Of a stretch of 53,303 nucleotides of DNA, positions 1 through 53,303 are shown piece by piece (the stretch's first letter is position 1; every line of letters starts with the position of its first letter). The position numbers and the translations under genes are program-made. The notes below the pieces were generated by a model, which saw only the letters and a program-made list of their open reading frames with translations, searched no databases and was not told where the DNA came from. The DNA is from a virus, in IMG/VR virus record IMGVR_UViG_3300031688_000023, positions 1 through 53,303 of that record, one strand, 5' to 3'.

Positions 1-2
1 CT

Positions 3-227
3 AAAGGAACTGGAACATCAGGTTCTGTTGGAATGATTGTTCAAGGTTTAGTTAATGGAGCGCAATCAGTTACAAGTAACGGTATAGCTGCATACTTAAC
101 GACAAGTGGAAACATAACAACAACAGTCCCTACATCTGGATATGCAAGAATAGTTGGATATGCATACAGTAGTACAATATTTTATTTTGACCCAGATAAG
201 ACTTGGGTTGTAATAGCAAATCCATAA
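3..227 (+). CDS. C-terminal fragment of a tail-fibre/appendage protein
   Basis: The reading frame is open from the left edge of the window and ends at TAA 225-227, so only the last 74 codons are present. The visible part is a Gly/Ser/Thr-rich beta-strand pattern (GTGTSGSVGMIVQG, then TSGYARIVGYAYSS, then IYFDPDKTWVVI in general form). This resembles the C-terminal domain often found at the ends of tail-fibre and head-fibre proteins of Bacteroidota phages. There is an internal ATG at 33, but the conserved-looking residues before it suggest the true start lies outside the window. Role in host binding or virion decoration is inferred from this resemblance and from the neighbouring structural genes. 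Confidence 0.55.
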   Translation, partial: KGTGTSGSVGMIVQGLVNGAQSVTSNGIAAYLTTSGNITTTVPTSGYARIVGYAYSSTIFYFDPDKTWVVIANP

Positions 228-237
228 AATATAAATA

Positions 238-804
238 ATGGAATTTATAAATCGTAATCTTACATTTACTGAAAATTCTATATATTATATAGACCAAGAA
301 ACAGAAGAAACTCATTATATAATGATGGATTGGGAACAAACAATTATGAAAGCTCATGCTGACTATATTTGTTCTAAAGGAGGAGATATTTTAGAAATAG
401 GTTTTGGAATGGGAATTAGCGCAGATTTTATACAAGCTAATAATATTAATTCACATACAATTGTAGAGTACCATCCAGAAATATATAACAAAGCTTTAGC
501 ATGGGCAGAAAATAAACCTAAGGTAAATATTGTTTTAGGAGATTGGTATCAAGTAAGAAATCATTTACTAACATATGATGGGATATTTTACGATACATGG
601 GGTGATGAAAACGCAAAACATTTAAAACAAGTAATGCCTTATTTAATGAAAAAAAATGGGCTAGCTACTTGGTGGAATAGTTATCTTACAGAAGATAATC
701 AATTAAAAATAGAAGCTGATAGTTACGAAGTTATACCAGTAACTCCAGACTCTAATTTGTATTTCAATCATACAGAATATTATTTACCAAAAAAACAATA
801 TTAA
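238..804 (+). CDS. GAMT-like class I SAM-dependent methyltransferase
   Basis: This 188-aa protein carries a class I methyltransferase fold. The SAM-binding motif I is LEIGFGMG (residues 52-59), a likely ribose-binding acidic residue is E77 in VEYHP, and motif IV is GIFYDT (115-120). The arrangement resembles eukaryotic guanidinoacetate N-methyltransferase: the pre-motif segment MDWEQTIMKAHA (30-41) parallels the GAMT segment holding its catalytic Glu (here E33), and D119 falls where GAMT has its catalytic Asp. The protein is shorter than GAMT (about 236 aa), mainly at the N-terminus. It lies between two virion-protein genes with very short gaps (10 and 2 nt), so it is probably expressed late. 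The substrate is unknown; it could modify a guanidino or arginine-like group, a virion protein or a metabolite. Methyltransferase identity is secure, GAMT-like specificity is inference. Confidence 0.75.
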   Translation: MEFINRNLTFTENSIYYIDQETEETHYIMMDWEQTIMKAHADYICSKGGDILEIGFGMGISADFIQANNINSHTIVEYHPEIYNKALAWAENKPKVNIVLGDWYQVRNHLLTYDGIFYDTWGDENAKHLKQVMPYLMKKNGLATWWNSYLTEDNQLKIEADSYEVIPVTPDSNLYFNHTEYYLPKKQY

Positions 805-806
805 CA

Positions 807-1595
807 ATGGCTGAAATAACTATAAACGTAACATCAAACAGACAAGGGTCAATAGTAAAAAACGGTGGCGCATCAGAAGACTGGGATGATGTAATTAATG
901 CAAGTTCAGGAACTACTGTAAGTTCAAGTGTTACTCAATCAACACCTGTTCGTGCAAGAAGAGCTACTGATAGAGGTGGTAATACTTCTTTTAATTGCTC
1001 AAGATCATTCTTTTATTTTGATTGTAGTTCTTTACCAGCTGGAGCAGTAGTAAGTGCAGGAACTTTTACAGTTAATGGTGTTTCTAACGCTGGTGTAAAT
1101 TCAGTAGTAATGACTGAATCTAATGGAGCTTTTGGAACAAATGGAGGTAGTGCTTTGACTACAGGTGATTATGATACAGCAGCTTTTGAAAATCAATTTT
1201 CAGATACAATTAGAGGGTCTGATACTATCTTCGCTTGGAATTCAGGTACACAAAATTCAGGAGAAAACGACTTTCAATTAAATGCAACTGGTATAAATAA
1301 AATAAACAATTCATCAAGTCCTAAAAAATTAAATGTAGCTTTAGTTAATTATAATTATGATTATAGTGAAACTAGCCCATCATCAAGTCTTGATGCTCGT
1401 AACGGTATATACTTTTTTACTTCAGGAGGGTTTATGCCTAAATTAACATTGGTATATGAAATAAGTAGTTATGCTAATACAATAAATGGTGTTACACCAG
1501 CTATGGCATCATCTTTTGATGTATGGCAAGTGAACCAAGTAAACTTGAAGGGAGAAGATACTCCAGCTGCATCAGCTGTTAATGGTATAGAGTAA
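807..1595 (+). CDS. Putative virion appendage protein (beta-sandwich, DNRLRE-like)
   Basis: The 262-aa product is rich in Ser, Thr, Asn and Gly with alternating hydrophobic residues, typical of beta-structured tail appendages. The segment RSFFYFDCSSLPAGAVVSAG (about residues 67-86) resembles the 'R..FDLSSLP.GA.V..A' signature of DNRLRE-type carbohydrate-binding beta-sandwiches of surface proteins. The last 45 residues form a separate short segment with NGVTPA and a terminal AVNGIE. No signal peptide is present, as expected for a phage virion protein. It starts 2 nt after the methyltransferase stop. A role in receptor or polysaccharide binding is inferred; an enzymatic function is not visible. 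Confidence 0.5.
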   Translation: MAEITINVTSNRQGSIVKNGGASEDWDDVINASSGTTVSSSVTQSTPVRARRATDRGGNTSFNCSRSFFYFDCSSLPAGAVVSAGTFTVNGVSNAGVNSVVMTESNGAFGTNGGSALTTGDYDTAAFENQFSDTIRGSDTIFAWNSGTQNSGENDFQLNATGINKINNSSSPKKLNVALVNYNYDYSETSPSSSLDARNGIYFFTSGGFMPKLTLVYEISSYANTINGVTPAMASSFDVWQVNQVNLKGEDTPAASAVNGIE

Positions 1596-1610
1596 TTCAA
1601 AAAAAATTCC

Positions 1611-1618
1611 TATCTTTG
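1611..1618 (+). promoter_or_regulatory. Bacteroidota-type promoter element TATCTTTG
   Basis: TATCTTTG matches the TAnnTTTG -7 element of Bacteroidota housekeeping promoters. It sits in the short gap after the 807-1595 gene and 27 nt before the ATG of the next gene. No clear -33 TTG is seen at the expected distance, so strength is uncertain. Confidence 0.55.
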
Positions 1619-1645
1619 TTAAAATAATAAAAATAATAAAATCAA

Positions 1646-1951
1646 ATGAAAAATTTAACTACAGAAGAATTAAAGTCAGTACAAGACATTCACAACTCAT
1701 TTAACAAAGCTAAGATTGACCTAGGAGATCACGTATTACAAAGAGATGCTCTAGTAAAAAACGTAGATGTAATAAGAGAAAAATTTGCTACAATTGAAAA
1801 AGAATTAATTGGAGTATATGGAAAAGATTCTATTATTGATTTAATGACAGGCGAAGTAAAAACTAAAGAAGAAGCTGCTGAAACAGCTCAAATATTAGAA
1901 GATGCTGAGGCTGACGTAAAAGAATATAACGATAATCTTAAAAAAGCATAA
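1646..1951 (+). CDS. Small coiled-coil protein of the tail/terminase region
   Basis: A 101-aa, highly charged, almost entirely helical protein (many Lys/Glu, heptad-like Leu/Ile/Val between residues 5 and 60), ending LEDAEADVKEYNDNLKKA. I do not recognise a catalytic motif. It has its own TATCTTTG promoter 27 nt upstream, and its stop abuts the ATG of the next gene without a gap. Similar short coiled-coil proteins sit upstream of terminase in related Bacteroidota phages as I recall them. It could be a chaperone or assembly factor for the adjacent virion proteins, but that is inference. Confidence 0.6.
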   Translation: MKNLTTEELKSVQDIHNSFNKAKIDLGDHVLQRDALVKNVDVIREKFATIEKELIGVYGKDSIIDLMTGEVKTKEEAAETAQILEDAEADVKEYNDNLKKA

Positions 1952-2476
1952 ATGTCTAGAATAAGTAATAAAGCTGCATATCCTCCTTTATCTCAACCTG
2001 CTTTAGCTGATTATGTTGTTATAACAGATGCGAATAAAAAACTTGCTACTAAAACTGTATCATTAAATGGAATAAAAAACTTATTTCAATTAAGTTATAA
2101 TGATATAACTATAGAAGTAAGTTCGGCAGAACTTTTAGCTTTATATACTGTTCCAAAGACTTTGCTTCCTGCGCCTGGCGTAGGTAGAGTATATGACATT
2201 TTTAGTATTTTTGCGTATCTCGATGCAGGCGTTACTGCTTATGATTTTGTAGATCCCGTTCAAGTTAAACAAGGAACTTCAGTTTGGGCTGAATTGCCTA
2301 CTGCTTCTTTGATGAATGCTGGTGCAGATTCTGCCGCACATTTTCAAAAGCAAACGCTTGCCTTACCTATTAACACTTCTGTATTATTACAAGCTCAAGG
2401 AGCTAACGCTACAGTTGGCGCAGGTATACTAAAAATTAATATTCGTTACAGAAATATAGAATTACAATCATTCTAA
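1952..2476 (+). CDS. Putative virion/tail-fibre protein
   Basis: The 174-aa product begins with a proline-containing segment (SRISNKAAYPPLSQPALADY) followed by ITDANKKLATKTVSLNGIKNL. This is the layout of N-terminal attachment segments in fibre-type virion proteins. The remainder is a beta-rich domain ending with IKINIRYRNIELQSF-like strands. It starts immediately after the preceding stop codon (TAA then ATG), implying translational coupling. No enzymatic motif is visible. Confidence 0.5.
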   Translation: MSRISNKAAYPPLSQPALADYVVITDANKKLATKTVSLNGIKNLFQLSYNDITIEVSSAELLALYTVPKTLLPAPGVGRVYDIFSIFAYLDAGVTAYDFVDPVQVKQGTSVWAELPTASLMNAGADSAAHFQKQTLALPINTSVLLQAQGANATVGAGILKINIRYRNIELQSF

Positions 2477-2477
2477 T

Positions 2478-2702
2478 ATGGTAATCAGAAAAATTTCTAT
2501 TGGCGCAGATTATAAATCAGGTGCTATGCATTACATAGTAGGCCAAGAAGTTTTGGGTGGTAAACATAAAATTCATCTTATACAACATGACCCAGAGTCA
2601 GAGTCGTATAAAATATGGGTTGAAAAAAATTCCGAAATATTAGTTTGGAAAGATTTTAAAACAACACTGCCAATATCGTTAGAGTATAATATAAACTTTT
2701 AA
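2478..2702 (+). CDS. Hypothetical protein, 74 aa
   Basis: A small basic beta-rich protein with pattern YIVGQEVLGGKHKIHLIQHD and a C-terminal KTTLPISLEYNINF. The family is not recognised. It is embedded in a tightly packed set: 1 nt after the previous stop, and its TAA overlaps the next ATG in the TAATG arrangement (2700-2704). Compact size and position suggest an accessory virion or assembly protein. Confidence 0.5.
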   Translation: MVIRKISIGADYKSGAMHYIVGQEVLGGKHKIHLIQHDPESESYKIWVEKNSEILVWKDFKTTLPISLEYNINF

Positions 2703-3274
2703 TGAAATCCCCACATTCTTTTATTGTAAAACCTATAGACAATAGGAGATACAGTAATACAAAAAAAATCGGTAACATAGATTTTATAACAAGTACGTCA
2801 GAGGAAGACCATACGGTTTCTAATAGATATGCTAAAGTTATAGAAGTTCCTATAGACTATACAGGAGAGGTTAAAGTAGGAGACACTTTATTGGTACATC
2901 ATAATGTGTTTAAGTTTTATAATGACATGTATGGCAGAAGAAAAAGTGGGAAAAGTTTTTTTAAAGACGATTTGTTTTTTATTGATCCAGACCAGTTTTT
3001 TTTATTTAAAAGAAATGACGTATGGAAAGGTTATCACAAATATTGTTTTGTAAAACCTGCAAGTGCTAAAGATAGTTTTATAAAAAAATCAGGAATTATA
3101 GAGCCTTTAATGGGTACTCTTAAATATTCTAATTCTCAATTAGATAAGCTAGGTTTAAAAGTTGGTGATGAAATATCATATCAACCAGAAACAGAATATG
3201 AGTTTAATGTAGATGGCGAAGTATTATACAGAATGTTTACTAATAATATAACTCTTAAACTAAATGGATATTAA
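2702..3274 (+). CDS. Double-domain GroES (chaperonin-10)-like protein
   Basis: The 190-aa protein appears to contain two GroES-type beta-barrel halves. Half one (about residues 5-75) has FIVKPIDNRRYSN and AKVIEVPIDYTGEVKVGDTLL, matching the GroES pattern of a 'VKP' strand, a mobile-loop-sized insertion, then 'VGxxxVKVGDxVLY'. Half two (about 115-190) has CFVKPASAKD, then LKVGDEISYQPETEYEFNVDGEVLY, matching 'VKxGDxVxYxxxxxxxxxxDGExY' and ending in a hydrophobic strand. It is distinct from the single-domain GroES at 51,289. It sits just before the terminase genes and overlaps the next ORF by 11 nt. A capsid-folding co-chaperonin like T4 gp31, or a virion protein that borrowed the fold, are both possible. 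Confidence 0.5.
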   Translation: MKSPHSFIVKPIDNRRYSNTKKIGNIDFITSTSEEDHTVSNRYAKVIEVPIDYTGEVKVGDTLLVHHNVFKFYNDMYGRRKSGKSFFKDDLFFIDPDQFFLFKRNDVWKGYHKYCFVKPASAKDSFIKKSGIIEPLMGTLKYSNSQLDKLGLKVGDEISYQPETEYEFNVDGEVLYRMFTNNITLKLNGY

Positions 3275-3539
3275 AAGTATTAAGTTGCAAATTATTAGTG
3301 CAGGAGAACAAGCTGTTGTTCAGTTAATTAAAGTTGCTAAAGAAGATATTATAAAATTTAATTCAGAAGATGAATTAGCAGCAGACAGATTAAAAAATGC
3401 AGCAGCTACAAAAAAGCTTGCTATATTTGATGCGTTTGAAATATTAAAAAGAATTGAAGAAGAAAGAGCTTTATTAGATGGTATAGATATAAAAACAACT
3501 AATACTCCACAAGGATTTGCAGAATCAAGATCAAAATAG
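3264..3539 (+). CDS. Putative terminase small subunit (by position)
   Basis: A 91-aa, largely helical charged protein, with segments QLIKVAKEDIIKF and DRLKNAAATKKLAIFDAFEILKRI (helix to about residue 66) and a polar tail ending GFAESRSK. No classical helix-turn-helix is obvious. It overlaps the upstream gene by 11 nt and the terminase large subunit by 23 nt, which is the usual place of the small subunit. The DNA-recognition role is inferred from position only. Confidence 0.45.
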   Translation: MDIKSIKLQIISAGEQAVVQLIKVAKEDIIKFNSEDELAADRLKNAAATKKLAIFDAFEILKRIEEERALLDGIDIKTTNTPQGFAESRSK

Positions 3540-5757
3540 ACTATATAAATTAATTACTAAATTAATTCCTAACTCAGTTATTGCTACTAAAAACAAAGCA
3601 AGAACTTGGAAATATGGTTATAATGAAAAATACAAAATAGTTGTTATATCTAAAGACGGTACTATAGGAGATATATATAATATAAATAGTTTAATAGTAG
3701 CACTTCCTGCAACACCTAAATTAAAATCTGACGAAAAAAAAGAAAATCAATATTGGAAGCCAGCGTTAATAAAAAAAGAATTAAAAAAAATTCAATCTAT
3801 ATTTCATTGGCATCAAACCCCTCCTCAGTTTAAAGCAAAGTGGATAGACTATATTGAATCTGAGTTTGACAAACGAGAACAAGGAACTTGGTTTTTAAAT
3901 AATGGTAAATCAACTTATATTACTGGAACACATTATATGTATCTTCAGTGGACTAAAATAGATGTTGGTAATCCAGATTTTAGAGAAGCTAATAGAATCT
4001 TTTATATATTCTGGGAAGCTTGTAAAGCGGACTACAGAAGTTTTGGAATGTGTTATTTAAAAATAAGACGTTCTGGATTTTCATTTATGAGTTCTTGCGA
4101 AGGAGTAAACCAAGCTACTATAACTAAAGACGCAAGAATAGGAATATTATCTAAAACAGGAGCTGATGCAAAAAAAATGTTTACAGACAAAGTTGTTCCT
4201 ATATCAAATAATTACCCTTTCTTTTTTAAGCCTATCCAAGATGGTATGGATAAACCAAAAACAGAATTAGCTTATCGTGTACCAGCATCAAAGATTACTA
4301 AAAAGAATATGTATGATACTGGGGATGAAGAGCTTGAGGGATTAGACACAACTATTGATTGGAAAAACACTGGAGACAATGCTTACGATGGAGAGAAATT
4401 ACAATACTTATTACATGATGAAAGCGGTAAGTGGGAAAGGCCTGAGAATATATTAAACAATTGGCGTGTAACCAAAACTTGTTTACGTTTAGGTAGTAAA
4501 ATTATTGGTAAATGTATGATGGGTTCTACTTCAAACGCATTAGACAAAGGAGGTTCTAATTTTAAAAAGTTATTTGAAGATTCTGATTGTTCTAAACGAA
4601 ATCAAAACGGACAAACTAAATCAGGGTTGTATAATTTATTTGTTCCTATGGAATGGAACTTTGAAGGTTATATAGATAAATTTGGAATGCCTGTTTTAAC
4701 AACTCCAGATAACCCTATTATGGGTATTGATAATGAGTGGATTAAAATAGGAGCTATAGACTATTGGAGAAATGAAGTAGAGTCTTTATCTAATGATCCA
4801 GATGCATTAAATGAATTTTACAGACAGTTTCCTAGAACTCATTCACATGCTTTTAGAGACGAATCTAAACAATCTTTATTTAACTTAACTAAGATATATC
4901 AACAAATAGATTATAATGATTCTTTAATTAAAGAACATTTTGTTACTAGGGGATCGTTTCATTGGAAAGATGGCATAAAAGATTCTGAGGTTATTTGGAG
5001 TCCCAATAGAAATGGAAGATTTTTTGTAACTTGGACACCAAGAAAAGAATTGCAAAATCAAGTAGTTAGCAAGCATGGCAAGAAGTATCCAGGTAATGAA
5101 CATTTAGGTTCATTTGGATGTGACTCATATGACATCTCTGGAGTTGTAGTCGGTAAAGGATCAAACGGTTCTTTGCATGGTATGACTAAGTTTAGTATGG
5201 AAAAATGTCCAGCAAATCATTTCTTTTTAGAATATATAGCTAGGCCTCAAACAGCAGAGATATTTTTTGAGGAAATTTTAATGGCTTGTATATTTTATGG
5301 AATGCCTATTTTATGTGAAAACAATAAACCACGTTTATTATATCATTTTAAAAATAGAGGGTATAGAGGATTTTGTATGAATAGAGTAGATAAGGCTTTT
5401 AGTAAATTATCTAAAACAGAAAGAGAGTTAGGAGGGATTCCTAATTCTTCAGAAGACATAAAACAATCACACGCTTCAGCTATTGAATCGTATATTGAAA
5501 AACATGTAGGCTTAGATTTAAGTGGAGAGTATAGAGAAAAAGAAGATATGGGAGAATGTTATTTTCAAAGAACATTAGAAGATTGGGCAAAATTTGATAT
5601 TAGTAACAGAACTAAACATGATGCATCTATTAGTTCTGGTCTTGCTATAATGGCCAACCAGAAGCACTTGTATACTCCGACTAAAGAAAAATCAAAAATA
5701 AGCATTAACTTTGCAAGATATAATAACAGCAACACATCCAGTCAATTATTGAAATAA
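3517..5757 (+). CDS. terL: Terminase large subunit (packaging ATPase-nuclease)
   Basis: This 746-aa protein is the DNA-packaging motor. An N-terminal ATPase has a degenerate Walker-A-like segment KIRRSGFS (182-189), Walker B LLHDE with D301/E302, and a coupling motif GSTSN from G336. A C-terminal RNase-H-like nuclease shows acidic residues D536 (SFGCD), E601 (LCEN) and D702 (TKHD), the spacing expected for TerL. Length suits crAss-like terminases. The start is unusual: the frame has a stop at 3490 and no ATG near the N-terminus, so the best start is TTG at 3517, overlapping the upstream gene by 23 nt. The stop codon is followed directly by the portal ATG. Confidence 0.88.
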   Translation: MQNQDQNRLYKLITKLIPNSVIATKNKARTWKYGYNEKYKIVVISKDGTIGDIYNINSLIVALPATPKLKSDEKKENQYWKPALIKKELKKIQSIFHWHQTPPQFKAKWIDYIESEFDKREQGTWFLNNGKSTYITGTHYMYLQWTKIDVGNPDFREANRIFYIFWEACKADYRSFGMCYLKIRRSGFSFMSSCEGVNQATITKDARIGILSKTGADAKKMFTDKVVPISNNYPFFFKPIQDGMDKPKTELAYRVPASKITKKNMYDTGDEELEGLDTTIDWKNTGDNAYDGEKLQYLLHDESGKWERPENILNNWRVTKTCLRLGSKIIGKCMMGSTSNALDKGGSNFKKLFEDSDCSKRNQNGQTKSGLYNLFVPMEWNFEGYIDKFGMPVLTTPDNPIMGIDNEWIKIGAIDYWRNEVESLSNDPDALNEFYRQFPRTHSHAFRDESKQSLFNLTKIYQQIDYNDSLIKEHFVTRGSFHWKDGIKDSEVIWSPNRNGRFFVTWTPRKELQNQVVSKHGKKYPGNEHLGSFGCDSYDISGVVVGKGSNGSLHGMTKFSMEKCPANHFFLEYIARPQTAEIFFEEILMACIFYGMPILCENNKPRLLYHFKNRGYRGFCMNRVDKAFSKLSKTERELGGIPNSSEDIKQSHASAIESYIEKHVGLDLSGEYREKEDMGECYFQRTLEDWAKFDISNRTKHDASISSGLAIMANQKHLYTPTKEKSKISINFARYNNSNTSSQLLK

Positions 5758-8193
5758 ATGAAAGAAGTAACTATAAATATAAAGTCAGCTGTATTTCCAG
5801 ACCAATTTGCTTCGGACTCGGATAAAAAAAGATTAGAATTCGGATTACAAGTTGGCCAAGCTATTCAATACGAATGGTTTAGAAAAGATGGTGGAACTAA
5901 TAGGTTCTACAATCAGTGGACACAATTTAATAGGCTTAGATTATATGCTAGAGGAGAGCAATCTACAGCTAAATATAAAAACGAATTAGCAATTGATGGA
6001 GACTTAAGTTATCTAAACTTAGACTGGTCTCCTATATCAGTTATCCCAAAGTTTGTTGACATCGTTGTAAACGGAATGTCGGACAGATTGTTTAAAGTAA
6101 AAGTTTATGCTGAAGACGCAATGTCAGCTGAAAAAAGAAACAAGTTCCAAAACATGGTGGAAGGACAAATGATTGCAAAGCCTTTATTAAGTCAAATTTC
6201 TAAAGATTTTGGAGTTGATGTTTTTACAGTTCCTGAAGAAACTTTACCTACTGATGACCAGGAGTTAGAGCTATACATGAATATGAAGTTTAAACCAGCT
6301 ATTGAAATTGCTGAAGAAGAAGCTATTAATACTTTATTAGCTGAGAACCATTACGATGATACTAGAAAAAGAGTAGATTTAGATTTAATGGTTTTAGGTA
6401 TTGGAATGACAAGACATCAATTTCAATTAGGACAAGGAGTTAAAATTGATTATGTTGATCCTGCAAATATAGTTTACAGTTATACAGAAGATCCTTACTT
6501 TAAAGATTGTTTTTATTGGGGTGAAATTAAAACTGTAGCAATTACAGAGCTTATAAAAATAGACCCTTCTATTACCAATGACCAACTGGAGGAAATTTCT
6601 AAATACAGTCAGTCATGGTATGATTATTTTAACGTAGCTCAAATGTATCAAAACAGTATGTTTGCTAGAGACACATGTACTTTGTTGTATTTTAATTATA
6701 AAACTACAAATACTTTTGTTTACAAGAAAAAAGAAACAGCTGAAGGAACTTTTAAAACAGTAGAAAAAGACGATCAATTTAATCCTCCACCTGAAATGAT
6801 GGAAGAGGGTAATTTTGAAAGAGTAGAAAAAAGAATTGACGTATGGTATGAAGGTGTAATGGTAATGGGAACAGACATTATATTACAATGGAAAATGATG
6901 GAGAATATGGTTAGACCAAATTCTGCAAATCAATATGCTTTACCAAATTATGTAGCATGTGCGCCTAGAATGTACAAAGGAAGCATAGAGTCTTTAGTTA
7001 GAAGAATGATACCTTTTGCTGATTTAATTCAAATGACTCATTTAAAAATACAACAAGTAGTTTCTAGAGTTGTACCTGACGGTGTCTTTATAGATGCCGA
7101 TGGATTAAATGAAGTAGATTTAGGAACTGGAGCAGCATATAATCCAGAAGATGCATTAAGACTTTATTTTCAAACAGGTAGTGTTGTTGGTAGAAGTTAC
7201 ACAGGTGACGGTGAATTTAATAATGCGAAAATTCCTATTACTCAATTAACTTCTAATAGTGGAGCTAATAAAATGCAAATGCTTATTGGAAACTATAATC
7301 ATTATTTAGATATGATTAGGCAAGTTACTGGATTAAACGAAGCAAGAGATGGTAGTATGCCAGACCCAAATTCTTTAGTAGGAGTTCAAAAGTTAGCAGC
7401 ATTAAATTCTAATACTGCAACAAGACATATTTTACAATCAAGTTTATATATAACTAAAACTTTAGCTGAAGCTCTTTCAATAAGAACAGCTGATATATTA
7501 GAATATTCTGATTTTAAAGATGAGTTTGCTATGCAGATAGGAAAATACAATGTGTCTATTATAGAAGAAATTAAAAACTTATACCTCCATGACTTTGGTA
7601 TATTTATAGAAATGTCTCCTGACGAAGAACAAAAAGCAATGTTAGAACAAAACATTCAAATGGCTTTGTCTAAAGAAAATATTAGTTTAGAAGATGCTAT
7701 AGATATTAGAGAGATAAATAATTTAAAGATGGCTAATCAATTACTAAAAGTAAAAAGAAAAGCTAAACAAGCATCAGAGCAACAGCAAAAACAACAAGAA
7801 CAACAGATGCAAGCTCAAATGCAAATGGAGCAACAACAATCAGCGGCTCAAGCAGCTATGCAACAAGCTCAAGCAGAGCTTCAAGGTAAGATGCAATTAA
7901 AACAAGCTGAGATAGGTTTTGAAATAGAAAAACAAAAAAACGAAGCTGAATTGAAAAAAATGTTAATGGCTGAAGAGTTTGGATATCAAATGCAATTAAA
8001 AGGTATTGAGCAAAGTCAATTAGACGCTAGAGAAAAAAGTAAAGAAGCTTCTAAAGACAAAAGAATTAATCAACAGTCTAGTAATCAATCAAGAATGATT
8101 GAGCAAAGAAAGCGAAACACTCCTTCTATAAATTTTGAATCTAACGAAGATAGTTTAGATGGTTTTGACTTAGCAGAATTTGACCCAAGATAA
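5758..8193 (+). CDS. Portal protein
   Basis: This 811-aa protein follows terminase with no gap. Portal-like features are the VIPKFVDIVVNGM segment (about 100-112), the wing/clip region LMVLGIGMTRHQF with IDYVDPANIVYSYTEDP, and a long central region with GSVVGRS and VTGLNEARDGSMPDPNSLVG. That pattern is shared by portals of crAss-like and Cellulophaga podophages. The C-terminus from about residue 671 is a Gln/Ala/Met-rich coiled coil followed by a charged tail, consistent with the barrel that projects into the capsid. It forms the dodecameric DNA portal at the unique capsid vertex. Confidence 0.85.
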   Translation: MKEVTINIKSAVFPDQFASDSDKKRLEFGLQVGQAIQYEWFRKDGGTNRFYNQWTQFNRLRLYARGEQSTAKYKNELAIDGDLSYLNLDWSPISVIPKFVDIVVNGMSDRLFKVKVYAEDAMSAEKRNKFQNMVEGQMIAKPLLSQISKDFGVDVFTVPEETLPTDDQELELYMNMKFKPAIEIAEEEAINTLLAENHYDDTRKRVDLDLMVLGIGMTRHQFQLGQGVKIDYVDPANIVYSYTEDPYFKDCFYWGEIKTVAITELIKIDPSITNDQLEEISKYSQSWYDYFNVAQMYQNSMFARDTCTLLYFNYKTTNTFVYKKKETAEGTFKTVEKDDQFNPPPEMMEEGNFERVEKRIDVWYEGVMVMGTDIILQWKMMENMVRPNSANQYALPNYVACAPRMYKGSIESLVRRMIPFADLIQMTHLKIQQVVSRVVPDGVFIDADGLNEVDLGTGAAYNPEDALRLYFQTGSVVGRSYTGDGEFNNAKIPITQLTSNSGANKMQMLIGNYNHYLDMIRQVTGLNEARDGSMPDPNSLVGVQKLAALNSNTATRHILQSSLYITKTLAEALSIRTADILEYSDFKDEFAMQIGKYNVSIIEEIKNLYLHDFGIFIEMSPDEEQKAMLEQNIQMALSKENISLEDAIDIREINNLKMANQLLKVKRKAKQASEQQQKQQEQQMQAQMQMEQQQSAAQAAMQQAQAELQGKMQLKQAEIGFEIEKQKNEAELKKMLMAEEFGYQMQLKGIEQSQLDAREKSKEASKDKRINQQSSNQSRMIEQRKRNTPSINFESNEDSLDGFDLAEFDPR

Positions 8194-8233
8194 ATTAAAT
8201 AAATAAGTATTAACTTTACAAAAATTAAATCAA

Positions 8234-9343
8234 ATGGATATTAAAGTAAAAGAAGTAAAATTCGAAGAGCCAAAATCAGCAATCGAAGTAGAAGAAAAGC
8301 TGTTAAAGGATCATGAAGACAAATTACAGGGAACTTCTGTAAAAGAAGCCTCTGACACAAAAGAAGAAATTACGTCTGAAAAAGAAACGAAGGCGGAAGA
8401 AAGTTCAGAGTCAGAAATAAATGACAAAGACGTTCTTAAATATATTAAAAATAGATATGATAAAGACATCTCGTCAGTAGATGAATTGTTTGCGCAAACA
8501 AAAGACAATGACGATTTACCTGATGATGTGGCGGCATATTTTAAGTACAAGAAGGAAACAGGACGTGGAATTGAAGACTTTTATAAATTACAAAAAGACT
8601 ACGAATCCATGGACGGTGACCAATTGTTGGCTGACTATTATAACGTAACCGAAGATGGGTTAGACGCTATAGATATTCAAGATTTAATTGAAGATAAATT
8701 TTCTTATGATGAAGATTTAGATGATGTTAAAGATGTGAAGAAAGTTAAGCTAGCAAAAAAACGAGAACTTGCGAAAGCAAAGAAGTTTTTTAGTGAACAA
8801 AAAGATAAATATAAAGCTCCTCTTGAGTCAAGTGGGGGTGGGTTGTCTGATGAACAAGAAAAAAGTCTTACTGCTTATAAAAGTTACATAGAAGAATCTA
8901 AAACTGTTGAAGAAGCAAATGAAAAAAGATATGACTATTTCTTAGATAAAACTGAAAAAGTTTTTAACGATGAATTTAAAGGTTTTAAATTTGATATCGG
9001 TGAAAAAGATATGTCTTATAAACCAGGGACAGCTCAAGAATTGAAAAACAAACAGAAAGACGTTAACACATGGCTTAACACTTTTATGGATGACAAAGGC
9101 TTGATAGAAAATACGGAAGGATACCACAAGTCTCTTTCTGTTGCAATGAACCCTGACAAATTTGCTAAATTTTTTTACGAACAAGGCGTAGCAGCAGCTG
9201 TGGATAATGTTACTAAGAAATCTAAGAACATAAACATGGATGTTAGGCCAGCTCCTCAATCTTTTCAAAAAGATGGATTGAAGATAAGAAACGTAGGAAA
9301 TACTGATTCAGGTAGAGGACTCAAAATAAGAAGTATAAAATAA
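8234..9343 (+). CDS. Putative scaffolding protein (acidic)
   Basis: The 369-aa product is extremely rich in Asp, Glu and Lys with few aromatics in the first 100 residues and predicted long helices. It ends with a short basic segment (LKIRNVG, then GLKIRSIK). Acidic helical proteins with a basic C-terminus located between portal and major capsid genes are usually scaffolds: the tail binds capsid protein while the helical body organises the procapsid. No protease motif is visible. A weak promoter-like TAACTTTA lies at 8211-8218. Function is inferred from composition and gene order. Confidence 0.6.
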   Translation: MDIKVKEVKFEEPKSAIEVEEKLLKDHEDKLQGTSVKEASDTKEEITSEKETKAEESSESEINDKDVLKYIKNRYDKDISSVDELFAQTKDNDDLPDDVAAYFKYKKETGRGIEDFYKLQKDYESMDGDQLLADYYNVTEDGLDAIDIQDLIEDKFSYDEDLDDVKDVKKVKLAKKRELAKAKKFFSEQKDKYKAPLESSGGGLSDEQEKSLTAYKSYIEESKTVEEANEKRYDYFLDKTEKVFNDEFKGFKFDIGEKDMSYKPGTAQELKNKQKDVNTWLNTFMDDKGLIENTEGYHKSLSVAMNPDKFAKFFYEQGVAAAVDNVTKKSKNINMDVRPAPQSFQKDGLKIRNVGNTDSGRGLKIRSIK

Positions 9344-9370
9344 ATTATTTAAACTAAAAAAAAATTAATT

Positions 9371-10804
9371 ATGTCAGTATTACAAACACCTGGATTTCAG
9401 TTACAGCCTTCTGCACAGAGGACTCTATCTCCATCCAACTACATAACTAACTTTGATTTCTTGAATCAGTATTTACCAGATACATATGAAAAGGAATTTG
9501 AGCGTTATGGAAACAGATCAGTAGCATCCTTCTTAAGACAAGTAGGTGCTGAAATGCCTTCAAATTCAGATTTGATTAAATGGGCAGAACAAGGAAGACT
9601 ACACGTTAAATATACAAATGTAAATGCAGATAGTGCAGCACTTCAAGGTGCAGCATCAGCTAATTTTACTGTAAACGATGTGTTAAATCCTTTAACGAAT
9701 GCAGCAGCAAATATATCAGGACAAATTGCAATGAGAGTAGGTCAAACTCTTATGATTTCTGATAATGCTCCTAATTCAACATTAAGTAACAAAGCAATTG
9801 TATCAGCTGTTAACTACGCAACAGGTGTGGTAACAGTATTGTTTTACGAAGCTCTTGGTCAATCATTTGCGGTTAACTCAACTGTAACTATATTTGTTTA
9901 TGGTTCTGAGTTCCAAAAAGGAACAGACACAATGGCTGAGTCGTTAACTTCAGATGATTTCATCTTTCAAAATTCACCAATCATTATCAAAGACAGATAC
10001 AGAGTAGCTGGTTCTGATATGGCGCAAATTGGATGGATTGAAATTACAGGAGAAGACGGAGTAAATGGATACCTTTGGTATTTAAAGTCAGAGCATGATA
10101 CAAGACTACGTTTTGAAGATTACCTAGAAACAGCTATGGTGGAAGCAGTTCCAGCAGAAGCAGCTTCAGGTGCAATTGGTTCAACTACTACAGGTAATAA
10201 AGGTTCAGACGGAATCTTCTTTGTTGTACAAAGTAGAGGTAATATCTATGGTGGTGGAAACCCAGTAGCTTTAGCTCAATTTGACAATGTTATTCAAAGA
10301 CTTGATAAGCAAGGAGCAATTGAAGAAAATGTATTATTTGTAGACAGACAATTCTCATTTGATATTGACGATATGTTAGCAGCACAAAACTCTTACGGAG
10401 CAGGTGGTACTTCATATGGTTTATTTGACAATGATAAAGAAATGGCTTTAAATCTTGGATTCACTGGATTCAGAAGAGGTTATGACTTTTACAAGTCTGA
10501 TTGGAAATATCTTAACGATGCAACTATGAGAGGTGGTATTGTTGGAGGTGCAGTAAATGGACTATTAGTTCCAGCTGGATCAACTACAGTATATGACCAA
10601 GTATTAGGTAAAAACGCTAAGAGACCATTCTTACACGTTAGATATAGAGCTTCAGAAACTGAAGACAGACGTTACAAGACTTGGATTACAGGTTCAGCAG
10701 GTGGAGCGCAAACTTCTAACTTTGATTTAATGGATGTGAATTTCCTTTCAGAGAGAGCAGTATGTACTTTAGGTGCTAACAACTTCTTCTTATTCCAACA
10801 ATAA
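9371..10804 (+). CDS. Major capsid protein
   Basis: The 477-aa protein has the composition and position of an HK97-fold major capsid protein: it follows portal and scaffold and is followed by a strong terminator. The N-terminal arm runs through SPSNYITNFDFLNQYLPDTYE. A beta-rich insertion (about 85-185) includes AMRVGQTLMISDNAP, and the C-terminal part contains the long glycine-containing loops (YGAGGTSYG, GGIVGGAVNGLL) before a final strand. The sequence style resembles capsid proteins of crAss-related Bacteroidota podophages. Codon use is more uniform and slightly more GC-rich than in neighbours, as expected for the most highly expressed gene. Confidence 0.85.
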   Translation: MSVLQTPGFQLQPSAQRTLSPSNYITNFDFLNQYLPDTYEKEFERYGNRSVASFLRQVGAEMPSNSDLIKWAEQGRLHVKYTNVNADSAALQGAASANFTVNDVLNPLTNAAANISGQIAMRVGQTLMISDNAPNSTLSNKAIVSAVNYATGVVTVLFYEALGQSFAVNSTVTIFVYGSEFQKGTDTMAESLTSDDFIFQNSPIIIKDRYRVAGSDMAQIGWIEITGEDGVNGYLWYLKSEHDTRLRFEDYLETAMVEAVPAEAASGAIGSTTTGNKGSDGIFFVVQSRGNIYGGGNPVALAQFDNVIQRLDKQGAIEENVLFVDRQFSFDIDDMLAAQNSYGAGGTSYGLFDNDKEMALNLGFTGFRRGYDFYKSDWKYLNDATMRGGIVGGAVNGLLVPAGSTTVYDQVLGKNAKRPFLHVRYRASETEDRRYKTWITGSAGGAQTSNFDLMDVNFLSERAVCTLGANNFFLFQQ

Positions 10805-10819
10805 GAAGTACATTAATAA

Positions 10820-10850
10820 GGGGGGAGTTAATTCTCCTCCCTTTTTTTTT
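10820..10850 (+). terminator. Rho-independent terminator after the capsid gene
   Basis: An 8-bp GC-rich stem (10820-10827 with 10834-10841, one G.T wobble), loop TTAATT, then nine T residues (10842-10850). It lies 15 nt after the capsid stop and probably limits or partially attenuates read-through into downstream genes. Confidence 0.9.
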
Positions 10851-10873
10851 AAATCAAATTAAATTATATTATT

Positions 10874-11623
10874 ATGAAAAACAACAGCAAATATGTCGCT
10901 AAGACATACAAATTAAAAAGTGAAGCTTCTCCATTAAATTATATGTTAAGCTCACGAAACTCAACAAGATTTCCTTTATTATGGTTTGACGAAGATGCAG
11001 GTATTAACAGACCTCTTCGTTATGCAAGAAATCAAAAAAGTCCTTTTGAAGATGAGCAAGATGGAAACGCAATATTAGAACCAATTGTTTTTGAAGATGG
11101 GTTTTTATTCGTTCCAAAAGAAAATCAAATACTACAACAATTTTTATCTTACCACCCACAAAAAAATCAAGTGTTTCAAGAAGTTGACAAAGCTAAAGAT
11201 GCAAATGAAGAAGTAGAGTGGATGGATTACGTTTTACAAGCTCAAGTAACAGCTCATGATTTGACTGTTGAAAAACTCTCATCTTTAGGTAGAGTTGTCT
11301 TTGGACAAAAAGCTGATAAAATGTCAACAGCAGAATTAAAAAGAGATATGATGATATATGCTCAACAAGATCCTCAAGATTTCTTAGACACTATTAATGA
11401 TCCTATGGTAGAACTACAAGACGAAGTAGTTCAGTTTATAAGTCATGGTTTATTAGTACTTAATAATAAAAAAGTAAACTTTAATTTACCAGGAAATAAG
11501 AAAAAATTAATGACAGTTCCTTTTGGAGAAGACTCTCATTACATTTTAGCTTCTTATATGCAAAGTGATGAAGGACTAGAAGTATACAAGTTGTTAAAGA
11601 AACACCTTGATAAGGCTAAGTAA
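10874..11623 (+). CDS. Conserved virion-region protein, 249 aa
   Basis: I do not recognise a named family. The N-terminal third has short beta segments with SSRNSTRFPLLWFDEDAG, RPLRYARNQKSPFEDEQDG and IVFEDGFLFVP. The middle is helical and acidic. The C-terminal part has KKVNFNLPGNKKKLMTVPFG followed by a helical LEVYKLLKKHLDKAK end. It lies between the capsid and two small beta proteins in a structural module, so a minor head component or assembly protein is plausible. It begins after the capsid terminator, but I see no TAnnTTTG promoter in the 23 nt between, so expression probably depends on read-through. Confidence 0.55.
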   Translation: MKNNSKYVAKTYKLKSEASPLNYMLSSRNSTRFPLLWFDEDAGINRPLRYARNQKSPFEDEQDGNAILEPIVFEDGFLFVPKENQILQQFLSYHPQKNQVFQEVDKAKDANEEVEWMDYVLQAQVTAHDLTVEKLSSLGRVVFGQKADKMSTAELKRDMMIYAQQDPQDFLDTINDPMVELQDEVVQFISHGLLVLNNKKVNFNLPGNKKKLMTVPFGEDSHYILASYMQSDEGLEVYKLLKKHLDKAK

Positions 11624-11631
11624 TATTTACT

Positions 11632-11639
11632 TATCTTTG
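11632..11639 (+). promoter_or_regulatory. Bacteroidota-type promoter TATCTTTG
   Basis: TATCTTTG with an upstream TTG at 11607-11609 (22 nt apart, close to the usual -33/-7 spacing), in the gap after the 10,874-11,623 gene and 31 nt before the next ATG. Confidence 0.6.
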
Positions 11640-11670
11640 TACTTTATTAACCCTTAATTTTATTTTTATT

Positions 11671-12042
11671 ATGGCAATGTCAAAATATTTATCAGTATAC
11701 ATTAATTCAGCATCTATTGCAGGAGGAGCGAATCTTATCCCAGCAGATGGTATTATTAATGTACTTCAAACAAATGCAACAACAGTTACTATTAACTTAA
11801 GAGATGCAGCAGCAGGTTTTCAAACTGTAGCAATAACCCATACAGCACTACCAGCTTACGCAGCTGCAACGCCAGAGGATTCTAGAGCTATGAGAAATTT
11901 CTTTGCTGACGCTATAGCACAAGCTTTATCCACTGGTTGGACAAGTCCTGCTTACTCTATATCTAACGTACCTGCTTACCCTGAAATCAAACCAGCGGCA
12001 GGAACAGGTAATGTAACAATTACAGCAATAGCTTGGTCTTAA
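11671..12042 (+). CDS. Small beta-rich virion protein, paralogue of the next gene
   Basis: A 123-aa protein that starts MAMSKYLSVYIN and contains VTINLRDAAAGFQTVAITHT followed by a helix RAMRNFFADAIAQAL. The next gene (12,067-12,813) starts MAAKYLSFPL and ends with a matching ITVLFY..ITITHT plus a helix LVQEAIQLAMQDAV, so the two share one fold, with the larger one carrying an insertion. It has its own promoter. Decoration or head-tail joining protein is likely from context; the exact role is unknown. Confidence 0.55.
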   Translation: MAMSKYLSVYINSASIAGGANLIPADGIINVLQTNATTVTINLRDAAAGFQTVAITHTALPAYAAATPEDSRAMRNFFADAIAQALSTGWTSPAYSISNVPAYPEIKPAAGTGNVTITAIAWS

Positions 12043-12066
12043 TATTAACCTTTAAAATATAATAAT

Positions 12067-12813
12067 ATGGCAGCTAAATATTTATCGTTTCCTTTAGCAA
12101 CAATTGTTGATTCAGGAACAGAATCGTTAATTACCACAGGTAATAATATTACAGCATTTACAGCAGCGTCTATGACGGATACAACTGCTGACTTTGTTGC
12201 ACTAGATGTAAAAATAGGAGATACAGTTACAGATACAGTTAACAATGATACAGCGTTAGTAACAGCTGTAACATCAGCAACAGAATTAGCTATTTCTGCT
12301 AATATTTTTACTGTGGCTCTAGAAACTTATTCTATTGCAGCATCAACAGCTAATGAGTTATATGATAGTGGTCAAAATTTCGTAACTACTGTTTCCCCTG
12401 GAGATATTGTTTTCAATACAACAGCAGGAGCTTCAGCAAGAGTAGTTTCAGTAAGTTCTAATTTTAGATTAGTTCTTTCTGGAGATATTATGACTATTGG
12501 AGATACTTATAATGTGCTAGACGAGTTAACTTCTAACGAACAATTAGTTTCTTTATCGGAATTACTAATGGTTCAAAGAACAACTAACTTTATAACTGTT
12601 CTTTTTTATGGAGCTGGGTCAGGTAATGATACAATTACTATTACTCATACAGACCAAGGAACTGCAAGTTTAGTTCAAGAAGCTATTCAACTTGCTATGC
12701 AAGACGCAGTTAGTATGCCAGGATCTATTCCTAAACCTTCTTCTCAAGAAGTTGGAATTGGCTTAAATTCAAGCAGACACAGAGTTTTAATTAACAGTAT
12801 TAATATAGCTTAA
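12067..12813 (+). CDS. Beta-rich virion protein with two inserted repeat domains
   Basis: The 248-aa product has the same ends as the preceding 123-aa protein (MAAKYLSF at the start; ITITHT plus amphipathic helix at the end). Between them are two tandem copies of a beta-module of about 55 residues: MTDTTADFVALDVKIGDTV to ETYSI, and LYDSGQNFVTTVSPGDIV to DTYNV. The same module recurs in the next gene and in the 1713-aa tail protein. It ends just before a strong terminator. Likely a minor virion component. Confidence 0.55.
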   Translation: MAAKYLSFPLATIVDSGTESLITTGNNITAFTAASMTDTTADFVALDVKIGDTVTDTVNNDTALVTAVTSATELAISANIFTVALETYSIAASTANELYDSGQNFVTTVSPGDIVFNTTAGASARVVSVSSNFRLVLSGDIMTIGDTYNVLDELTSNEQLVSLSELLMVQRTTNFITVLFYGAGSGNDTITITHTDQGTASLVQEAIQLAMQDAVSMPGSIPKPSSQEVGIGLNSSRHRVLINSINIA

Positions 12814-12838
12814 TATTAAATTAACTAACTTTTAAAGG

Positions 12839-12872
12839 GAGGCTACTAAATAAAGTAGCCTCTTTTTTTTTT
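12839..12872 (+). terminator. Rho-independent terminator
   Basis: Perfect 9-bp stem GAGGCTACT/AGTAGCCTC (12839-12847 with 12854-12862), loop AAATAA, then ten T residues. A TATCTTTG promoter starts 3 nt after it, so transcription is insulated and re-initiated here. Confidence 0.93.
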
Positions 12873-12874
12873 CT

Positions 12875-12882
12875 TATCTTTG
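12875..12882 (+). promoter_or_regulatory. Bacteroidota-type promoter TATCTTTG
   Basis: TATCTTTG immediately downstream of a terminator and 19 nt before the ATG of the ring/connector gene at 12,902. It leaves only a very short 5' leader. Confidence 0.65.
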
Positions 12883-12901
12883 TAAAAAACAACTATACAC
12901 T

Positions 12902-13879
12902 ATGGCTGCTAATATTAATGAGATAAGAAATACTGTTTTAGCTATAGCTAATAAAAACAACTACGGATATATATCTCCTAGTGATTTTAATCTTTATGCT
13001 AAACAGGCTCAAATGGACATGTTTGAAGATTATTTTTATCAATACAACAATTGGATTAACAGACAAAATGGAAGAACTTCTGGTTCTGGATATGCTGATA
13101 TATTAAAAAGTTTAGTAGAAGTTATTGAAGGTTTTTCGGTAACATCATTTCTTGCTCAAACTTTAGCTAATCAATATGCACTTCCAGCAGATTATTATTT
13201 TATAGATAAATTGTTTTATTACCCAACTGTTTTATCAACTGGTACTAATACTTTTGTTAATGCATTTAAATTAACTGATGGAGCAGCAACTTTCTCTAAT
13301 TTAACAGCACCGTATACTCCACCTGTTGGAAGTTTAATAGTTAACACTACAACTGTAGGAGAATGTTTTGTAACCAATGTTGACAGCCCTACTGTTTTAT
13401 CTATAAGTGGAGATATAATGAACTTAAATGATAGTTACGTTATATATGAAAATACTAACATAACAGAAGTAGAAAGAGTAAGTCAAAACAAAATATTTTA
13501 TTTGACTAGCTCACCGTTAACAGCACCATCAGCACAATTTCCAGCTTATACATTAGAAGGGAATACAGTTACAGTTTACCCAACAGTTATAGGGCCAAAT
13601 GTAGGTAGTAGTGTTTTTAGTCAATGGGCAGCATCAAGAGTACAAGCACAATACATAAGGTATCCTCTAACACCACAATGGACATTTGTCGCATTGGCAG
13701 GTGGTGAGCCAGTATTTAATAATACAGCTGCAACTTTTCAAGACTTTGAATTACCAGACTCTGATGAGCCAGCATTAATTGCTAAAATATGTCAGTATGT
13801 AGGTATTGAAATTAGAGAAGGAGATGTGTACCAATTTGGAACAGCTGAATTAAACGAAGAAACTCAAACAACAACATAA
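12902..13879 (+). CDS. Putative ring/head-tail connector protein 1
   Basis: The 325-aa protein begins with a helical domain (EIRNTVLAIANKNNYGYISP, then FNLYAKQAQMDMFEDYFYQYN) typical of head-tail adaptor or ring proteins that follow the capsid genes of crAss-like phages. One copy of the shared beta-module is inserted at about residues 123-184 (LTDGAATFSNL to NDSYVIYE). The C-terminal part returns to a domain with YIRYPLTPQWTFVA and ELPDSDEPALIAKICQYVGIEI, the latter shaped like the ring-forming helix of adaptor proteins. It is preceded by its own promoter and followed 1 nt later by a second connector-like gene. Role is inferred from fold-like features and gene order. Confidence 0.55.
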   Translation: MAANINEIRNTVLAIANKNNYGYISPSDFNLYAKQAQMDMFEDYFYQYNNWINRQNGRTSGSGYADILKSLVEVIEGFSVTSFLAQTLANQYALPADYYFIDKLFYYPTVLSTGTNTFVNAFKLTDGAATFSNLTAPYTPPVGSLIVNTTTVGECFVTNVDSPTVLSISGDIMNLNDSYVIYENTNITEVERVSQNKIFYLTSSPLTAPSAQFPAYTLEGNTVTVYPTVIGPNVGSSVFSQWAASRVQAQYIRYPLTPQWTFVALAGGEPVFNNTAATFQDFELPDSDEPALIAKICQYVGIEIREGDVYQFGTAELNEETQTTT

Positions 13880-13880
13880 A

Positions 13881-14804
13881 ATGGCATACATAAATGATTA
13901 TCAATATTACGAAAATGGAGGAGCAAATCCTGAAGATGCTAATTGGGGTTCGTACCAATATACATCTTTAGAAGAGATAGTTAATAATTTTATGTTAATG
14001 TATCAAGGTAACAATGAATTATTAAATAACTTAAGTAGATACCAAGTTTTGTTTTATGCAAAAAGAGGAATTCAAGAGCTTAATTATGATGCAATGAAAG
14101 AAATTAAAATCTTAGAACTTGATGTATGTAATTCTTTAAGATTTGTTTTGCCTCAAGATTTTGTTAATTGGGTTCGAGTTTCAGTATATAGAAATGGATT
14201 TTTATTACCTCTTGTAGAAAACATTCAAACAAATTGGAGTGGAGCTTATTTGCAGGATAATAATTGTAATATACTTTTTGACCAAGATGGTAACGTATTA
14301 AAACCTCAACATTCTAATCTTGATATGGATAGAATATTAGGCTCTAAAAAAAGTATTTATTTAAATGCTAACAGTCCTTTTAATAATCAAGCTGGATTTA
14401 ATGTAGATGGGAGTTGGTATTTTGATTATGCAATAGGAGCTAGATTTGGGTTAAACCCAGAAACAGCTAATCAAAACCCCACTTTTAGTATTGACAAAAA
14501 AAGTGGTGTAATTAATTTTAGTTCAGGAGTCATAAACGACATGGTAATTGTTGAATATGTATCTGATGGAATGGAAAACGGAAACAATGCCAGTATAGAA
14601 GTTAACAAGCTTTTTGAAGATTATATTTACGCATTTATTAGATACTCTATTTTAAACGGAAGGTTAGGAGTACAAGAATATATAGTAAATAGAGCAAGAA
14701 AAGATAAATCTGCATTATTAAGAAATGCAAAAATAAGATTAAGTAATATACACCCTGGAAGACTCTTACAAAACTTAAGAGGTCAGGCTAAATGGATAAA
14801 GTAA
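13881..14804 (+). CDS. Putative ring/tail-tube adaptor protein 2
   Basis: The 307-aa protein has an N-terminal helix pair (LEEIVNNFMLMYQ, then YQVLFYAKRGIQELNYDAMK), a beta core (ILELDVCNSLRFVLPQDFVNWVRVSVYRNG in general form, where the LPxDFVxWV signature is typical of tail tubular/adaptor proteins of Bacteroidota podophages), and a C-terminal helix set ending GRLLQNLRGQAKWIK. This corresponds to the place of T7 gp11-like adaptors. Start is 1 nt after the preceding stop, and the stop is 1 nt before the nozzle ATG. Confidence 0.6.
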   Translation: MAYINDYQYYENGGANPEDANWGSYQYTSLEEIVNNFMLMYQGNNELLNNLSRYQVLFYAKRGIQELNYDAMKEIKILELDVCNSLRFVLPQDFVNWVRVSVYRNGFLLPLVENIQTNWSGAYLQDNNCNILFDQDGNVLKPQHSNLDMDRILGSKKSIYLNANSPFNNQAGFNVDGSWYFDYAIGARFGLNPETANQNPTFSIDKKSGVINFSSGVINDMVIVEYVSDGMENGNNASIEVNKLFEDYIYAFIRYSILNGRLGVQEYIVNRARKDKSALLRNAKIRLSNIHPGRLLQNLRGQAKWIK

Positions 14805-14805
14805 T

Positions 14806-17800
14806 ATGGCATTAACAAGTATGAATTTCGTTGAGGGCAAAATGAATAAGAGTGTTGATGAACGTCTTATTCCTGACGGTCAATATATTGACGCTTTAAA
14901 TGTACGTCTTGGTTCAACAGAAGGTACTGAAATAGGTGCTGTAGAAAACTCAAAAGGTAACACGCAATTAACAACTCTTGATTTTCAAGGAACACCTTTA
15001 GTTAATCCAACCACAATAGGTGCGTATGCAGATAGTGTAAGAGAAACAATATACTGGTTTGTGTCATCCGACAATTACGATATGATTGTATCATATCACA
15101 CTCCGACAACTCTTATTACTCAACACGTTGTAACAATAAATGTTTTAAATTTTAACCCTACTTTTTTAGTTACAGGTGTTAGTTTAATAGAAGATTTATT
15201 GTTTTTTACAGATGACAATAACCCTCCTAGAAAAATAAACATAAACAGAAATTATAATGATCCAGTGGGGACTGTTGATGGTATTATTGCTGAAGACATT
15301 AATGTTATATTAAAACCACCTGGGTATGAACCTTTAGACAATCTTCCATCTCCAGACGTAGAATTAGTAAACATTCCAGGAGAAGAAAATTATTTAGAAG
15401 ACAGATTTGTATCTTTTGCGTATCGTTACAGATATGAAGACAAAGAATATAGTGCTATTTCTTTATTTACCGTACCTGCTTTTTCACCTAGACCTTTTAG
15501 TTTAGACCCAAGTAGTTATAAAAATAACGGAATGTTAAACGCTTTTAATTCTGCTAATGTAACTTTTGATACAGGATCAAGCAGAGTTGTAGAAATAGAT
15601 GTTTTATATAAACTAACTACATCTTCAGTAGTTAATGTAATTGAAAGATTTGTAAAACAAGATTTAGGATGGGGAGATAATACTAATCAAACTATTTTAT
15701 TTACAAACAGTAAAATTTATACAACATTAGGTTCTGATGAACTTTTAAGATTATATGATAATGTTCCTAGATTTGCTAAAGCTCAAACAATTATGGGTAA
15801 CCGTTTAGTTTACGGTAACAATGTAGATGGGTATAATATATCTACAGCTAGTGGGCAAACACTTTCACAAAATTTTATTACAAGTGTTGTCAATACTGAT
15901 ATATCTTTAGAAGAAGGCCCTCAACCTATTTTTAACACAGGAGTTTCTGGGCAAGGTAATTCTGTAGACTATCAAATAAACGGTAATAACCCTAATTTTA
16001 ATTATGCAAATAATACGGTTACTTTTGATTTAACTAATTTTATAGCTAATGTAAACGCAGGTATTGCTAATAAATTAATTGCAGGGACTCAATTAAGTTT
16101 TAATTTTTCTGTACAATCTAAATCATGGGAATACACTTCTACAGATGCAGCTGGAACTACAACAACAACTTGTACTTCAGCTGGTTTACCTATAGCTGGC
16201 TGTTCATGTTATCCTACATGGGATGGAACAGACTCTCCTTTTCAATTATCTTTTATTTTTAGATTAGACCAAGACTATACTAGCGTTTTTGACATGGTTA
16301 ATAGTTCTGAATTTCAAGCTCAAGTGGGGACAGCATTATCTATAAACGTAACAGCTTTAAACCTATGTGGTACAGCCACTCAAGGAACTTCAATGGCTGA
16401 TCGTTTTAATTGTAATGCAGCAGCTGTACCTCAGGTATGTGCTTATACAAAATATAATAGTAGTATTAATGATTCAGTTTCACAACAAGGATTTAATATA
16501 ACTACAGTGCCAGGAGACAATACATTTTCACTGCAATTAATAGCTATGAATTCAAGATTTGTTGATGGTACTGGAATAATTCATAATGTATTTGAATATT
16601 TTGAGATTATTAATAGTAGTTATTTTTACGTTAGCGACCAAGATACCTCAAGTCTACACAGTAATAGAGATTACGAAACTGGAATTGTTTATATGGATGA
16701 ATATGCTCGTGCATCTACTGTGTTAGTATCATTATTTAATACAGTTTATGTTTCTCCAGCCTCTTCTATAGATAAAAATGAAATTAGTGTATCTATACCT
16801 ACAATTGACCAAGCTCCGTACTGGGCTAGTTCTTATAAGTTTGTAGTTAAACCAAGTGCTACTAATTACGAAACTATTTTTGTAAACTTTTTTTATGTTA
16901 ACCCTGAGACTAATGTTACATATTTTAAACTTGAAGGAGATAATCAAAGTAAAGTAAAAACAGGACAAACTTTAATTGTTAAAAAAGATTCAGCAGGGGC
17001 TTTAACACAAGAAGTAAAAGTTACTGTTTTAGCAGTAGAAGCTGAGGCTAGAAACTTTTTAAACTCAGACCCAACAGCTTCTCCACTTCCTAATGGTAAC
17101 CAGCTCCCTGGCTTATATATGCAAATGAAAGCAAGTAATTTTACTGCTGCATCACAAGATGGGGATGTTATAGAAACATGGCCAACAGTAAATGCAGGTG
17201 GTACAGTATCAACAGCATTTCCATGTTCTAATAATGAAATTTGGGTTGCAACACAATCTTTTCAAGAAGTAGCTTCTTTTAGTTATAACAGGTGGATGTA
17301 CAGATTAGCTAGTTTTGACGATTTAGTTAATCCGAGTTTTGCCAATATGTCTAACATTACATTACCTGCTGGATCGGTAGTTCAAATATTTATAAGAAAT
17401 AACAGAAGGGGACGTGGAGCTAGCTGTCAAGAAGTTAATTATATATATGAAAAACAATATGTAGTTAGGCAAGACTACGCTTCTTTTTCTGCATGGTGGT
17501 TCGGAGATAATATACCAATAGATACTGGCACATTGTTTTCAGGGGCTATGACTAATACGTTTAATAATACTATTATTAATTCAACTACAATACCACCTTG
17601 TAAATCTGACATACCTAACCCTACTTCTTTTAATGCTAAGTATCAATTTATAAAAGATCCTAACGGAATAGAATATTTTTCTATAGCCTCTGGGATACCT
17701 GCTTGTGCAGGAAGTCTTTTTAATAATAATAGAGTATCAAAGTCTAGAATGAGATTAGTTGTTTACCGAGCTGATAATGCTATTATATTTGAAACAGAAC

Positions 17801-19947
17801 CTACTGATGCAGATCCAGATTTATTTTATGATTCTTCACAGAAATATCCAGTAGTTCATACAGTTCAAAAAAGTTATCACGCTACAGGGCCTGTTAAGGC
17901 TAGTGGTACTACTACATCTATTTTAGCTAATAATTTAGTTGATAGTACAGCAACCTTTTTAGGAGCGGTTAATGTAGGAGATTTTGTATACAACCGTAGT
18001 TCGACCAATGCTGCTAATGTTGCTAAAGTTACAGCTGTAGTCAGTGCAACACAACTAACACTTGATGTTGATGCGTTTTTAGTATCTGTTCAAAACTATA
18101 CTATAACACGACCTTATTCTGGGAATGTTAATCAAGACAATGCGACTCCTGCTACTATAATTCTTCCTTTTGCAAATTGTTACACGTTTGGAAACGGTGT
18201 AGAAAGTTTTAAAATAGAAGATGCTTTAGCAGGAAGAAGTTTTCAGTTAGGTGAAAGAGTTTTAGCTGTTTCTAATGCTGATTTTAAAGAAGCTGATAGA
18301 TTTGCTGGATTAACATACAGTGGTGTTTTTAGTGGTCAAAATAATTTAAACAATTTAAATGAGTTTAATTTAGGTTTAGCTAATTTCAAAGATTGTGAAA
18401 CATCTTTTGGCCCTATACAGTTTTTGTATGCTAGAAGAACAGATATTTTAACATTACAAGAAGATAGAATTACTTATGTAATGGCAGGTAAAAATATTTT
18501 AACTGATGCAGTTGGAGGAGGTTTAGTAACGTCAGTTCCTCAAGTTTTAGGAGAGCAAGTAGCTAGACCTGAAGAGTATGGTATGAGTTTTAACCCAGAA
18601 AGTTTTGCTTCTTTTGGAACGAGTATGTATTTTACAGATACAAAAAGAGGAGCTGTATTATCACTTACAGGAATTTCTCCAACCTCAGATGTTTTAGATG
18701 TTATTTCGCAGTATGGGATGCGTTCTTTTTTTAGAGACCAGTATGCAGCTCAACTAAACACTCAAAAACTAGGAGGTTTTGACCCATATATGAATGAATA
18801 TGTGTTAAACAGTAATGAAATAAACGTACCTACAGTTGTTCCTGATATACCTTGTAATCAAACTATAAGCCAAACTTCTGCAAGTCCTTATTCTTATACG
18901 GTAAATGCAGGCGAGGTAATAGGAACTGTAAATATTCTTATAACAATTGCGGTAGGAAGTGGGAATGTTCAAGTTACTGGAGTGTGGAATGGAATTAGTT
19001 TTCCAAATGCACCTGTCGGCCCTGGTTCATATACGTTTATAGTTAATAAAACTGCTAATACACCAGAAACAGTTGATATTATTATTACACCAGCTAGCAC
19101 TGCTACTTGGTCATCTCAAGTTAAATGTCCTCCAGAAAATTTAATTACAGTAACAAATGTTGTATTGACAACATCTCAAGACGTTAATAAATATATTCAT
19201 AGTGAATATTATTGGTCTACTAATACTATGGTAAGTCCTATATCAAGTTCTTTAGTTACTTTTGGTTCTAGTTCTTCTGTAGCTTCTTTATATTTCCCTC
19301 AAACAGGAGTAAGAAGTCTTGGAGTTTTTCCATATGACGGAGTAAATTTAATTCTTAGAAATAACAAAATAAATTTTGATGATTTTGTTTTTAATCCTGC
19401 GGTTCATAAATTTTTATATTTAAGTACAAATACTGTCTATCAGAATACACCTGCGGATATTCAAGCTTTATTAGCAGCTGCTGCAACTATAACTCCTATT
19501 ACAAATCCTTCAACTGGTTTGTATGAGGCTAAAGTTCCAACTGCAAGCATTCCTTTAAATCAAAATCTATTATATGTAATACAAGATTTAAGAAATGTAA
19601 CTGCTCAAAAACTATGTTATAGTGCTGCAAGCGCACAAGAAGCTTGTTGTGACTGTAATGCTGCTGGACAAGGTTGTGTTGCAGACCCAGCTTGTTGTTT
19701 TGGATGTACTGCGTTTTCAGTTTCTCAAGTAAGAACTAGCGAGTTAGACGCTTGCGCAGCCCCTTTTATCACTATATATTATCATTCTGGAACATCTACT
19801 TATCCAGTAATTGGAGATTTAGTATATTCGTCCTCACTATGTGACCAAGGAACTCAAGCTGCAAATGGTTATTATAGATTGACTCAAAATAATACTTGGA
19901 TGAGAGTAAACAATAGTGGAATAGTAATAGGATTAGGAACATGTTAA
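14806..19947 (+). CDS. Tail nozzle/hub protein, 1713 aa
   Basis: The N-terminus (FVEGKMNKSVDERLIPDGQY, then IDALNVR, with GTEIGAVENSKGN) is the signature of nozzle/stabilisation proteins that form the lower tail tube of podoviruses. The following several hundred residues are all-beta, consistent with a propeller platform. One copy of the shared beta-module is at about 1042-1100 (LVDSTATFLGAVNVGDFVYN). Near the C-terminus there is a Cys cluster (C1614, C1615, C1617, C1624, C1630, C1631, C1634) and then a terminal Cys module beginning DAC at 1648-1650 and ending IGLGTC. The same terminal module recurs in the next gene. It probably forms the tail hub and anchors the distal proteins. Much larger than T7 gp12 (about 800 aa). 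Confidence 0.65.
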   Translation: MALTSMNFVEGKMNKSVDERLIPDGQYIDALNVRLGSTEGTEIGAVENSKGNTQLTTLDFQGTPLVNPTTIGAYADSVRETIYWFVSSDNYDMIVSYHTPTTLITQHVVTINVLNFNPTFLVTGVSLIEDLLFFTDDNNPPRKININRNYNDPVGTVDGIIAEDINVILKPPGYEPLDNLPSPDVELVNIPGEENYLEDRFVSFAYRYRYEDKEYSAISLFTVPAFSPRPFSLDPSSYKNNGMLNAFNSANVTFDTGSSRVVEIDVLYKLTTSSVVNVIERFVKQDLGWGDNTNQTILFTNSKIYTTLGSDELLRLYDNVPRFAKAQTIMGNRLVYGNNVDGYNISTASGQTLSQNFITSVVNTDISLEEGPQPIFNTGVSGQGNSVDYQINGNNPNFNYANNTVTFDLTNFIANVNAGIANKLIAGTQLSFNFSVQSKSWEYTSTDAAGTTTTTCTSAGLPIAGCSCYPTWDGTDSPFQLSFIFRLDQDYTSVFDMVNSSEFQAQVGTALSINVTALNLCGTATQGTSMADRFNCNAAAVPQVCAYTKYNSSINDSVSQQGFNITTVPGDNTFSLQLIAMNSRFVDGTGIIHNVFEYFEIINSSYFYVSDQDTSSLHSNRDYETGIVYMDEYARASTVLVSLFNTVYVSPASSIDKNEISVSIPTIDQAPYWASSYKFVVKPSATNYETIFVNFFYVNPETNVTYFKLEGDNQSKVKTGQTLIVKKDSAGALTQEVKVTVLAVEAEARNFLNSDPTASPLPNGNQLPGLYMQMKASNFTAASQDGDVIETWPTVNAGGTVSTAFPCSNNEIWVATQSFQEVASFSYNRWMYRLASFDDLVNPSFANMSNITLPAGSVVQIFIRNNRRGRGASCQEVNYIYEKQYVVRQDYASFSAWWFGDNIPIDTGTLFSGAMTNTFNNTIINSTTIPPCKSDIPNPTSFNAKYQFIKDPNGIEYFSIASGIPACAGSLFNNNRVSKSRMRLVVYRADNAIIFETEPTDADPDLFYDSSQKYPVVHTVQKSYHATGPVKASGTTTSILANNLVDSTATFLGAVNVGDFVYNRSSTNAANVAKVTAVVSATQLTLDVDAFLVSVQNYTITRPYSGNVNQDNATPATIILPFANCYTFGNGVESFKIEDALAGRSFQLGERVLAVSNADFKEADRFAGLTYSGVFSGQNNLNNLNEFNLGLANFKDCETSFGPIQFLYARRTDILTLQEDRITYVMAGKNILTDAVGGGLVTSVPQVLGEQVARPEEYGMSFNPESFASFGTSMYFTDTKRGAVLSLTGISPTSDVLDVISQYGMRSFFRDQYAAQLNTQKLGGFDPYMNEYVLNSNEINVPTVVPDIPCNQTISQTSASPYSYTVNAGEVIGTVNILITIAVGSGNVQVTGVWNGISFPNAPVGPGSYTFIVNKTANTPETVDIIITPASTATWSSQVKCPPENLITVTNVVLTTSQDVNKYIHSEYYWSTNTMVSPISSSLVTFGSSSSVASLYFPQTGVRSLGVFPYDGVNLILRNNKINFDDFVFNPAVHKFLYLSTNTVYQNTPADIQALLAAAATITPITNPSTGLYEAKVPTASIPLNQNLLYVIQDLRNVTAQKLCYSAASAQEACCDCNAAGQGCVADPACCFGCTAFSVSQVRTSELDACAAPFITIYYHSGTSTYPVIGDLVYSSSLCDQGTQAANGYYRLTQNNTWMRVNNSGIVIGLGTC

Positions 19948-19958
19948 AAAAATAAATT

Positions 19959-20936
19959 ATGGCAGGATGTATAGGAACTTATTATTATGATGGAACAGAT
20001 TTTTCTGGATCAACATCTATATACACAACTCAACAACTAACAACTGTAGCGGCAGATGGCTGGTATAGTTTAAACGGTGTCTCTAGGCGTATGTTAAACG
20101 GAGTTTTAGAACAACCTCTTGCTTGCGTTGGATGTGCATCTCCTTGTTCAGTAACACCAAGTGCTACTAATGCTGGTGGTGGATTATATAAAGCTGTAAT
20201 AGATTTAGGTTCTACAACAGGTGCGGTAATATTAAAGTTTACAGTTTTTAATATCCCTGATAAAATGACTTGGACTTATGATTCTCAGACAGCTTCAGAA
20301 TATTCTTCTCCACTTTTTGGATACCTTGAAGGAGTGATTGGTAATGAAGCAGCAGCAGGGGCTACAACTTATTGTCAAAGTAGTACAGGAGGAGCAATGA
20401 ACAATAACCTTGGAAGTAATGGTGGTACTTATGTTAATTTACCAGTATTTAACTGGGATTCAGCTTCTAATACTTTTATAGCTTCAGGAGCAACAAGTAC
20501 ATTAGGCCCTTACACAAATTCAGCATCTGGAGGTGTATCTTTTACAACATCTGCTCCAGGGGAAGTTGTAATGGTAGTTCCAAAGCCTAACGCTTCGCCT
20601 AATCTTTTATTACTAGATATTCAAGCACCTTGTTTAGCCACAGCGTGGTCAATGATAACTGCTTGTCCTGAAGAGTTAACACAAACATTAACTACAGTAG
20701 TTAAGACAACTCAATCAGACGCATGTAATGCACCAACTAGAGCAACACCTATCTTTAACGCTCCTGTAAATGGAACAGCTGGAGTAATAGGTTTATACGA
20801 CTGGGTTTTTACTGATATTAATGGAGTTACAGCTGCGGCAGCAGGATTTTATTCTAGTGGAGCGCAAGGAACAGGCGCACCATTTTTTGAGGTAGATGCA
20901 AACGGAGTAGTAACATCAATAGGAACTTGCCCTTAA
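19959..20936 (+). CDS. Tail-tip protein built from Cys-terminated modules
   Basis: A 325-aa protein with two copies of the module seen at the end of the upstream hub. The N-terminal copy starts CIGTYYYDG and includes ADGWYSLNGVSRR. The C-terminal copy starts DACNAPTRATPIF, includes AAGFYSSGAQG and ends VVTSIGTCP. Between them is a beta domain (LGSTTGAVILKFTVFNIPDK). The module ends are Cys-bearing, so the copies may be disulfide- or metal-stabilised outside the cell. It follows the hub gene by 11 nt. Probably a distal tail or host-contact component. Confidence 0.55.
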   Translation: MAGCIGTYYYDGTDFSGSTSIYTTQQLTTVAADGWYSLNGVSRRMLNGVLEQPLACVGCASPCSVTPSATNAGGGLYKAVIDLGSTTGAVILKFTVFNIPDKMTWTYDSQTASEYSSPLFGYLEGVIGNEAAAGATTYCQSSTGGAMNNNLGSNGGTYVNLPVFNWDSASNTFIASGATSTLGPYTNSASGGVSFTTSAPGEVVMVVPKPNASPNLLLLDIQAPCLATAWSMITACPEELTQTLTTVVKTTQSDACNAPTRATPIFNAPVNGTAGVIGLYDWVFTDINGVTAAAAGFYSSGAQGTGAPFFEVDANGVVTSIGTCP

Positions 20937-20947
20937 AAATATAAATT

Positions 20948-21751
20948 ATGTCAATACCAACTTGCCCAACCTTATCATTTTCAGGCCCTCCAGTACAGGG
21001 ATGGCCATCTTTTTATTCTTTTTGTCCAGACTGGATGCAGGGAATGAATAGTTATTTTTACACATGGAGTGGAGGAAACCTATATAGACACAACACTAAT
21101 GACATTCGTAATAACTATTACGGTGTTCAATACAACTCTACTATAACAGGTGTGTTTAATACAGAACCTCAAACAATAAAGTTATTTAAAACCATGTCTT
21201 TAGAAAGTGATTCTGCTTGGAGCGTAACAAATTTAGTTACAGACTTAAGTACAGGGTCAATGCTAAGTGCTTATTTTGAAGAAAAAGAAGGAGAATGGTT
21301 TTCTTTTATTAGATCAAATGCAGGAGCTATTGATTGGAGATTACGTTCTGCAAATGGTATAGGAGATAATATTAATGTTACAGGGCCTCTAAATGCTACT
21401 GTAATAACATTCTCTGTACCAGACTCACCAGGATATATTATTCAGGCAGGATCTGCTGCGACTGGAACTGGTGGAGATGACGCTTATTATAACAATGGAG
21501 GTGTACCTGTTTTAATTGGACGAGTAACAGCTGTAAACAACAGTAGTGTTGTAGGAGCATCTACTATAACTGTTGATGCAACAGGTAATGCACAACCCCC
21601 AATAGGTTCGTTTATTTTGTATATTAAAAACTCAGTCGCTGAGTCTCATGGAGCTAGAGGGTATTTTCTTGAATTTACCATAGAAAACACAGCAACTACC
21701 GCTGTAGAATTATTTGCTGTCGGTAGTAGTGTGATGAAAAGTTTTCCATAA
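20948..21751 (+). CDS. Putative tail/virion protein, 267 aa
   Basis: All-beta, aromatic-rich protein (FSGPPVQGWPSFYSFCPDWM near the start; WSVTNLVTDLSTGSMLSAYF, then WFSFIRSNAGAIDWRLRS in the middle). The C-terminal part has GYFLEFTIENTATTAVELFA, typical of tail proteins that measure or bind. The family is not recognised. It lies 11 nt after the Cys-module protein, and its stop is followed by the promoter for the next gene. A structural role is inferred from context. Confidence 0.5.
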   Translation: MSIPTCPTLSFSGPPVQGWPSFYSFCPDWMQGMNSYFYTWSGGNLYRHNTNDIRNNYYGVQYNSTITGVFNTEPQTIKLFKTMSLESDSAWSVTNLVTDLSTGSMLSAYFEEKEGEWFSFIRSNAGAIDWRLRSANGIGDNINVTGPLNATVITFSVPDSPGYIIQAGSAATGTGGDDAYYNNGGVPVLIGRVTAVNNSSVVGASTITVDATGNAQPPIGSFILYIKNSVAESHGARGYFLEFTIENTATTAVELFAVGSSVMKSFP

Positions 21752-21759
21752 ATTATTAG

Positions 21760-21767
21760 TATCTTTG
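21760..21767 (+). promoter_or_regulatory. TATCTTTG promoter giving a leaderless or near-leaderless mRNA
   Basis: The last G of the element is 5 nt before the A of the ATG at 21,773. Since Bacteroidota transcripts start a few nucleotides after this element, the mRNA would begin at or within a base or two of the start codon. Confidence 0.55.
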
Positions 21768-21772
21768 CTTTA

Positions 21773-22183
21773 ATGAATTTAAATGTTAGAGTTTTAAGAG
21801 AAGGTGACTATGACAATATATTAGTTAAATGGTGGAAAGACTGGAGATGGACTCCACCTACTAAAGACTTTTTACCTAATAATGGTAACGGTGGCTACAT
21901 TGTTTATGATGATGATATTCCTGTTTGCGCAGGTTTTATGTATCTTACAAATTCTAAAGTAGTTTGGTGTGACTGGATTATATCTAACTTTAAATATAAA
22001 GACAGGAAAAAAAGAAAGAAAGCTATTTTATTACTTATATCAACTATTAGCGAAATAGCAAAAGAATTGGATAAAAAATATGTGTATGCTTTATTAAAGA
22101 ACAAACCCTTAATAAACACATATAAAGAATTAGGGTATGTAGAGGGTGGCTCTTATACTCACGAAATGATTAAAATATTATAA
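21773..22183 (+). CDS. GNAT-like acetyltransferase
   Basis: The 136-aa protein has a GNAT layout: an N-terminal strand-helix (NVRVLREGDYDNILVKWW), central strands GGYIVYDDDIPVCAGFMYLT and KVVWCDWIISNFKYKD (strands 4-5 with acetyl-CoA-loop position KYKDRKKRKKA), a helix LLLISTISEIAKELDKK, then YVYALLKNKPLINTYKELGY as the typical C-terminal strand-helix. The canonical Q/RxxGxG/A loop is degenerate, so CoA binding is not proven. It sits inside the tail module with a leaderless-type promoter. The target could be a virion or host protein; unknown. Confidence 0.55.
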   Translation: MNLNVRVLREGDYDNILVKWWKDWRWTPPTKDFLPNNGNGGYIVYDDDIPVCAGFMYLTNSKVVWCDWIISNFKYKDRKKRKKAILLLISTISEIAKELDKKYVYALLKNKPLINTYKELGYVEGGSYTHEMIKIL

Positions 22184-22184
22184 T

Positions 22185-22988
22185 ATGGCAGCAGTAACAT
22201 CAGCAGTAGTAGGAATAGCATCAGGAGTAGCTGGGGCAGGAATGTCTTTTGCCCAGGCATCAAAAGCTAAAAATGCAGCTAACGTAGCAAAACAAGATTC
22301 TAAGAGGCTTATGGCTGAAGCCAAGATTATGGCAGAAAAGAATTTTTACGAAAATTTAAATGTTCCTGTGGGAGCATATGAAAGACAAAGAGAAGAAAAC
22401 ATGGCTTCAGGTTCGGCAGCTGTTCAAGCACTTCAAGAAGGAGACGCAAGAGGTTTAGCTGGAGGAGTTGGTCAAGTTAATCAAGCTCAGAGTGCTGCAA
22501 GCGAAGGATTAAGGAATGATTTAGGTCAAGCTTTATATGATAATGACAAAATGAAAGCTGAGGCTAAAGATAATATTAATCAGAATTTAGTTGCTGCAAA
22601 CATAGGAGAAGCAAAAGATGCAAGTGCTGAAGCAAACTATCAACAACAGCTTGGTGCAAGTAGTATGAAAAGTGGAGTAAGTTCTGCTTTAGGAGCAGTA
22701 GGTTCTGCTGCAAGTTTAGTTCCTTTATATGGTAAAGGAAGGGCTGCAAAAGACGCTAAAAGCATATTCGGTGGTGACGCAGGTGCGCAATTTAAATCTA
22801 GAGGTATTGGAGAAGATAGAGGATTAAACATGCTAAGTGGCTTAGATAAAGGTACTCTTAAAAAAATTAGAAAAGGAGGCTCTTTTGATTTTGATACTTT
22901 ATTTGGTAAAGGAAGATTAAACACAAGAACAGGAAATCAAATTTATGAAAGTGAGCCTGGATTCTTTGACATGAAAGACGACGATTAA
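22185..22988 (+). CDS. Putative internal virion (ejection) protein, 267 aa
   Basis: The N-terminal 25 residues form a Gly/Ala/Val hydrophobic segment (VVGIASGVAGAGMSFAQ), followed by a long Ala/Lys/Glu/Gln-rich helical region with coiled-coil character to about residue 155. A second hydrophobic Ala/Gly stretch follows (SSALGAVGSAASLVPLYG, about 165-185), then a charged tail. This layout is typical of ejected internal proteins of podoviruses (T7 gp14-like). It begins 1 nt after the GNAT-like gene and is followed by two larger proteins of the same presumed class. Confidence 0.55.
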   Translation: MAAVTSAVVGIASGVAGAGMSFAQASKAKNAANVAKQDSKRLMAEAKIMAEKNFYENLNVPVGAYERQREENMASGSAAVQALQEGDARGLAGGVGQVNQAQSAASEGLRNDLGQALYDNDKMKAEAKDNINQNLVAANIGEAKDASAEANYQQQLGASSMKSGVSSALGAVGSAASLVPLYGKGRAAKDAKSIFGGDAGAQFKSRGIGEDRGLNMLSGLDKGTLKKIRKGGSFDFDTLFGKGRLNTRTGNQIYESEPGFFDMKDDD

Positions 22989-22997
22989 AAGAAAACT

Positions 22998-25223
22998 ATG
23001 GCATTAAATGATCCAAAAACTTGGTCTGTAAGGGCTGAGAAAGACGTACAAAAAAACACCATTGACTGGGGAACTGTTGCAGCAGATATAACAACAGGTA
23101 TTGAAGCAATTCGTGACGATAGAGCAACAAGAAAAGGTGCTATAGACGAGGCTACTTCTAAAATGATGGCTGAGTTAGCTAAAGGAGAAAATATTAATAA
23201 CGCTACTTTGTCTACAGCTTTAATAGATGGTGGTCAAAGTGCTACTGAGGCTTTACAGATACAAGTTGATTTAATGAAAAAAGGATTAATAAAGCCAAAG
23301 GATTATAAAATATTTCTACAAAAACAACAAAACGCTTATACTAATTTAAAAGGTGTAATTAGCAACTGGGATGCATGGGAAACTAAATCTAGAGAAAGAT
23401 TAGCAACTGATCCTAAAACCAACTTACAAATAGCTTCTCAATTAGAACAAGATTTTAATATAAGTACATCAGCTTTTGGAAATATGGAAAACGTAAAGTT
23501 TATACCAACTACTACTGGAGGTATGGAAGCTGTTCGTTTAATAGAAGAACCACCAGGGTCAGGTAATTTTGTAATGCCAGACAGGAAAAAAAATCCTGAT
23601 AATTTCATGAACCCTAATTCGGTAGGAACTAGACAAAATTTTCAGTTAAATACTGTTAATGTAAACGCAGGTATGACTGACTACTCCGCAGGTTTGGGAA
23701 CTTTAATTTTAGAAGAAAAATTATCTGGTAGTGGTAGTAGAATATTTAAGACCATGGAGGATATTAGATTGCATCCTGATTACGATGGAACTAAACAGGA
23801 CGCTATAGATTCATTTATCACAAATGATATTGCTAAAGCAAATGTTTTAGGTACTATGCGAGCTGCTAATGGCAAAGGTTATAGGTTTGCTGGGTCAGAA
23901 GAGCAAAAAAATAAAATGATGGAAGAAGGAGTTGATGCTGCAAATATAATTATGTATACATCAGAAAACGGAAATCCAGTTTTTGGCCCTGATGCTTTTA
24001 GTGCTGTAGATCAAGATATTGTAGACTTTTTAGGAGGTCAGTTTGATAGCAAATTAGCTCAAAAAACTGAGCTAGAGGGAGGTATAGACCCTATACAACC
24101 TAAAGCAAAATCAACTGCTGATGCTGTCTTAGAAAAAGAACAAAAAGAATTAGGAACTAATATTAGAAACTTAAACAATATCTTAACTTCTGATGATCCT
24201 GATGATGTACAGGGTAACTTAGAAACTTTAATTGAACAATATAATCAAAAACTTGCAGCTAAAGGAAAACAACCAGGGAGAAAAATTATTGGCTATACAT
24301 TAAACGATGATATCATTCAGTTTAAATATGCTGATAAAACAAATAGTAACGCTATTAATCGTCAAGGAGGAGGAGCAGATGGTGATATACTTACTTTAGA
24401 AGATAATGAAACAGTAGGAATTAATAATCAAATTTATCAACTAGGTGTTGCTTTGGATGGACAAATGTTTAACAACCAAATAGTGGTTGATGATTGGATT
24501 TCTCAAAATAAATTTGAGACTGGTGGACAAAGAGGTATTAGCACTGACCAGGCGAAAGAATTACTACTTGTACCTGATCAAAGAAAACTTATTATAGAGA
24601 GCTGGAAGGGTGAGAATGGCATGTCGTCCGTTCCAACAGAGCAAGAACTTATAGACCATGCGCAAGTAATGAATCAAGATTCTTTAGATGTGAGTTATTC
24701 TATGGATGATTATGATTACGATAACAAGAGTACAGATGTAGGAACAATGACTGAAATTACTGTTAGAGGGGATCAACAAAAAACAGTGGCTTCTGGCGTT
24801 GGTGGAGATGAAATTAAAGCTAAAGAGTTAGAAACAGCTATGTTTAGGAATATAAACGCAATGTTAACTCCACAATTCCAGAAAGATTTAAAAGCTGTAG
24901 GTGGTGGCATAGAAGTTAAACAAACAAGAGGTAAATCTAGTGAAGGTGTTGATAATCAAGGAGCAAATCAGGTACAGTATGAGATAGTATTTAAAGATGC
25001 AACAGGAGCTGAGCAAATTTTTAAAATAAACGATGCAAATGTATTAAAATACACAGGTGTTAATAGATTAATTGACTTAAGTTTCAACCAATTATTTGTT
25101 ATGATTAAAGACGAATTTGTAGATAAAATAGCGAAGCCATGGGGTAAAACTTATAGAGCTACTAAAAGAGGTTCGACTGGACAGATAGGTAAAAAGAAAA
25201 GACCTTTACCAGGTACAAACTAG
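22998..25223 (+). CDS. Putative internal virion protein, 741 aa
   Basis: A soluble, helix-rich, charged protein lacking recognisable catalytic motifs. It contains a mid-region coiled coil (DAVLEKEQKELGTNIRNLNN and following) and a basic C-terminal tail (RATKRGSTGQIGKKKRPLPG). It sits between the small hydrophobic ejection-like protein and the giant protease-bearing one, with 6-9 nt gaps. In podoviruses this cluster of three genes encodes the inner core ejected with the DNA, so that role is inferred. Confidence 0.5.
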   Translation: MALNDPKTWSVRAEKDVQKNTIDWGTVAADITTGIEAIRDDRATRKGAIDEATSKMMAELAKGENINNATLSTALIDGGQSATEALQIQVDLMKKGLIKPKDYKIFLQKQQNAYTNLKGVISNWDAWETKSRERLATDPKTNLQIASQLEQDFNISTSAFGNMENVKFIPTTTGGMEAVRLIEEPPGSGNFVMPDRKKNPDNFMNPNSVGTRQNFQLNTVNVNAGMTDYSAGLGTLILEEKLSGSGSRIFKTMEDIRLHPDYDGTKQDAIDSFITNDIAKANVLGTMRAANGKGYRFAGSEEQKNKMMEEGVDAANIIMYTSENGNPVFGPDAFSAVDQDIVDFLGGQFDSKLAQKTELEGGIDPIQPKAKSTADAVLEKEQKELGTNIRNLNNILTSDDPDDVQGNLETLIEQYNQKLAAKGKQPGRKIIGYTLNDDIIQFKYADKTNSNAINRQGGGADGDILTLEDNETVGINNQIYQLGVALDGQMFNNQIVVDDWISQNKFETGGQRGISTDQAKELLLVPDQRKLIIESWKGENGMSSVPTEQELIDHAQVMNQDSLDVSYSMDDYDYDNKSTDVGTMTEITVRGDQQKTVASGVGGDEIKAKELETAMFRNINAMLTPQFQKDLKAVGGGIEVKQTRGKSSEGVDNQGANQVQYEIVFKDATGAEQIFKINDANVLKYTGVNRLIDLSFNQLFVMIKDEFVDKIAKPWGKTYRATKRGSTGQIGKKKRPLPGTN

Positions 25224-25229
25224 AAAACT

Positions 25230-28200
25230 ATGGATAAATTAGAATTATTGTGGGAAGATATTAAACAAGAATATGAAGTAGGTACTTTAGAAGACTTTTC
25301 TGAATATTTAGCTGATCCTGAAAAACGTAAAATGTTTTATGATGAAGTTATACAAGGCTTGTATGATGTAGAATCACAAGAGCAATTTGAAGAGTTGTAT
25401 GGTTTAGGGCAATTTGCTAGCGGTGAAAAAAAAAATCCAGATGGTACTCCAATCGTTCCTGGAGGCCCTGGAGACCCAGATTCAATTTCCAATTCCACGC
25501 CAGTCGTGGCAGGTTCGGCTTCTCCTGTAGATCCGAACATTCAACAACCTTCATTGGATGGTGGAGAGGAAAACATTGAGGACAATGTAATAGAAGATGA
25601 TGTTGAAGAAATACCTGAAGAAGATGTTGAAATAATTAATCAAGAAGAAGAAGATGATTTTGGTTATGAATCATCTAATTATGATAACATGGATTTGGCG
25701 GTAAAAAATAGTGGTATCGTAAGAAGAGATGGTGAAACAACAGGAGAAGATTACGTTCAAAGAAATGACCAAGGAGAGATATCAACTGCTATGGAAAGAG
25801 CTTTTGGTAGCAATGGGTTTACTGATTTCTTTGGTGATATGTATCGTGGATATCAAACAGGTGCTGCGCAAGGAGATGCTGTAGGAGATTTTATGCAATT
25901 AGCTCTTAAAAATGCTGAAAATGTAACACAAGAAGATATAGAAAACTTTTTAGCAGCCCAAAGAAGGTTAGAAGAACAACCTGAGTCTTATGAAATGGCA
26001 GAATTTAGAAGAATTTCTGCTGCTAATGGAGGAGGATTTATGGGAATGATGACAGGGTTAATAAATAATTTATCTATTGCACCAGCTGTATTAGTTCAGT
26101 CTATTAGAAGTATGGTAAATGCACATTCATTAGCAGCAGCAGGAATGGGAGCATTAGCAGGAGGAGGAGCAGGTCTAGCTCTAGGAGCAGCAGCAGGAGC
26201 TGTAGGTGGCCCTGTTGGGGCATTCTTTGGTAGTATATTTACTGGAACAGCAGGAGCTGTAGGTGGAGCTATAGGTGGAGCGACCACAGCTCTTGAAGGA
26301 GCATTATCTTTTGCCGAGTTTTTTAAAGCAGAGCTAGAAAAACAAGGTATGGCTATGAATGCAGAAAGTGTAAGGGAATTATTATTTCAGCCTGAAGCAA
26401 TGTCTAGAATTAGAAACAGAGCTATATCCAGAGGTTTAACTATTGGTACAGTTGAAGCTGTAACAATGGGATTATCTAAAGGTGCTGTTGGTGCTGTTGC
26501 TAGATTAGGAACAAAAGCTGCTAGTAAAGGTTTATTAAAAGGAGCTATAAAAGGAAAAAATGCTATTCAAGCTTCTAAAATGGCTGCAATAGGTACAGGA
26601 GTAGGAATTGAAGCAGTAGGTGGGTCATTTGGTGAGTATGCAGGTAGAAAAGTTGCTGGTCAAGAAATGGACGAAATAGATATATTTTTAGAAGGTATAG
26701 CTGGTATTTCAACAGCACCAATATCAGTAACAGCAGGTCTTTTAAGAGTTCCAAGGTATAAAGTTAACGGAGACTTTGTATCACAAGAAACAGTAGATGC
26801 TATATTTCAAAAAGTTGAAGATGGAGGATTGACTATGGAAGAGTTAGCTTCTCCTGAACTAAATGTTGAAGTTTTTAATGACCCAGCAAGAAAGAATATT
26901 ATTACAAATGCTAAGTCATATGCTAAATTAGGGTTAGAACTTGACCCAAATATTACAGATACTAATGATAGAAAAACTGCTATAGATTTAGAGTATGCTA
27001 AACGAGCAATTAAAAATCCAGATTTAGAAACTTCTAAAATAAAAATAAAACAGATAGATAAATATTTAAAAGCAATATCTGATAAGTATAATGGAAATCT
27101 AAACGAACAAGCAACACAAGAATTAATAGGTGAAGGTGTGGAAAGTCCCTCCGACCAACAAATACAAGAAAAAGCAAATGCCATTTTTGAGCGAATCACA
27201 AAGACGTTGGATGCACAAAAACTTGCCCCAAATAGCAAAACGCTGGGAACAAGAGACGAATCCGATGAAACGACTACCGAACAAAGTCCAGCCCAAACAG
27301 AAAACGAGACTGAAACTACCAAAACAAAGAAGACGAAAGTAACTGATCAGCAAGCCAATGAGGCTTTAGCCGAAGATGGTATAACAGAACCAACTGTAGA
27401 AGAAACAAACAATAAAAGAAACGAATTACAAGCTGAAATAGATAAGTTAGCTGAAGCTGAAAGCACAGAGACTGATTCATTACAGCGTAACGAGGCTGTA
27501 GAAACAGACACTACAACTAAAGACGGATCAAAGATTAAAGTAAAAGTAGAACAAGTTTTATCGAATCTACAAAATTTTCAAGGAGGTAAAATTGTAGGAG
27601 AAGTTGCTACAAAAGCTTATAATAAGTTAGTTAATATAGCTAAAAGAGGTGCTGCATCTATTTCTAAAGTCCTACCTAATACTAAAATAATTTTAGTAGA
27701 AGACCCTGCTACATATAAATTGCTAACAGGTAAAGAAAACCCTGGTGCTTATATGTCTCAAAATGATACTATATATATTAATACATCAAAAGCTAACATA
27801 GCAACAATAGGTCATGAAATAGGTCATGCTTTACTTATTCAAGGTCTTAAAAAAGGAGAATCAAATCTTACAGCTGTTACAACTAGGCTAGTGGAGTCTT
27901 TAAAAGACAGTAAAAGTTTAGATAAGATTATGTTGACTTTTAAAAACGCTAAGGGTAAAGTACAAAGACAAACATTAGCTGAGTATTTAAATGATTTCGC
28001 ATCTAACTATAGTGAAAATTTACAAAGCGAAGAAAAAATCACCGAACTTATAGGAACTCTAGCAGGAAATTTTGGCAGGTTAGATATAAAACAAAAAGGA
28101 ATAGTAAGAAGGTTTTTAGATAAAATAATGAAAGGTATAGGCCTAGGTAAATATGTAAATGAACTTACTAGCACAGACAGAAAAGTAGTTTCTTTTTTAA

Positions 28201-31200
28201 ATGCTATGGCAGGAAAAATTGGATCTGGTTCAGTTATGCAAAAGGGTGATATGAGTTTATTAAATGAACTACAAGCGGAACAAGATGCTATAAATAAATT
28301 AAAGCCTAAAAAGAAACCTAAAAAGAAACCTAAAGCTAAAAAGAAAGCTAAAAAGAAAGTTTCCGATAAAGCTGACGTAAAAATAAAACCTAAAAAGAAA
28401 CCTAAAGCTAAAGCTCCTAAAAAGGGTGACCAAAAAGATAGTGTAGAAGAAATGAATGATAGGTTTCAGAATGATTATAGCGACCCTGTTTCTGGAATGA
28501 CATTTTCTTACGATGTTAATAGTGGAAAATTTGCTATTTTAGAAAAAGATAAATTTATTAATAGGGAAAAAAGTATAAAAGATTTTAATAAACAGTCTGT
28601 TTTATTGCATCAACCAGATGGAGCTTATTCTGGATTTATATTAGATAAAAAAGGAAATGTTTTAGTAGAAGGAAAGGGAGGTGTTTTTTATACAATTAAA
28701 TTTCACGAGGACGGAAGTTTTTGGGCAGGAAGTAAGCAGGGTGCTGACCTTATGGTTAAGCTCTTAAATGAAGCAAGTATAGCTAATGGAGGGAAAGTTT
28801 TAATGGCACTAACTTCTGCACCAGCTGATAAATTATTGTCTAGCACAACTATGGCAAATGGTGTAATAGACATATTTAATTATATGTCAGAAAACACAAC
28901 TTTAAAATTAGGAAAAGAGTCTACACAAAATATTGTAGTTGAAGCTGCTAACACACAATTAGGGACAAACTTAGAGTTTGATAATACTTATGAAAGTAAT
29001 TTAAGTGAAATAAAAATAAAGCTAGGAACTACCGAAAAAACTCAAAATTTAAACCCTGATGAACAAGATAATTTTATAAGTTTCAAAAAAAGAAAAGCAT
29101 TTGTTTCAAATGTAATTAAAAATATTTCTGACGAAATAAACAATAGTCCAGAAGCCATTGAACAATTTGGAAAAATATTTAGCGAAGGCATACAAAACAA
29201 ATATTTTAAAGGTAAATCCAAAACAGGTAAGCTAAGTATTAGTCCAGCAAATATGACGCAAGCTTTATCTGAAATGTTAACTGAACCTGTTTTAAAAGAC
29301 GATGTAGTTGAAAGCGGTGTAAATAAAGGTAAAAGAAAAACTGGAGAAATATATGCTATTTTAGAAATTGATGGGCAAGTAGAATCTGTTAAAACAGACC
29401 AGCATGAGTCTTATGCTTATGGTATAAAAGCTAAAACCAAAGGAAATAAAGCTACTGTTAATTTACTTACAGATAGAGTTAGTTGGACTGATGTTACAAT
29501 AGACCCACAAACTTCACAAACAATAGAATCGTCAAGAGAGAAATCGGTGTTTCCATCTTTTGGAACAGCATCAACAGTCGTGACTTTGAATACAGATAAT
29601 GTTACAGAAATACAAGATAGAGATCAAATAAGCTTGGATAGGTTGATAGATGATTATAATGTAAATCCTCGTGGGTTTATGCCAGCAAACATTTACAACT
29701 TAGGATTACTTAGAAGACAAGCTAAAGAATTTGGATTAGGAATTGCAGAGGCTAAAATTAGAGAGGGTTATAGAAGAGGAGAAATTTCTGGTTATTACTT
29801 TACTAAGGGTTTAAATAAACAAGGTAAGCCTAAGTTTTTTAATCCTAGAGCTAGATATCAAATAATTGACAGTGATAAAGCTGTTGATATTATTATTGAC
29901 GCTAGAAAAAATAAGATTTCTGACGCAGCAATTAAAATAGCTTTAGATGCTGAAGGTTTTAAAAAAGGAGATATAGCTTCTGCTTTAGAAAATGCTGATT
30001 TTTATGCAGATATTAGTTCTGAAGTTCCATCTTCATTTAAAGTTCTAGGAGACAAGAAGGGAGCAAAACTATATAATAAAGTTGTTGATTTTGTTAAAAA
30101 GAAGAATATAGAGAACTCTAAACCTAATAAAAGAAAGTCTACTAAAGAATTAGCTATAAATGCTGAAGATAGAAGAGCAGCTTATGTTAAACAAGCTAAT
30201 TTAAAAACTAATGTAGAAATAGAAGCAGAGGTAAGCAAAGAAAGAACAAGACTAAGTAATTTAAAAAAACCACTTAGTGCAACTGAGATAGATCAAAGAG
30301 CTAACAAGAAACTATTTGCTTTACAAAAAGCACATCAAGATAAGTTAAATAGAATTAATAATTCTATGTTGAAGTTTGAACAACAACAAACAAGAAAAAA
30401 TGATTTATTAGACCCTAAGCTTTCTAGAGCTGAGGTAATAGATTTAGCAATTGAAGTGTTACAAGCAGACCCTACTTATATTGATGCAATAGGAAAAAAA
30501 GAAGGTCAGTCTGATTTACAAATTTTATTAGTAGACCAACTATTAAGTAACCTGGCTACAAGAGCAACAGTAAATGTTAATCAAAAAATAAAAGCAGCTA
30601 AAGCAAGACTTAATTTAAAGTTTAAAGGAAATCCTGTATTAACTAAAAAAGAAGTTTTTTACACACAAACTCAATTAATAAATTTAGTTAAACAAACTAT
30701 ACCTGCCGCTTTATTTGATTCAGCTGCTGTACAAAATTTATTAAAAGATATTAGAGATGTAGCTAAACCTGGGAGAGATATAAATGATATTACAAAGGAA
30801 ATTACAAGAAAAATAAACACCATAAATAGTAAGTTTCTTTTTAAACAAATAGAAAGTATTCTTAATAAAAAATACACAAGAAAGTCAGGTGGTGTTGTAA
30901 AAGCTTTAAAAGTAATAGGAGATATTTCTACAAGAATTAAAAACATTGTAAATAATACTTTAGTAAATGAAAACTCTAAATTAGAATTGTCTGAGTTAAA
31001 AGAAAAGGTAACAGATACTAATGCTGCATTACAAGAAAAACTCAACAAGCTAGGGAAAGAATTAAAAACTACTCCTGAATCACAAGAAAAGTTAATAGCA
31101 GAAATGGCTGATATTCAAATAGCTATGCAAATTAACAATGCTCTTGCAATGGACAATAACAATTCTAGTAAAGTTGGACAGCTTAATCTTGTTCTAGAAA

Positions 31201-33971
31201 GCTTAGAAGAAATGCTTTTAGGTGGGGAATCAGCTTTAAAGTTAAAATTAAAACAACAACAGCAACAACACATGGATATTGTAAATTCCATGTATGAAGC
31301 TATAACTGGAAAAAAATTAGACCTATCTGTTAATGATAATTTAAAACTGGCTAATAAAGCAATATCTGATGCTAAAAAAGTAACAGAAAGAAAACAAAAA
31401 AGATTTTTTATAATTAGCAGAGTTTATACTGCTATAGCTAAAGGTATAAGTTATTTAAGAAACTCTACTTCTGGTTTGGCTTTGTTAGTAGAGAAATTGG
31501 ATGTTTTACCAGGAGAATTGTTTGGAGGTGTAATGCAAGAATTGGTATACGAAAAAATAAATGAGTCAAGTTATGCTTATAAACAATTTCAACAAGATAA
31601 CAAAAAAATAATTCTTGATAAAGTTGTTGAGTTATTTGTAACTAAAAAGTTTTTAGGAATTACTAAACCTAATTTTGTTCAAAGAAAACAAGCTAGAAAA
31701 GCTTTAAGAAAAATGAATGAAGTAACAGGTAGAAAAAAACTAGCGGATACTAGACTAGGAAGAATGATGAAGAAAGCAGGGGTCGAAGAAATCTACAAAC
31801 TTTTTAGTAACATTGGAAGGTTAGATGCTGAAGGTAATAGTATATATACCAGTCAAAAAGAAATTGAATTAGCATTAAAAGAAGTAGAAAATGCTACAGG
31901 AATATTTGAAAAACTTAGAGCAAAGAAAGATTTAAGAAATGCTATATATGCAAATCAGTTTACCCTAAGTGATGCTGAAACTTATTATCTGTATAATCAA
32001 TATAAGGATGAAAGTAATCATGTTAACTTTGCTATGAACCCATTATTTGGTAAAGACCATGCTAGGATTATGCAAAAACTTACTGAGTCTATGACTCCTG
32101 AGCTAAAAGCTTATGCAGACTGGCAAGTAAACGAAATGTATCCTTCTTTATATGAAAGATATAATGAAGTATATAAAAAGATTTACCACATAGATTTACC
32201 TTGGAATGATACTTATGGTGGAAGATTGTATTTAGAAGGCATAGAAAATGATGCGGTAAGTTTAATTGGAAATCCTAATATTTATAAAACTGGTGATACT
32301 AAAAGCGCATCTATGTTTAGCAGAGTTCAACATAACAACCCTATACAGATTACTAATGGTAATAATGCTTTAAGTACTTACTTAACTGATATGGATTGGT
32401 TTGCAGCCTATGGAGAAAACATAAACAATATAAGTAAAGCATTTGGTAACGCCACAATAAAAGGAGCTATCACAGCTAAAGAAGGAGATTTTTTCTATGA
32501 GACAATTGATAAAATAGTAAATACAATATCAGCTAGAGGTATTAACAGCTCAATGACTAATAAACTTATATCTGTTGCTAATAACTTTTTTATATCAACA
32601 AGGATTGCATTAACTCCAATCATTGCTGCCAAACAATTACTATCTACTTTTACTTATGTAGGGGATATAGGATTTGTAAATTGGTTTAAATATGCAGGTT
32701 TAATGACTGCAAACAGTGTTTCCTTTGGTAAGTTTGGCCAAGGATTTGCAGGAGCAGCTAAAGAAATATTTGCTAACTCTCCATATATGAAAGACAGATA
32801 TAGCGCAGGGTTTCAAAATACTTTAGAGGCTTATTCAAATACTAAAGAAACAACATTATTGCCTGGTGGATATATGCAGTTTATAATGGATTTCAATATG
32901 TTTTTCTCCAAAGTTGGAGATGCTGGAGCAATATTTATGGGCGGAGTTCCAACTTATTTATATTATAAGGCTGAGGCTAAAAAAACAAATCCAGATGCAA
33001 CAGACCAAGAGCTTATTGATATAGCAATAAAAAAGTTTCAAAAATCAACTAAAGAAACACAACAGTCCTCTGATATTCAAGATAAAGATATTTATCAAAT
33101 GGGTGACTCTTCTTTAAGATATCTTAATATGTTTAAAACGACACCTAAACAATATATGAGAAAATCTATGTATTCTCAAATACAAATGGGTAGAAAAGTA
33201 AGAGCTGGATTTAAAGCTATGTTCCAAGGGAAGAGTCCTGTTGAAATTTATAAGACAATACGAGATACAGGTAAGGGATCTTTCTTGCAAAATTTAAGAA
33301 ACTTTATGTTATACTACACTGTAATGCCAGTTACATTTCAGTATATGGCAATGGGGCTTCCTGGTCTTATGAAAGATGATGGTTTAGATGATGAAGATAT
33401 TAATGATTTAGTTAGATCAGCAGCTTTAGGAAATATTGGAGCAATGTTTATAGTTGGTGACTTGGTAAAAGGAGTTAGTGATTTTTACATTGGAGATAAG
33501 GCTTATGCTGAAGATATTGGTCAAGGATTACCTATTTTTGAGTTAGCTTCTCAATTTAATAAAAAGTATGCTAGGTATGAAAGATTAAAGCCAGGGCCAT
33601 TAAAAGAGGCAGCTTTACTACAACTTTTAGGGACAGGTTTAGATTTAGGAGGGTTACCAGGATCTAAAGGGATGCAAGGAGTACAACACGTTTTAAGACT
33701 AAATGATGGAAGTGCAATGACTGACGAAGAAAGAGTGATGAGATATTTAGGTTATAGTGAATATATAATAAGCAAAGCTAATAAAGCAGACGAAGACGCA
33801 ATTCCAGAAGGTTTAAGTCCTAATGAAGTTAAAGCCTTTCTAAAAAAGAAAAACAAAAATGACACAGGATCAATGAGTCCTGCTGAATATAGAGAATTTC
33901 AAAAGAAAAATAATCCTAAACGAGCAATGAGTCCTGCTGAGTATAGAAAATCTAAAAAGAAAAATAATTAG
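25230..33971 (+). CDS. Giant internal virion protein with zincin protease motif, 2913 aa
   Basis: Visible parts in order: an acidic N-terminus (about 115-150, Glu/Asp runs); a Gly/Ala hydrophobic segment at about 297-355 that could span or perturb a membrane; repeats of the type 'QELIGEGVESPSDQQI' flanking a Thr/Glu-rich disordered stretch near 640-720; a zinc-metalloprotease helix HEIGH (862-866); a Lys/Pro/Ala repeat region (about 1025-1068); long coiled coils; a hydrophobic helix near 2455-2475 (STRIALTPIIAAKQLLS); and two C-terminal repeats of MSPAEYR. Such very large ejected proteins with lytic or protease domains are known from podoviruses and crAss-like phages. It probably enters the host with the DNA. 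A second reading frame inside it (27,178-27,342) holds a conserved phage motif. Confidence 0.65.
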   Translation: MDKLELLWEDIKQEYEVGTLEDFSEYLADPEKRKMFYDEVIQGLYDVESQEQFEELYGLGQFASGEKKNPDGTPIVPGGPGDPDSISNSTPVVAGSASPVDPNIQQPSLDGGEENIEDNVIEDDVEEIPEEDVEIINQEEEDDFGYESSNYDNMDLAVKNSGIVRRDGETTGEDYVQRNDQGEISTAMERAFGSNGFTDFFGDMYRGYQTGAAQGDAVGDFMQLALKNAENVTQEDIENFLAAQRRLEEQPESYEMAEFRRISAANGGGFMGMMTGLINNLSIAPAVLVQSIRSMVNAHSLAAAGMGALAGGGAGLALGAAAGAVGGPVGAFFGSIFTGTAGAVGGAIGGATTALEGALSFAEFFKAELEKQGMAMNAESVRELLFQPEAMSRIRNRAISRGLTIGTVEAVTMGLSKGAVGAVARLGTKAASKGLLKGAIKGKNAIQASKMAAIGTGVGIEAVGGSFGEYAGRKVAGQEMDEIDIFLEGIAGISTAPISVTAGLLRVPRYKVNGDFVSQETVDAIFQKVEDGGLTMEELASPELNVEVFNDPARKNIITNAKSYAKLGLELDPNITDTNDRKTAIDLEYAKRAIKNPDLETSKIKIKQIDKYLKAISDKYNGNLNEQATQELIGEGVESPSDQQIQEKANAIFERITKTLDAQKLAPNSKTLGTRDESDETTTEQSPAQTENETETTKTKKTKVTDQQANEALAEDGITEPTVEETNNKRNELQAEIDKLAEAESTETDSLQRNEAVETDTTTKDGSKIKVKVEQVLSNLQNFQGGKIVGEVATKAYNKLVNIAKRGAASISKVLPNTKIILVEDPATYKLLTGKENPGAYMSQNDTIYINTSKANIATIGHEIGHALLIQGLKKGESNLTAVTTRLVESLKDSKSLDKIMLTFKNAKGKVQRQTLAEYLNDFASNYSENLQSEEKITELIGTLAGNFGRLDIKQKGIVRRFLDKIMKGIGLGKYVNELTSTDRKVVSFLNAMAGKIGSGSVMQKGDMSLLNELQAEQDAINKLKPKKKPKKKPKAKKKAKKKVSDKADVKIKPKKKPKAKAPKKGDQKDSVEEMNDRFQNDYSDPVSGMTFSYDVNSGKFAILEKDKFINREKSIKDFNKQSVLLHQPDGAYSGFILDKKGNVLVEGKGGVFYTIKFHEDGSFWAGSKQGADLMVKLLNEASIANGGKVLMALTSAPADKLLSSTTMANGVIDIFNYMSENTTLKLGKESTQNIVVEAANTQLGTNLEFDNTYESNLSEIKIKLGTTEKTQNLNPDEQDNFISFKKRKAFVSNVIKNISDEINNSPEAIEQFGKIFSEGIQNKYFKGKSKTGKLSISPANMTQALSEMLTEPVLKDDVVESGVNKGKRKTGEIYAILEIDGQVESVKTDQHESYAYGIKAKTKGNKATVNLLTDRVSWTDVTIDPQTSQTIESSREKSVFPSFGTASTVVTLNTDNVTEIQDRDQISLDRLIDDYNVNPRGFMPANIYNLGLLRRQAKEFGLGIAEAKIREGYRRGEISGYYFTKGLNKQGKPKFFNPRARYQIIDSDKAVDIIIDARKNKISDAAIKIALDAEGFKKGDIASALENADFYADISSEVPSSFKVLGDKKGAKLYNKVVDFVKKKNIENSKPNKRKSTKELAINAEDRRAAYVKQANLKTNVEIEAEVSKERTRLSNLKKPLSATEIDQRANKKLFALQKAHQDKLNRINNSMLKFEQQQTRKNDLLDPKLSRAEVIDLAIEVLQADPTYIDAIGKKEGQSDLQILLVDQLLSNLATRATVNVNQKIKAAKARLNLKFKGNPVLTKKEVFYTQTQLINLVKQTIPAALFDSAAVQNLLKDIRDVAKPGRDINDITKEITRKINTINSKFLFKQIESILNKKYTRKSGGVVKALKVIGDISTRIKNIVNNTLVNENSKLELSELKEKVTDTNAALQEKLNKLGKELKTTPESQEKLIAEMADIQIAMQINNALAMDNNNSSKVGQLNLVLESLEEMLLGGESALKLKLKQQQQQHMDIVNSMYEAITGKKLDLSVNDNLKLANKAISDAKKVTERKQKRFFIISRVYTAIAKGISYLRNSTSGLALLVEKLDVLPGELFGGVMQELVYEKINESSYAYKQFQQDNKKIILDKVVELFVTKKFLGITKPNFVQRKQARKALRKMNEVTGRKKLADTRLGRMMKKAGVEEIYKLFSNIGRLDAEGNSIYTSQKEIELALKEVENATGIFEKLRAKKDLRNAIYANQFTLSDAETYYLYNQYKDESNHVNFAMNPLFGKDHARIMQKLTESMTPELKAYADWQVNEMYPSLYERYNEVYKKIYHIDLPWNDTYGGRLYLEGIENDAVSLIGNPNIYKTGDTKSASMFSRVQHNNPIQITNGNNALSTYLTDMDWFAAYGENINNISKAFGNATIKGAITAKEGDFFYETIDKIVNTISARGINSSMTNKLISVANNFFISTRIALTPIIAAKQLLSTFTYVGDIGFVNWFKYAGLMTANSVSFGKFGQGFAGAAKEIFANSPYMKDRYSAGFQNTLEAYSNTKETTLLPGGYMQFIMDFNMFFSKVGDAGAIFMGGVPTYLYYKAEAKKTNPDATDQELIDIAIKKFQKSTKETQQSSDIQDKDIYQMGDSSLRYLNMFKTTPKQYMRKSMYSQIQMGRKVRAGFKAMFQGKSPVEIYKTIRDTGKGSFLQNLRNFMLYYTVMPVTFQYMAMGLPGLMKDDGLDDEDINDLVRSAALGNIGAMFIVGDLVKGVSDFYIGDKAYAEDIGQGLPIFELASQFNKKYARYERLKPGPLKEAALLQLLGTGLDLGGLPGSKGMQGVQHVLRLNDGSAMTDEERVMRYLGYSEYIISKANKADEDAIPEGLSPNEVKAFLKKKNKNDTGSMSPAEYREFQKKNNPKRAMSPAEYRKSKKKNN
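27178..27342 (+). CDS. Candidate overlapping gene with the 'MPFxSxxQRR...IAKRW' phage motif
   Basis: Inside the giant gene, in the +1 frame, an ATG at 27,178 opens a 54-aa ORF that starts MPFLSESQRRWMHKN and continues LPQIAKRWEQETNP, then becomes very basic and stops at 27,342. This start closely matches a short motif common in environmental phage proteins as I remember it (MPFKSEKQRRYL...PEIAKRW). The main frame across the same bases is low-complexity Thr/Glu/Lys, so it tolerates overprinting. The frame is open upstream to an alternative ATG at 27,130. It could be a genuine overlapping gene, a product of frameshifting, or a displaced insert. Confidence 0.45.
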   Translation: MPFLSESQRRWMHKNLPQIAKRWEQETNPMKRLPNKVQPKQKTRLKLPKQRRRK

Positions 33972-34223
33972 ATGGCAGATTTTAATGAACACTTGTGTAT
34001 GGAATATAGCTACCAAATATTAACAGGCAGAAAAACTTTTGAAGAAATATTAGAAGAGGATGTAGAAGATCTTGTGCTAATGTTTAATCCACACAAAAAA
34101 ATAAGAGTAATGCCAGATGACATCTACGATGTTTTAATAGATTACTATATTACTCTTGAAGAGTATGAGAAGTGTGAAGAAATTTTAGAAGTTAAACAGT
34201 TGGCTAAGTTACTTCAAGAATGA
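33972..34223 (+). CDS. Small acidic protein, end of the virion operon
   Basis: 83 aa, strongly acidic, helical (FEEILEEDVEDLVLMF, later EEYEKCEEILEVKQLAKLLQE). Starts directly after the stop of the giant gene. Its stop overlaps the 3' end of the convergent small gene at 34,214, so this point is where the two transcription blocks meet. I do not recognise the family. Confidence 0.55.
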   Translation: MADFNEHLCMEYSYQILTGRKTFEEILEEDVEDLVLMFNPHKKIRVMPDDIYDVLIDYYITLEEYEKCEEILEVKQLAKLLQE

Positions 34224-34378
34224 AACATTCTAGGCCTTCTTACTTTAATTAAATCAAAAGATTTTATATCTCTGTTTCTTTCAATCTGTTCTATAGTCTT
34301 ATCTATGTCTTCTGTCTTTAATACTAAAGAGTCTTTATCTCCAGACTTTAAAGTAAATTTTATTAAATATTCTTTCAT
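34214..34378 (-). CDS. Small hypothetical protein, 54 aa
   Basis: A short ORF read from the minus strand: starts MKEYLIKFTLKSGDKDSLVL, continues with a charged helix (TEDIDKTIEQIERNRD) and ends RRPRMFHS. Its ATG overlaps the TAA of the phosphoesterase gene in a TAATG arrangement (34,380-34,376), which supports real translation by coupling. Its stop overlaps the convergent + strand gene by 10 nt. The family is unknown. Confidence 0.6.
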   Translation of the reverse strand: MKEYLIKFTLKSGDKDSLVLKTEDIDKTIEQIERNRDIKSFDLIKVRRPRMFHS

Positions 34379-35487
34379 TAAAAATAATGTGTTAATCTAG
34401 CAACTTGACCTGTTTTTTTGCTGTGAATAAATCCCTCACAAGCTAAGGGTGCGCCAGTAAACCCCTTTCTATAATGCCAGCTATCAGCTGATGATGGTGA
34501 TCTCATATACTCTACAGTTACTCCTATAAAGTCTTTTCCATCTCTCCATTTATGCTTTATCTTATGATGCAAATGATGTAAGTACCAATACCTATGTGTT
34601 GTCGTTGACCAGTCAGTAGGATTCTCTTGAGCCATCAGTAATGGTAAGTTATCCATCTTAGCTCCATCTCCATGCTCTATACCTAATAAATTAGTTCCGT
34701 ACTTGTAATACTTTCTATGAGCCACGCTTATGTCAAAAGTTACATCTTTAGCGTTTCTAAACCAACTCTTTAAAGTGTGGGCCAAATGAAACCCTGACTG
34801 ATAGTCGTGATTACTCATGCTGTGTACGATGTCTACAGGAGCTATTTCTCGCAACATCTCCACACATCTAACATACAACATCAAAGCTATCTCATAATGC
34901 TCCCACCACTTACCATCTGTATCTTGATATGTTCCTTTAGTTGTGGTAGAATACACGTTATCTATATGTAGTATATCATTACCAATACAAAACAATACAC
35001 GTTCAATATCAAAGCCTTCAGCTTTATGTATAAGACCTGCTACCCCTTCTAAAACTCTTTTTACTGCTATCTCGCAGTTATACTTTTGTTTTGTTTCTAA
35101 TTCATTAGCATACTTACCAATATGTATATCAGCAGGATTTATAACTAACAAATGACTGCCTGGCTTTCTTTCAACTGTTTTGTATTCTGGTGAGTAATTT
35201 GCAATAAAATCATTTACTTTACCAAATATCTGGTCTTCATCTAGACTTAAGTTTTCTTTGGTAACAATAGAGAACCTATAATCCCCACCTCCACTTTGCC
35301 AGTGCTTTACGCTAACTACATCTTTTTTATTAATCCCCCTGTTTTCTAAGTGAATGTCTAAAGCTGTGTTGTCATTTATGTTGTCTAGGTTATCAGCTCT
35401 ACGCTGTAGGATAATATCAACTTCATCGTGAGAAAGTCTTAGTCTTTTTCCGTAGCCTTTTCCGTCTGTCTTTATTTTAGATTTCAT
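34378..35487 (-). CDS. Calcineurin-like metallophosphoesterase
   Basis: The 369-aa protein shows the five metal-binding motifs in order: D120-I-H122 (PADIHIG), GN170D171, N226-H227-D228 (SNHD), a histidine-rich HHLHH (304-308) and H272-G-D274 (GIEHGD). This is the Mre11/SbcD-type phosphoesterase superfamily. The first 100 residues are a separate domain without known motif. It lies at the distal end of the replication block with overlapping neighbours. The likely role is DNA-end processing or nucleotide hydrolysis during replication; the substrate is not shown by the sequence. Confidence 0.85.
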   Translation of the reverse strand: MKSKIKTDGKGYGKRLRLSHDEVDIILQRRADNLDNINDNTALDIHLENRGINKKDVVSVKHWQSGGGDYRFSIVTKENLSLDEDQIFGKVNDFIANYSPEYKTVERKPGSHLLVINPADIHIGKYANELETKQKYNCEIAVKRVLEGVAGLIHKAEGFDIERVLFCIGNDILHIDNVYSTTTKGTYQDTDGKWWEHYEIALMLYVRCVEMLREIAPVDIVHSMSNHDYQSGFHLAHTLKSWFRNAKDVTFDISVAHRKYYKYGTNLLGIEHGDGAKMDNLPLLMAQENPTDWSTTTHRYWYLHHLHHKIKHKWRDGKDFIGVTVEYMRSPSSADSWHYRKGFTGAPLACEGFIHSKKTGQVARLTHYF

Positions 35488-35668
35488 CTGATAAGGATTG
35501 AATTAAATCTGCAAGAACTTTAATTAAAGTTTGTGCTTTTTTCTTCGCCTGCTCATGATCTCTATCCATTAGATCCTCGTATATGTCATTTCCAAAGTCA
35601 TGAATGCTATTAGACACAAAATTAATGTGACTTATAGCATTTACATCTTCTTTAGCAATCTTTGACAT
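35477..35668 (-). CDS. Small helical hypothetical protein, 63 aa
   Basis: An acidic helical protein (MSKIAKEDVNAISHINFVSN start, end LADLIQSLSDEI). It overlaps the DnaA-like gene by 17 nt on one side and the phosphoesterase start by 11 nt on the other, so it is part of a continuous cistron chain. No family recognised. Confidence 0.55.
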   Translation of the reverse strand: MSKIAKEDVNAISHINFVSNSIHDFGNDIYEDLMDRDHEQAKKKAQTLIKVLADLIQSLSDEI

Positions 35669-36092
35669 TCAGAGTTTCCTTGATATTTTTAATTGTTGTT
35701 TGGAGTTCTTCTAATTCCAAAGTTAATAATTTATTTGACTCCACCAAACTATTGACTGTTTCTTTTAATATTTTTGGATCGTATTCAATATACTCTTGAC
35801 AATCACTCTTCCAAACCTCTAATGCTTTGGAGTAATTATTATTAAAAGCTTTGTCGTATTTTACTTCGTGACGAAAGTTTTCTAAAGCGTGCATAACAGT
35901 AGCGTGGCATTTACCAAATTGTTTTCCTATAAAAGAATATGACATTCCTAATTCTTGTCTCATAATACAATAACAGATAGCTCTAGCCTGAATAAATTCT
36001 GTCCTTCTATCTTTTGAAACTAACATTATAGGATCAACCCCAAGTATTTTACTTACGATTTCTTTTAAAGCTTTAGTCTTTGCTATGTTCAT
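35652..36092 (-). CDS. DnaA domain-IV-like DNA-binding protein
   Basis: 146 aa. Residues 1-75 match the C-terminal DNA-binding domain of DnaA: SKDRR (26-30), the helix ARAICYCIMRQELGMSYSFIG, and HATVMHAL (63-70), corresponding to the DnaA signature DHTTVLHA. The AAA+ part is absent. A C-terminal coiled coil (about 108-140) could dimerise it. A stand-alone domain IV suggests origin recognition, competition with host DnaA, or a repressor-like role. It is part of the replication operon with overlaps on both ends. Confidence 0.75.
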   Translation of the reverse strand: MNIAKTKALKEIVSKILGVDPIMLVSKDRRTEFIQARAICYCIMRQELGMSYSFIGKQFGKCHATVMHALENFRHEVKYDKAFNNNYSKALEVWKSDCQEYIEYDPKILKETVNSLVESNKLLTLELEELQTTIKNIKETLNVKDC

Positions 36093-36405
36093 TTGATTTT
36101 ATATATAAATTTAAATTCATAAAGTCTAAGTATTCATCAATAGAAATTAATTCTATATCAGAAAGAATAGGGTTAGCCCCTAAGGTTCTAACTAACTCCA
36201 AGGCAAAAGCAATAGGCTCGTCCTTATATATTACTAAACCCCCAACAACAAAAGAAACTAAATCATTACTTGGTATGTATGTTAAATTATCCTCTATAAA
36301 CTGAGCAATCGTAACACTAAGTTCAAACTCCATTTCTTGTAGGTTCTCCATAAAGAACTCATCTATATCATAACTATCCCTTGTATACTTCTGTCTTGAC
36401 TCCAT
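36073..36405 (-). CDS. Hypothetical acidic protein, 110 aa
   Basis: Acidic, mixed alpha/beta with segments FMENLQEMEFELSVTIAQF, LVSFVVGGLVIYKDEPIAF and SIDEYLDFMNLNLY. Overlaps the VRR-NUC gene by 32 nt and the DnaA-like gene by 20 nt. Not recognised. Confidence 0.5.
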   Translation of the reverse strand: MESRQKYTRDSYDIDEFFMENLQEMEFELSVTIAQFIEDNLTYIPSNDLVSFVVGGLVIYKDEPIAFALELVRTLGANPILSDIELISIDEYLDFMNLNLYIKSNEHSKD

Positions 36406-36613
36406 GTTTGTCTAATTCTTTTAATCTGTACTCTTGTAATTTAGAAAGCTTTCCTGTTTTTGTTTTAACTTCTGAAAACAATACGCCACAGTTAGGTGGT
36501 ATTGCAATAAGATCAGGTATACCATTCTTGTTTGTTTTAATTAATTTTAAAACATAGTAGCCTTCAGCTTCTAATTCCTTTATTCTTTTACTTTGTATTT
36601 GTTGTTCAGTCAT
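36374..36613 (-). CDS. VRR-NUC family nuclease
   Basis: The 79-aa protein is a minimal PD-(D/E)XK nuclease of the VRR-NUC family: GIPDLIAI (31-38, catalytic D34), FSEVKTKTGKLSKLQ (46-60, catalytic E48 and K50, then Q60), and a final helix with LDKHGVKTEVY. It is close to the usual length of stand-alone phage VRR-NUC proteins, which act as structure-selective nucleases on branched DNA. Next to a helicase and primase, junction or flap processing during replication is likely. It overlaps the 110-aa gene by 32 nt and the membrane-protein gene by 4 nt. Confidence 0.8.
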   Translation of the reverse strand: MTEQQIQSKRIKELEAEGYYVLKLIKTNKNGIPDLIAIPPNCGVLFSEVKTKTGKLSKLQEYRLKELDKHGVKTEVYKG

Positions 36614-36792
36614 CCGTTTTTTTTATAGTCCTCCATGAAACCTATAAACACAATTATGTTCATACTAATTGATGAGGCTAATTCTAATAACTCGTGATAA
36701 TTATGAATAGATAAATGTATGTGGCCTACAATCCAAAAAGGTATAGCCAAGTTCTGACTTATCCAAATCACTAAAAATCTCAGAAACCTCAT
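36610..36792 (-). CDS. Small membrane protein, 60 aa
   Basis: Two hydrophobic segments: FLRFLVIWISQNLAIPFWIVG (about 3-23, with an N-terminal basic MRFLR) and SSISMNIIVFIGFM (about 40-53). It would span the membrane once or twice. ATGA-type overlap with the VRR-NUC start and 1 nt from the helicase stop. The role is unknown; small membrane proteins in phage early operons often affect host envelope functions, but no motif supports this here. Confidence 0.55.
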   Translation of the reverse strand: MRFLRFLVIWISQNLAIPFWIVGHIHLSIHNYHELLELASSISMNIIVFIGFMEDYKKNG

Positions 36793-36793
36793 A

Positions 36794-38035
36794 TTACAAA
36801 TCTAATAAATCTCTTTTAAAATGACTTAACGTATAGTCTTTTTTCTTTAAAACTGCCTTATAGATTTTGTCCTCTATACCACCTTTAGAAAATATCCAGT
36901 ATACTTTATTATACTTCCTTTCCTTAGTAGTCATCCTATCCCTTGATTGCCAGTAAGATGTAGCACTAAAGTCAATATTGTAATAAATTAAAGCTTCTGC
37001 ATTTTTTAAACTTATACCTTCTCTACCACTTACAATTTGCAATGCTATACTCTTATTTGTAGAATTAAAACAATCTAAGTCGACACAAATATCATCTCCA
37101 AAAACGTGCTTGATAGCATTTAGTTCTTCTCTAAACTTATAAAATATAGCTATCTTTTTATTAGCAAACTTGGTTTTAATATAATTAGCCTTATTATGAT
37201 TTAACACCATTGAGTTACCTGACTCAAACTTTACAGTGCCTGAGTACATCTGATGTAGCTTCATCATTAACTTGACAGAAGAGTCAGCTAGAATCACTTC
37301 ATCCTTACCTTCAACAACTAAATTCTTTTTTAACTTCTTAATTATGTCTAGCGTGTTAGGATCTGAATCGACTCTTAATATTTCTTCTGTTGTTTGAGTA
37401 AGAAATCCTGCCTGTTTTTGGGTATAGTTAATAGTATAGGGCTGCATTAAGTCTACTATTTCTTTTTTGCCATCACTATAATCATTGACTACTAAACTAC
37501 TCAGCTTCTTTTGAGTAACATTTACATATTGTTTAGAAAAAGAATAAAAGTTTTTATTAGAACTAAACGGATTATTGGGCAGTGCATATACCTGATGGTA
37601 CATTTGGCTATAGGACTCAGGGGTAGGAGTTCCACTCATTAAAATTACTCTAGCATTACGATTGATCCTGAGCAATTCTTTTATGTCTTTTGCTCTTTTA
37701 CTAGGTTTAGGAAACGCACCTAACCCATGAGCCTCATCAATAATTATACCATCGTAAATAATCCACTCAGGTAATTTATGTAAAGACTCATAGTTTATAA
37801 CAGTAAGTTTATAACCAGGCTTATACATATCGTAATCATCCTGAATACTGCTGATTGCTTTCTTTTTAGTAATAAACAATACATTCTCGCACCATAGGTC
37901 TTTTAGTATACCTAGGCTTGTCAATGTCTTTCCTGTTCTTACTTCCATAGCTAAGTACAAGAAATTATTTTTATCTAATATATCTGACCCTCTCTCAATA
38001 ATGTTTTTTTGGTAGTCTCTAAATTCCATCCCCAA
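36794..38035 (-). CDS. SF2 DNA helicase (DEAH type)
   Basis: 413 aa with helicase motifs in order: Q-like FRDYQ (5-9), motif I RTGKT (33-37), motif Ia region VLFITKKKA, motif II IIIDEAHG (DEAH 100-103), motif III SGTP (134-137), and in the C-terminal lobe QIVSGREGISL (motif V) and YWQSRDRMTTKERK (motif VI). The short spacing and SRDRM box suggest a compact SNF2/DEAD-like phage helicase. It overlaps the primase-helicase gene by 17 nt. Likely role in fork restart, recombination or replication. Confidence 0.85.
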   Translation of the reverse strand: MGMEFRDYQKNIIERGSDILDKNNFLYLAMEVRTGKTLTSLGILKDLWCENVLFITKKKAISSIQDDYDMYKPGYKLTVINYESLHKLPEWIIYDGIIIDEAHGLGAFPKPSKRAKDIKELLRINRNARVILMSGTPTPESYSQMYHQVYALPNNPFSSNKNFYSFSKQYVNVTQKKLSSLVVNDYSDGKKEIVDLMQPYTINYTQKQAGFLTQTTEEILRVDSDPNTLDIIKKLKKNLVVEGKDEVILADSSVKLMMKLHQMYSGTVKFESGNSMVLNHNKANYIKTKFANKKIAIFYKFREELNAIKHVFGDDICVDLDCFNSTNKSIALQIVSGREGISLKNAEALIYYNIDFSATSYWQSRDRMTTKERKYNKVYWIFSKGGIEDKIYKAVLKKKDYTLSHFKRDLLDL

Positions 38036-40409
38036 TTTTTTTAGGAGTTAATGACATCCACTTACCTATCATATCTCTAGCAGTTGTAAGCTCTAAGTGA
38101 GACTTATAACTAGCATAAGATAATAACCATTTATTAAACTTGCTTCTAGAAATAGCATCCTTACCATATGCAGGAACATTGTTCTCTGATGTGAAATCCA
38201 AGTATAAGTCAGACATATACATTCTCTTGTCGACTGAAAACTTATCTCCCTCTGTGTTATTAAGTATACCACACCACTCTATAAAGTCGTGACTTGTTCT
38301 TCCACTTAGCTTTCTTATTGCAAGATTAACAAAAGCACTTTTTAGCAGCCCATTTTCTAAATACAATTGCAAATTAGAAATCATATAGTTATCAAACTGA
38401 CACCATTCATCATCATCCCATTCTCCAAACATCAGTCTTCCAAACTCAACCAATGGAGTAAAGTCTTTAGTATAGTGCTGAGTAAGTTCTAACTCCCACT
38501 TCCTACGTTCAAAACTTGTTCCCTCTCCATTAATAGCATAATTAGTAGTAATAGCAACCTTAGGAGATTTACTAAATGGTATCTTAATTGCGTCCTTATT
38601 TTTTTTCTCAAGGGTAAGCCCTTCAGTCACAACAGAAAACAATCTTTCAAAGTCAAAAGCTTTTTTTACATCATCAAAACATAGAATCTGAGTATCTGCT
38701 GATACTAATTGATAAGCAAATGATTTCTCAAAGTTAAATGATTTACCATCTATAACAACTAACTTCTTCATATGTGAAAGGCCATTCATAAAAAGACCTT
38801 TACCTGTACCACCCTCAGGGTTCTGTGATATAACCTCATCGTTTAAGATAGTAGCAGGGCTATAGGATAGATTCTTCCACCCATGTAGTAGGTATCCTAT
38901 TGTAGACCTCATAGAACTGACACGACTCTTGTCTCCTCCACATATATTAGTTATAAAAATTCTATAATCACACTCTTGTATTTCACATAAATTAAATGTT
39001 CTATCAATCACGTGGTCTTTCCAAACATATCCTCCTAAATCTAAGTAGTCAATCATTATAACTTTGTCTTTAGTAATCTTTACTGCACTATTTTTATAGT
39101 AGAGGTAAGCAGTATCTTTGTTGTCTTCTATAAAGTATACATCTATAGATGCTAGTAATGTCAAGAACTCCTCTCTAAAATATTTAGTGTGTTCTGCAAA
39201 GTAATTGTATACGCTATAGTCATCTACGCCCAGTAAATAGTTTAGTATAAAATCTTTTAATTCTTTTTCTGATGTGTGATCAATCAAATTATTTGTTACT
39301 CTTACAAAGATATAACTCTTACTGCCCTCAGGATTAAACTTATAGAACCCATTCTCTTCTAAAAAGTTTTTAAATAGTATGTGTACTATTTTTATAGATC
39401 CTTTCTCGTTTTTAGTCCAAAATTTGTGATTCGCTTCTTCTTCTTCAAGTCTGTTAATCACATTGTCAGCTATACCGACCTCAATATTGGACTCTTCTAA
39501 TTGAGATCTAATTTCTTTTTTTGATACTCCACGTTTTAATTTCTCCTTAACTTGGTTTATCCTATCATCATCTTGGTAATATTTTGTACCAAAATTCTGT
39601 CTGTGAGAATATGCTGATTGTATTGTTCTTTTAACCTCAGCTTCATTAAAGTCTTTTGTAGCATATCTATTAATAATATACTCAGCTAATGTTTGATTTA
39701 TACCAAAGTCATTAAATGCTGCTGCTAAGATGTAGACATTATTATTCCTCTCTCCATCTATCATTCCGTACTTTTTCTCCCACCATTTGAGTAGAATCTC
39801 TACAATTTTATTCTCATCAGTGATTGGAATTGTAGGTAAATCTACATACTTTTTTACTTCAGAATACTCTTGCTCTTCTACCTCTTCCCATACACTTGAT
39901 AGTTCGTTTATATGTATTAATGGGTCATATGATTCGTAGCAGACTCTTGAAACATTCTTTGATGTCTTGTCAAAATTAGGAGAGTCGTAATGCTTTTGTA
40001 ACGCTAGGAAATAACCTTTATGGTTTGCAATATCTTTTGGAATCTTTACTAAAGCCTTAAGGCCTTCTCCACTAGGACTGACAAACACAGAGTATGCGTA
40101 CTTGCTCTTGCATAGTCTTTCCTTTTCCTGAAGCAATTCTTTGTTGGATGAATATCCATCAAAATCTAGACAGATTAACCCACTATGCTGGTTTAAAGAG
40201 TTATCGTTTCTTTTTGTAAATTCCCCACTAAAACAAATTGCTGGTAATGATTGCTTTATTAAATTTCTTTTTGACTTGTCTTTTTCTAGTCTTATTTTTT
40301 TTACTAAATCTTTTGATTTTCCTTCTTGTATCCTTGTTAGTATTATGGAGACATCTACATAAAAAGGCTGAGAAGTGGATTTTATGTCCTTAAATATGGT
40401 TATTTTCAT
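38019..40409 (-). CDS. Primase-helicase (BT4734/VirE-type N-terminus plus SF3 helicase)
   Basis: 796 aa. The N-terminal part has GLICLDFDG (LDFD at 81-84) and SPSGEGLK (111-118), the signature of the BT4734/VirE-N domain found in Bacteroidota primases. A middle helical domain (NNNVYILAAAFNDFGI) resembles primase C-terminal modules. The C-terminal D5/SF3-like helicase has Walker A GGTGKG (533-538), Walker B with D579-D580 (ILCFDD), sensor-like KVAITTNYAI and an Arg-finger region SFERRKWELEL. It is the replicative primase-helicase. The gene follows a 178-nt gap containing a terminator, so it probably starts a separate transcript. Confidence 0.85.
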   Translation of the reverse strand: MKITIFKDIKSTSQPFYVDVSIILTRIQEGKSKDLVKKIRLEKDKSKRNLIKQSLPAICFSGEFTKRNDNSLNQHSGLICLDFDGYSSNKELLQEKERLCKSKYAYSVFVSPSGEGLKALVKIPKDIANHKGYFLALQKHYDSPNFDKTSKNVSRVCYESYDPLIHINELSSVWEEVEEQEYSEVKKYVDLPTIPITDENKIVEILLKWWEKKYGMIDGERNNNVYILAAAFNDFGINQTLAEYIINRYATKDFNEAEVKRTIQSAYSHRQNFGTKYYQDDDRINQVKEKLKRGVSKKEIRSQLEESNIEVGIADNVINRLEEEEANHKFWTKNEKGSIKIVHILFKNFLEENGFYKFNPEGSKSYIFVRVTNNLIDHTSEKELKDFILNYLLGVDDYSVYNYFAEHTKYFREEFLTLLASIDVYFIEDNKDTAYLYYKNSAVKITKDKVIMIDYLDLGGYVWKDHVIDRTFNLCEIQECDYRIFITNICGGDKSRVSSMRSTIGYLLHGWKNLSYSPATILNDEVISQNPEGGTGKGLFMNGLSHMKKLVVIDGKSFNFEKSFAYQLVSADTQILCFDDVKKAFDFERLFSVVTEGLTLEKKNKDAIKIPFSKSPKVAITTNYAINGEGTSFERRKWELELTQHYTKDFTPLVEFGRLMFGEWDDDEWCQFDNYMISNLQLYLENGLLKSAFVNLAIRKLSGRTSHDFIEWCGILNNTEGDKFSVDKRMYMSDLYLDFTSENNVPAYGKDAISRSKFNKWLLSYASYKSHLELTTARDMIGKWMSLTPKKIGDGI

Positions 40410-40480
40410 TAATTTATGTGTGTTTTATGTTAGTTTGATTGTGTGTAACTACTTAATAATCAATTATTAAGATTAAAATA

Positions 40481-40493
40481 TGTTGAAATGTTA
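40481..40493. repeat. Shared 13-mer TGTTGAAATGTTA (copy 1)
   Basis: The same 13-mer occurs at 49,526-49,538, upstream of the GroEL promoter, and with one change on the opposite strand at 49,619-49,631. At both 40,4xx and 49,5xx it is preceded by TAACTACTT (40,445-40,453 and 49,501-49,509). The sequence is an imperfect palindrome, as expected for an operator or initiator-binding site. The gap 40,410-40,530 otherwise holds only AT-rich DNA; I found no TAnnTTTG for the primase gene. Confidence 0.5.
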
Positions 40494-40530
40494 ATAATAT
40501 GATAAGAATGTGAAGATAATTAAATTATTT

Positions 40531-40567
40531 AAATAAAAAAAGAAAAGGGGGGAAATGACACCCCCCC
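40531..40567 (-). terminator. Rho-independent terminator on the minus strand
   Basis: On the minus strand a perfect G6/C6 stem (40,562-40,567 with 40,547-40,552) with a short loop containing GTGTCATTT is followed by TTTTC and seven T residues. It lies about 20 nt after the 86-aa gene stop and separates the early block (40,588-48,458) from the helicase/primase block. Confidence 0.9.
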
Positions 40568-40587
40568 ATCTTTCAAACCTTGACCCC

Positions 40588-40848
40588 TTAAAAAGGTAAG
40601 TCTTGGTCTTGCTCTTCTACCTTTGGCGTTTCTGCTTTAGGCTCAGGCTTCCACGTATCAATAGCCACATAATGTGTTTTTCCATATTGATCAGCCTCTC
40701 TTTTCTTTTGAACAATTAATTTGATATACTTCTTTCCGTTGTACTCAAACATATGCTCTTTAGGAACATCAGTCAAACACAGACTCACTGCCACTTGGTC
40801 TCCATCAAACTTAGATATTCCACTTCCTACATAAATTTTGTCTTCCAT
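40588..40848 (-). CDS. Putative single-strand-DNA-binding-like protein with SSB-type tip
   Basis: 86 aa: a small beta-rich domain (DKIYVGSGISKF, VAVSLCLTDVPKEH, KKYIKLIVQKKREAD, THYVAIDTWKP) followed by a Pro/Glu-rich linker and a C-terminus EEQDQDLPF. The last residues match the acidic tip of bacterial SSB (DDDIPF-like), which docks replication and repair proteins. The beta part is about OB-fold size but shorter than canonical SSB (about 110 aa domain). It sits with RecE/Sak recombination genes. Either a reduced phage SSB or a tip mimic that recruits host SSB partners is possible. Confidence 0.55.
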   Translation of the reverse strand: MEDKIYVGSGISKFDGDQVAVSLCLTDVPKEHMFEYNGKKYIKLIVQKKREADQYGKTHYVAIDTWKPEPKAETPKVEEQDQDLPF

Positions 40849-40849
40849 A

Positions 40850-41014
40850 TTATTTTATTTTAATGTTTTGCTCCAATTGATTTAGTGTTGCGATAATAAT
40901 GTTTATTTTATCATCTGTACTTTCAGCAGACATTGGAACTTGAATCCACATACTTGTATTTTTTGGAGATATCACAATCCCCATCATTTTAGCTAACTTT
41001 TTAAAGAGTTTCAT
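40850..41014 (-). CDS. Small hypothetical protein, 54 aa
   Basis: Minus-strand ORF starting MKLFKKLAKMMGIVISPKNT, then TSMWIQVPMSAESTDDK, and ending with a helix NIIIATLNQLEQNIKIK. It begins within the last 14 nt of the exonuclease gene and ends 1 nt before the ATG of the SSB-like gene, filling an otherwise empty gap of 152 nt exactly. That packing supports it as a real gene. Function unknown. Confidence 0.55.
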   Translation of the reverse strand: MKLFKKLAKMMGIVISPKNTSMWIQVPMSAESTDDKINIIIATLNQLEQNIKIK

Positions 41015-41753
41015 AAGCTATGTATTGGTCTATATCTTCTAACCCACCATCACTATAAAACTTAGTGTATATTTCAATAGCCTGTTGCACCTTTTCCTTT
41101 CCTCGCATTAAAAAATCTGCACTTGGATCGAACACACCTAACTGATGTGTGGTCTTATCTACAACATAAAAAGATAAAGGCATATCAAACAAACATTGAT
41201 ATATATAAGCCTGACTATCATAGTTATATTTCTTAGCACTATACTTGAAGTCTTTAATGTTAGAGGTTGTCTTAATATCTATAAGCCTTTCACTATTTAC
41301 GCTAACTATATCAGCCTTACCCTTAAATTCTTGTCCTAAAATATTTTGTATTCTAGGAACTTCAAATAGGTTACCACTTTCATAAATAGCATCACAAAAG
41401 TCTAAGTTTCCTTTCATAGCATCTATACATTTCTGTATGTTATCTACTTCCGATTGCAACAGTAAAATATCCTCTTTACTTTCAAATACAGCTTCTTTAT
41501 ATAATTTGCTGTTTCTACTAGCCATATCTACAATCTGAAAGGATTCTAACTTCTCAGGCTCTAACATTGCAGTGTGGAGATAACTACCTTCAATCATAGC
41601 TTTGGTAGTTTTCTGTTCTTGTCTAAAACTCTTAGGGTCATTAAGCAAGGAGTAGATGTCTGAATTAGACAACCACTTCTTACCATATGTTCCATAATAG
41701 TCTGAGTCATTCTTAAGCTTAGTAAGAATAACATTTAAGTTATCGCCCTTCAT
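41001..41753 (-). CDS. RecE/exonuclease VIII-like PD-(D/E)XK nuclease
   Basis: 250 aa with the YqaJ/RecE-type nuclease core: EGSYLH (55-60), FKGKADIV with D148, LIDIKTT with D159 and K161, then YNYDSQAYIY with Y178 and Q181. This is the 5'-3' double-strand exonuclease used with a single-strand annealing protein. The annealing partner is the adjacent upstream gene, coupled by a TAATG overlap at 41,753. The pair would resect and anneal DNA ends for recombination-dependent replication or concatemer formation. Confidence 0.8.
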   Translation of the reverse strand: MKGDNLNVILTKLKNDSDYYGTYGKKWLSNSDIYSLLNDPKSFRQEQKTTKAMIEGSYLHTAMLEPEKLESFQIVDMASRNSKLYKEAVFESKEDILLLQSEVDNIQKCIDAMKGNLDFCDAIYESGNLFEVPRIQNILGQEFKGKADIVSVNSERLIDIKTTSNIKDFKYSAKKYNYDSQAYIYQCLFDMPLSFYVVDKTTHQLGVFDPSADFLMRGKEKVQQAIEIYTKFYSDGGLEDIDQYIAYETL

Positions 41754-42358
41754 TAAGATACGTGGTTAGCTAGTTCTTTCTTAACTCCAGTCTTAATACT
41801 ATATTTAGTCTCTAAGTTTTTAATAATCTTAGGCAAACCTAAAGCTTTGTTCTTTGATATGTAAGACAAGACCTTAGTCCAATTTGTATCTCCAATATCT
41901 AAAGTCACAGTTTCCCAAGATTTTACTTTTGTATCCTTAGCTTTAACTATTGGCGTAGCTACTTTTACAATGTCCTCTCCTATCCATAAAGACAGTCCTA
42001 GTCCATGCATAGCTATTGCTTTTGCAGTTGACCTTTGAATGGTAGTGTTAACATCCATAGATGTTATCTTTTCTAGAGATATACTTTTGTTTCTAAAATC
42101 CATTACTGGTAGATAATCTATATGCTCCATTTCATTTACTAGGATACCTACTTTAACATAAGCAGTTTTACCATCAGTAAAAAAGTTTAATCCTGTCTCA
42201 GCACACTCATATACTATTCTTTGTGCTTGAGGATGCTTAAGCTTAAGCATTGACCAAGCATTTGCCCAAGATAAATAGTTAAAGTTGCCTTTTTTCTCCA
42301 CCTTGTCTTTGACTGAGATGGATGCTAATTCTTTAAAAATGTTTACGTGTTTTTGCAT
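41753..42358 (-). CDS. Single-strand annealing protein (Sak/DUF1071 family)
   Basis: 201 aa matching the DUF1071/Sak family of Rad52-like annealing proteins: NIFKELASISV near the N-terminus, NYLSWANAW (27-35), PVMD (84-87), and the long conserved helix MDVNTTIQRSTAKAIAMHGL (101-120) followed by GLSLWIGED. The C-terminal 60 residues are a charged extension. Paired with the RecE-like exonuclease immediately downstream. It anneals complementary single strands during phage recombination. Confidence 0.85.
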   Translation of the reverse strand: MQKHVNIFKELASISVKDKVEKKGNFNYLSWANAWSMLKLKHPQAQRIVYECAETGLNFFTDGKTAYVKVGILVNEMEHIDYLPVMDFRNKSISLEKITSMDVNTTIQRSTAKAIAMHGLGLSLWIGEDIVKVATPIVKAKDTKVKSWETVTLDIGDTNWTKVLSYISKNKALGLPKIIKNLETKYSIKTGVKKELANHVS

Positions 42359-42359
42359 T

Positions 42360-42773
42360 TCATTTGATTTTAATTAATTTATTATTGTGTTTTGAATATT
42401 TGATTAAGATATTCTCCCTTCTATTTTTCAGATTCTGAATGTGTTTGTCGTTTTTTCTTGTGTTAACCTCAATTTTCATTCTGCTTTCTATAAGGTCTAA
42501 CTTATGTAAACAGTTATTCATTGCAGTTTTAATACAACCAACTTTCCATCCCTCCTCTAAAATTACTTTATACTCGTCCTCATTGAAGTCTCTAAAATAA
42601 TCTCCTCCTTTAGAACAGTTTAAAATTTCTATGTGATTATTAAACTTTTGTAGCTTTACTCCCATATTAATTATAGTCTCTCCGTTTTGCAGCACTTGGT
42701 GGATTGCTGACTTGTCTAACAATGCTTGATTGTAAATGTCTTTTATACTATACATTCTTTTGGATTTTATCAA
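42360..42773 (-). CDS. Hypothetical basic protein, 137 aa
   Basis: Basic protein with a beta N-terminal half (SIKDIYNQALLDKSA, NGETIINMGVKLQKFNNHIE) and a Lys/Asn-rich helical C-terminal half (LHKLDLIESRMKIEVNTRKN onward) resembling a coiled coil. It overlaps the upstream DnaA-like gene by 26 nt and ends 1 nt before the annealing-protein ATG. No family recognised; a nucleic-acid-binding accessory role is possible from charge and neighbours. Confidence 0.5.
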   Translation of the reverse strand: MIKSKRMYSIKDIYNQALLDKSAIHQVLQNGETIINMGVKLQKFNNHIEILNCSKGGDYFRDFNEDEYKVILEEGWKVGCIKTAMNNCLHKLDLIESRMKIEVNTRKNDKHIQNLKNRRENILIKYSKHNNKLIKIK

Positions 42774-43044
42774 TCATATGCTGGTAGTCGCTATCATTAT
42801 CTATTAAGGCCTTAGCTTTCTTGTATCCATGTATTATTGTGGTAACGTGAACATCAAGTCCAGCTTCACTCATAAACCTTTGTAAGTAAGCTATTCTTAT
42901 CGGTCTTTCCATACATAGATAGTATAACATTTGTCGAGCATCTACACTTTCTCTCTTTCTGCTCTTAGTAAATATGTCATCTAATTCTAGATGAAATTGT
43001 TGTGCTATAGCAGTAGCATAGTTATTAAATATTTCTTTCTTCAT
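42748..43044 (-). CDS. Second DnaA domain-IV-like protein, 98 aa
   Basis: The core KSRKRESVDARQMLYYLCME (27-46) followed by RPIRIAYLQRFM and HVTTIIHGYKKAKAL (66-80) follows the helix-turn-helix and basic-loop pattern of DnaA domain IV (SKxRxxxxxxARxxxxYL ... xHTTVxHxxxK). It lacks ATPase domains and differs from the 146-aa protein at 35,652. Two separate domain-IV-like proteins in one replication region suggest DNA-site recognition at an origin or operators. Overlaps the next gene by 26 nt. Confidence 0.65.
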   Translation of the reverse strand: MKKEIFNNYATAIAQQFHLELDDIFTKSRKRESVDARQMLYYLCMERPIRIAYLQRFMSEAGLDVHVTTIIHGYKKAKALIDNDSDYQHMIDKIQKNV

Positions 43045-43045
43045 A

Positions 43046-43330
43046 TTATTTATTTTCTTTTAGTCGTTCAATTTCAAATTCTAAATGTGCTATAGCCTTG
43101 TAAAGATCCTGCACAGGCGTATGATGTTTTCTAGAACTTCGTAAGCAGTACGTGACTGCCGTACCAATGTTGTATGTGCATTCAAAGTCTGTAACTACAT
43201 AACGTGCTTGATAATTTCTATTCTTGTTTGTACCCACATAGTAATGAGGCACTCTTTCTTCTTTACTGTCTTTTTTTTCTTGTTCTAATTCATCAATTCT
43301 TTGAATTAAATTGTCTTTTGATGTTCCCAT
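43046..43330 (-). CDS. DUF3310-like small protein, 94 aa
   Basis: The C-terminal half ECTYNIGTAVTYCLRSSRK then PVQDLYKAIAHLEFEIERL resembles the DUF3310/nucleotide-kinase-like helical motif 'xxLGNAxKYxxRxxxKxxxxEDLxKAxxYLE' common in phages. The N-terminus is a charged coiled coil (NLIQRIDELEQEKKDSKEER) followed by VPHYYVGTNK. Located 1 nt before the DnaA-like gene and 2 nt after the previous one. The biochemical role of DUF3310 is not settled. Confidence 0.5.
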   Translation of the reverse strand: MGTSKDNLIQRIDELEQEKKDSKEERVPHYYVGTNKNRNYQARYVVTDFECTYNIGTAVTYCLRSSRKHHTPVQDLYKAIAHLEFEIERLKENK

Positions 43331-43332
43331 AT

Positions 43333-43554
43333 TTAATTATATTTCGTTAATTTATATTTAGTCATATCATTATTGATACGAATTGTATTCTTTTTAGCCC
43401 TATACTTAGGAGTTATCTTTATTAGCCTAGAATTGCTCTCTTCCATACCACTATGAGCAAAGTAGTTATCTAACTCTATGTATATACTATTATGTAAATT
43501 CTTTAGGTCTCGCCTCTGAATTAAATCAGTGACAATGTGGTGAGGGTTATTCAT
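43333..43554 (-). CDS. Hypothetical basic protein, 73 aa
   Basis: Basic, mixed protein (DLIQRRDLKNLHNSIYIELD, ITPKYRAKKNTIRINNDM). Its ATG overlaps the TAA of a 22-codon leader ORF in a TAATG arrangement. It is the first full gene after the minus-strand promoter at 43,684-43,714. No family recognised. Confidence 0.5.
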   Translation of the reverse strand: MNNPHHIVTDLIQRRDLKNLHNSIYIELDNYFAHSGMEESNSRLIKITPKYRAKKNTIRINNDMTKYKLTKYN

Positions 43555-43622
43555 TAAATTTGATTTAAATAAAAGAGGTAGATAGACAATAATAAAATTA
43601 AAGGATGTCTTTGAACACCCAT
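43554..43622 (-). CDS. Candidate leader peptide, 22 aa
   Basis: Minus-strand ORF MGVQRHPLILLLSIYLFYLN... ending QI-stop, hydrophobic and Leu/Ile-rich. It lies between the promoter at 43,684 and the 73-aa gene and ends in a TAATG overlap with that gene's start. Half of a long inverted repeat (43,571-43,585) is inside it. The arrangement is what a translational or attenuation leader would look like; no experimental homologue is known to me. Confidence 0.35.
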   Translation of the reverse strand: MGVQRHPLILLLSIYLFYLNQI

Positions 43623-43659
43623 AAAGTTAAGTGGGATTGTCCCCCTATCTACCTCTTTT
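43571..43659. terminator. Perfect 15-bp inverted repeat, possible bidirectional attenuator
   Basis: AAAAGAGGTAGATAG (43,571-43,585) is the exact reverse complement of CTATCTACCTCTTTT (43,645-43,659), with a further inner pairing GACAAT/ATTGTC (43,585-43,590 with 43,636-43,641). On either strand the 3' arm ends in CTCTTTT(T), so it could fold as a large hairpin followed by U's. It lies in the 5' leader of the minus-strand transcript starting near 43,680. Confidence 0.6.
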
Positions 43660-43683
43660 TGTTAACAATACTAATAACTAATG

Positions 43684-43714
43684 CAAAACTATGCAAAAAC
43701 TTCCAATAATCAAA
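43684..43714 (-). promoter_or_regulatory. Minus-strand Bacteroidota promoter (TTTG - 19 nt - TAGTTTTG)
   Basis: On the minus strand, TTTG (43,714-43,711) is followed after 19 nt by TAGTTTTG (43,691-43,684), an excellent match to the -33 TTTG / -7 TAnnTTTG promoter of Bacteroidota. It would drive the recombination/DnaA-like genes from 43,622 down to the terminator at 40,550. Confidence 0.75.
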
Positions 43715-43838
43715 ACTTAGTTTTATTAATGTGTTCTCGCAAGGCTGATATACTTAATTGTTGTAACCATCTTATATACTCATAATTCGGTTTTGTTTTA
43801 AGCTTTTCCTTTAGGATTAAATCTTCTAGTTCGTTCAT
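43710..43838 (-). CDS. Small hypothetical protein, 42 aa
   Basis: Minus-strand ORF MNELEDLILKEKLKTKPNYE, then YIRWLQQLSISALREHINKT, ending KF. It is highly helical and charged. It fills the space between the DUF1281-like gene stop (43,859) and the promoter at 43,684-43,714; its TGA overlaps the -33 element. Composition looks protein-like, but there is no homologue I know. Confidence 0.45.
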   Translation of the reverse strand: MNELEDLILKEKLKTKPNYEYIRWLQQLSISALREHINKTKF

Positions 43839-43858
43839 ATTATAAAGTTTTAAATTAG

Positions 43859-44671
43859 TTATCCCCAGATTATCTGGTTTCTTAAGTCCCCAGTCTGATT
43901 TCTTGGAACTTGATGGTTGATGTCGTTCTCTCTACTATCAGATACGGACTGTAGTGCCTCTTTAATAGTCTTACCTAAAAAGCATTGAAGGTCATACTCT
44001 TCATAGTATCCTACTTTAAAAGTACCATCATCAGTGGTGTGTTCTGAACCTAAATAAGTAACAGTCGCATACTCTTTCCATAAATTTAAAGAGGTATCTG
44101 TAGGCACTTTATATGTCACAGTAGTACCATCAACAATTGGTTGCATCTCAATCTCATCAGAACTAAAAACTTTGATGTTTCCACTCTTGTCTATATAGAA
44201 TCTAAAATCATCAGCAGCCCAGTCAGGCTCATCATACTCAGTTCGCTGAACACAGACTCCATCTTCAAAGTTCATCCACCCTCCCCATCCTGTTTCTTCT
44301 TCCCAAGTATAAGTAAAGTTAGGAATTTTTTTAGCAAGTAATTCAATTAGAGATTCATCCATCGTTGACCAAGCAGTTGTAAATCTTAGTACATCTCCAT
44401 CCATCTCATTGTCATAGCATCCCCATTTAGTTCCCCAGTTATGAATTGACCAATCGTACCAATTGTTAAATTTATACTTATCTATTAGTACATCTGATAT
44501 TTCTTTGTCTTTTTCTGTAACTATTCTATTTGGGGCAGTAGTATTGTGTAAATCTTCAGGCATTGGGACAAGTGACCCTGCTATTCCGTATTCATTTTTT
44601 GACATTTTTTCTAGGATCTTCGAATCTTCATCAGATGAAACAGTGATGAAACAATAAACGTGATTAGGCAT
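43859..44671 (-). CDS. DUF1281/YubB ferredoxin-like domain protein
   Basis: The 270-aa protein starts MPNHVYCFITVSS and contains NNWYDWSIHNWGTKWGCYD followed by the FTTAWS and FTYTWEEETGWGGWMNFE segments, the clear signature of the DUF1281 / YubB ferredoxin-like family of phage and plasmid proteins. The C-terminal 100 residues add a separate beta domain (KVPTDTSLNLWKEYATVTYL). The family's function is not established; it is widespread in early regions of mobile elements. Its start overlaps the preceding small gene by 8 nt. Confidence 0.8.
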   Translation of the reverse strand: MPNHVYCFITVSSDEDSKILEKMSKNEYGIAGSLVPMPEDLHNTTAPNRIVTEKDKEISDVLIDKYKFNNWYDWSIHNWGTKWGCYDNEMDGDVLRFTTAWSTMDESLIELLAKKIPNFTYTWEEETGWGGWMNFEDGVCVQRTEYDEPDWAADDFRFYIDKSGNIKVFSSDEIEMQPIVDGTTVTYKVPTDTSLNLWKEYATVTYLGSEHTTDDGTFKVGYYEEYDLQCFLGKTIKEALQSVSDSRENDINHQVPRNQTGDLRNQIIWG

Positions 44672-44843
44672 AATTTTTAGTTTTTAGATTAATAATAAAT
44701 TGATTTTCTGATATGTACTTACTTCTCTCAGACTCGGATTTGAATCTAAGTGTGCTACTGTCACTAAGATGATATACATAGTACATCGTTCTCTTAGCTC
44801 CGTTGGAAAAGATTAATTCTTTCCCTAATTTAATTTCATTCAT
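44664..44843 (-). CDS. Small hypothetical protein, 59 aa
   Basis: Minus-strand ORF MNEIKLGKELIFSNGAKRTM, YYVYHLSDSSTLRFKSESER, ending INLKTKNYA. It starts 14 nt after the structured RNA element at 44,857-44,907, and its stop overlaps the DUF1281 gene start by 8 nt. A beta-hairpin-like N-terminus and charged C-terminus; no family recognised. Placement behind the RNA element and coupling to the next gene support it as genuine. Confidence 0.6.
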   Translation of the reverse strand: MNEIKLGKELIFSNGAKRTMYYVYHLSDSSTLRFKSESERSKYISENQFIINLKTKNYA

Positions 44844-44856
44844 AATTTACGTATTG

Positions 44857-44907
44857 GTTAGTAACACGAAATCCCCACTACTTTCGCAGTGAGGCACGTG
44901 TACTAAC
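44857..44907 (-). ncRNA. Structured 5'-UTR element, family R copy 1
   Basis: On the minus strand: outer stem GTTAGTA-CACG/CGTG-TTACTAAC (one bulged A), inner stem CCTCACT/AGTGGGG with loop GCGAAAGT. It lies between the methyltransferase stop and the 59-aa gene. Two relatives at 45,701 and 46,674 keep the inner stem and the flank TACTAACC but change the outer stem in both arms. Confidence 0.65.
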
Positions 44908-44915
44908 AACAATAA

Positions 44916-45680
44916 TTAAAAGGGTTCTTTGCACTGTGGACAGATTCTGTAATCCTCTATCCAACCCACAACCTCATCTCCACAACAAGTATATTCTTGT
45001 GGATAGTTAGAATTAAGTCCGTATTCTTCCTCAGCCGACTCTATAATAACTTTGCATAAGTCAGTTGGTATCTTGCTCCTTTCGTGATTGTCTTTCAGTC
45101 CCTGTGTTCCAGTTCTACTACCACGTGGGGCTGATACGTGACAATCATCTCCATTCTTGCACATCACTCTTGGAGTCCATCCGAAATCATTAGTCCATAT
45201 GTCTGTAGGCTTCATTCTTTCATCTCCATATTGACAATAGGTTATGGTTTCTCTTCTGTTCTCTATCTCGTTCCAATGTGGTGCTTTACGCATCTTGCCT
45301 CTAGGATTTTCTATGTACCAATTAAGCTGAGGATTCTTTTCAAGATAGAATTTAATAATCTCTATAGTTTTCTCTAAAATCTTGATGCCTAGCATATCAG
45401 CATTCTTAGGCTTAAATTCGTGGCCACTTACCCACTTCCTGCCGATACAAGCTACTGAGAAATCAGTACAGGGTGGTGATGCCCATATTACATCAGGAAC
45501 ATAGAATTCATCTAAGTCTCCTACTTGCATTTCGTTAAGTCTGTAGTCCCAGTCTAAAATGTCTCCTACCCAATTTGTCTTAGGATAAGCTACGTTGTCA
45601 ACCGAGAATACTTGATGACCACGTGCATCAGCTACTTTGCCGATACTACGTGAGCCACTGAATAATTCTAATATCTTCAT
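44916..45680 (-). CDS. Cytosine-5 DNA methyltransferase with C-terminal zinc ribbon
   Basis: 254 aa. SAM motif I LELFSGSRSIG (4-14), catalytic motif IV SPPCTDFS with P69-P70-C71, and motif VI ENPRGKM (124-130) identify a DNA cytosine-5 methyltransferase core. The target-recognition part (about 145-215) includes ITYCQYGDERMKPTDIWTN and APRGSRTGTQG, a version common in phages. The C-terminus adds a zinc-ribbon-like pair C232-C233 and C247-x2-C250. It is preceded by structured element R copy 2. Likely role: protecting phage DNA from restriction or epigenetic control. The target sequence cannot be read from the protein. Confidence 0.8.
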   Translation of the reverse strand: MKILELFSGSRSIGKVADARGHQVFSVDNVAYPKTNWVGDILDWDYRLNEMQVGDLDEFYVPDVIWASPPCTDFSVACIGRKWVSGHEFKPKNADMLGIKILEKTIEIIKFYLEKNPQLNWYIENPRGKMRKAPHWNEIENRRETITYCQYGDERMKPTDIWTNDFGWTPRVMCKNGDDCHVSAPRGSRTGTQGLKDNHERSKIPTDLCKVIIESAEEEYGLNSNYPQEYTCCGDEVVGWIEDYRICPQCKEPF

Positions 45681-45700
45681 AATAATTTACGTGTTGGTTA

Positions 45701-45742
45701 GTACCACCAAAACCCCACTACTTTCGCAGTGAGGTAATGGTA
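45701..45742 (-). ncRNA. Structured 5'-UTR element, family R copy 2
   Basis: On the minus strand CCTCACT GCGAAAGT AGTGGGG is enclosed by TACCATTA / GGTGGTA-type pairing (different bases from copy 1, still paired, with two G.T wobbles) and followed by TACTAACCAACACG. It begins about 18 nt after the stop of the upstream gene and ends about 20 nt before the methyltransferase ATG. Confidence 0.65.
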
Positions 45743-45760
45743 GAATCAAAACAAGTTTCT

Positions 45761-46270
45761 TTATCTAGTGTGATTTTCAACAAATCCGTATGTATCTTTT
45801 AGATGTTGTAGGTTTATAATCTCCCTTCCTTCCAAAACATTCTTGGTTAGTAGGTTTTGAATCATATCAAACCCATTATCATATTTCTTAATGATGGTTG
45901 GTATTTTTTTACTTCCCCAACTTAGTAGAGAATATCCTTTACCTACTATATCATTAATCATAAGGCCTTTGTCATAGTCTTTCTTCTCTAAGTGATTGTT
46001 TAAGCACTCTTCTAATAAGATATCTAAAGGAGTAGTCCATTTGTATTTCTCATCCCATAAAGAGTCTTTATCAATAGTACTATATATATTGTCTATTCTA
46101 TGGTTCTTGTAATCAGTGACTTGTAGTTCTCCACCATACGAGTCATCCCAGCAATTACATACTTTTACATTGTCAAACTTTATATCCCATTCTAATGATG
46201 GTGCATCGTGGCCTCGGCTCTCTTTAAAGTTTACTACTGTAACTCTAGTCATAAATTCTTTTCTTGTCAT
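45761..46270 (-). CDS. Hypothetical protein, 169 aa
   Basis: Mixed alpha/beta protein with a Trp/Asp-rich N-terminal half (SLEWDIKFDNVKVCNCWDDS), and a helical C-terminal half (LDILLEECLNNHLEKKDYD, FDMIQNLLTKNVLEGREI). No family recognised. It is separated by 12 nt from the upstream 60-aa gene and followed by structured element R copy 2. Small accessory proteins like this dominate the promoter-proximal early region of phages and usually target host functions. Confidence 0.5.
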   Translation of the reverse strand: MTRKEFMTRVTVVNFKESRGHDAPSLEWDIKFDNVKVCNCWDDSYGGELQVTDYKNHRIDNIYSTIDKDSLWDEKYKWTTPLDILLEECLNNHLEKKDYDKGLMINDIVGKGYSLLSWGSKKIPTIIKKYDNGFDMIQNLLTKNVLEGREIINLQHLKDTYGFVENHTR

Positions 46271-46282
46271 TTTATTTAATTT

Positions 46283-46465
46283 TTAATTAATGTTTAAGTG
46301 TTTTGGGTTGAAATTCTTACCATCTTCATACTCTAAGATAGCATATACATCCCCTTTGTTATCATATGCAAACTTCATTGCATCAGCCTTAGTATCGAAC
46401 TCATAGTCGTTTTCTATGTAATCTCCACTATCAGTGTACTCTCGTAATTCTACTATATAACTCAT
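46283..46465 (-). CDS. Hypothetical protein, 60 aa
   Basis: Acidic beta-alpha-beta-like small protein (YIVELREYTDSGDYIENDYE, DTKADAMKFAYDNKG, DVYAILEYEDGKNF). The layout resembles single-sheet ferredoxin-like mini-domains, but no family is recognised. It lies 12 nt before the 169-aa gene and 21 nt after the 56-aa gene. Confidence 0.5.
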   Translation of the reverse strand: MSYIVELREYTDSGDYIENDYEFDTKADAMKFAYDNKGDVYAILEYEDGKNFNPKHLNIN

Positions 46466-46486
46466 ATCTATTGTTTTTTTTAATTA

Positions 46487-46657
46487 TTAATCCCAAACTA
46501 TCATTCTCTCTCTACCAAACCTTAAGATTTCAGCAATTGAATGCTTAGAGTCATAGGGCATGATATTCTTAATATAGTATTGCTCGATATCTTCTTGTGA
46601 TGGAACAGTTCTCATAAATAAGTATAATCTTATTATTTGTTCTGTAGTTAAATTCAT
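46487..46657 (-). CDS. Small hypothetical protein, 56 aa
   Basis: Minus-strand ORF MNLTTEQIIRLYLFMRTVPS, QEDIEQYYIKNIMPYDSKHS, IAEILRFGRERMIVWD. Helical and charged with the pattern of a compact helical bundle. It starts 13 nt after structured element R copy 3, in the same arrangement as the two other genes behind R elements. Family unknown. Confidence 0.6.
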   Translation of the reverse strand: MNLTTEQIIRLYLFMRTVPSQEDIEQYYIKNIMPYDSKHSIAEILRFGRERMIVWD

Positions 46658-46673
46658 AATATTATTTATTGGT

Positions 46674-46720
46674 TAGTACCACGAAAACCCCACTACGTTT
46701 TATAGTAGTGAGGTGTGGTG
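46674..46720 (-). ncRNA. Structured 5'-UTR element, family R copy 3
   Basis: On the minus strand ACCAC/GTGGT outer pairing and CCTCACTAC/GTAGTGGGG inner stem (9 bp), followed by TACTAACCAATA. It begins directly at the stop codon of the 38-aa gene (46,721-46,723). The loop differs completely from copies 1 and 2 while the stem is kept. Confidence 0.65.
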
Positions 46721-46837
46721 TTAATGGAATATCCATATGCTTACATAGAAGATAAAGGCTATAATGAGTAGCAGTAATAAGTCTTCTATAGTTTGTCTTG
46801 GATTCTCTTTAAAGGCTTTGATTAGTTCTTTAATCAT
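46721..46837 (-). CDS. Small single-pass membrane protein, 38 aa
   Basis: Minus-strand ORF with a charged N-terminus MIKELIKAFKENPRQTIEDL and a continuous hydrophobic helix (about residues 19-36, LLLLLIIAFIFYVSIWIF). Its ATG overlaps the TGA of the 92-aa gene in an ATGA arrangement, a strong sign of translational coupling. Topology is probably N-in with one membrane span. Role unknown. Confidence 0.6.
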   Translation of the reverse strand: MIKELIKAFKENPRQTIEDLLLLLIIAFIFYVSIWIFH

Positions 46838-47112
46838 AAGTGACTACCTCTCTCTTTAATATCATCTTCTATCTCATCATAGAAAACATCTAGTTTATCT
46901 GTCATATCATCTCCGTTAAGTATGATTTTATGTATCTCAATAAAATCTCCACCTTCATCAAGATGTGTGGTTGGTTCTTTCCAAAAGTCATAGCTAATTT
47001 CTAGCACGTTATTATCTGACAAGTCCCAATAGTGTACATAACTCTGTGGTGTCATAGTAGTTTTTTTAGTGATTAATAATTTACATTCTTCTAAATACTC
47101 TGCTAAATTCAT
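46834..47112 (-). CDS. Hypothetical acidic protein, 92 aa
   Basis: Acidic alpha/beta protein (LAEYLEECKLLITKKTTM, NVLEISYDFWKEPTTHLD, IHKIILNGDDMTDKLDVFYD). Overlaps the 68-aa gene by 4 nt (ATGA-type) and the 38-aa membrane protein gene by 4 nt. No family recognised. Confidence 0.5.
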   Translation of the reverse strand: MNLAEYLEECKLLITKKTTMTPQSYVHYWDLSDNNVLEISYDFWKEPTTHLDEGGDFIEIHKIILNGDDMTDKLDVFYDEIEDDIKERGSHL

Positions 47113-47315
47113 ATTGTATATTGTGTTACGAAATCAGACAATCCTTTAAATCCTACGAACTTTAAAGACTTCTGTATTTCAGTTGGACATTTGATTGTAG
47201 GTATGTTCTCATACTTGTCAATCATTATTAACTCTTGAGTTTGCTTTGCTAGTCCTTCAGAGTTGCTCTGAGAATAGACTGGTAGCCCTTCTACCAATTG
47301 TTGTACTAAATTCAT
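47109..47315 (-). CDS. Hypothetical protein, 68 aa, behind a hammerhead ribozyme
   Basis: Small protein (LVQQLVEGLPVYSQSNSEGL, MIDKYENIPTIKCPTEIQKS, LKFVGFKGLSDFVTQYTI). The hammerhead ribozyme at 47,331-47,384 lies directly upstream; cleavage would leave a 21-nt leader before this ATG. No family recognised. 4-nt overlap with the next gene. Confidence 0.5.
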   Translation of the reverse strand: MNLVQQLVEGLPVYSQSNSEGLAKQTQELIMIDKYENIPTIKCPTEIQKSLKFVGFKGLSDFVTQYTI

Positions 47316-47330
47316 ATCTTATAATGTTTT

Positions 47331-47384
47331 GATTAAGACTAGCATCTCTGCTAGTTTCGGATATTGAATCCTCTTCAGTTAATC
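47331..47384 (-). ncRNA. Hammerhead ribozyme 1 (type I)
   Basis: Read on the minus strand, the 54 nt parse completely: stem I GATTAA / TTAATC; core CTGAAGA (CUGANGA); stem II GGAT-TCAAT-ATCC; GAA; stem III ACTAGCA-GAGA-TGCTAGT; cleavage-site C (complement of 47,337). All invariant core bases are present. Stem I is open, so this is a type I hammerhead. Cleavage is expected between 47,337 and 47,336, giving a new 5' end 21 nt before the ATG at 47,315. The stop codon of the upstream gene (47,381-47,379) forms part of stem I. Confidence 0.9.
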
Positions 47385-47789
47385 TTCATCTTCATACTCT
47401 ACATACTCTATGTCAAAGTGGTCACATAGTCTTTCTTTATATTCTCCATCATCCATCCACATTTCTTCTAATGCTTCTAAGATGTCCTCATCCATTTGTA
47501 TGATAGTATCTGTCTCTACATTAAGAATGTAGTTTTGTCCCTCAAAGAATTCCCATAAGGCATCGTAAAGCGAGTAGTCATCTAGATATACATTCTCTGA
47601 TATATTTAGTGCGACTCCACTCTCTTTTAATGTATACATAGTACTTCCACAGGCAGAGTCCTCTGATTGAATATAGTAATCAGCAGTAGCACTCCAGTTG
47701 TCTTGAATTTTTATGTTAACATATTCGTATAAGAAATTTTTAAGTGTTACTGATTCTTTAGCAACACACGTTCCATTTGATTTTTTCAT
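47379..47789 (-). CDS. Hypothetical acidic protein, 136 aa
   Basis: Very acidic (many Asp/Glu; ends EYVEYEDED) with aromatic-rich beta segments (FLYEYVNIKIQDNWSATADY, GVALNISENVYLDDY). DNA-mimic-like acidity is notable, but no specific anti-defence family is recognised. Its TAA lies inside stem I of hammerhead ribozyme 1, so ribosomes terminating here would occupy the ribozyme. 10 nt downstream of the 100-aa gene. Confidence 0.5.
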   Translation of the reverse strand: MKKSNGTCVAKESVTLKNFLYEYVNIKIQDNWSATADYYIQSEDSACGSTMYTLKESGVALNISENVYLDDYSLYDALWEFFEGQNYILNVETDTIIQMDEDILEALEEMWMDDGEYKERLCDHFDIEYVEYEDED

Positions 47790-47799
47790 AATTGATATT

Positions 47800-48102
47800 T
47801 TATTTATTAGTATTATTTAGTTTGTCAAGTAACTCATCTGCATTTGTCGTGTCAATTACTTCTTCGTTAAGCATTGGTAAGTTTCCCCAAATTCCGATTG
47901 CTTGACATTCTGCTAGTATATCGGTACACGATTCTTTTATTAATTCTGTATCATACTTTTCATCATCCTCTAGGCCATCATTGATGTCTTGTACATCGTA
48001 CATCTGTAAGTCTAGATTGTGTGCGATAATCTGTACTTGTTCTACAGTTAGTTCTAGGGTTACCATATTATGAAATACCCTGCTTTTCTTAATTGTTATC
48101 AT
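47800..48102 (-). CDS. Hypothetical acidic protein, 100 aa, behind a hammerhead ribozyme
   Basis: Acidic helical protein (VTLELTVEQVQIIAHNLDLQ, NDGLEDDEKYDTELIKESC, ending DELLDKLNNTNK). Hammerhead ribozyme 2 lies upstream; cleavage would leave a 22-nt AU-rich leader before the ATG at 48,102. Family not recognised. Confidence 0.5.
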   Translation of the reverse strand: MITIKKSRVFHNMVTLELTVEQVQIIAHNLDLQMYDVQDINDGLEDDEKYDTELIKESCTDILAECQAIGIWGNLPMLNEEVIDTTNADELLDKLNNTNK

Positions 48103-48118
48103 CTTATTTATTTGTTTT

Positions 48119-48203
48119 GATTAGGACTAGAGCCTCAAACTGTTACAATGGCCAATTGCGTTTGCGACTCTAGTTTCGGATATTAAATCCTCATCAGCTA
48201 ATC
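48119..48203 (-). ncRNA. Hammerhead ribozyme 2 (type I, extended stem III)
   Basis: Read on the minus strand: stem I GATTAG / CTAATC; core CTGATGA; stem II GGAT-TTAAT-ATCC; GAA; stem III ACTAGAG / CTCTAGT, continued by CAAAC/GTTTG and CAAT/ATTG helices in the apical part; cleavage-site C (complement of 48,125). Every invariant hammerhead position is intact. Cleavage between 48,125 and 48,124 gives a 5' end 22 nt before the ATG at 48,102. The stop codon of the upstream gene (48,206-48,204) directly abuts stem I. Confidence 0.9.
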
Positions 48204-48458
48204 TTACATACTATAGAAGACAAAGGACTCTCCTCCTTTACCAAAGTCCATCTCGTGTCTCTGTAACCCTGTACCTCTACCTCCTTTAATGTCACACGTT
48301 GTAACCTTTACACTCACTCCATCCTTTAAATCCTTTACCTCACTCCATTCTCCCATCTGCACCAATCTACTCTTGTAGTATGCTGCCTTACTCGATAGAT
48401 TGTTCTCTATCGCATTGTCGTATCTCTCTTTGAAATACACTGCTTTTGGTTTTCTCAT
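48204..48458 (-). CDS. Hypothetical basic protein, 84 aa, first gene of the early operon
   Basis: Basic N-terminal half (RKPKAVYFKERYDNAIENN, SKAAYYKSRLVQMG) resembling a short helical DNA/RNA-binding segment, then a beta half with VSVKVTTCDIKGGRGTGLQR. The family is not recognised. It is the first gene after the promoter at 48,770 and after hammerhead ribozyme 3, and is followed immediately by hammerhead ribozyme 2. Confidence 0.5.
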   Translation of the reverse strand: MRKPKAVYFKERYDNAIENNLSSKAAYYKSRLVQMGEWSEVKDLKDGVSVKVTTCDIKGGRGTGLQRHEMDFGKGGESFVFYSM

Positions 48459-48527
48459 CTTGTTGTTGTTATTGATTAATTTCTCCTGATCAATTTCTGT
48501 CTGTACTTACCCTCTACTCTAGTATTT

Positions 48528-48580
48528 GATAGTTTCGGATACAAAATCCTCATCAGCTAACCTATATGGTTAGGACTATC
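48528..48580 (-). ncRNA. Hammerhead ribozyme 3 (type III topology)
   Basis: On the minus strand: stem III strand GATAGT, cleavage-site C (complement of 48,574), stem I hairpin CTAACC-ATATA-GGTTAG, core CTGATGA, stem II GGAT-TTTGT-ATCC, GAA, stem III strand ACTATC. This is the circular permutation of ribozymes 1 and 2, with stem III open and stem I closed by a 5-nt loop. All core bases are present. Cleavage between 48,574 and 48,573 would release the upstream leader and leave the ribozyme body on the 5' end of the first early mRNA. Confidence 0.87.
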
Positions 48581-48692
48581 CGAGGAGTATTGCTGACTGC
48601 ATTCATCTTGTTTTTAATGAGGTATAGGTTGCCCTCTCAATATCAGCGTTACTCGTTATGTCAATGTACTGGGTTGTGTTGCTCTGAAGTCC

Positions 48693-48759
48693 GTAGTAGG
48701 TTTACCCTCGCTGGGTAGTTGTTCTAGGGGTAGCCCCCATTTCCTCTCAACCTACTCAC
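48693..48759 (-). ncRNA. Three-way-junction RNA in the early leader
   Basis: On the minus strand: P1 AGTAGGTT/AACCTACT (48,756-48,749 with 48,702-48,695, extendable by CGT/ACG across a bulge), P3 GGGG-GCTA-CCCC (48,738-48,727), P2 TACCC-AGCGA-GGGTA (48,717-48,703) stacked directly on P1. The fold starts within about 10 nt of the transcription start predicted from the promoter at 48,770. GC content is high for this genome. It does not match a riboswitch consensus I can recall. Confidence 0.55.
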
Positions 48760-48769
48760 GAATTCTATG

Positions 48770-48777
48770 CAAATATA
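48770..48777 (-). promoter_or_regulatory. Minus-strand early promoter TATATTTG
   Basis: TATATTTG on the minus strand, identical to the element in front of GroEL at 49,651. It is placed so that transcription would start near 48,763 and run through the three-way-junction RNA, hammerhead ribozyme 3 and the early genes. No convincing -33 TTG is present. Confidence 0.5.
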
Positions 48778-48896
48778 CACTATTATATATAACCTGAGCA
48801 TTAAATAGGTAAAACTTTAGTATAACTTGCTATGTTGATTTGTCATATCGTTCAGCCATATTGTCACACACTTAATACTCTCTATATCAATTGCTT

Positions 48897-49042
48897 TACA
48901 GTGGCTGCTACACTGTATAATGTTTCATCTAGTAGATGGGCGTAGGGGTACTATCTCGCACCTCGTGATGTCTGTATGTGATACGAACTCTGGGGCTAGG
49001 AGAACGCAGCTATGTGCGTATAGGGAAGCCTAGGGATACCCC
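48897..49042. other. GC-rich structured non-coding segment
   Basis: The stretch 48,778-49,205 has no convincing gene. Within it 48,901-49,040 is half G+C (70 of 140 by my count), clearly above its AT-rich surroundings. Hairpins: TACAGTG/CACTGTA (48,897-48,917), CATCT/AGATG just after it, and a nested helix GGGG/CCCC (48,992-48,995 with 49,039-49,042), CTAGG/CCTAG (48,996-49,000 with 49,029-49,033), ACGCA/TGCGT (49,004-49,019). It could be a non-coding RNA or an origin. Confidence 0.5.
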
Positions 49043-49205
49043 CCCTAAAATAAAAAGTCAGAAAGTTGCAGAAAGTTTTTTGAGATTCAATTAAACAAAT
49101 CAAATAAATATGACTTTGTTTTACAGCTATGACAACGTATAATGGCTAATAACCCTCAGGTTCGTGATGTCTAAAAAAATTTTATTACCTTTACAAAAAA
49201 AAATT

Positions 49206-49385
49206 ATGGACGGACTAACTATAAAAAACGGAAGACTAATTAATAACAGACGTGATGGTGAATCAGGGTTGGAGAGAATGTCCAGGCTAAAGAGAGCTTA
49301 CGCTAACGAGAGAAAGATAAATCAGATTGCTGAAGGTATGGAGCGTGCTGAATATAAAAAGAACTACACAAGTAAATTGTTCTAA
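49206..49385 (+). CDS. Small basic hypothetical protein, 59 aa
   Basis: Starts MDGLTIKNGRLINNRRDGES and continues as an Arg/Lys/Glu-rich helix (LERMSRLKRAYANERKINQI). A longer reading from ATG 49,164 is possible, but a promoter-like TACCTTTA (49,186-49,193) lies between that ATG and 49,206, so the shorter start fits better. It is followed by a terminator. The family is unknown; charge and helicity suggest nucleic-acid or protein binding. Confidence 0.5.
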   Translation: MDGLTIKNGRLINNRRDGESGLERMSRLKRAYANERKINQIAEGMERAEYKKNYTSKLF

Positions 49386-49414
49386 AAAAAATTTTGTGTG
49401 TTTTGATTGATGGT

Positions 49415-49449
49415 AAAAAAGAGTATCTTGTGTGGGTACTCTTTTTTTT
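49415..49449 (+). terminator. Rho-independent terminator
   Basis: AAAAAAGAGTA (49,415-49,425) pairs with TACTCTTTTTT (49,437-49,447), followed by further T residues. It lies 30 nt after the 59-aa gene. The rest of 49,450-49,650 is very AT-rich with direct repeats TATGTTGATTTT (two copies, 49,449-49,470). Confidence 0.85.
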
Positions 49450-49525
49450 ATGTTGATTTTATGTTGATTTTAATTTTCAATTTTTAATCTAACTAATTGA
49501 TAACTACTTTATTATATTTTTTTAA

Positions 49526-49538
49526 TGTTGAAATGTTA
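49526..49538. repeat. Shared 13-mer TGTTGAAATGTTA (copy 2)
   Basis: Identical to 40,481-40,493 and also preceded by TAACTACTT (49,501-49,509). A related inverted copy (TAACATTTTAACA) is at 49,619-49,631, just before the GroEL promoter. Candidate operator or initiator site. Confidence 0.5.
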
Positions 49539-49650
49539 GAAAAAGTATAAAGTTTTAGAGTATAGAAAAAAAATAAATAAATAATTTGTTCCTATAGTTC
49601 AATTTTGATAAATAAATTTAACATTTTAACATAACGTATCAAATATTTTA

Positions 49651-49658
49651 TATATTTG
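49651..49658 (+). promoter_or_regulatory. Promoter TATATTTG for groEL-groES
   Basis: TATATTTG 24 nt before the GroEL ATG, the same variant as the early minus-strand promoter. The inverted 13-mer lies 20 nt upstream where a regulator could act. No HrcA-type CIRCE inverted repeat is seen, so it is unlikely to follow host heat-shock control. Confidence 0.6.
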
Positions 49659-49681
49659 TTCTTAATCTAATACACTATAAT

Positions 49682-51286
49682 ATGCAATCAGAATCAGGAT
49701 ACATACCTAAGAACCTAGACTTTGGTCAGGACGGAAGACAAAAGTTAATCAACGGAATTACTGCAATATCGAAAGCAGTGAAATCAACATTAGGGCCACG
49801 AGGACGAACAGTCTTAATAGAATCCCCAGCACACACTAACGGAATTACAGTAACTAAAGATGGAGTAACCGTTGCAAGATCAGTAGCTTTATTAGATGCG
49901 GCAGAAAACCTTGCAATACAAATGATGCAAGAAGCAGCTAATAGAACAGCAACCTCAGCAGGTGATGGAACTACAACAGCTATTGTATTAACAGAAGCTT
50001 TAGTTTTAGCAGGTCAAGAGTATATAACTAAAGATACCAATGTAACTGAAGTTATAAAGTACATGAACGAGCTTACAGATAAATTCATTACGTTGTTAAA
50101 GAAGAACAGTAAGAAAGTAACTGGAGCAAGATTAAAAGATGTTGCAGCTATATCAGCTAACAATGACAAAGTATTAGGAAATATTATTGCTGACGCTTAT
50201 AGTAAGGTGGGTATTGACGGAATAGTAACTGTAGAGAAATCTATGAGTGCGTCTACATATTCTGAAGTAACTAATGGTATTAAGATTGATAGAGGATATA
50301 CTACTCCTTTGTTTATTAATAACCAAAAGAAAGACGAATGTATATTAGAAGATGTTAAGGTATTAGTTTGTGACCAGGAGATAAGCAACATACTACAAAT
50401 AGAAAACATCCTAAAACCAATTATACAAAAAGGAGAGAAGCTTCTTATTATAGGAGAGTGTAATTCTAATGTAGTTAATACGCTTGCAGCTAATGTTGTT
50501 CGTAATGGATTAAAGTTCTGTAACATTGTACCGCCATCATTTGGATACAAGACTCACGAGCTAATGCAGGATATTGCATTGTCTATAGGAGCTAAATACT
50601 TCTCAGAAAAAACAGGAGATGATTTAAGTCTTATGACAGCTGAGGATTTAGGACATGCAGACAAAATTATTATAGGAAAAGAAAGTTCTGTTATAATTAA
50701 GAACGAAGAAATGTCTGAAGAAATCTCAGAAAGAATCAAACAACTAAAACTTCAACAAGAAAACACTACACACTTAGGTGATAGAAAGTTTATTAATGAT
50801 CGTATTGCTAGTCTAGCAGGTTCGATAGGATGTATTTATGTAGGAGGTAATAGTGATATAGAACAAAAAGAAAAATTTGACAGAGTAGATGATTCAGTAT
50901 GTGCAGTACGTTCAGCACTACAAGAAGGAATAGTAGCTGGTGGAGGAATAGCTTTATTTAGATTAGCACAAAAAAGAAAAGGGGAAAGAAGTAATGATGA
51001 AAACTATTTTGTAGCTTTATCTATTATGATTAAAGCATTAGAATCTCCATTAATACAAATACTTGTTAATGCAGGAATAGATTATAACACAGTATTAGAA
51101 ACTTTAGAACACAGAAAAGACAATGATGGCTATGATGTTAAAAACGAAACATATGGTGACATGTATAAGCTCGGAGTTATAGATCCTTTAAAGGTAACTA
51201 AAGCTGCTTTAATTAATGCAGTGTCTGTAGCTACAACGATACTAAGTACTAATGCAGTTATTACTCATAAAAGATTAAACGAATAG
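49682..51286 (+). CDS. groEL: Phage-encoded chaperonin GroEL
   Basis: 534 aa with full GroEL architecture. Equatorial motifs STLGPRGRTV (35-44), TKDGVTVA with D60, and AGDGTTTA (93-100, nucleotide-binding DGTTT) are intact, as is AAISANND. In the C-terminal half KFDRVDDSVCAVRSALQEG (catalytic-Asp region) leads to GIVAGGG. The apical domain is present (ENILKPIIQKGEKLLIIGE). The C-terminal Gly-Gly-Met tail of bacterial GroEL is missing; it ends AVITHKRLNE. It is directly followed by a groES gene (2-nt gap). Expected to form a folding chamber, probably for phage capsid or tail proteins. Divergent from host-type GroEL but with all ATPase residues seen. Confidence 0.95.
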   Translation: MQSESGYIPKNLDFGQDGRQKLINGITAISKAVKSTLGPRGRTVLIESPAHTNGITVTKDGVTVARSVALLDAAENLAIQMMQEAANRTATSAGDGTTTAIVLTEALVLAGQEYITKDTNVTEVIKYMNELTDKFITLLKKNSKKVTGARLKDVAAISANNDKVLGNIIADAYSKVGIDGIVTVEKSMSASTYSEVTNGIKIDRGYTTPLFINNQKKDECILEDVKVLVCDQEISNILQIENILKPIIQKGEKLLIIGECNSNVVNTLAANVVRNGLKFCNIVPPSFGYKTHELMQDIALSIGAKYFSEKTGDDLSLMTAEDLGHADKIIIGKESSVIIKNEEMSEEISERIKQLKLQQENTTHLGDRKFINDRIASLAGSIGCIYVGGNSDIEQKEKFDRVDDSVCAVRSALQEGIVAGGGIALFRLAQKRKGERSNDENYFVALSIMIKALESPLIQILVNAGIDYNTVLETLEHRKDNDGYDVKNETYGDMYKLGVIDPLKVTKAALINAVSVATTILSTNAVITHKRLNE

Positions 51287-51288
51287 AT

Positions 51289-51546
51289 ATGCAACCAATA
51301 GGAAAATACATAGCAGTAAAACCAATAGACGAAGAACTAAAGACTAATTCTGGTATCTTACTATCAGCACAGGATATCGATGAGTTTAGATATAAGAAAG
51401 GTATGGTTATAAAGCCTGGTAGTGCTGTTACTGTAATAAAAGCAGACGATCTTATATACTATGATAAGAATGCTGGACACTCTATGTTAATCAATAACGA
51501 GTCAATGACAATTATTGAAGAGCGTAATGTGGTTGTAGTGCTTTAA
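51289..51546 (+). CDS. groES: Phage-encoded co-chaperonin GroES
   Basis: 85 aa, slightly shorter than bacterial GroES (about 97). IAVKPIDEELKT is the first strand, SGILLS (21-26) is the mobile-loop tip that contacts GroEL, and the barrel continues with KKGMVIKPGS, IKADDLIYYDKNAG and a terminal ERNVVVVL. The roof-loop segment is shortened. Co-transcribed with groEL. Works as the lid of the phage chaperonin. Confidence 0.85.
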   Translation: MQPIGKYIAVKPIDEELKTNSGILLSAQDIDEFRYKKGMVIKPGSAVTVIKADDLIYYDKNAGHSMLINNESMTIIEERNVVVVL

Positions 51547-51556
51547 AGTAAATTCT

Positions 51557-51564
51557 TATCTTTG
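51557..51564 (+). promoter_or_regulatory. TATCTTTG promoter, near-leaderless
   Basis: TATCTTTG with TTG at 51,533-51,535 (21-nt spacing). The ATG at 51,569 begins 5 nt after the element, so the mRNA would have essentially no leader. Confidence 0.65.
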
Positions 51565-51568
51565 TATT

Positions 51569-52075
51569 ATGGCAAAGAAACAAAAAACTAAAGTTTATAG
51601 AAGTAGGCAAACTGCTAAGGCCAGATCAAAACCTACGACTAGCACAGTTTTAAAAGACAAGAGAACACCTGCTGAAAAGAAAAAAGCAGCTACAAGACTA
51701 GCAGCTAAGACTAGAGTTAAGTCATCTACTGTTGTAAAAACAAGAACTTCTACTAAGAAAAAAGGCAAGACTAAAACTAAAGAAAAATTTTCACAACAAG
51801 TTAGGTCTAAGTCAAGTCAAAACAGCAAGTACGAAAGATCAAAAAGTTCTTCTACTACAAACACAAGAAAAGGTAAACAGACTTTTAGAAGTAAATCTGT
51901 CCGTCAAGATAAAGAAACTGGAGATCAATTTGCTACAAGAAACCGTACTAATAAAAGAGGAACAACCAGAACTACTTTTGTTACTGGCCCTAAAGCTTTT
52001 AAGAAGTATAGTAAGTGGGAAAAGAAAGATAATAGAAAAGCAACGAGACAAGCAAAAAGAAACTCAAAGAAGTAA
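51569..52075 (+). CDS. Highly basic low-complexity protein, 168 aa
   Basis: Nearly every third residue is Lys or Arg, the rest mostly Ser, Thr, Ala and Gln (KVYRSRQTAKARSKPTTST, KTRTSTKKKGKTKTKEK), with no hydrophobic core. Only the C-terminal part (FVTGPKAFKKYSKWEKKD) has aromatic residues. Expected to be disordered and to bind DNA or RNA electrostatically. It has its own promoter. Its 3' end overlaps the convergent regulator gene by 12 nt. Possibly a DNA-condensing virion or early host-takeover protein; not proven. Confidence 0.6.
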   Translation: MAKKQKTKVYRSRQTAKARSKPTTSTVLKDKRTPAEKKKAATRLAAKTRVKSSTVVKTRTSTKKKGKTKTKEKFSQQVRSKSSQNSKYERSKSSSTTNTRKGKQTFRSKSVRQDKETGDQFATRNRTNKRGTTRTTFVTGPKAFKKYSKWEKKDNRKATRQAKRNSKK

Positions 52076-52516
52076 ATCCTTAGTAGCTTGATTCATTTCT
52101 TTAATATAATTTTTATAAATCTTATCTGTGTAAGATGCGTCATTCCTGAATAAAGGATTAGTTCTTTGGTCTTCGCCTAACTCCTCACCATTTAATTTCT
52201 TATAAATAAGATTAACTAATCGTTTACCCTTATACGTTAGTTCGTATAAGGATGTCTCCTTACCTCTTTTCTTTCTCCAAACATGTATCCAGTCGTTTTT
52301 CAAAAGTTGGTCAAAACGATTTACGTCCCATGACATTAACTCATTAAACTCGTTAAACTTTGTTTTATTAAAGATGTCTTCACTATATAAAAACAAAAGC
52401 ATGTCTATTTCTGGCGTTCCTATGTTGTACTTGGCTTTAACCCAATACCTTACAACCCTCCAGTATTTTAAATAATCATGTGTAGGCACGATTCTGTCGT
52501 AATTATTTCGTCTCAA
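52064..52516 (-). CDS. Winged-helix (MarR-like) transcriptional regulator
   Basis: 150 aa with a MarR-type winged helix. Helix 1 YWRVVRYWVKAKYNIGTPEI, the HTH region IDMLLFLYSEDIFNKTKFNE with recognition helix WDVNRFDQLLKNDWI, and a wing WRKKRGKETSLYELTYKGKR followed by a dimer helix. Located among basic-protein genes but on the opposite strand, convergent with one and divergent from the next. A regulator of the early/late switch is a reasonable inference; no -7 element for it was found. Confidence 0.65.
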   Translation of the reverse strand: MRRNNYDRIVPTHDYLKYWRVVRYWVKAKYNIGTPEIDMLLFLYSEDIFNKTKFNEFNELMSWDVNRFDQLLKNDWIHVWRKKRGKETSLYELTYKGKRLVNLIYKKLNGEELGEDQRTNPLFRNDASYTDKIYKNYIKEMNQATKDLLL

Positions 52517-52535
52517 AATGATTTAATTAAATTGT

Positions 52536-52543
52536 TATCTTTG
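52536..52543 (+). promoter_or_regulatory. TATCTTTG promoter
   Basis: TATCTTTG in the divergent gap between the regulator (start 52,516) and the basic-protein gene at 52,565, 21 nt before its ATG. Confidence 0.6.
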
Positions 52544-52564
52544 TAAATATAAAAAATAAAACCC

Positions 52565-52852
52565 ATGCCACAAGGAAAAGGAACATACGGATCAAAAGTA
52601 GGAAGACCTCCTTCTAAAAAAAAGTCAGTTAAAAGAGACGCAAGAAAGATTAAAGCAATAGTTCGTAAGAAGGGTAAGATAGCAAAAATGAAAACACAAC
52701 TTAAAACTCCATCTAGAACTTCTGGGGTAAGAGGTGTAAAGGATTATAATCCTTCTTCTAACAAAAAAAGAATTGTTCGTAAAACAAAAGCAATAGCTCG
52801 TAAAACAGGAAAACTTTCTGCGGCAGGGAAAATGAAACTAAAAAAATACTAA
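52565..52852 (+). CDS. Basic protein, 95 aa
   Basis: Begins MPQGKGTYGSKVGRPPSKKK, a start seen in many environmental phage small proteins as I recall them. The rest is Lys/Arg-rich with two similar halves, each with 'R..KAI.RK.GK' (KIKAIVRKKGKIAKMK, and KTKAIARKTGKLSAAGKMK). Likely nucleic-acid binding. Its TAA overlaps the next ATG (TAATG at 52,850-52,854). Confidence 0.6.
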   Translation: MPQGKGTYGSKVGRPPSKKKSVKRDARKIKAIVRKKGKIAKMKTQLKTPSRTSGVRGVKDYNPSSNKKRIVRKTKAIARKTGKLSAAGKMKLKKY

Positions 52853-53303
52853 TGGCTACAATGAGTAAAACAGCAGCTCGTAGAGTTGATAAAATAAACG
52901 AAAGAGGAGCTAAAGGTACAGCTCGAATGGTAAAGAAAGTTGATCGTATTAGTGGAAGAGCAACTAAAAAAGTTGGTAAAGCCAAGCCAAAGAGAGCAGT
53001 AAGGGTTGCTAAAAGAGCAGTCAAGAAAATGGATAGGGTTGTCAAAAGAGCTGTAAAAAAAGCAGGAAAAAAATCAGTAAGAAGAGCTAAGATTGTAAAA
53101 TCTGGAAAGACAGGAGCAGGAAGAGCTATTGCTAAAGGCGTTGCTACAGGAAAGAAAGTATCTAAAGCTGTAAAAAAAGTAGCTAACTCAAGGCTTGGAA
53201 AAGCAGCTGTAGGAGCTTTCAATACAGTTAAACAACTTAGATCAGGGAATGTAAAAGGAGCTGTAAGTACTGTAAGAAGTACAATAAAAAAAATAAAGAG
53301 TAC
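52852..53303 (+). CDS. Histone-H1-like Lys/Ala-rich protein (N-terminal 150 codons, cut by window end)
   Basis: Opens at ATG 52,852 and stays open to the edge. The sequence is dominated by Lys, Ala, Arg and Val in a repeat of the type 'RAVKKxxRVVKRAVKKAGKK', resembling the C-terminal tail of histone H1 or chlamydial Hc1. A short less basic segment follows (NSRLGKAAVGAFNTVKQL). A DNA-condensing role is inferred from composition. With the two preceding genes it forms a cluster of three basic proteins. Confidence 0.6.
   Translation, partial: MATMSKTAARRVDKINERGAKGTARMVKKVDRISGRATKKVGKAKPKRAVRVAKRAVKKMDRVVKRAVKKAGKKSVRRAKIVKSGKTGAGRAIAKGVATGKKVSKAVKKVANSRLGKAAVGAFNTVKQLRSGNVKGAVSTVRSTIKKIKS

Follow-up and report, generated by a model that had tools for sequence, protein, structure and literature searches.

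Serial hammerhead ribozymes in a phage early operon as candidate makers of mRNA ends during ongoing transcription

Three predicted hammerhead ribozymes on the minus strand separate the first genes of the early operon in the viral DNA analyzed here, an IMG/VR record of 53,303 nucleotides that we call the window. We propose, with a probability of roughly two in three, that these hammerheads cut the early transcript in cis into end-protected mRNAs of one or two genes without terminating transcription. The proposal is based on the motifs, their geometry, their conservation and a rule that ties ribozyme topology to 3′ hairpins, and from these we infer activity in the cell and a stabilizing effect on the products. 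The rule, which appears to be new, comes from pattern-selected samples: where a gene ends at a ribozyme cut, a hairpin stands at that end. If the proposal is true, each gene's mRNA gains a terminator-like 3′ end and a defined 5′-OH end while the polymerase reads on. The rule would then give a specific and testable answer on the role of phage hammerheads, namely stable mRNA ends with transcription ongoing.

The phage and its early operon

Judged by its protein relatives, the phage of the window is podovirus-like, with Bacteroidota as the host group. Its terminase shares 72% identity with podovirus ctfjg026 and 44% with Flavobacterium phage elemoA, and the relatives of its primase fall in the same groups. 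The early operon runs leftward from about 48.5 kb to 34.4 kb. Its promoter-proximal features, in the direction of transcription, are as follows.

48769..48777, minus strand: promoter-like Bacteroidota −7 box TATATTTGC, a consensus match only
48562..48606, minus strand: putative leader ORF of 14 codons, MNAVSNTPRIVLTI and a stop, from sequence reading
48528..48580, minus strand: third hammerhead, type III, circularly permuted, at the operon head and ahead of the first gene
48204..48458, minus strand: unit 1 ORF of 84 aa without a family match, ending directly before stem I of hammerhead B
48119..48203, minus strand: hammerhead B, type I, between ORF 48458-48204 and ORF 48102-47800
47800..48102, minus strand: ORF a of unit 2, 100 aa, no family match
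47379..47789, minus strand: ORF b of unit 2, 136 aa, with orthologues in the phage loci L043 and L103
47331..47384, minus strand: hammerhead A, type I, between ORF 47789-47379 and ORF 47315-47109
47109..47315, minus strand: first ORF of unit 3, 68 aa, starting 21 nt past cut A

The −7 box would set the start of a leader of about 190 nt whose end is the type III cut. Translation of the putative leader ORF would cross the type III ribozyme from stem III over the cut site into stem I, with its stop at loop I/stem I. Scans of the small proteins flanked by hammerheads with PADLOC, Pfam and PHROG returned nothing informative.

Three predicted hammerheads in the window

Our finder, which looks for the core, stems of at least 3-4 bp and a UH cut site, returned three complete hammerheads in the window. 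Across 200 order-2 Markov simulations, the mean was 0.09 and no simulation gave more than 1. All three sites carry the core CUGANGA ... GAA, A15.1-U16.1 and a predicted cut after UH, with stems I/II/III of 6/4/7, 6/4/9 and 6/4/6 bp. Hammerheads A and B are type I (open at stem I), and the third is type III (open at stem III).

At site A, the 5′ strand of stem I is GATTAA (47384-47379), and its last three letters are the stop codon TAA (47381-47379). Next comes the core CTGAAGA at 47378; stem II reads GGAT-TCAAT-ATCC, and the 7-bp stem III is closed by a GAGA tetraloop. The predicted cut after C47337 (47337/47336) leaves a leader of 21 nt to the ATG at 47315. At site B, the TAA at 48206-48204 adjoins stem I (48203-48198), the core CTGATGA lies at 48197, stem III has at least 9 bp, and the predicted cut after C48125 (48125/48124) leaves 22 nt to the ATG at 48102. 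Checked on the minus strand, these positions bear out what the initial annotation had said of the two stops, the cut sites and the leaders of 21-22 nt. It had also claimed nearly common 5′ ends for the cleaved mRNAs, and the downstream products do begin alike, with TTAATCAAAACA... at A and CTAATCAAAACA... at B; much of this common part comes from the ribozyme itself, as its stem I 3′ strand and its conserved AA.

The type III site (48580-48528) reads GATAGTC^CTAACC-ATATA-GGTTAG-CTGATGA-GGAT-TTTGT-ATCC-GAA-ACTATC. Its predicted cut after C48574 (48574/48573) would leave the first mRNA with the core as its 5′ terminus.

Performing folding predictions, we found that the minimum free energy (MFE) structures of A and B are the exact hammerhead structure, with z scores of −3.4 and −2.6, respectively. 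Folded by itself, the 53-mer of the type III site has the active fold as its MFE structure (−12.4 kcal/mol); once 3 nt of flank are added at both ends, another fold competes and becomes the MFE structure. The type III loops of the window (loop I ATATA, loop II UUUGU) are atypical compared with other type III sites.

None of the three hammerheads was matched by Rfam on the window, either at gathering or at E ≤ 10, and the calls therefore rest on the core consensus, the three helices and comparative evidence. Matching an Rfam model helps to detect hammerheads and does not define them. Allowing one core mismatch gave no convincing further or degenerate site in the window, and the ribozymes are not among the sites listed by a terminator scan of it. 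The same three hammerheads are present in four near-identical IMG/VR contigs.

Hammerheads in other phages

For comparison, a type I sample was drawn from IMG/VR by core and stem II alone, which makes it pattern-selected and of one stem II type. A second pattern scan gave the type III sample, of one loop I type. Together, they hold about 240 type I and 86 type III phage hammerheads among the matches listed; gene calls are mechanical and the sequences are related, though grouped tests agree. The loose type III finder yields 1-5 spurious sites per 1.2 Mb in block shuffles, and the type III statistics therefore count only sites whose stems I and III have 5 bp or more.

Among the matches listed, 125 distinct core and stem II sites had enough flank. 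Stems I and III were correctly placed at 119 of them, vs 19 of 503 control flanks taken from 700-900 nt away. The ribozymes lie almost always in the sense orientation (114:1 among the matches listed, or 114/115), and the next ATG lies 18-40 nt past the cut in about nine of ten listed cases. Features outside the finder criteria are conserved as well: A-7 (96%), A+7 (96%) and the closing G-C (93%) among the matches listed, and in listed type I sites the loop II pattern U-N-A-N-U (98/88/91%), together with a stem I of exactly 6 bp. This conservation suggests a fixed contact between loop II and stem I. The type I sites of the window carry the whole pattern of A-7, G-C, A+7 and U-N-A-N-U, and its type III site carries all of it except A3 of loop II.

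We also searched 80 relatives chosen by their primase, blind to ribozymes. All 29 finder sites in them lie on the sense strand, and the finder returned 0 sites in the reversed sequence. Arrays are widespread in IMG/VR phages, the richest having 12 type I hammerheads in an 11-kb locus; L107, L098 and L043 have nine, seven and six, respectively. Such sense-strand arrays, with an ATG 18-40 nt past the cut, support the initial annotation's proposal of serial ribozymes that would cut a polycistronic early RNA into units with defined ends.

In GTDB genomes, the commonest core plus stem II had a single match, on a 5.8-kb contig of an Aliivibrio MAG; for that stem II, the ribozyme is therefore mostly not a feature of the sampled bacterial chromosomes. 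Among cultured relatives, the scanned parts of Manatee Spring podovirus MW202828, Tenacibaculum JQ, filifjonk9-1, Leef_1 and Pelagibacter HTVC115P held no hammerhead. Rfam models RF00008 and RF00163 at gathering found no hammerhead in five hammerhead-bearing loci, and in the relative L288 the Hammerhead_3 match scored 45.1 bits (E = 1e-8) against a cut-off of 48.5. Rfam misses many phage hammerheads, which are probably under-annotated.

In L112, around position 6490 (minus strand), two type I hammerheads flank one gene and have matching stem III sequences, so that a strand swap between the ribozymes is possible.

Ribozyme topology and 3′ hairpins

A type I core stays with the upstream mRNA, which ends in the ribozyme's own stem III hairpin; a type III core goes with the downstream RNA. 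Among the matches listed, a perfect hairpin abuts stem III in 59 of the 86 type III sites, 48 times without a gap. The background is 8% in shuffles, and such hairpins stand upstream of just 6 of 240 listed type I sites. The type III hairpin tracks what lies upstream: it is present at 53/59 listed sites with a gene ending at most 70 nt upstream vs 2/20 without one (p = 8e-11). Clustering the listed sites by shared neighbor proteins into 39 groups, we obtained 20/21 vs 2/18 (p = 6e-8).

Most of these hairpins begin 4-11 nt past the stop codon, and the cut leaves a tail of 6-7 nt. In this, the type III products would share with intrinsic terminators a hairpin and short tail at the mRNA 3′ end. 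They differ from terminators in that the hairpins have no U-run (at least 5 T in 8 nt follow only 2% among the matches listed) and in that the end would be made by cutting while transcription continues. Stem III is longer in type I than in type III (p = 2e-15, matches listed), and the four-nucleotide stem III loops of type I are GNRA or UNCG in 92 of 128 listed cases. Type I would need no added hairpin because its own stem III already serves the upstream product as a 3′ hairpin. The window conforms to the rule: at its type I sites, stem III would close the coding RNA, and its type III site, which has no gene upstream, has no dedicated hairpin, as the rule predicts.

A reading to which we give somewhat less than an even chance is compaction alone, under which the ribozymes cut, the positions of stops and starts have no regulatory meaning, and genes that lose their stop end inside the ribozyme. 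It draws on stop codons that are built into type I ribozymes in up to three frames (all three in 30% of listed type I sites vs 7% of shuffles) and on leaders of about the minimum length for ribosome binding. However, it leaves unexplained why a type III ribozyme has a dedicated hairpin only if a gene ends upstream of it.

The hairpin might instead aid folding of the type III ribozyme by stacking coaxially on a short stem III, with no part in protecting the upstream RNA. The gap of 0 nt in 48 of the 59 listed hairpins and a type III stem III with a median of only 5 bp are what such stacking would call for. Yet type III ribozymes without an upstream gene have an equally short stem III, and just 2/20 listed ones have the hairpin, which makes a folding aid unlikely.

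Stop codons at the ribozyme boundary

Among the matches listed, 194 type I clusters have an upstream gene, whose stop overlaps stem I or the core in 95, abuts stem I in 19, lies within about 20 nt in 47 and is farther away in 33. Stops that overlap the ribozyme or lie within 15 nt of it were found at 229/260 listed type I sites vs 4/96 listed type III sites (p = 2e-52). The overlaps peak at TAA in −3..−1, TAG in −8..−6, TGA in CUGA and T[A/G]A in loop II, and these four main peaks fall on stop triplets supplied by the ribozyme consensus, a pattern that compaction would produce even in the absence of regulation. In listed type I sites, a built-in stop is present in frame 1 in 100%, in frame 0 in 78% and in frame 2 in 39%.

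ORF 47789-47379 has 34% protein identity with its L043 orthologue. At the boundary that follows this gene in the window, L043 and L103, the 5′ strand of stem I consists of the last codon and the stop (GAT TAA). Across the orthologues, stem II of this boundary changes from GGAT/ATCC to GAAT/ATTC, a compensatory exchange, and stem III is fully replaced with its pairing kept.

The initial annotation had taken the overlap for a timer, in which terminating ribosomes mask the stem I 5′ strand, so that cutting is delayed on translated messages and occurs on untranslated ones. The overlap itself stands: it is real, general (stops overlap or abut stem I in 114/194 listed type I clusters) and conserved at the orthologous boundary. 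The timer is possible and is not indicated, because the peaks fall on built-in stops and type III ribozymes, which bound genes likewise, almost never touch a stop (4/96 listed). Stop positions also scatter between −15 and +14, and no one distance is favored. A gene that runs into the ribozyme stops there, and overlap alone is therefore no argument for translational timing. We regard it as weak evidence, much of which can follow from the built-in stops, and consider a timer improbable.

Ribozymes in the variable gene region

Most hammerheads of the primase-chosen relatives lie near the promoter, in the variable part of the operon, and hardly any occur among the conserved replication genes. Such a distribution would also suit recombination joints, that is, ribozymes serving as conserved short borders of exchangeable early-gene cassettes with RNA cutting secondary. 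The same gene has differing neighbors across the ribozyme in relatives, and the three copies in the window show 90% similarity over 34-40 nt, which fits the same idea. However, the helices still pair as their sequence changes, the catalytic core and the tertiary-contact residues are kept, and the topology rule tracks RNA products rather than DNA joints. We thus hold recombination as the main role to be a rather slim prospect.

Proposed processing of the early transcript

Hammerhead cleavage leaves a 5′-OH end and a 2′,3′-cyclic phosphate. In bacteria generally, 3′ exonucleases are blocked by a hairpin at the RNA end that leaves just a short tail, and a 5′-OH end escapes decay that depends on a 5′-monophosphate.

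In our preferred reading, that of end formation by cutting, the three hammerheads, predicted to be competent, would cut the leftward early transcript in cis. The position of the operon-head type III ribozyme downstream of a promoter-like box, here and in seven other phages, suggests that it trims the leader of the first mRNA: the promoter-proximal non-coding part would be removed and the folded core would become the 5′ end. Each of the two type I ribozymes in the gene junctions would stay with its upstream mRNA, which would end in the stem III hairpin and, past it, a single unpaired nucleotide bearing a 2′,3′-cyclic phosphate, and the downstream mRNA would receive a 5′-OH and a short, A-rich leader of 21-22 nt. 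The products would be mRNAs of one or two genes with ends that resist 3′ exonucleases and 5′-phosphate-dependent endonucleases. RNA polymerase would continue while the ends are made by cutting, and the ribozymes would in this way form terminator-like 3′ ends with transcription not stopped.

A wider reading, for which we see the chances as evenly balanced, is that hammerheads serve many phages as a transcription-independent means of 3′-end formation, with topology set by what lies upstream. Type I would be used where its own stem III can cap a coding RNA, or else type III with an added hairpin, and the hairpin-free type III at an operon head would trim the leader.

Comparison with known systems

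Perreault et al. 2011 (PMC3088659) described clustered hammerheads that flank genes in phages and prophages, in the sense orientation and of mixed types, and proposed that they divide long phage transcripts into mRNAs the length of an operon or a gene; cleavage was reported for three examples in vitro and one in E. coli (PMC3088659). The initial annotation had known of no described phage operon with serial hammerheads, a claim that these clusters overturn. The serial idea is not new, and processing into units was proposed and partly tested in that work (PMC3088659). Like those clusters, the window has at least two sense hammerheads flanking single genes or short blocks. Unlike the main text of that paper, our data include the stop/stem I overlap, leaders of 18-40 nt and the rule that links topology to dedicated 3′ hairpins; further differences are the podovirus-like phage of Bacteroidota and the type III ribozyme that heads its operon (PMC3088659). 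Terminators, exonucleases and 3′ hairpins in such a role are not discussed in the main text of PMC3088659, and the rule is absent from the literature that we searched, a search without most subscription papers and all preprints.

In the haloviruses HF1/HF2, the hammerhead HHphage lies just upstream of the first early gene, and its cut falls exactly where the 5′ end of the early transcript was mapped, which suggests activity in the cell (PMC3088659). HHphage differs from the window in being a single ribozyme with a variant core, in an archaeal virus and with no series. Theta (HDV-like) ribozymes of gut phages (PMC10879173) resemble the window sites as self-cleaving elements of Caudoviricetes with proposed 3′ ends in polycistronic RNA; unlike them, they belong to another ribozyme class and concern tRNA trailers rather than mRNAs. 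Circular or re-ligated RNAs from ribozyme pairs are very improbable, for although 5′-OH and 2′,3′-cyclic phosphate ends are ligase substrates, neither RNA ligase nor polynucleotide kinase was found among the early proteins scanned (a subset of ORFs), and Perreault et al. (PMC3088659) sought spliced or circular products and detected none.

Leader RNAs and other structured elements

A TAnnTTTGC box lies 117-204 nt upstream of the operon-head type III cut in the window and in seven other phages, which include the cultured Flavobacterium phage elemoA_7-9A; in the leaders of these seven, the distance is 117-193 nt. With a type III site at the head of its early operon (predicted cut after 19132, minus strand of NC_055852), elemoA_7-9A is a phage in which the prediction is directly testable. 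Between the box and the operon-head type III ribozyme, several Bacteroidota phages conserve an apparently structured leader RNA.

L337 (Flavobacterium phage elemoA_7-9A) 19132-19310, minus strand: apparently structured leader RNA CGAGACCACAG..GTGGCGGA.., also in L258, L288, L226, L331, L038 and L280

Rfam gave no match to the leader RNA of this group. The window leader is unrelated to it and of similar length.

A second structured element, E, is repeated in the early operon of the window.

46669-46719, minus strand: element E, first copy (E1)
45694-45743, minus strand: element E, second copy
44854-44907, minus strand: element E, third copy

Each copy consists of P1 (5 bp, with a sequence that varies by copy), a hairpin CCTCACTNC..GTAGTGGGG, NTTTN, P1′, TACTAACCAA, a leader and an ATG, with folding z scores of −4.5 to −5.7. 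All three stand at gene boundaries where relatives carry hammerheads: past the small ORF before E1 (L043, L103), before the methylase (L043, L103) and after the methylase (L125). L123, with a primase 87% identical, has two E elements and no hammerhead. A scan for the element found it only in the window virus, L123/L213 and L212; a further candidate in L214 looks like a chance match. The 3′ part of E resembles the hammerhead 3′ product (CTAACCAA). A hammerhead proper was rejected for E, as the CUGANGA strand is absent; it may be a core-less hammerhead derivative, a terminator or another processing site. A long inverted repeat, AAAAAGAGGTAGATAG..CTATCTACCTCTTTT, occupies an intergenic gap of the early operon at 43560-43660 (minus strand) and is putatively terminator-like or another structured RNA.
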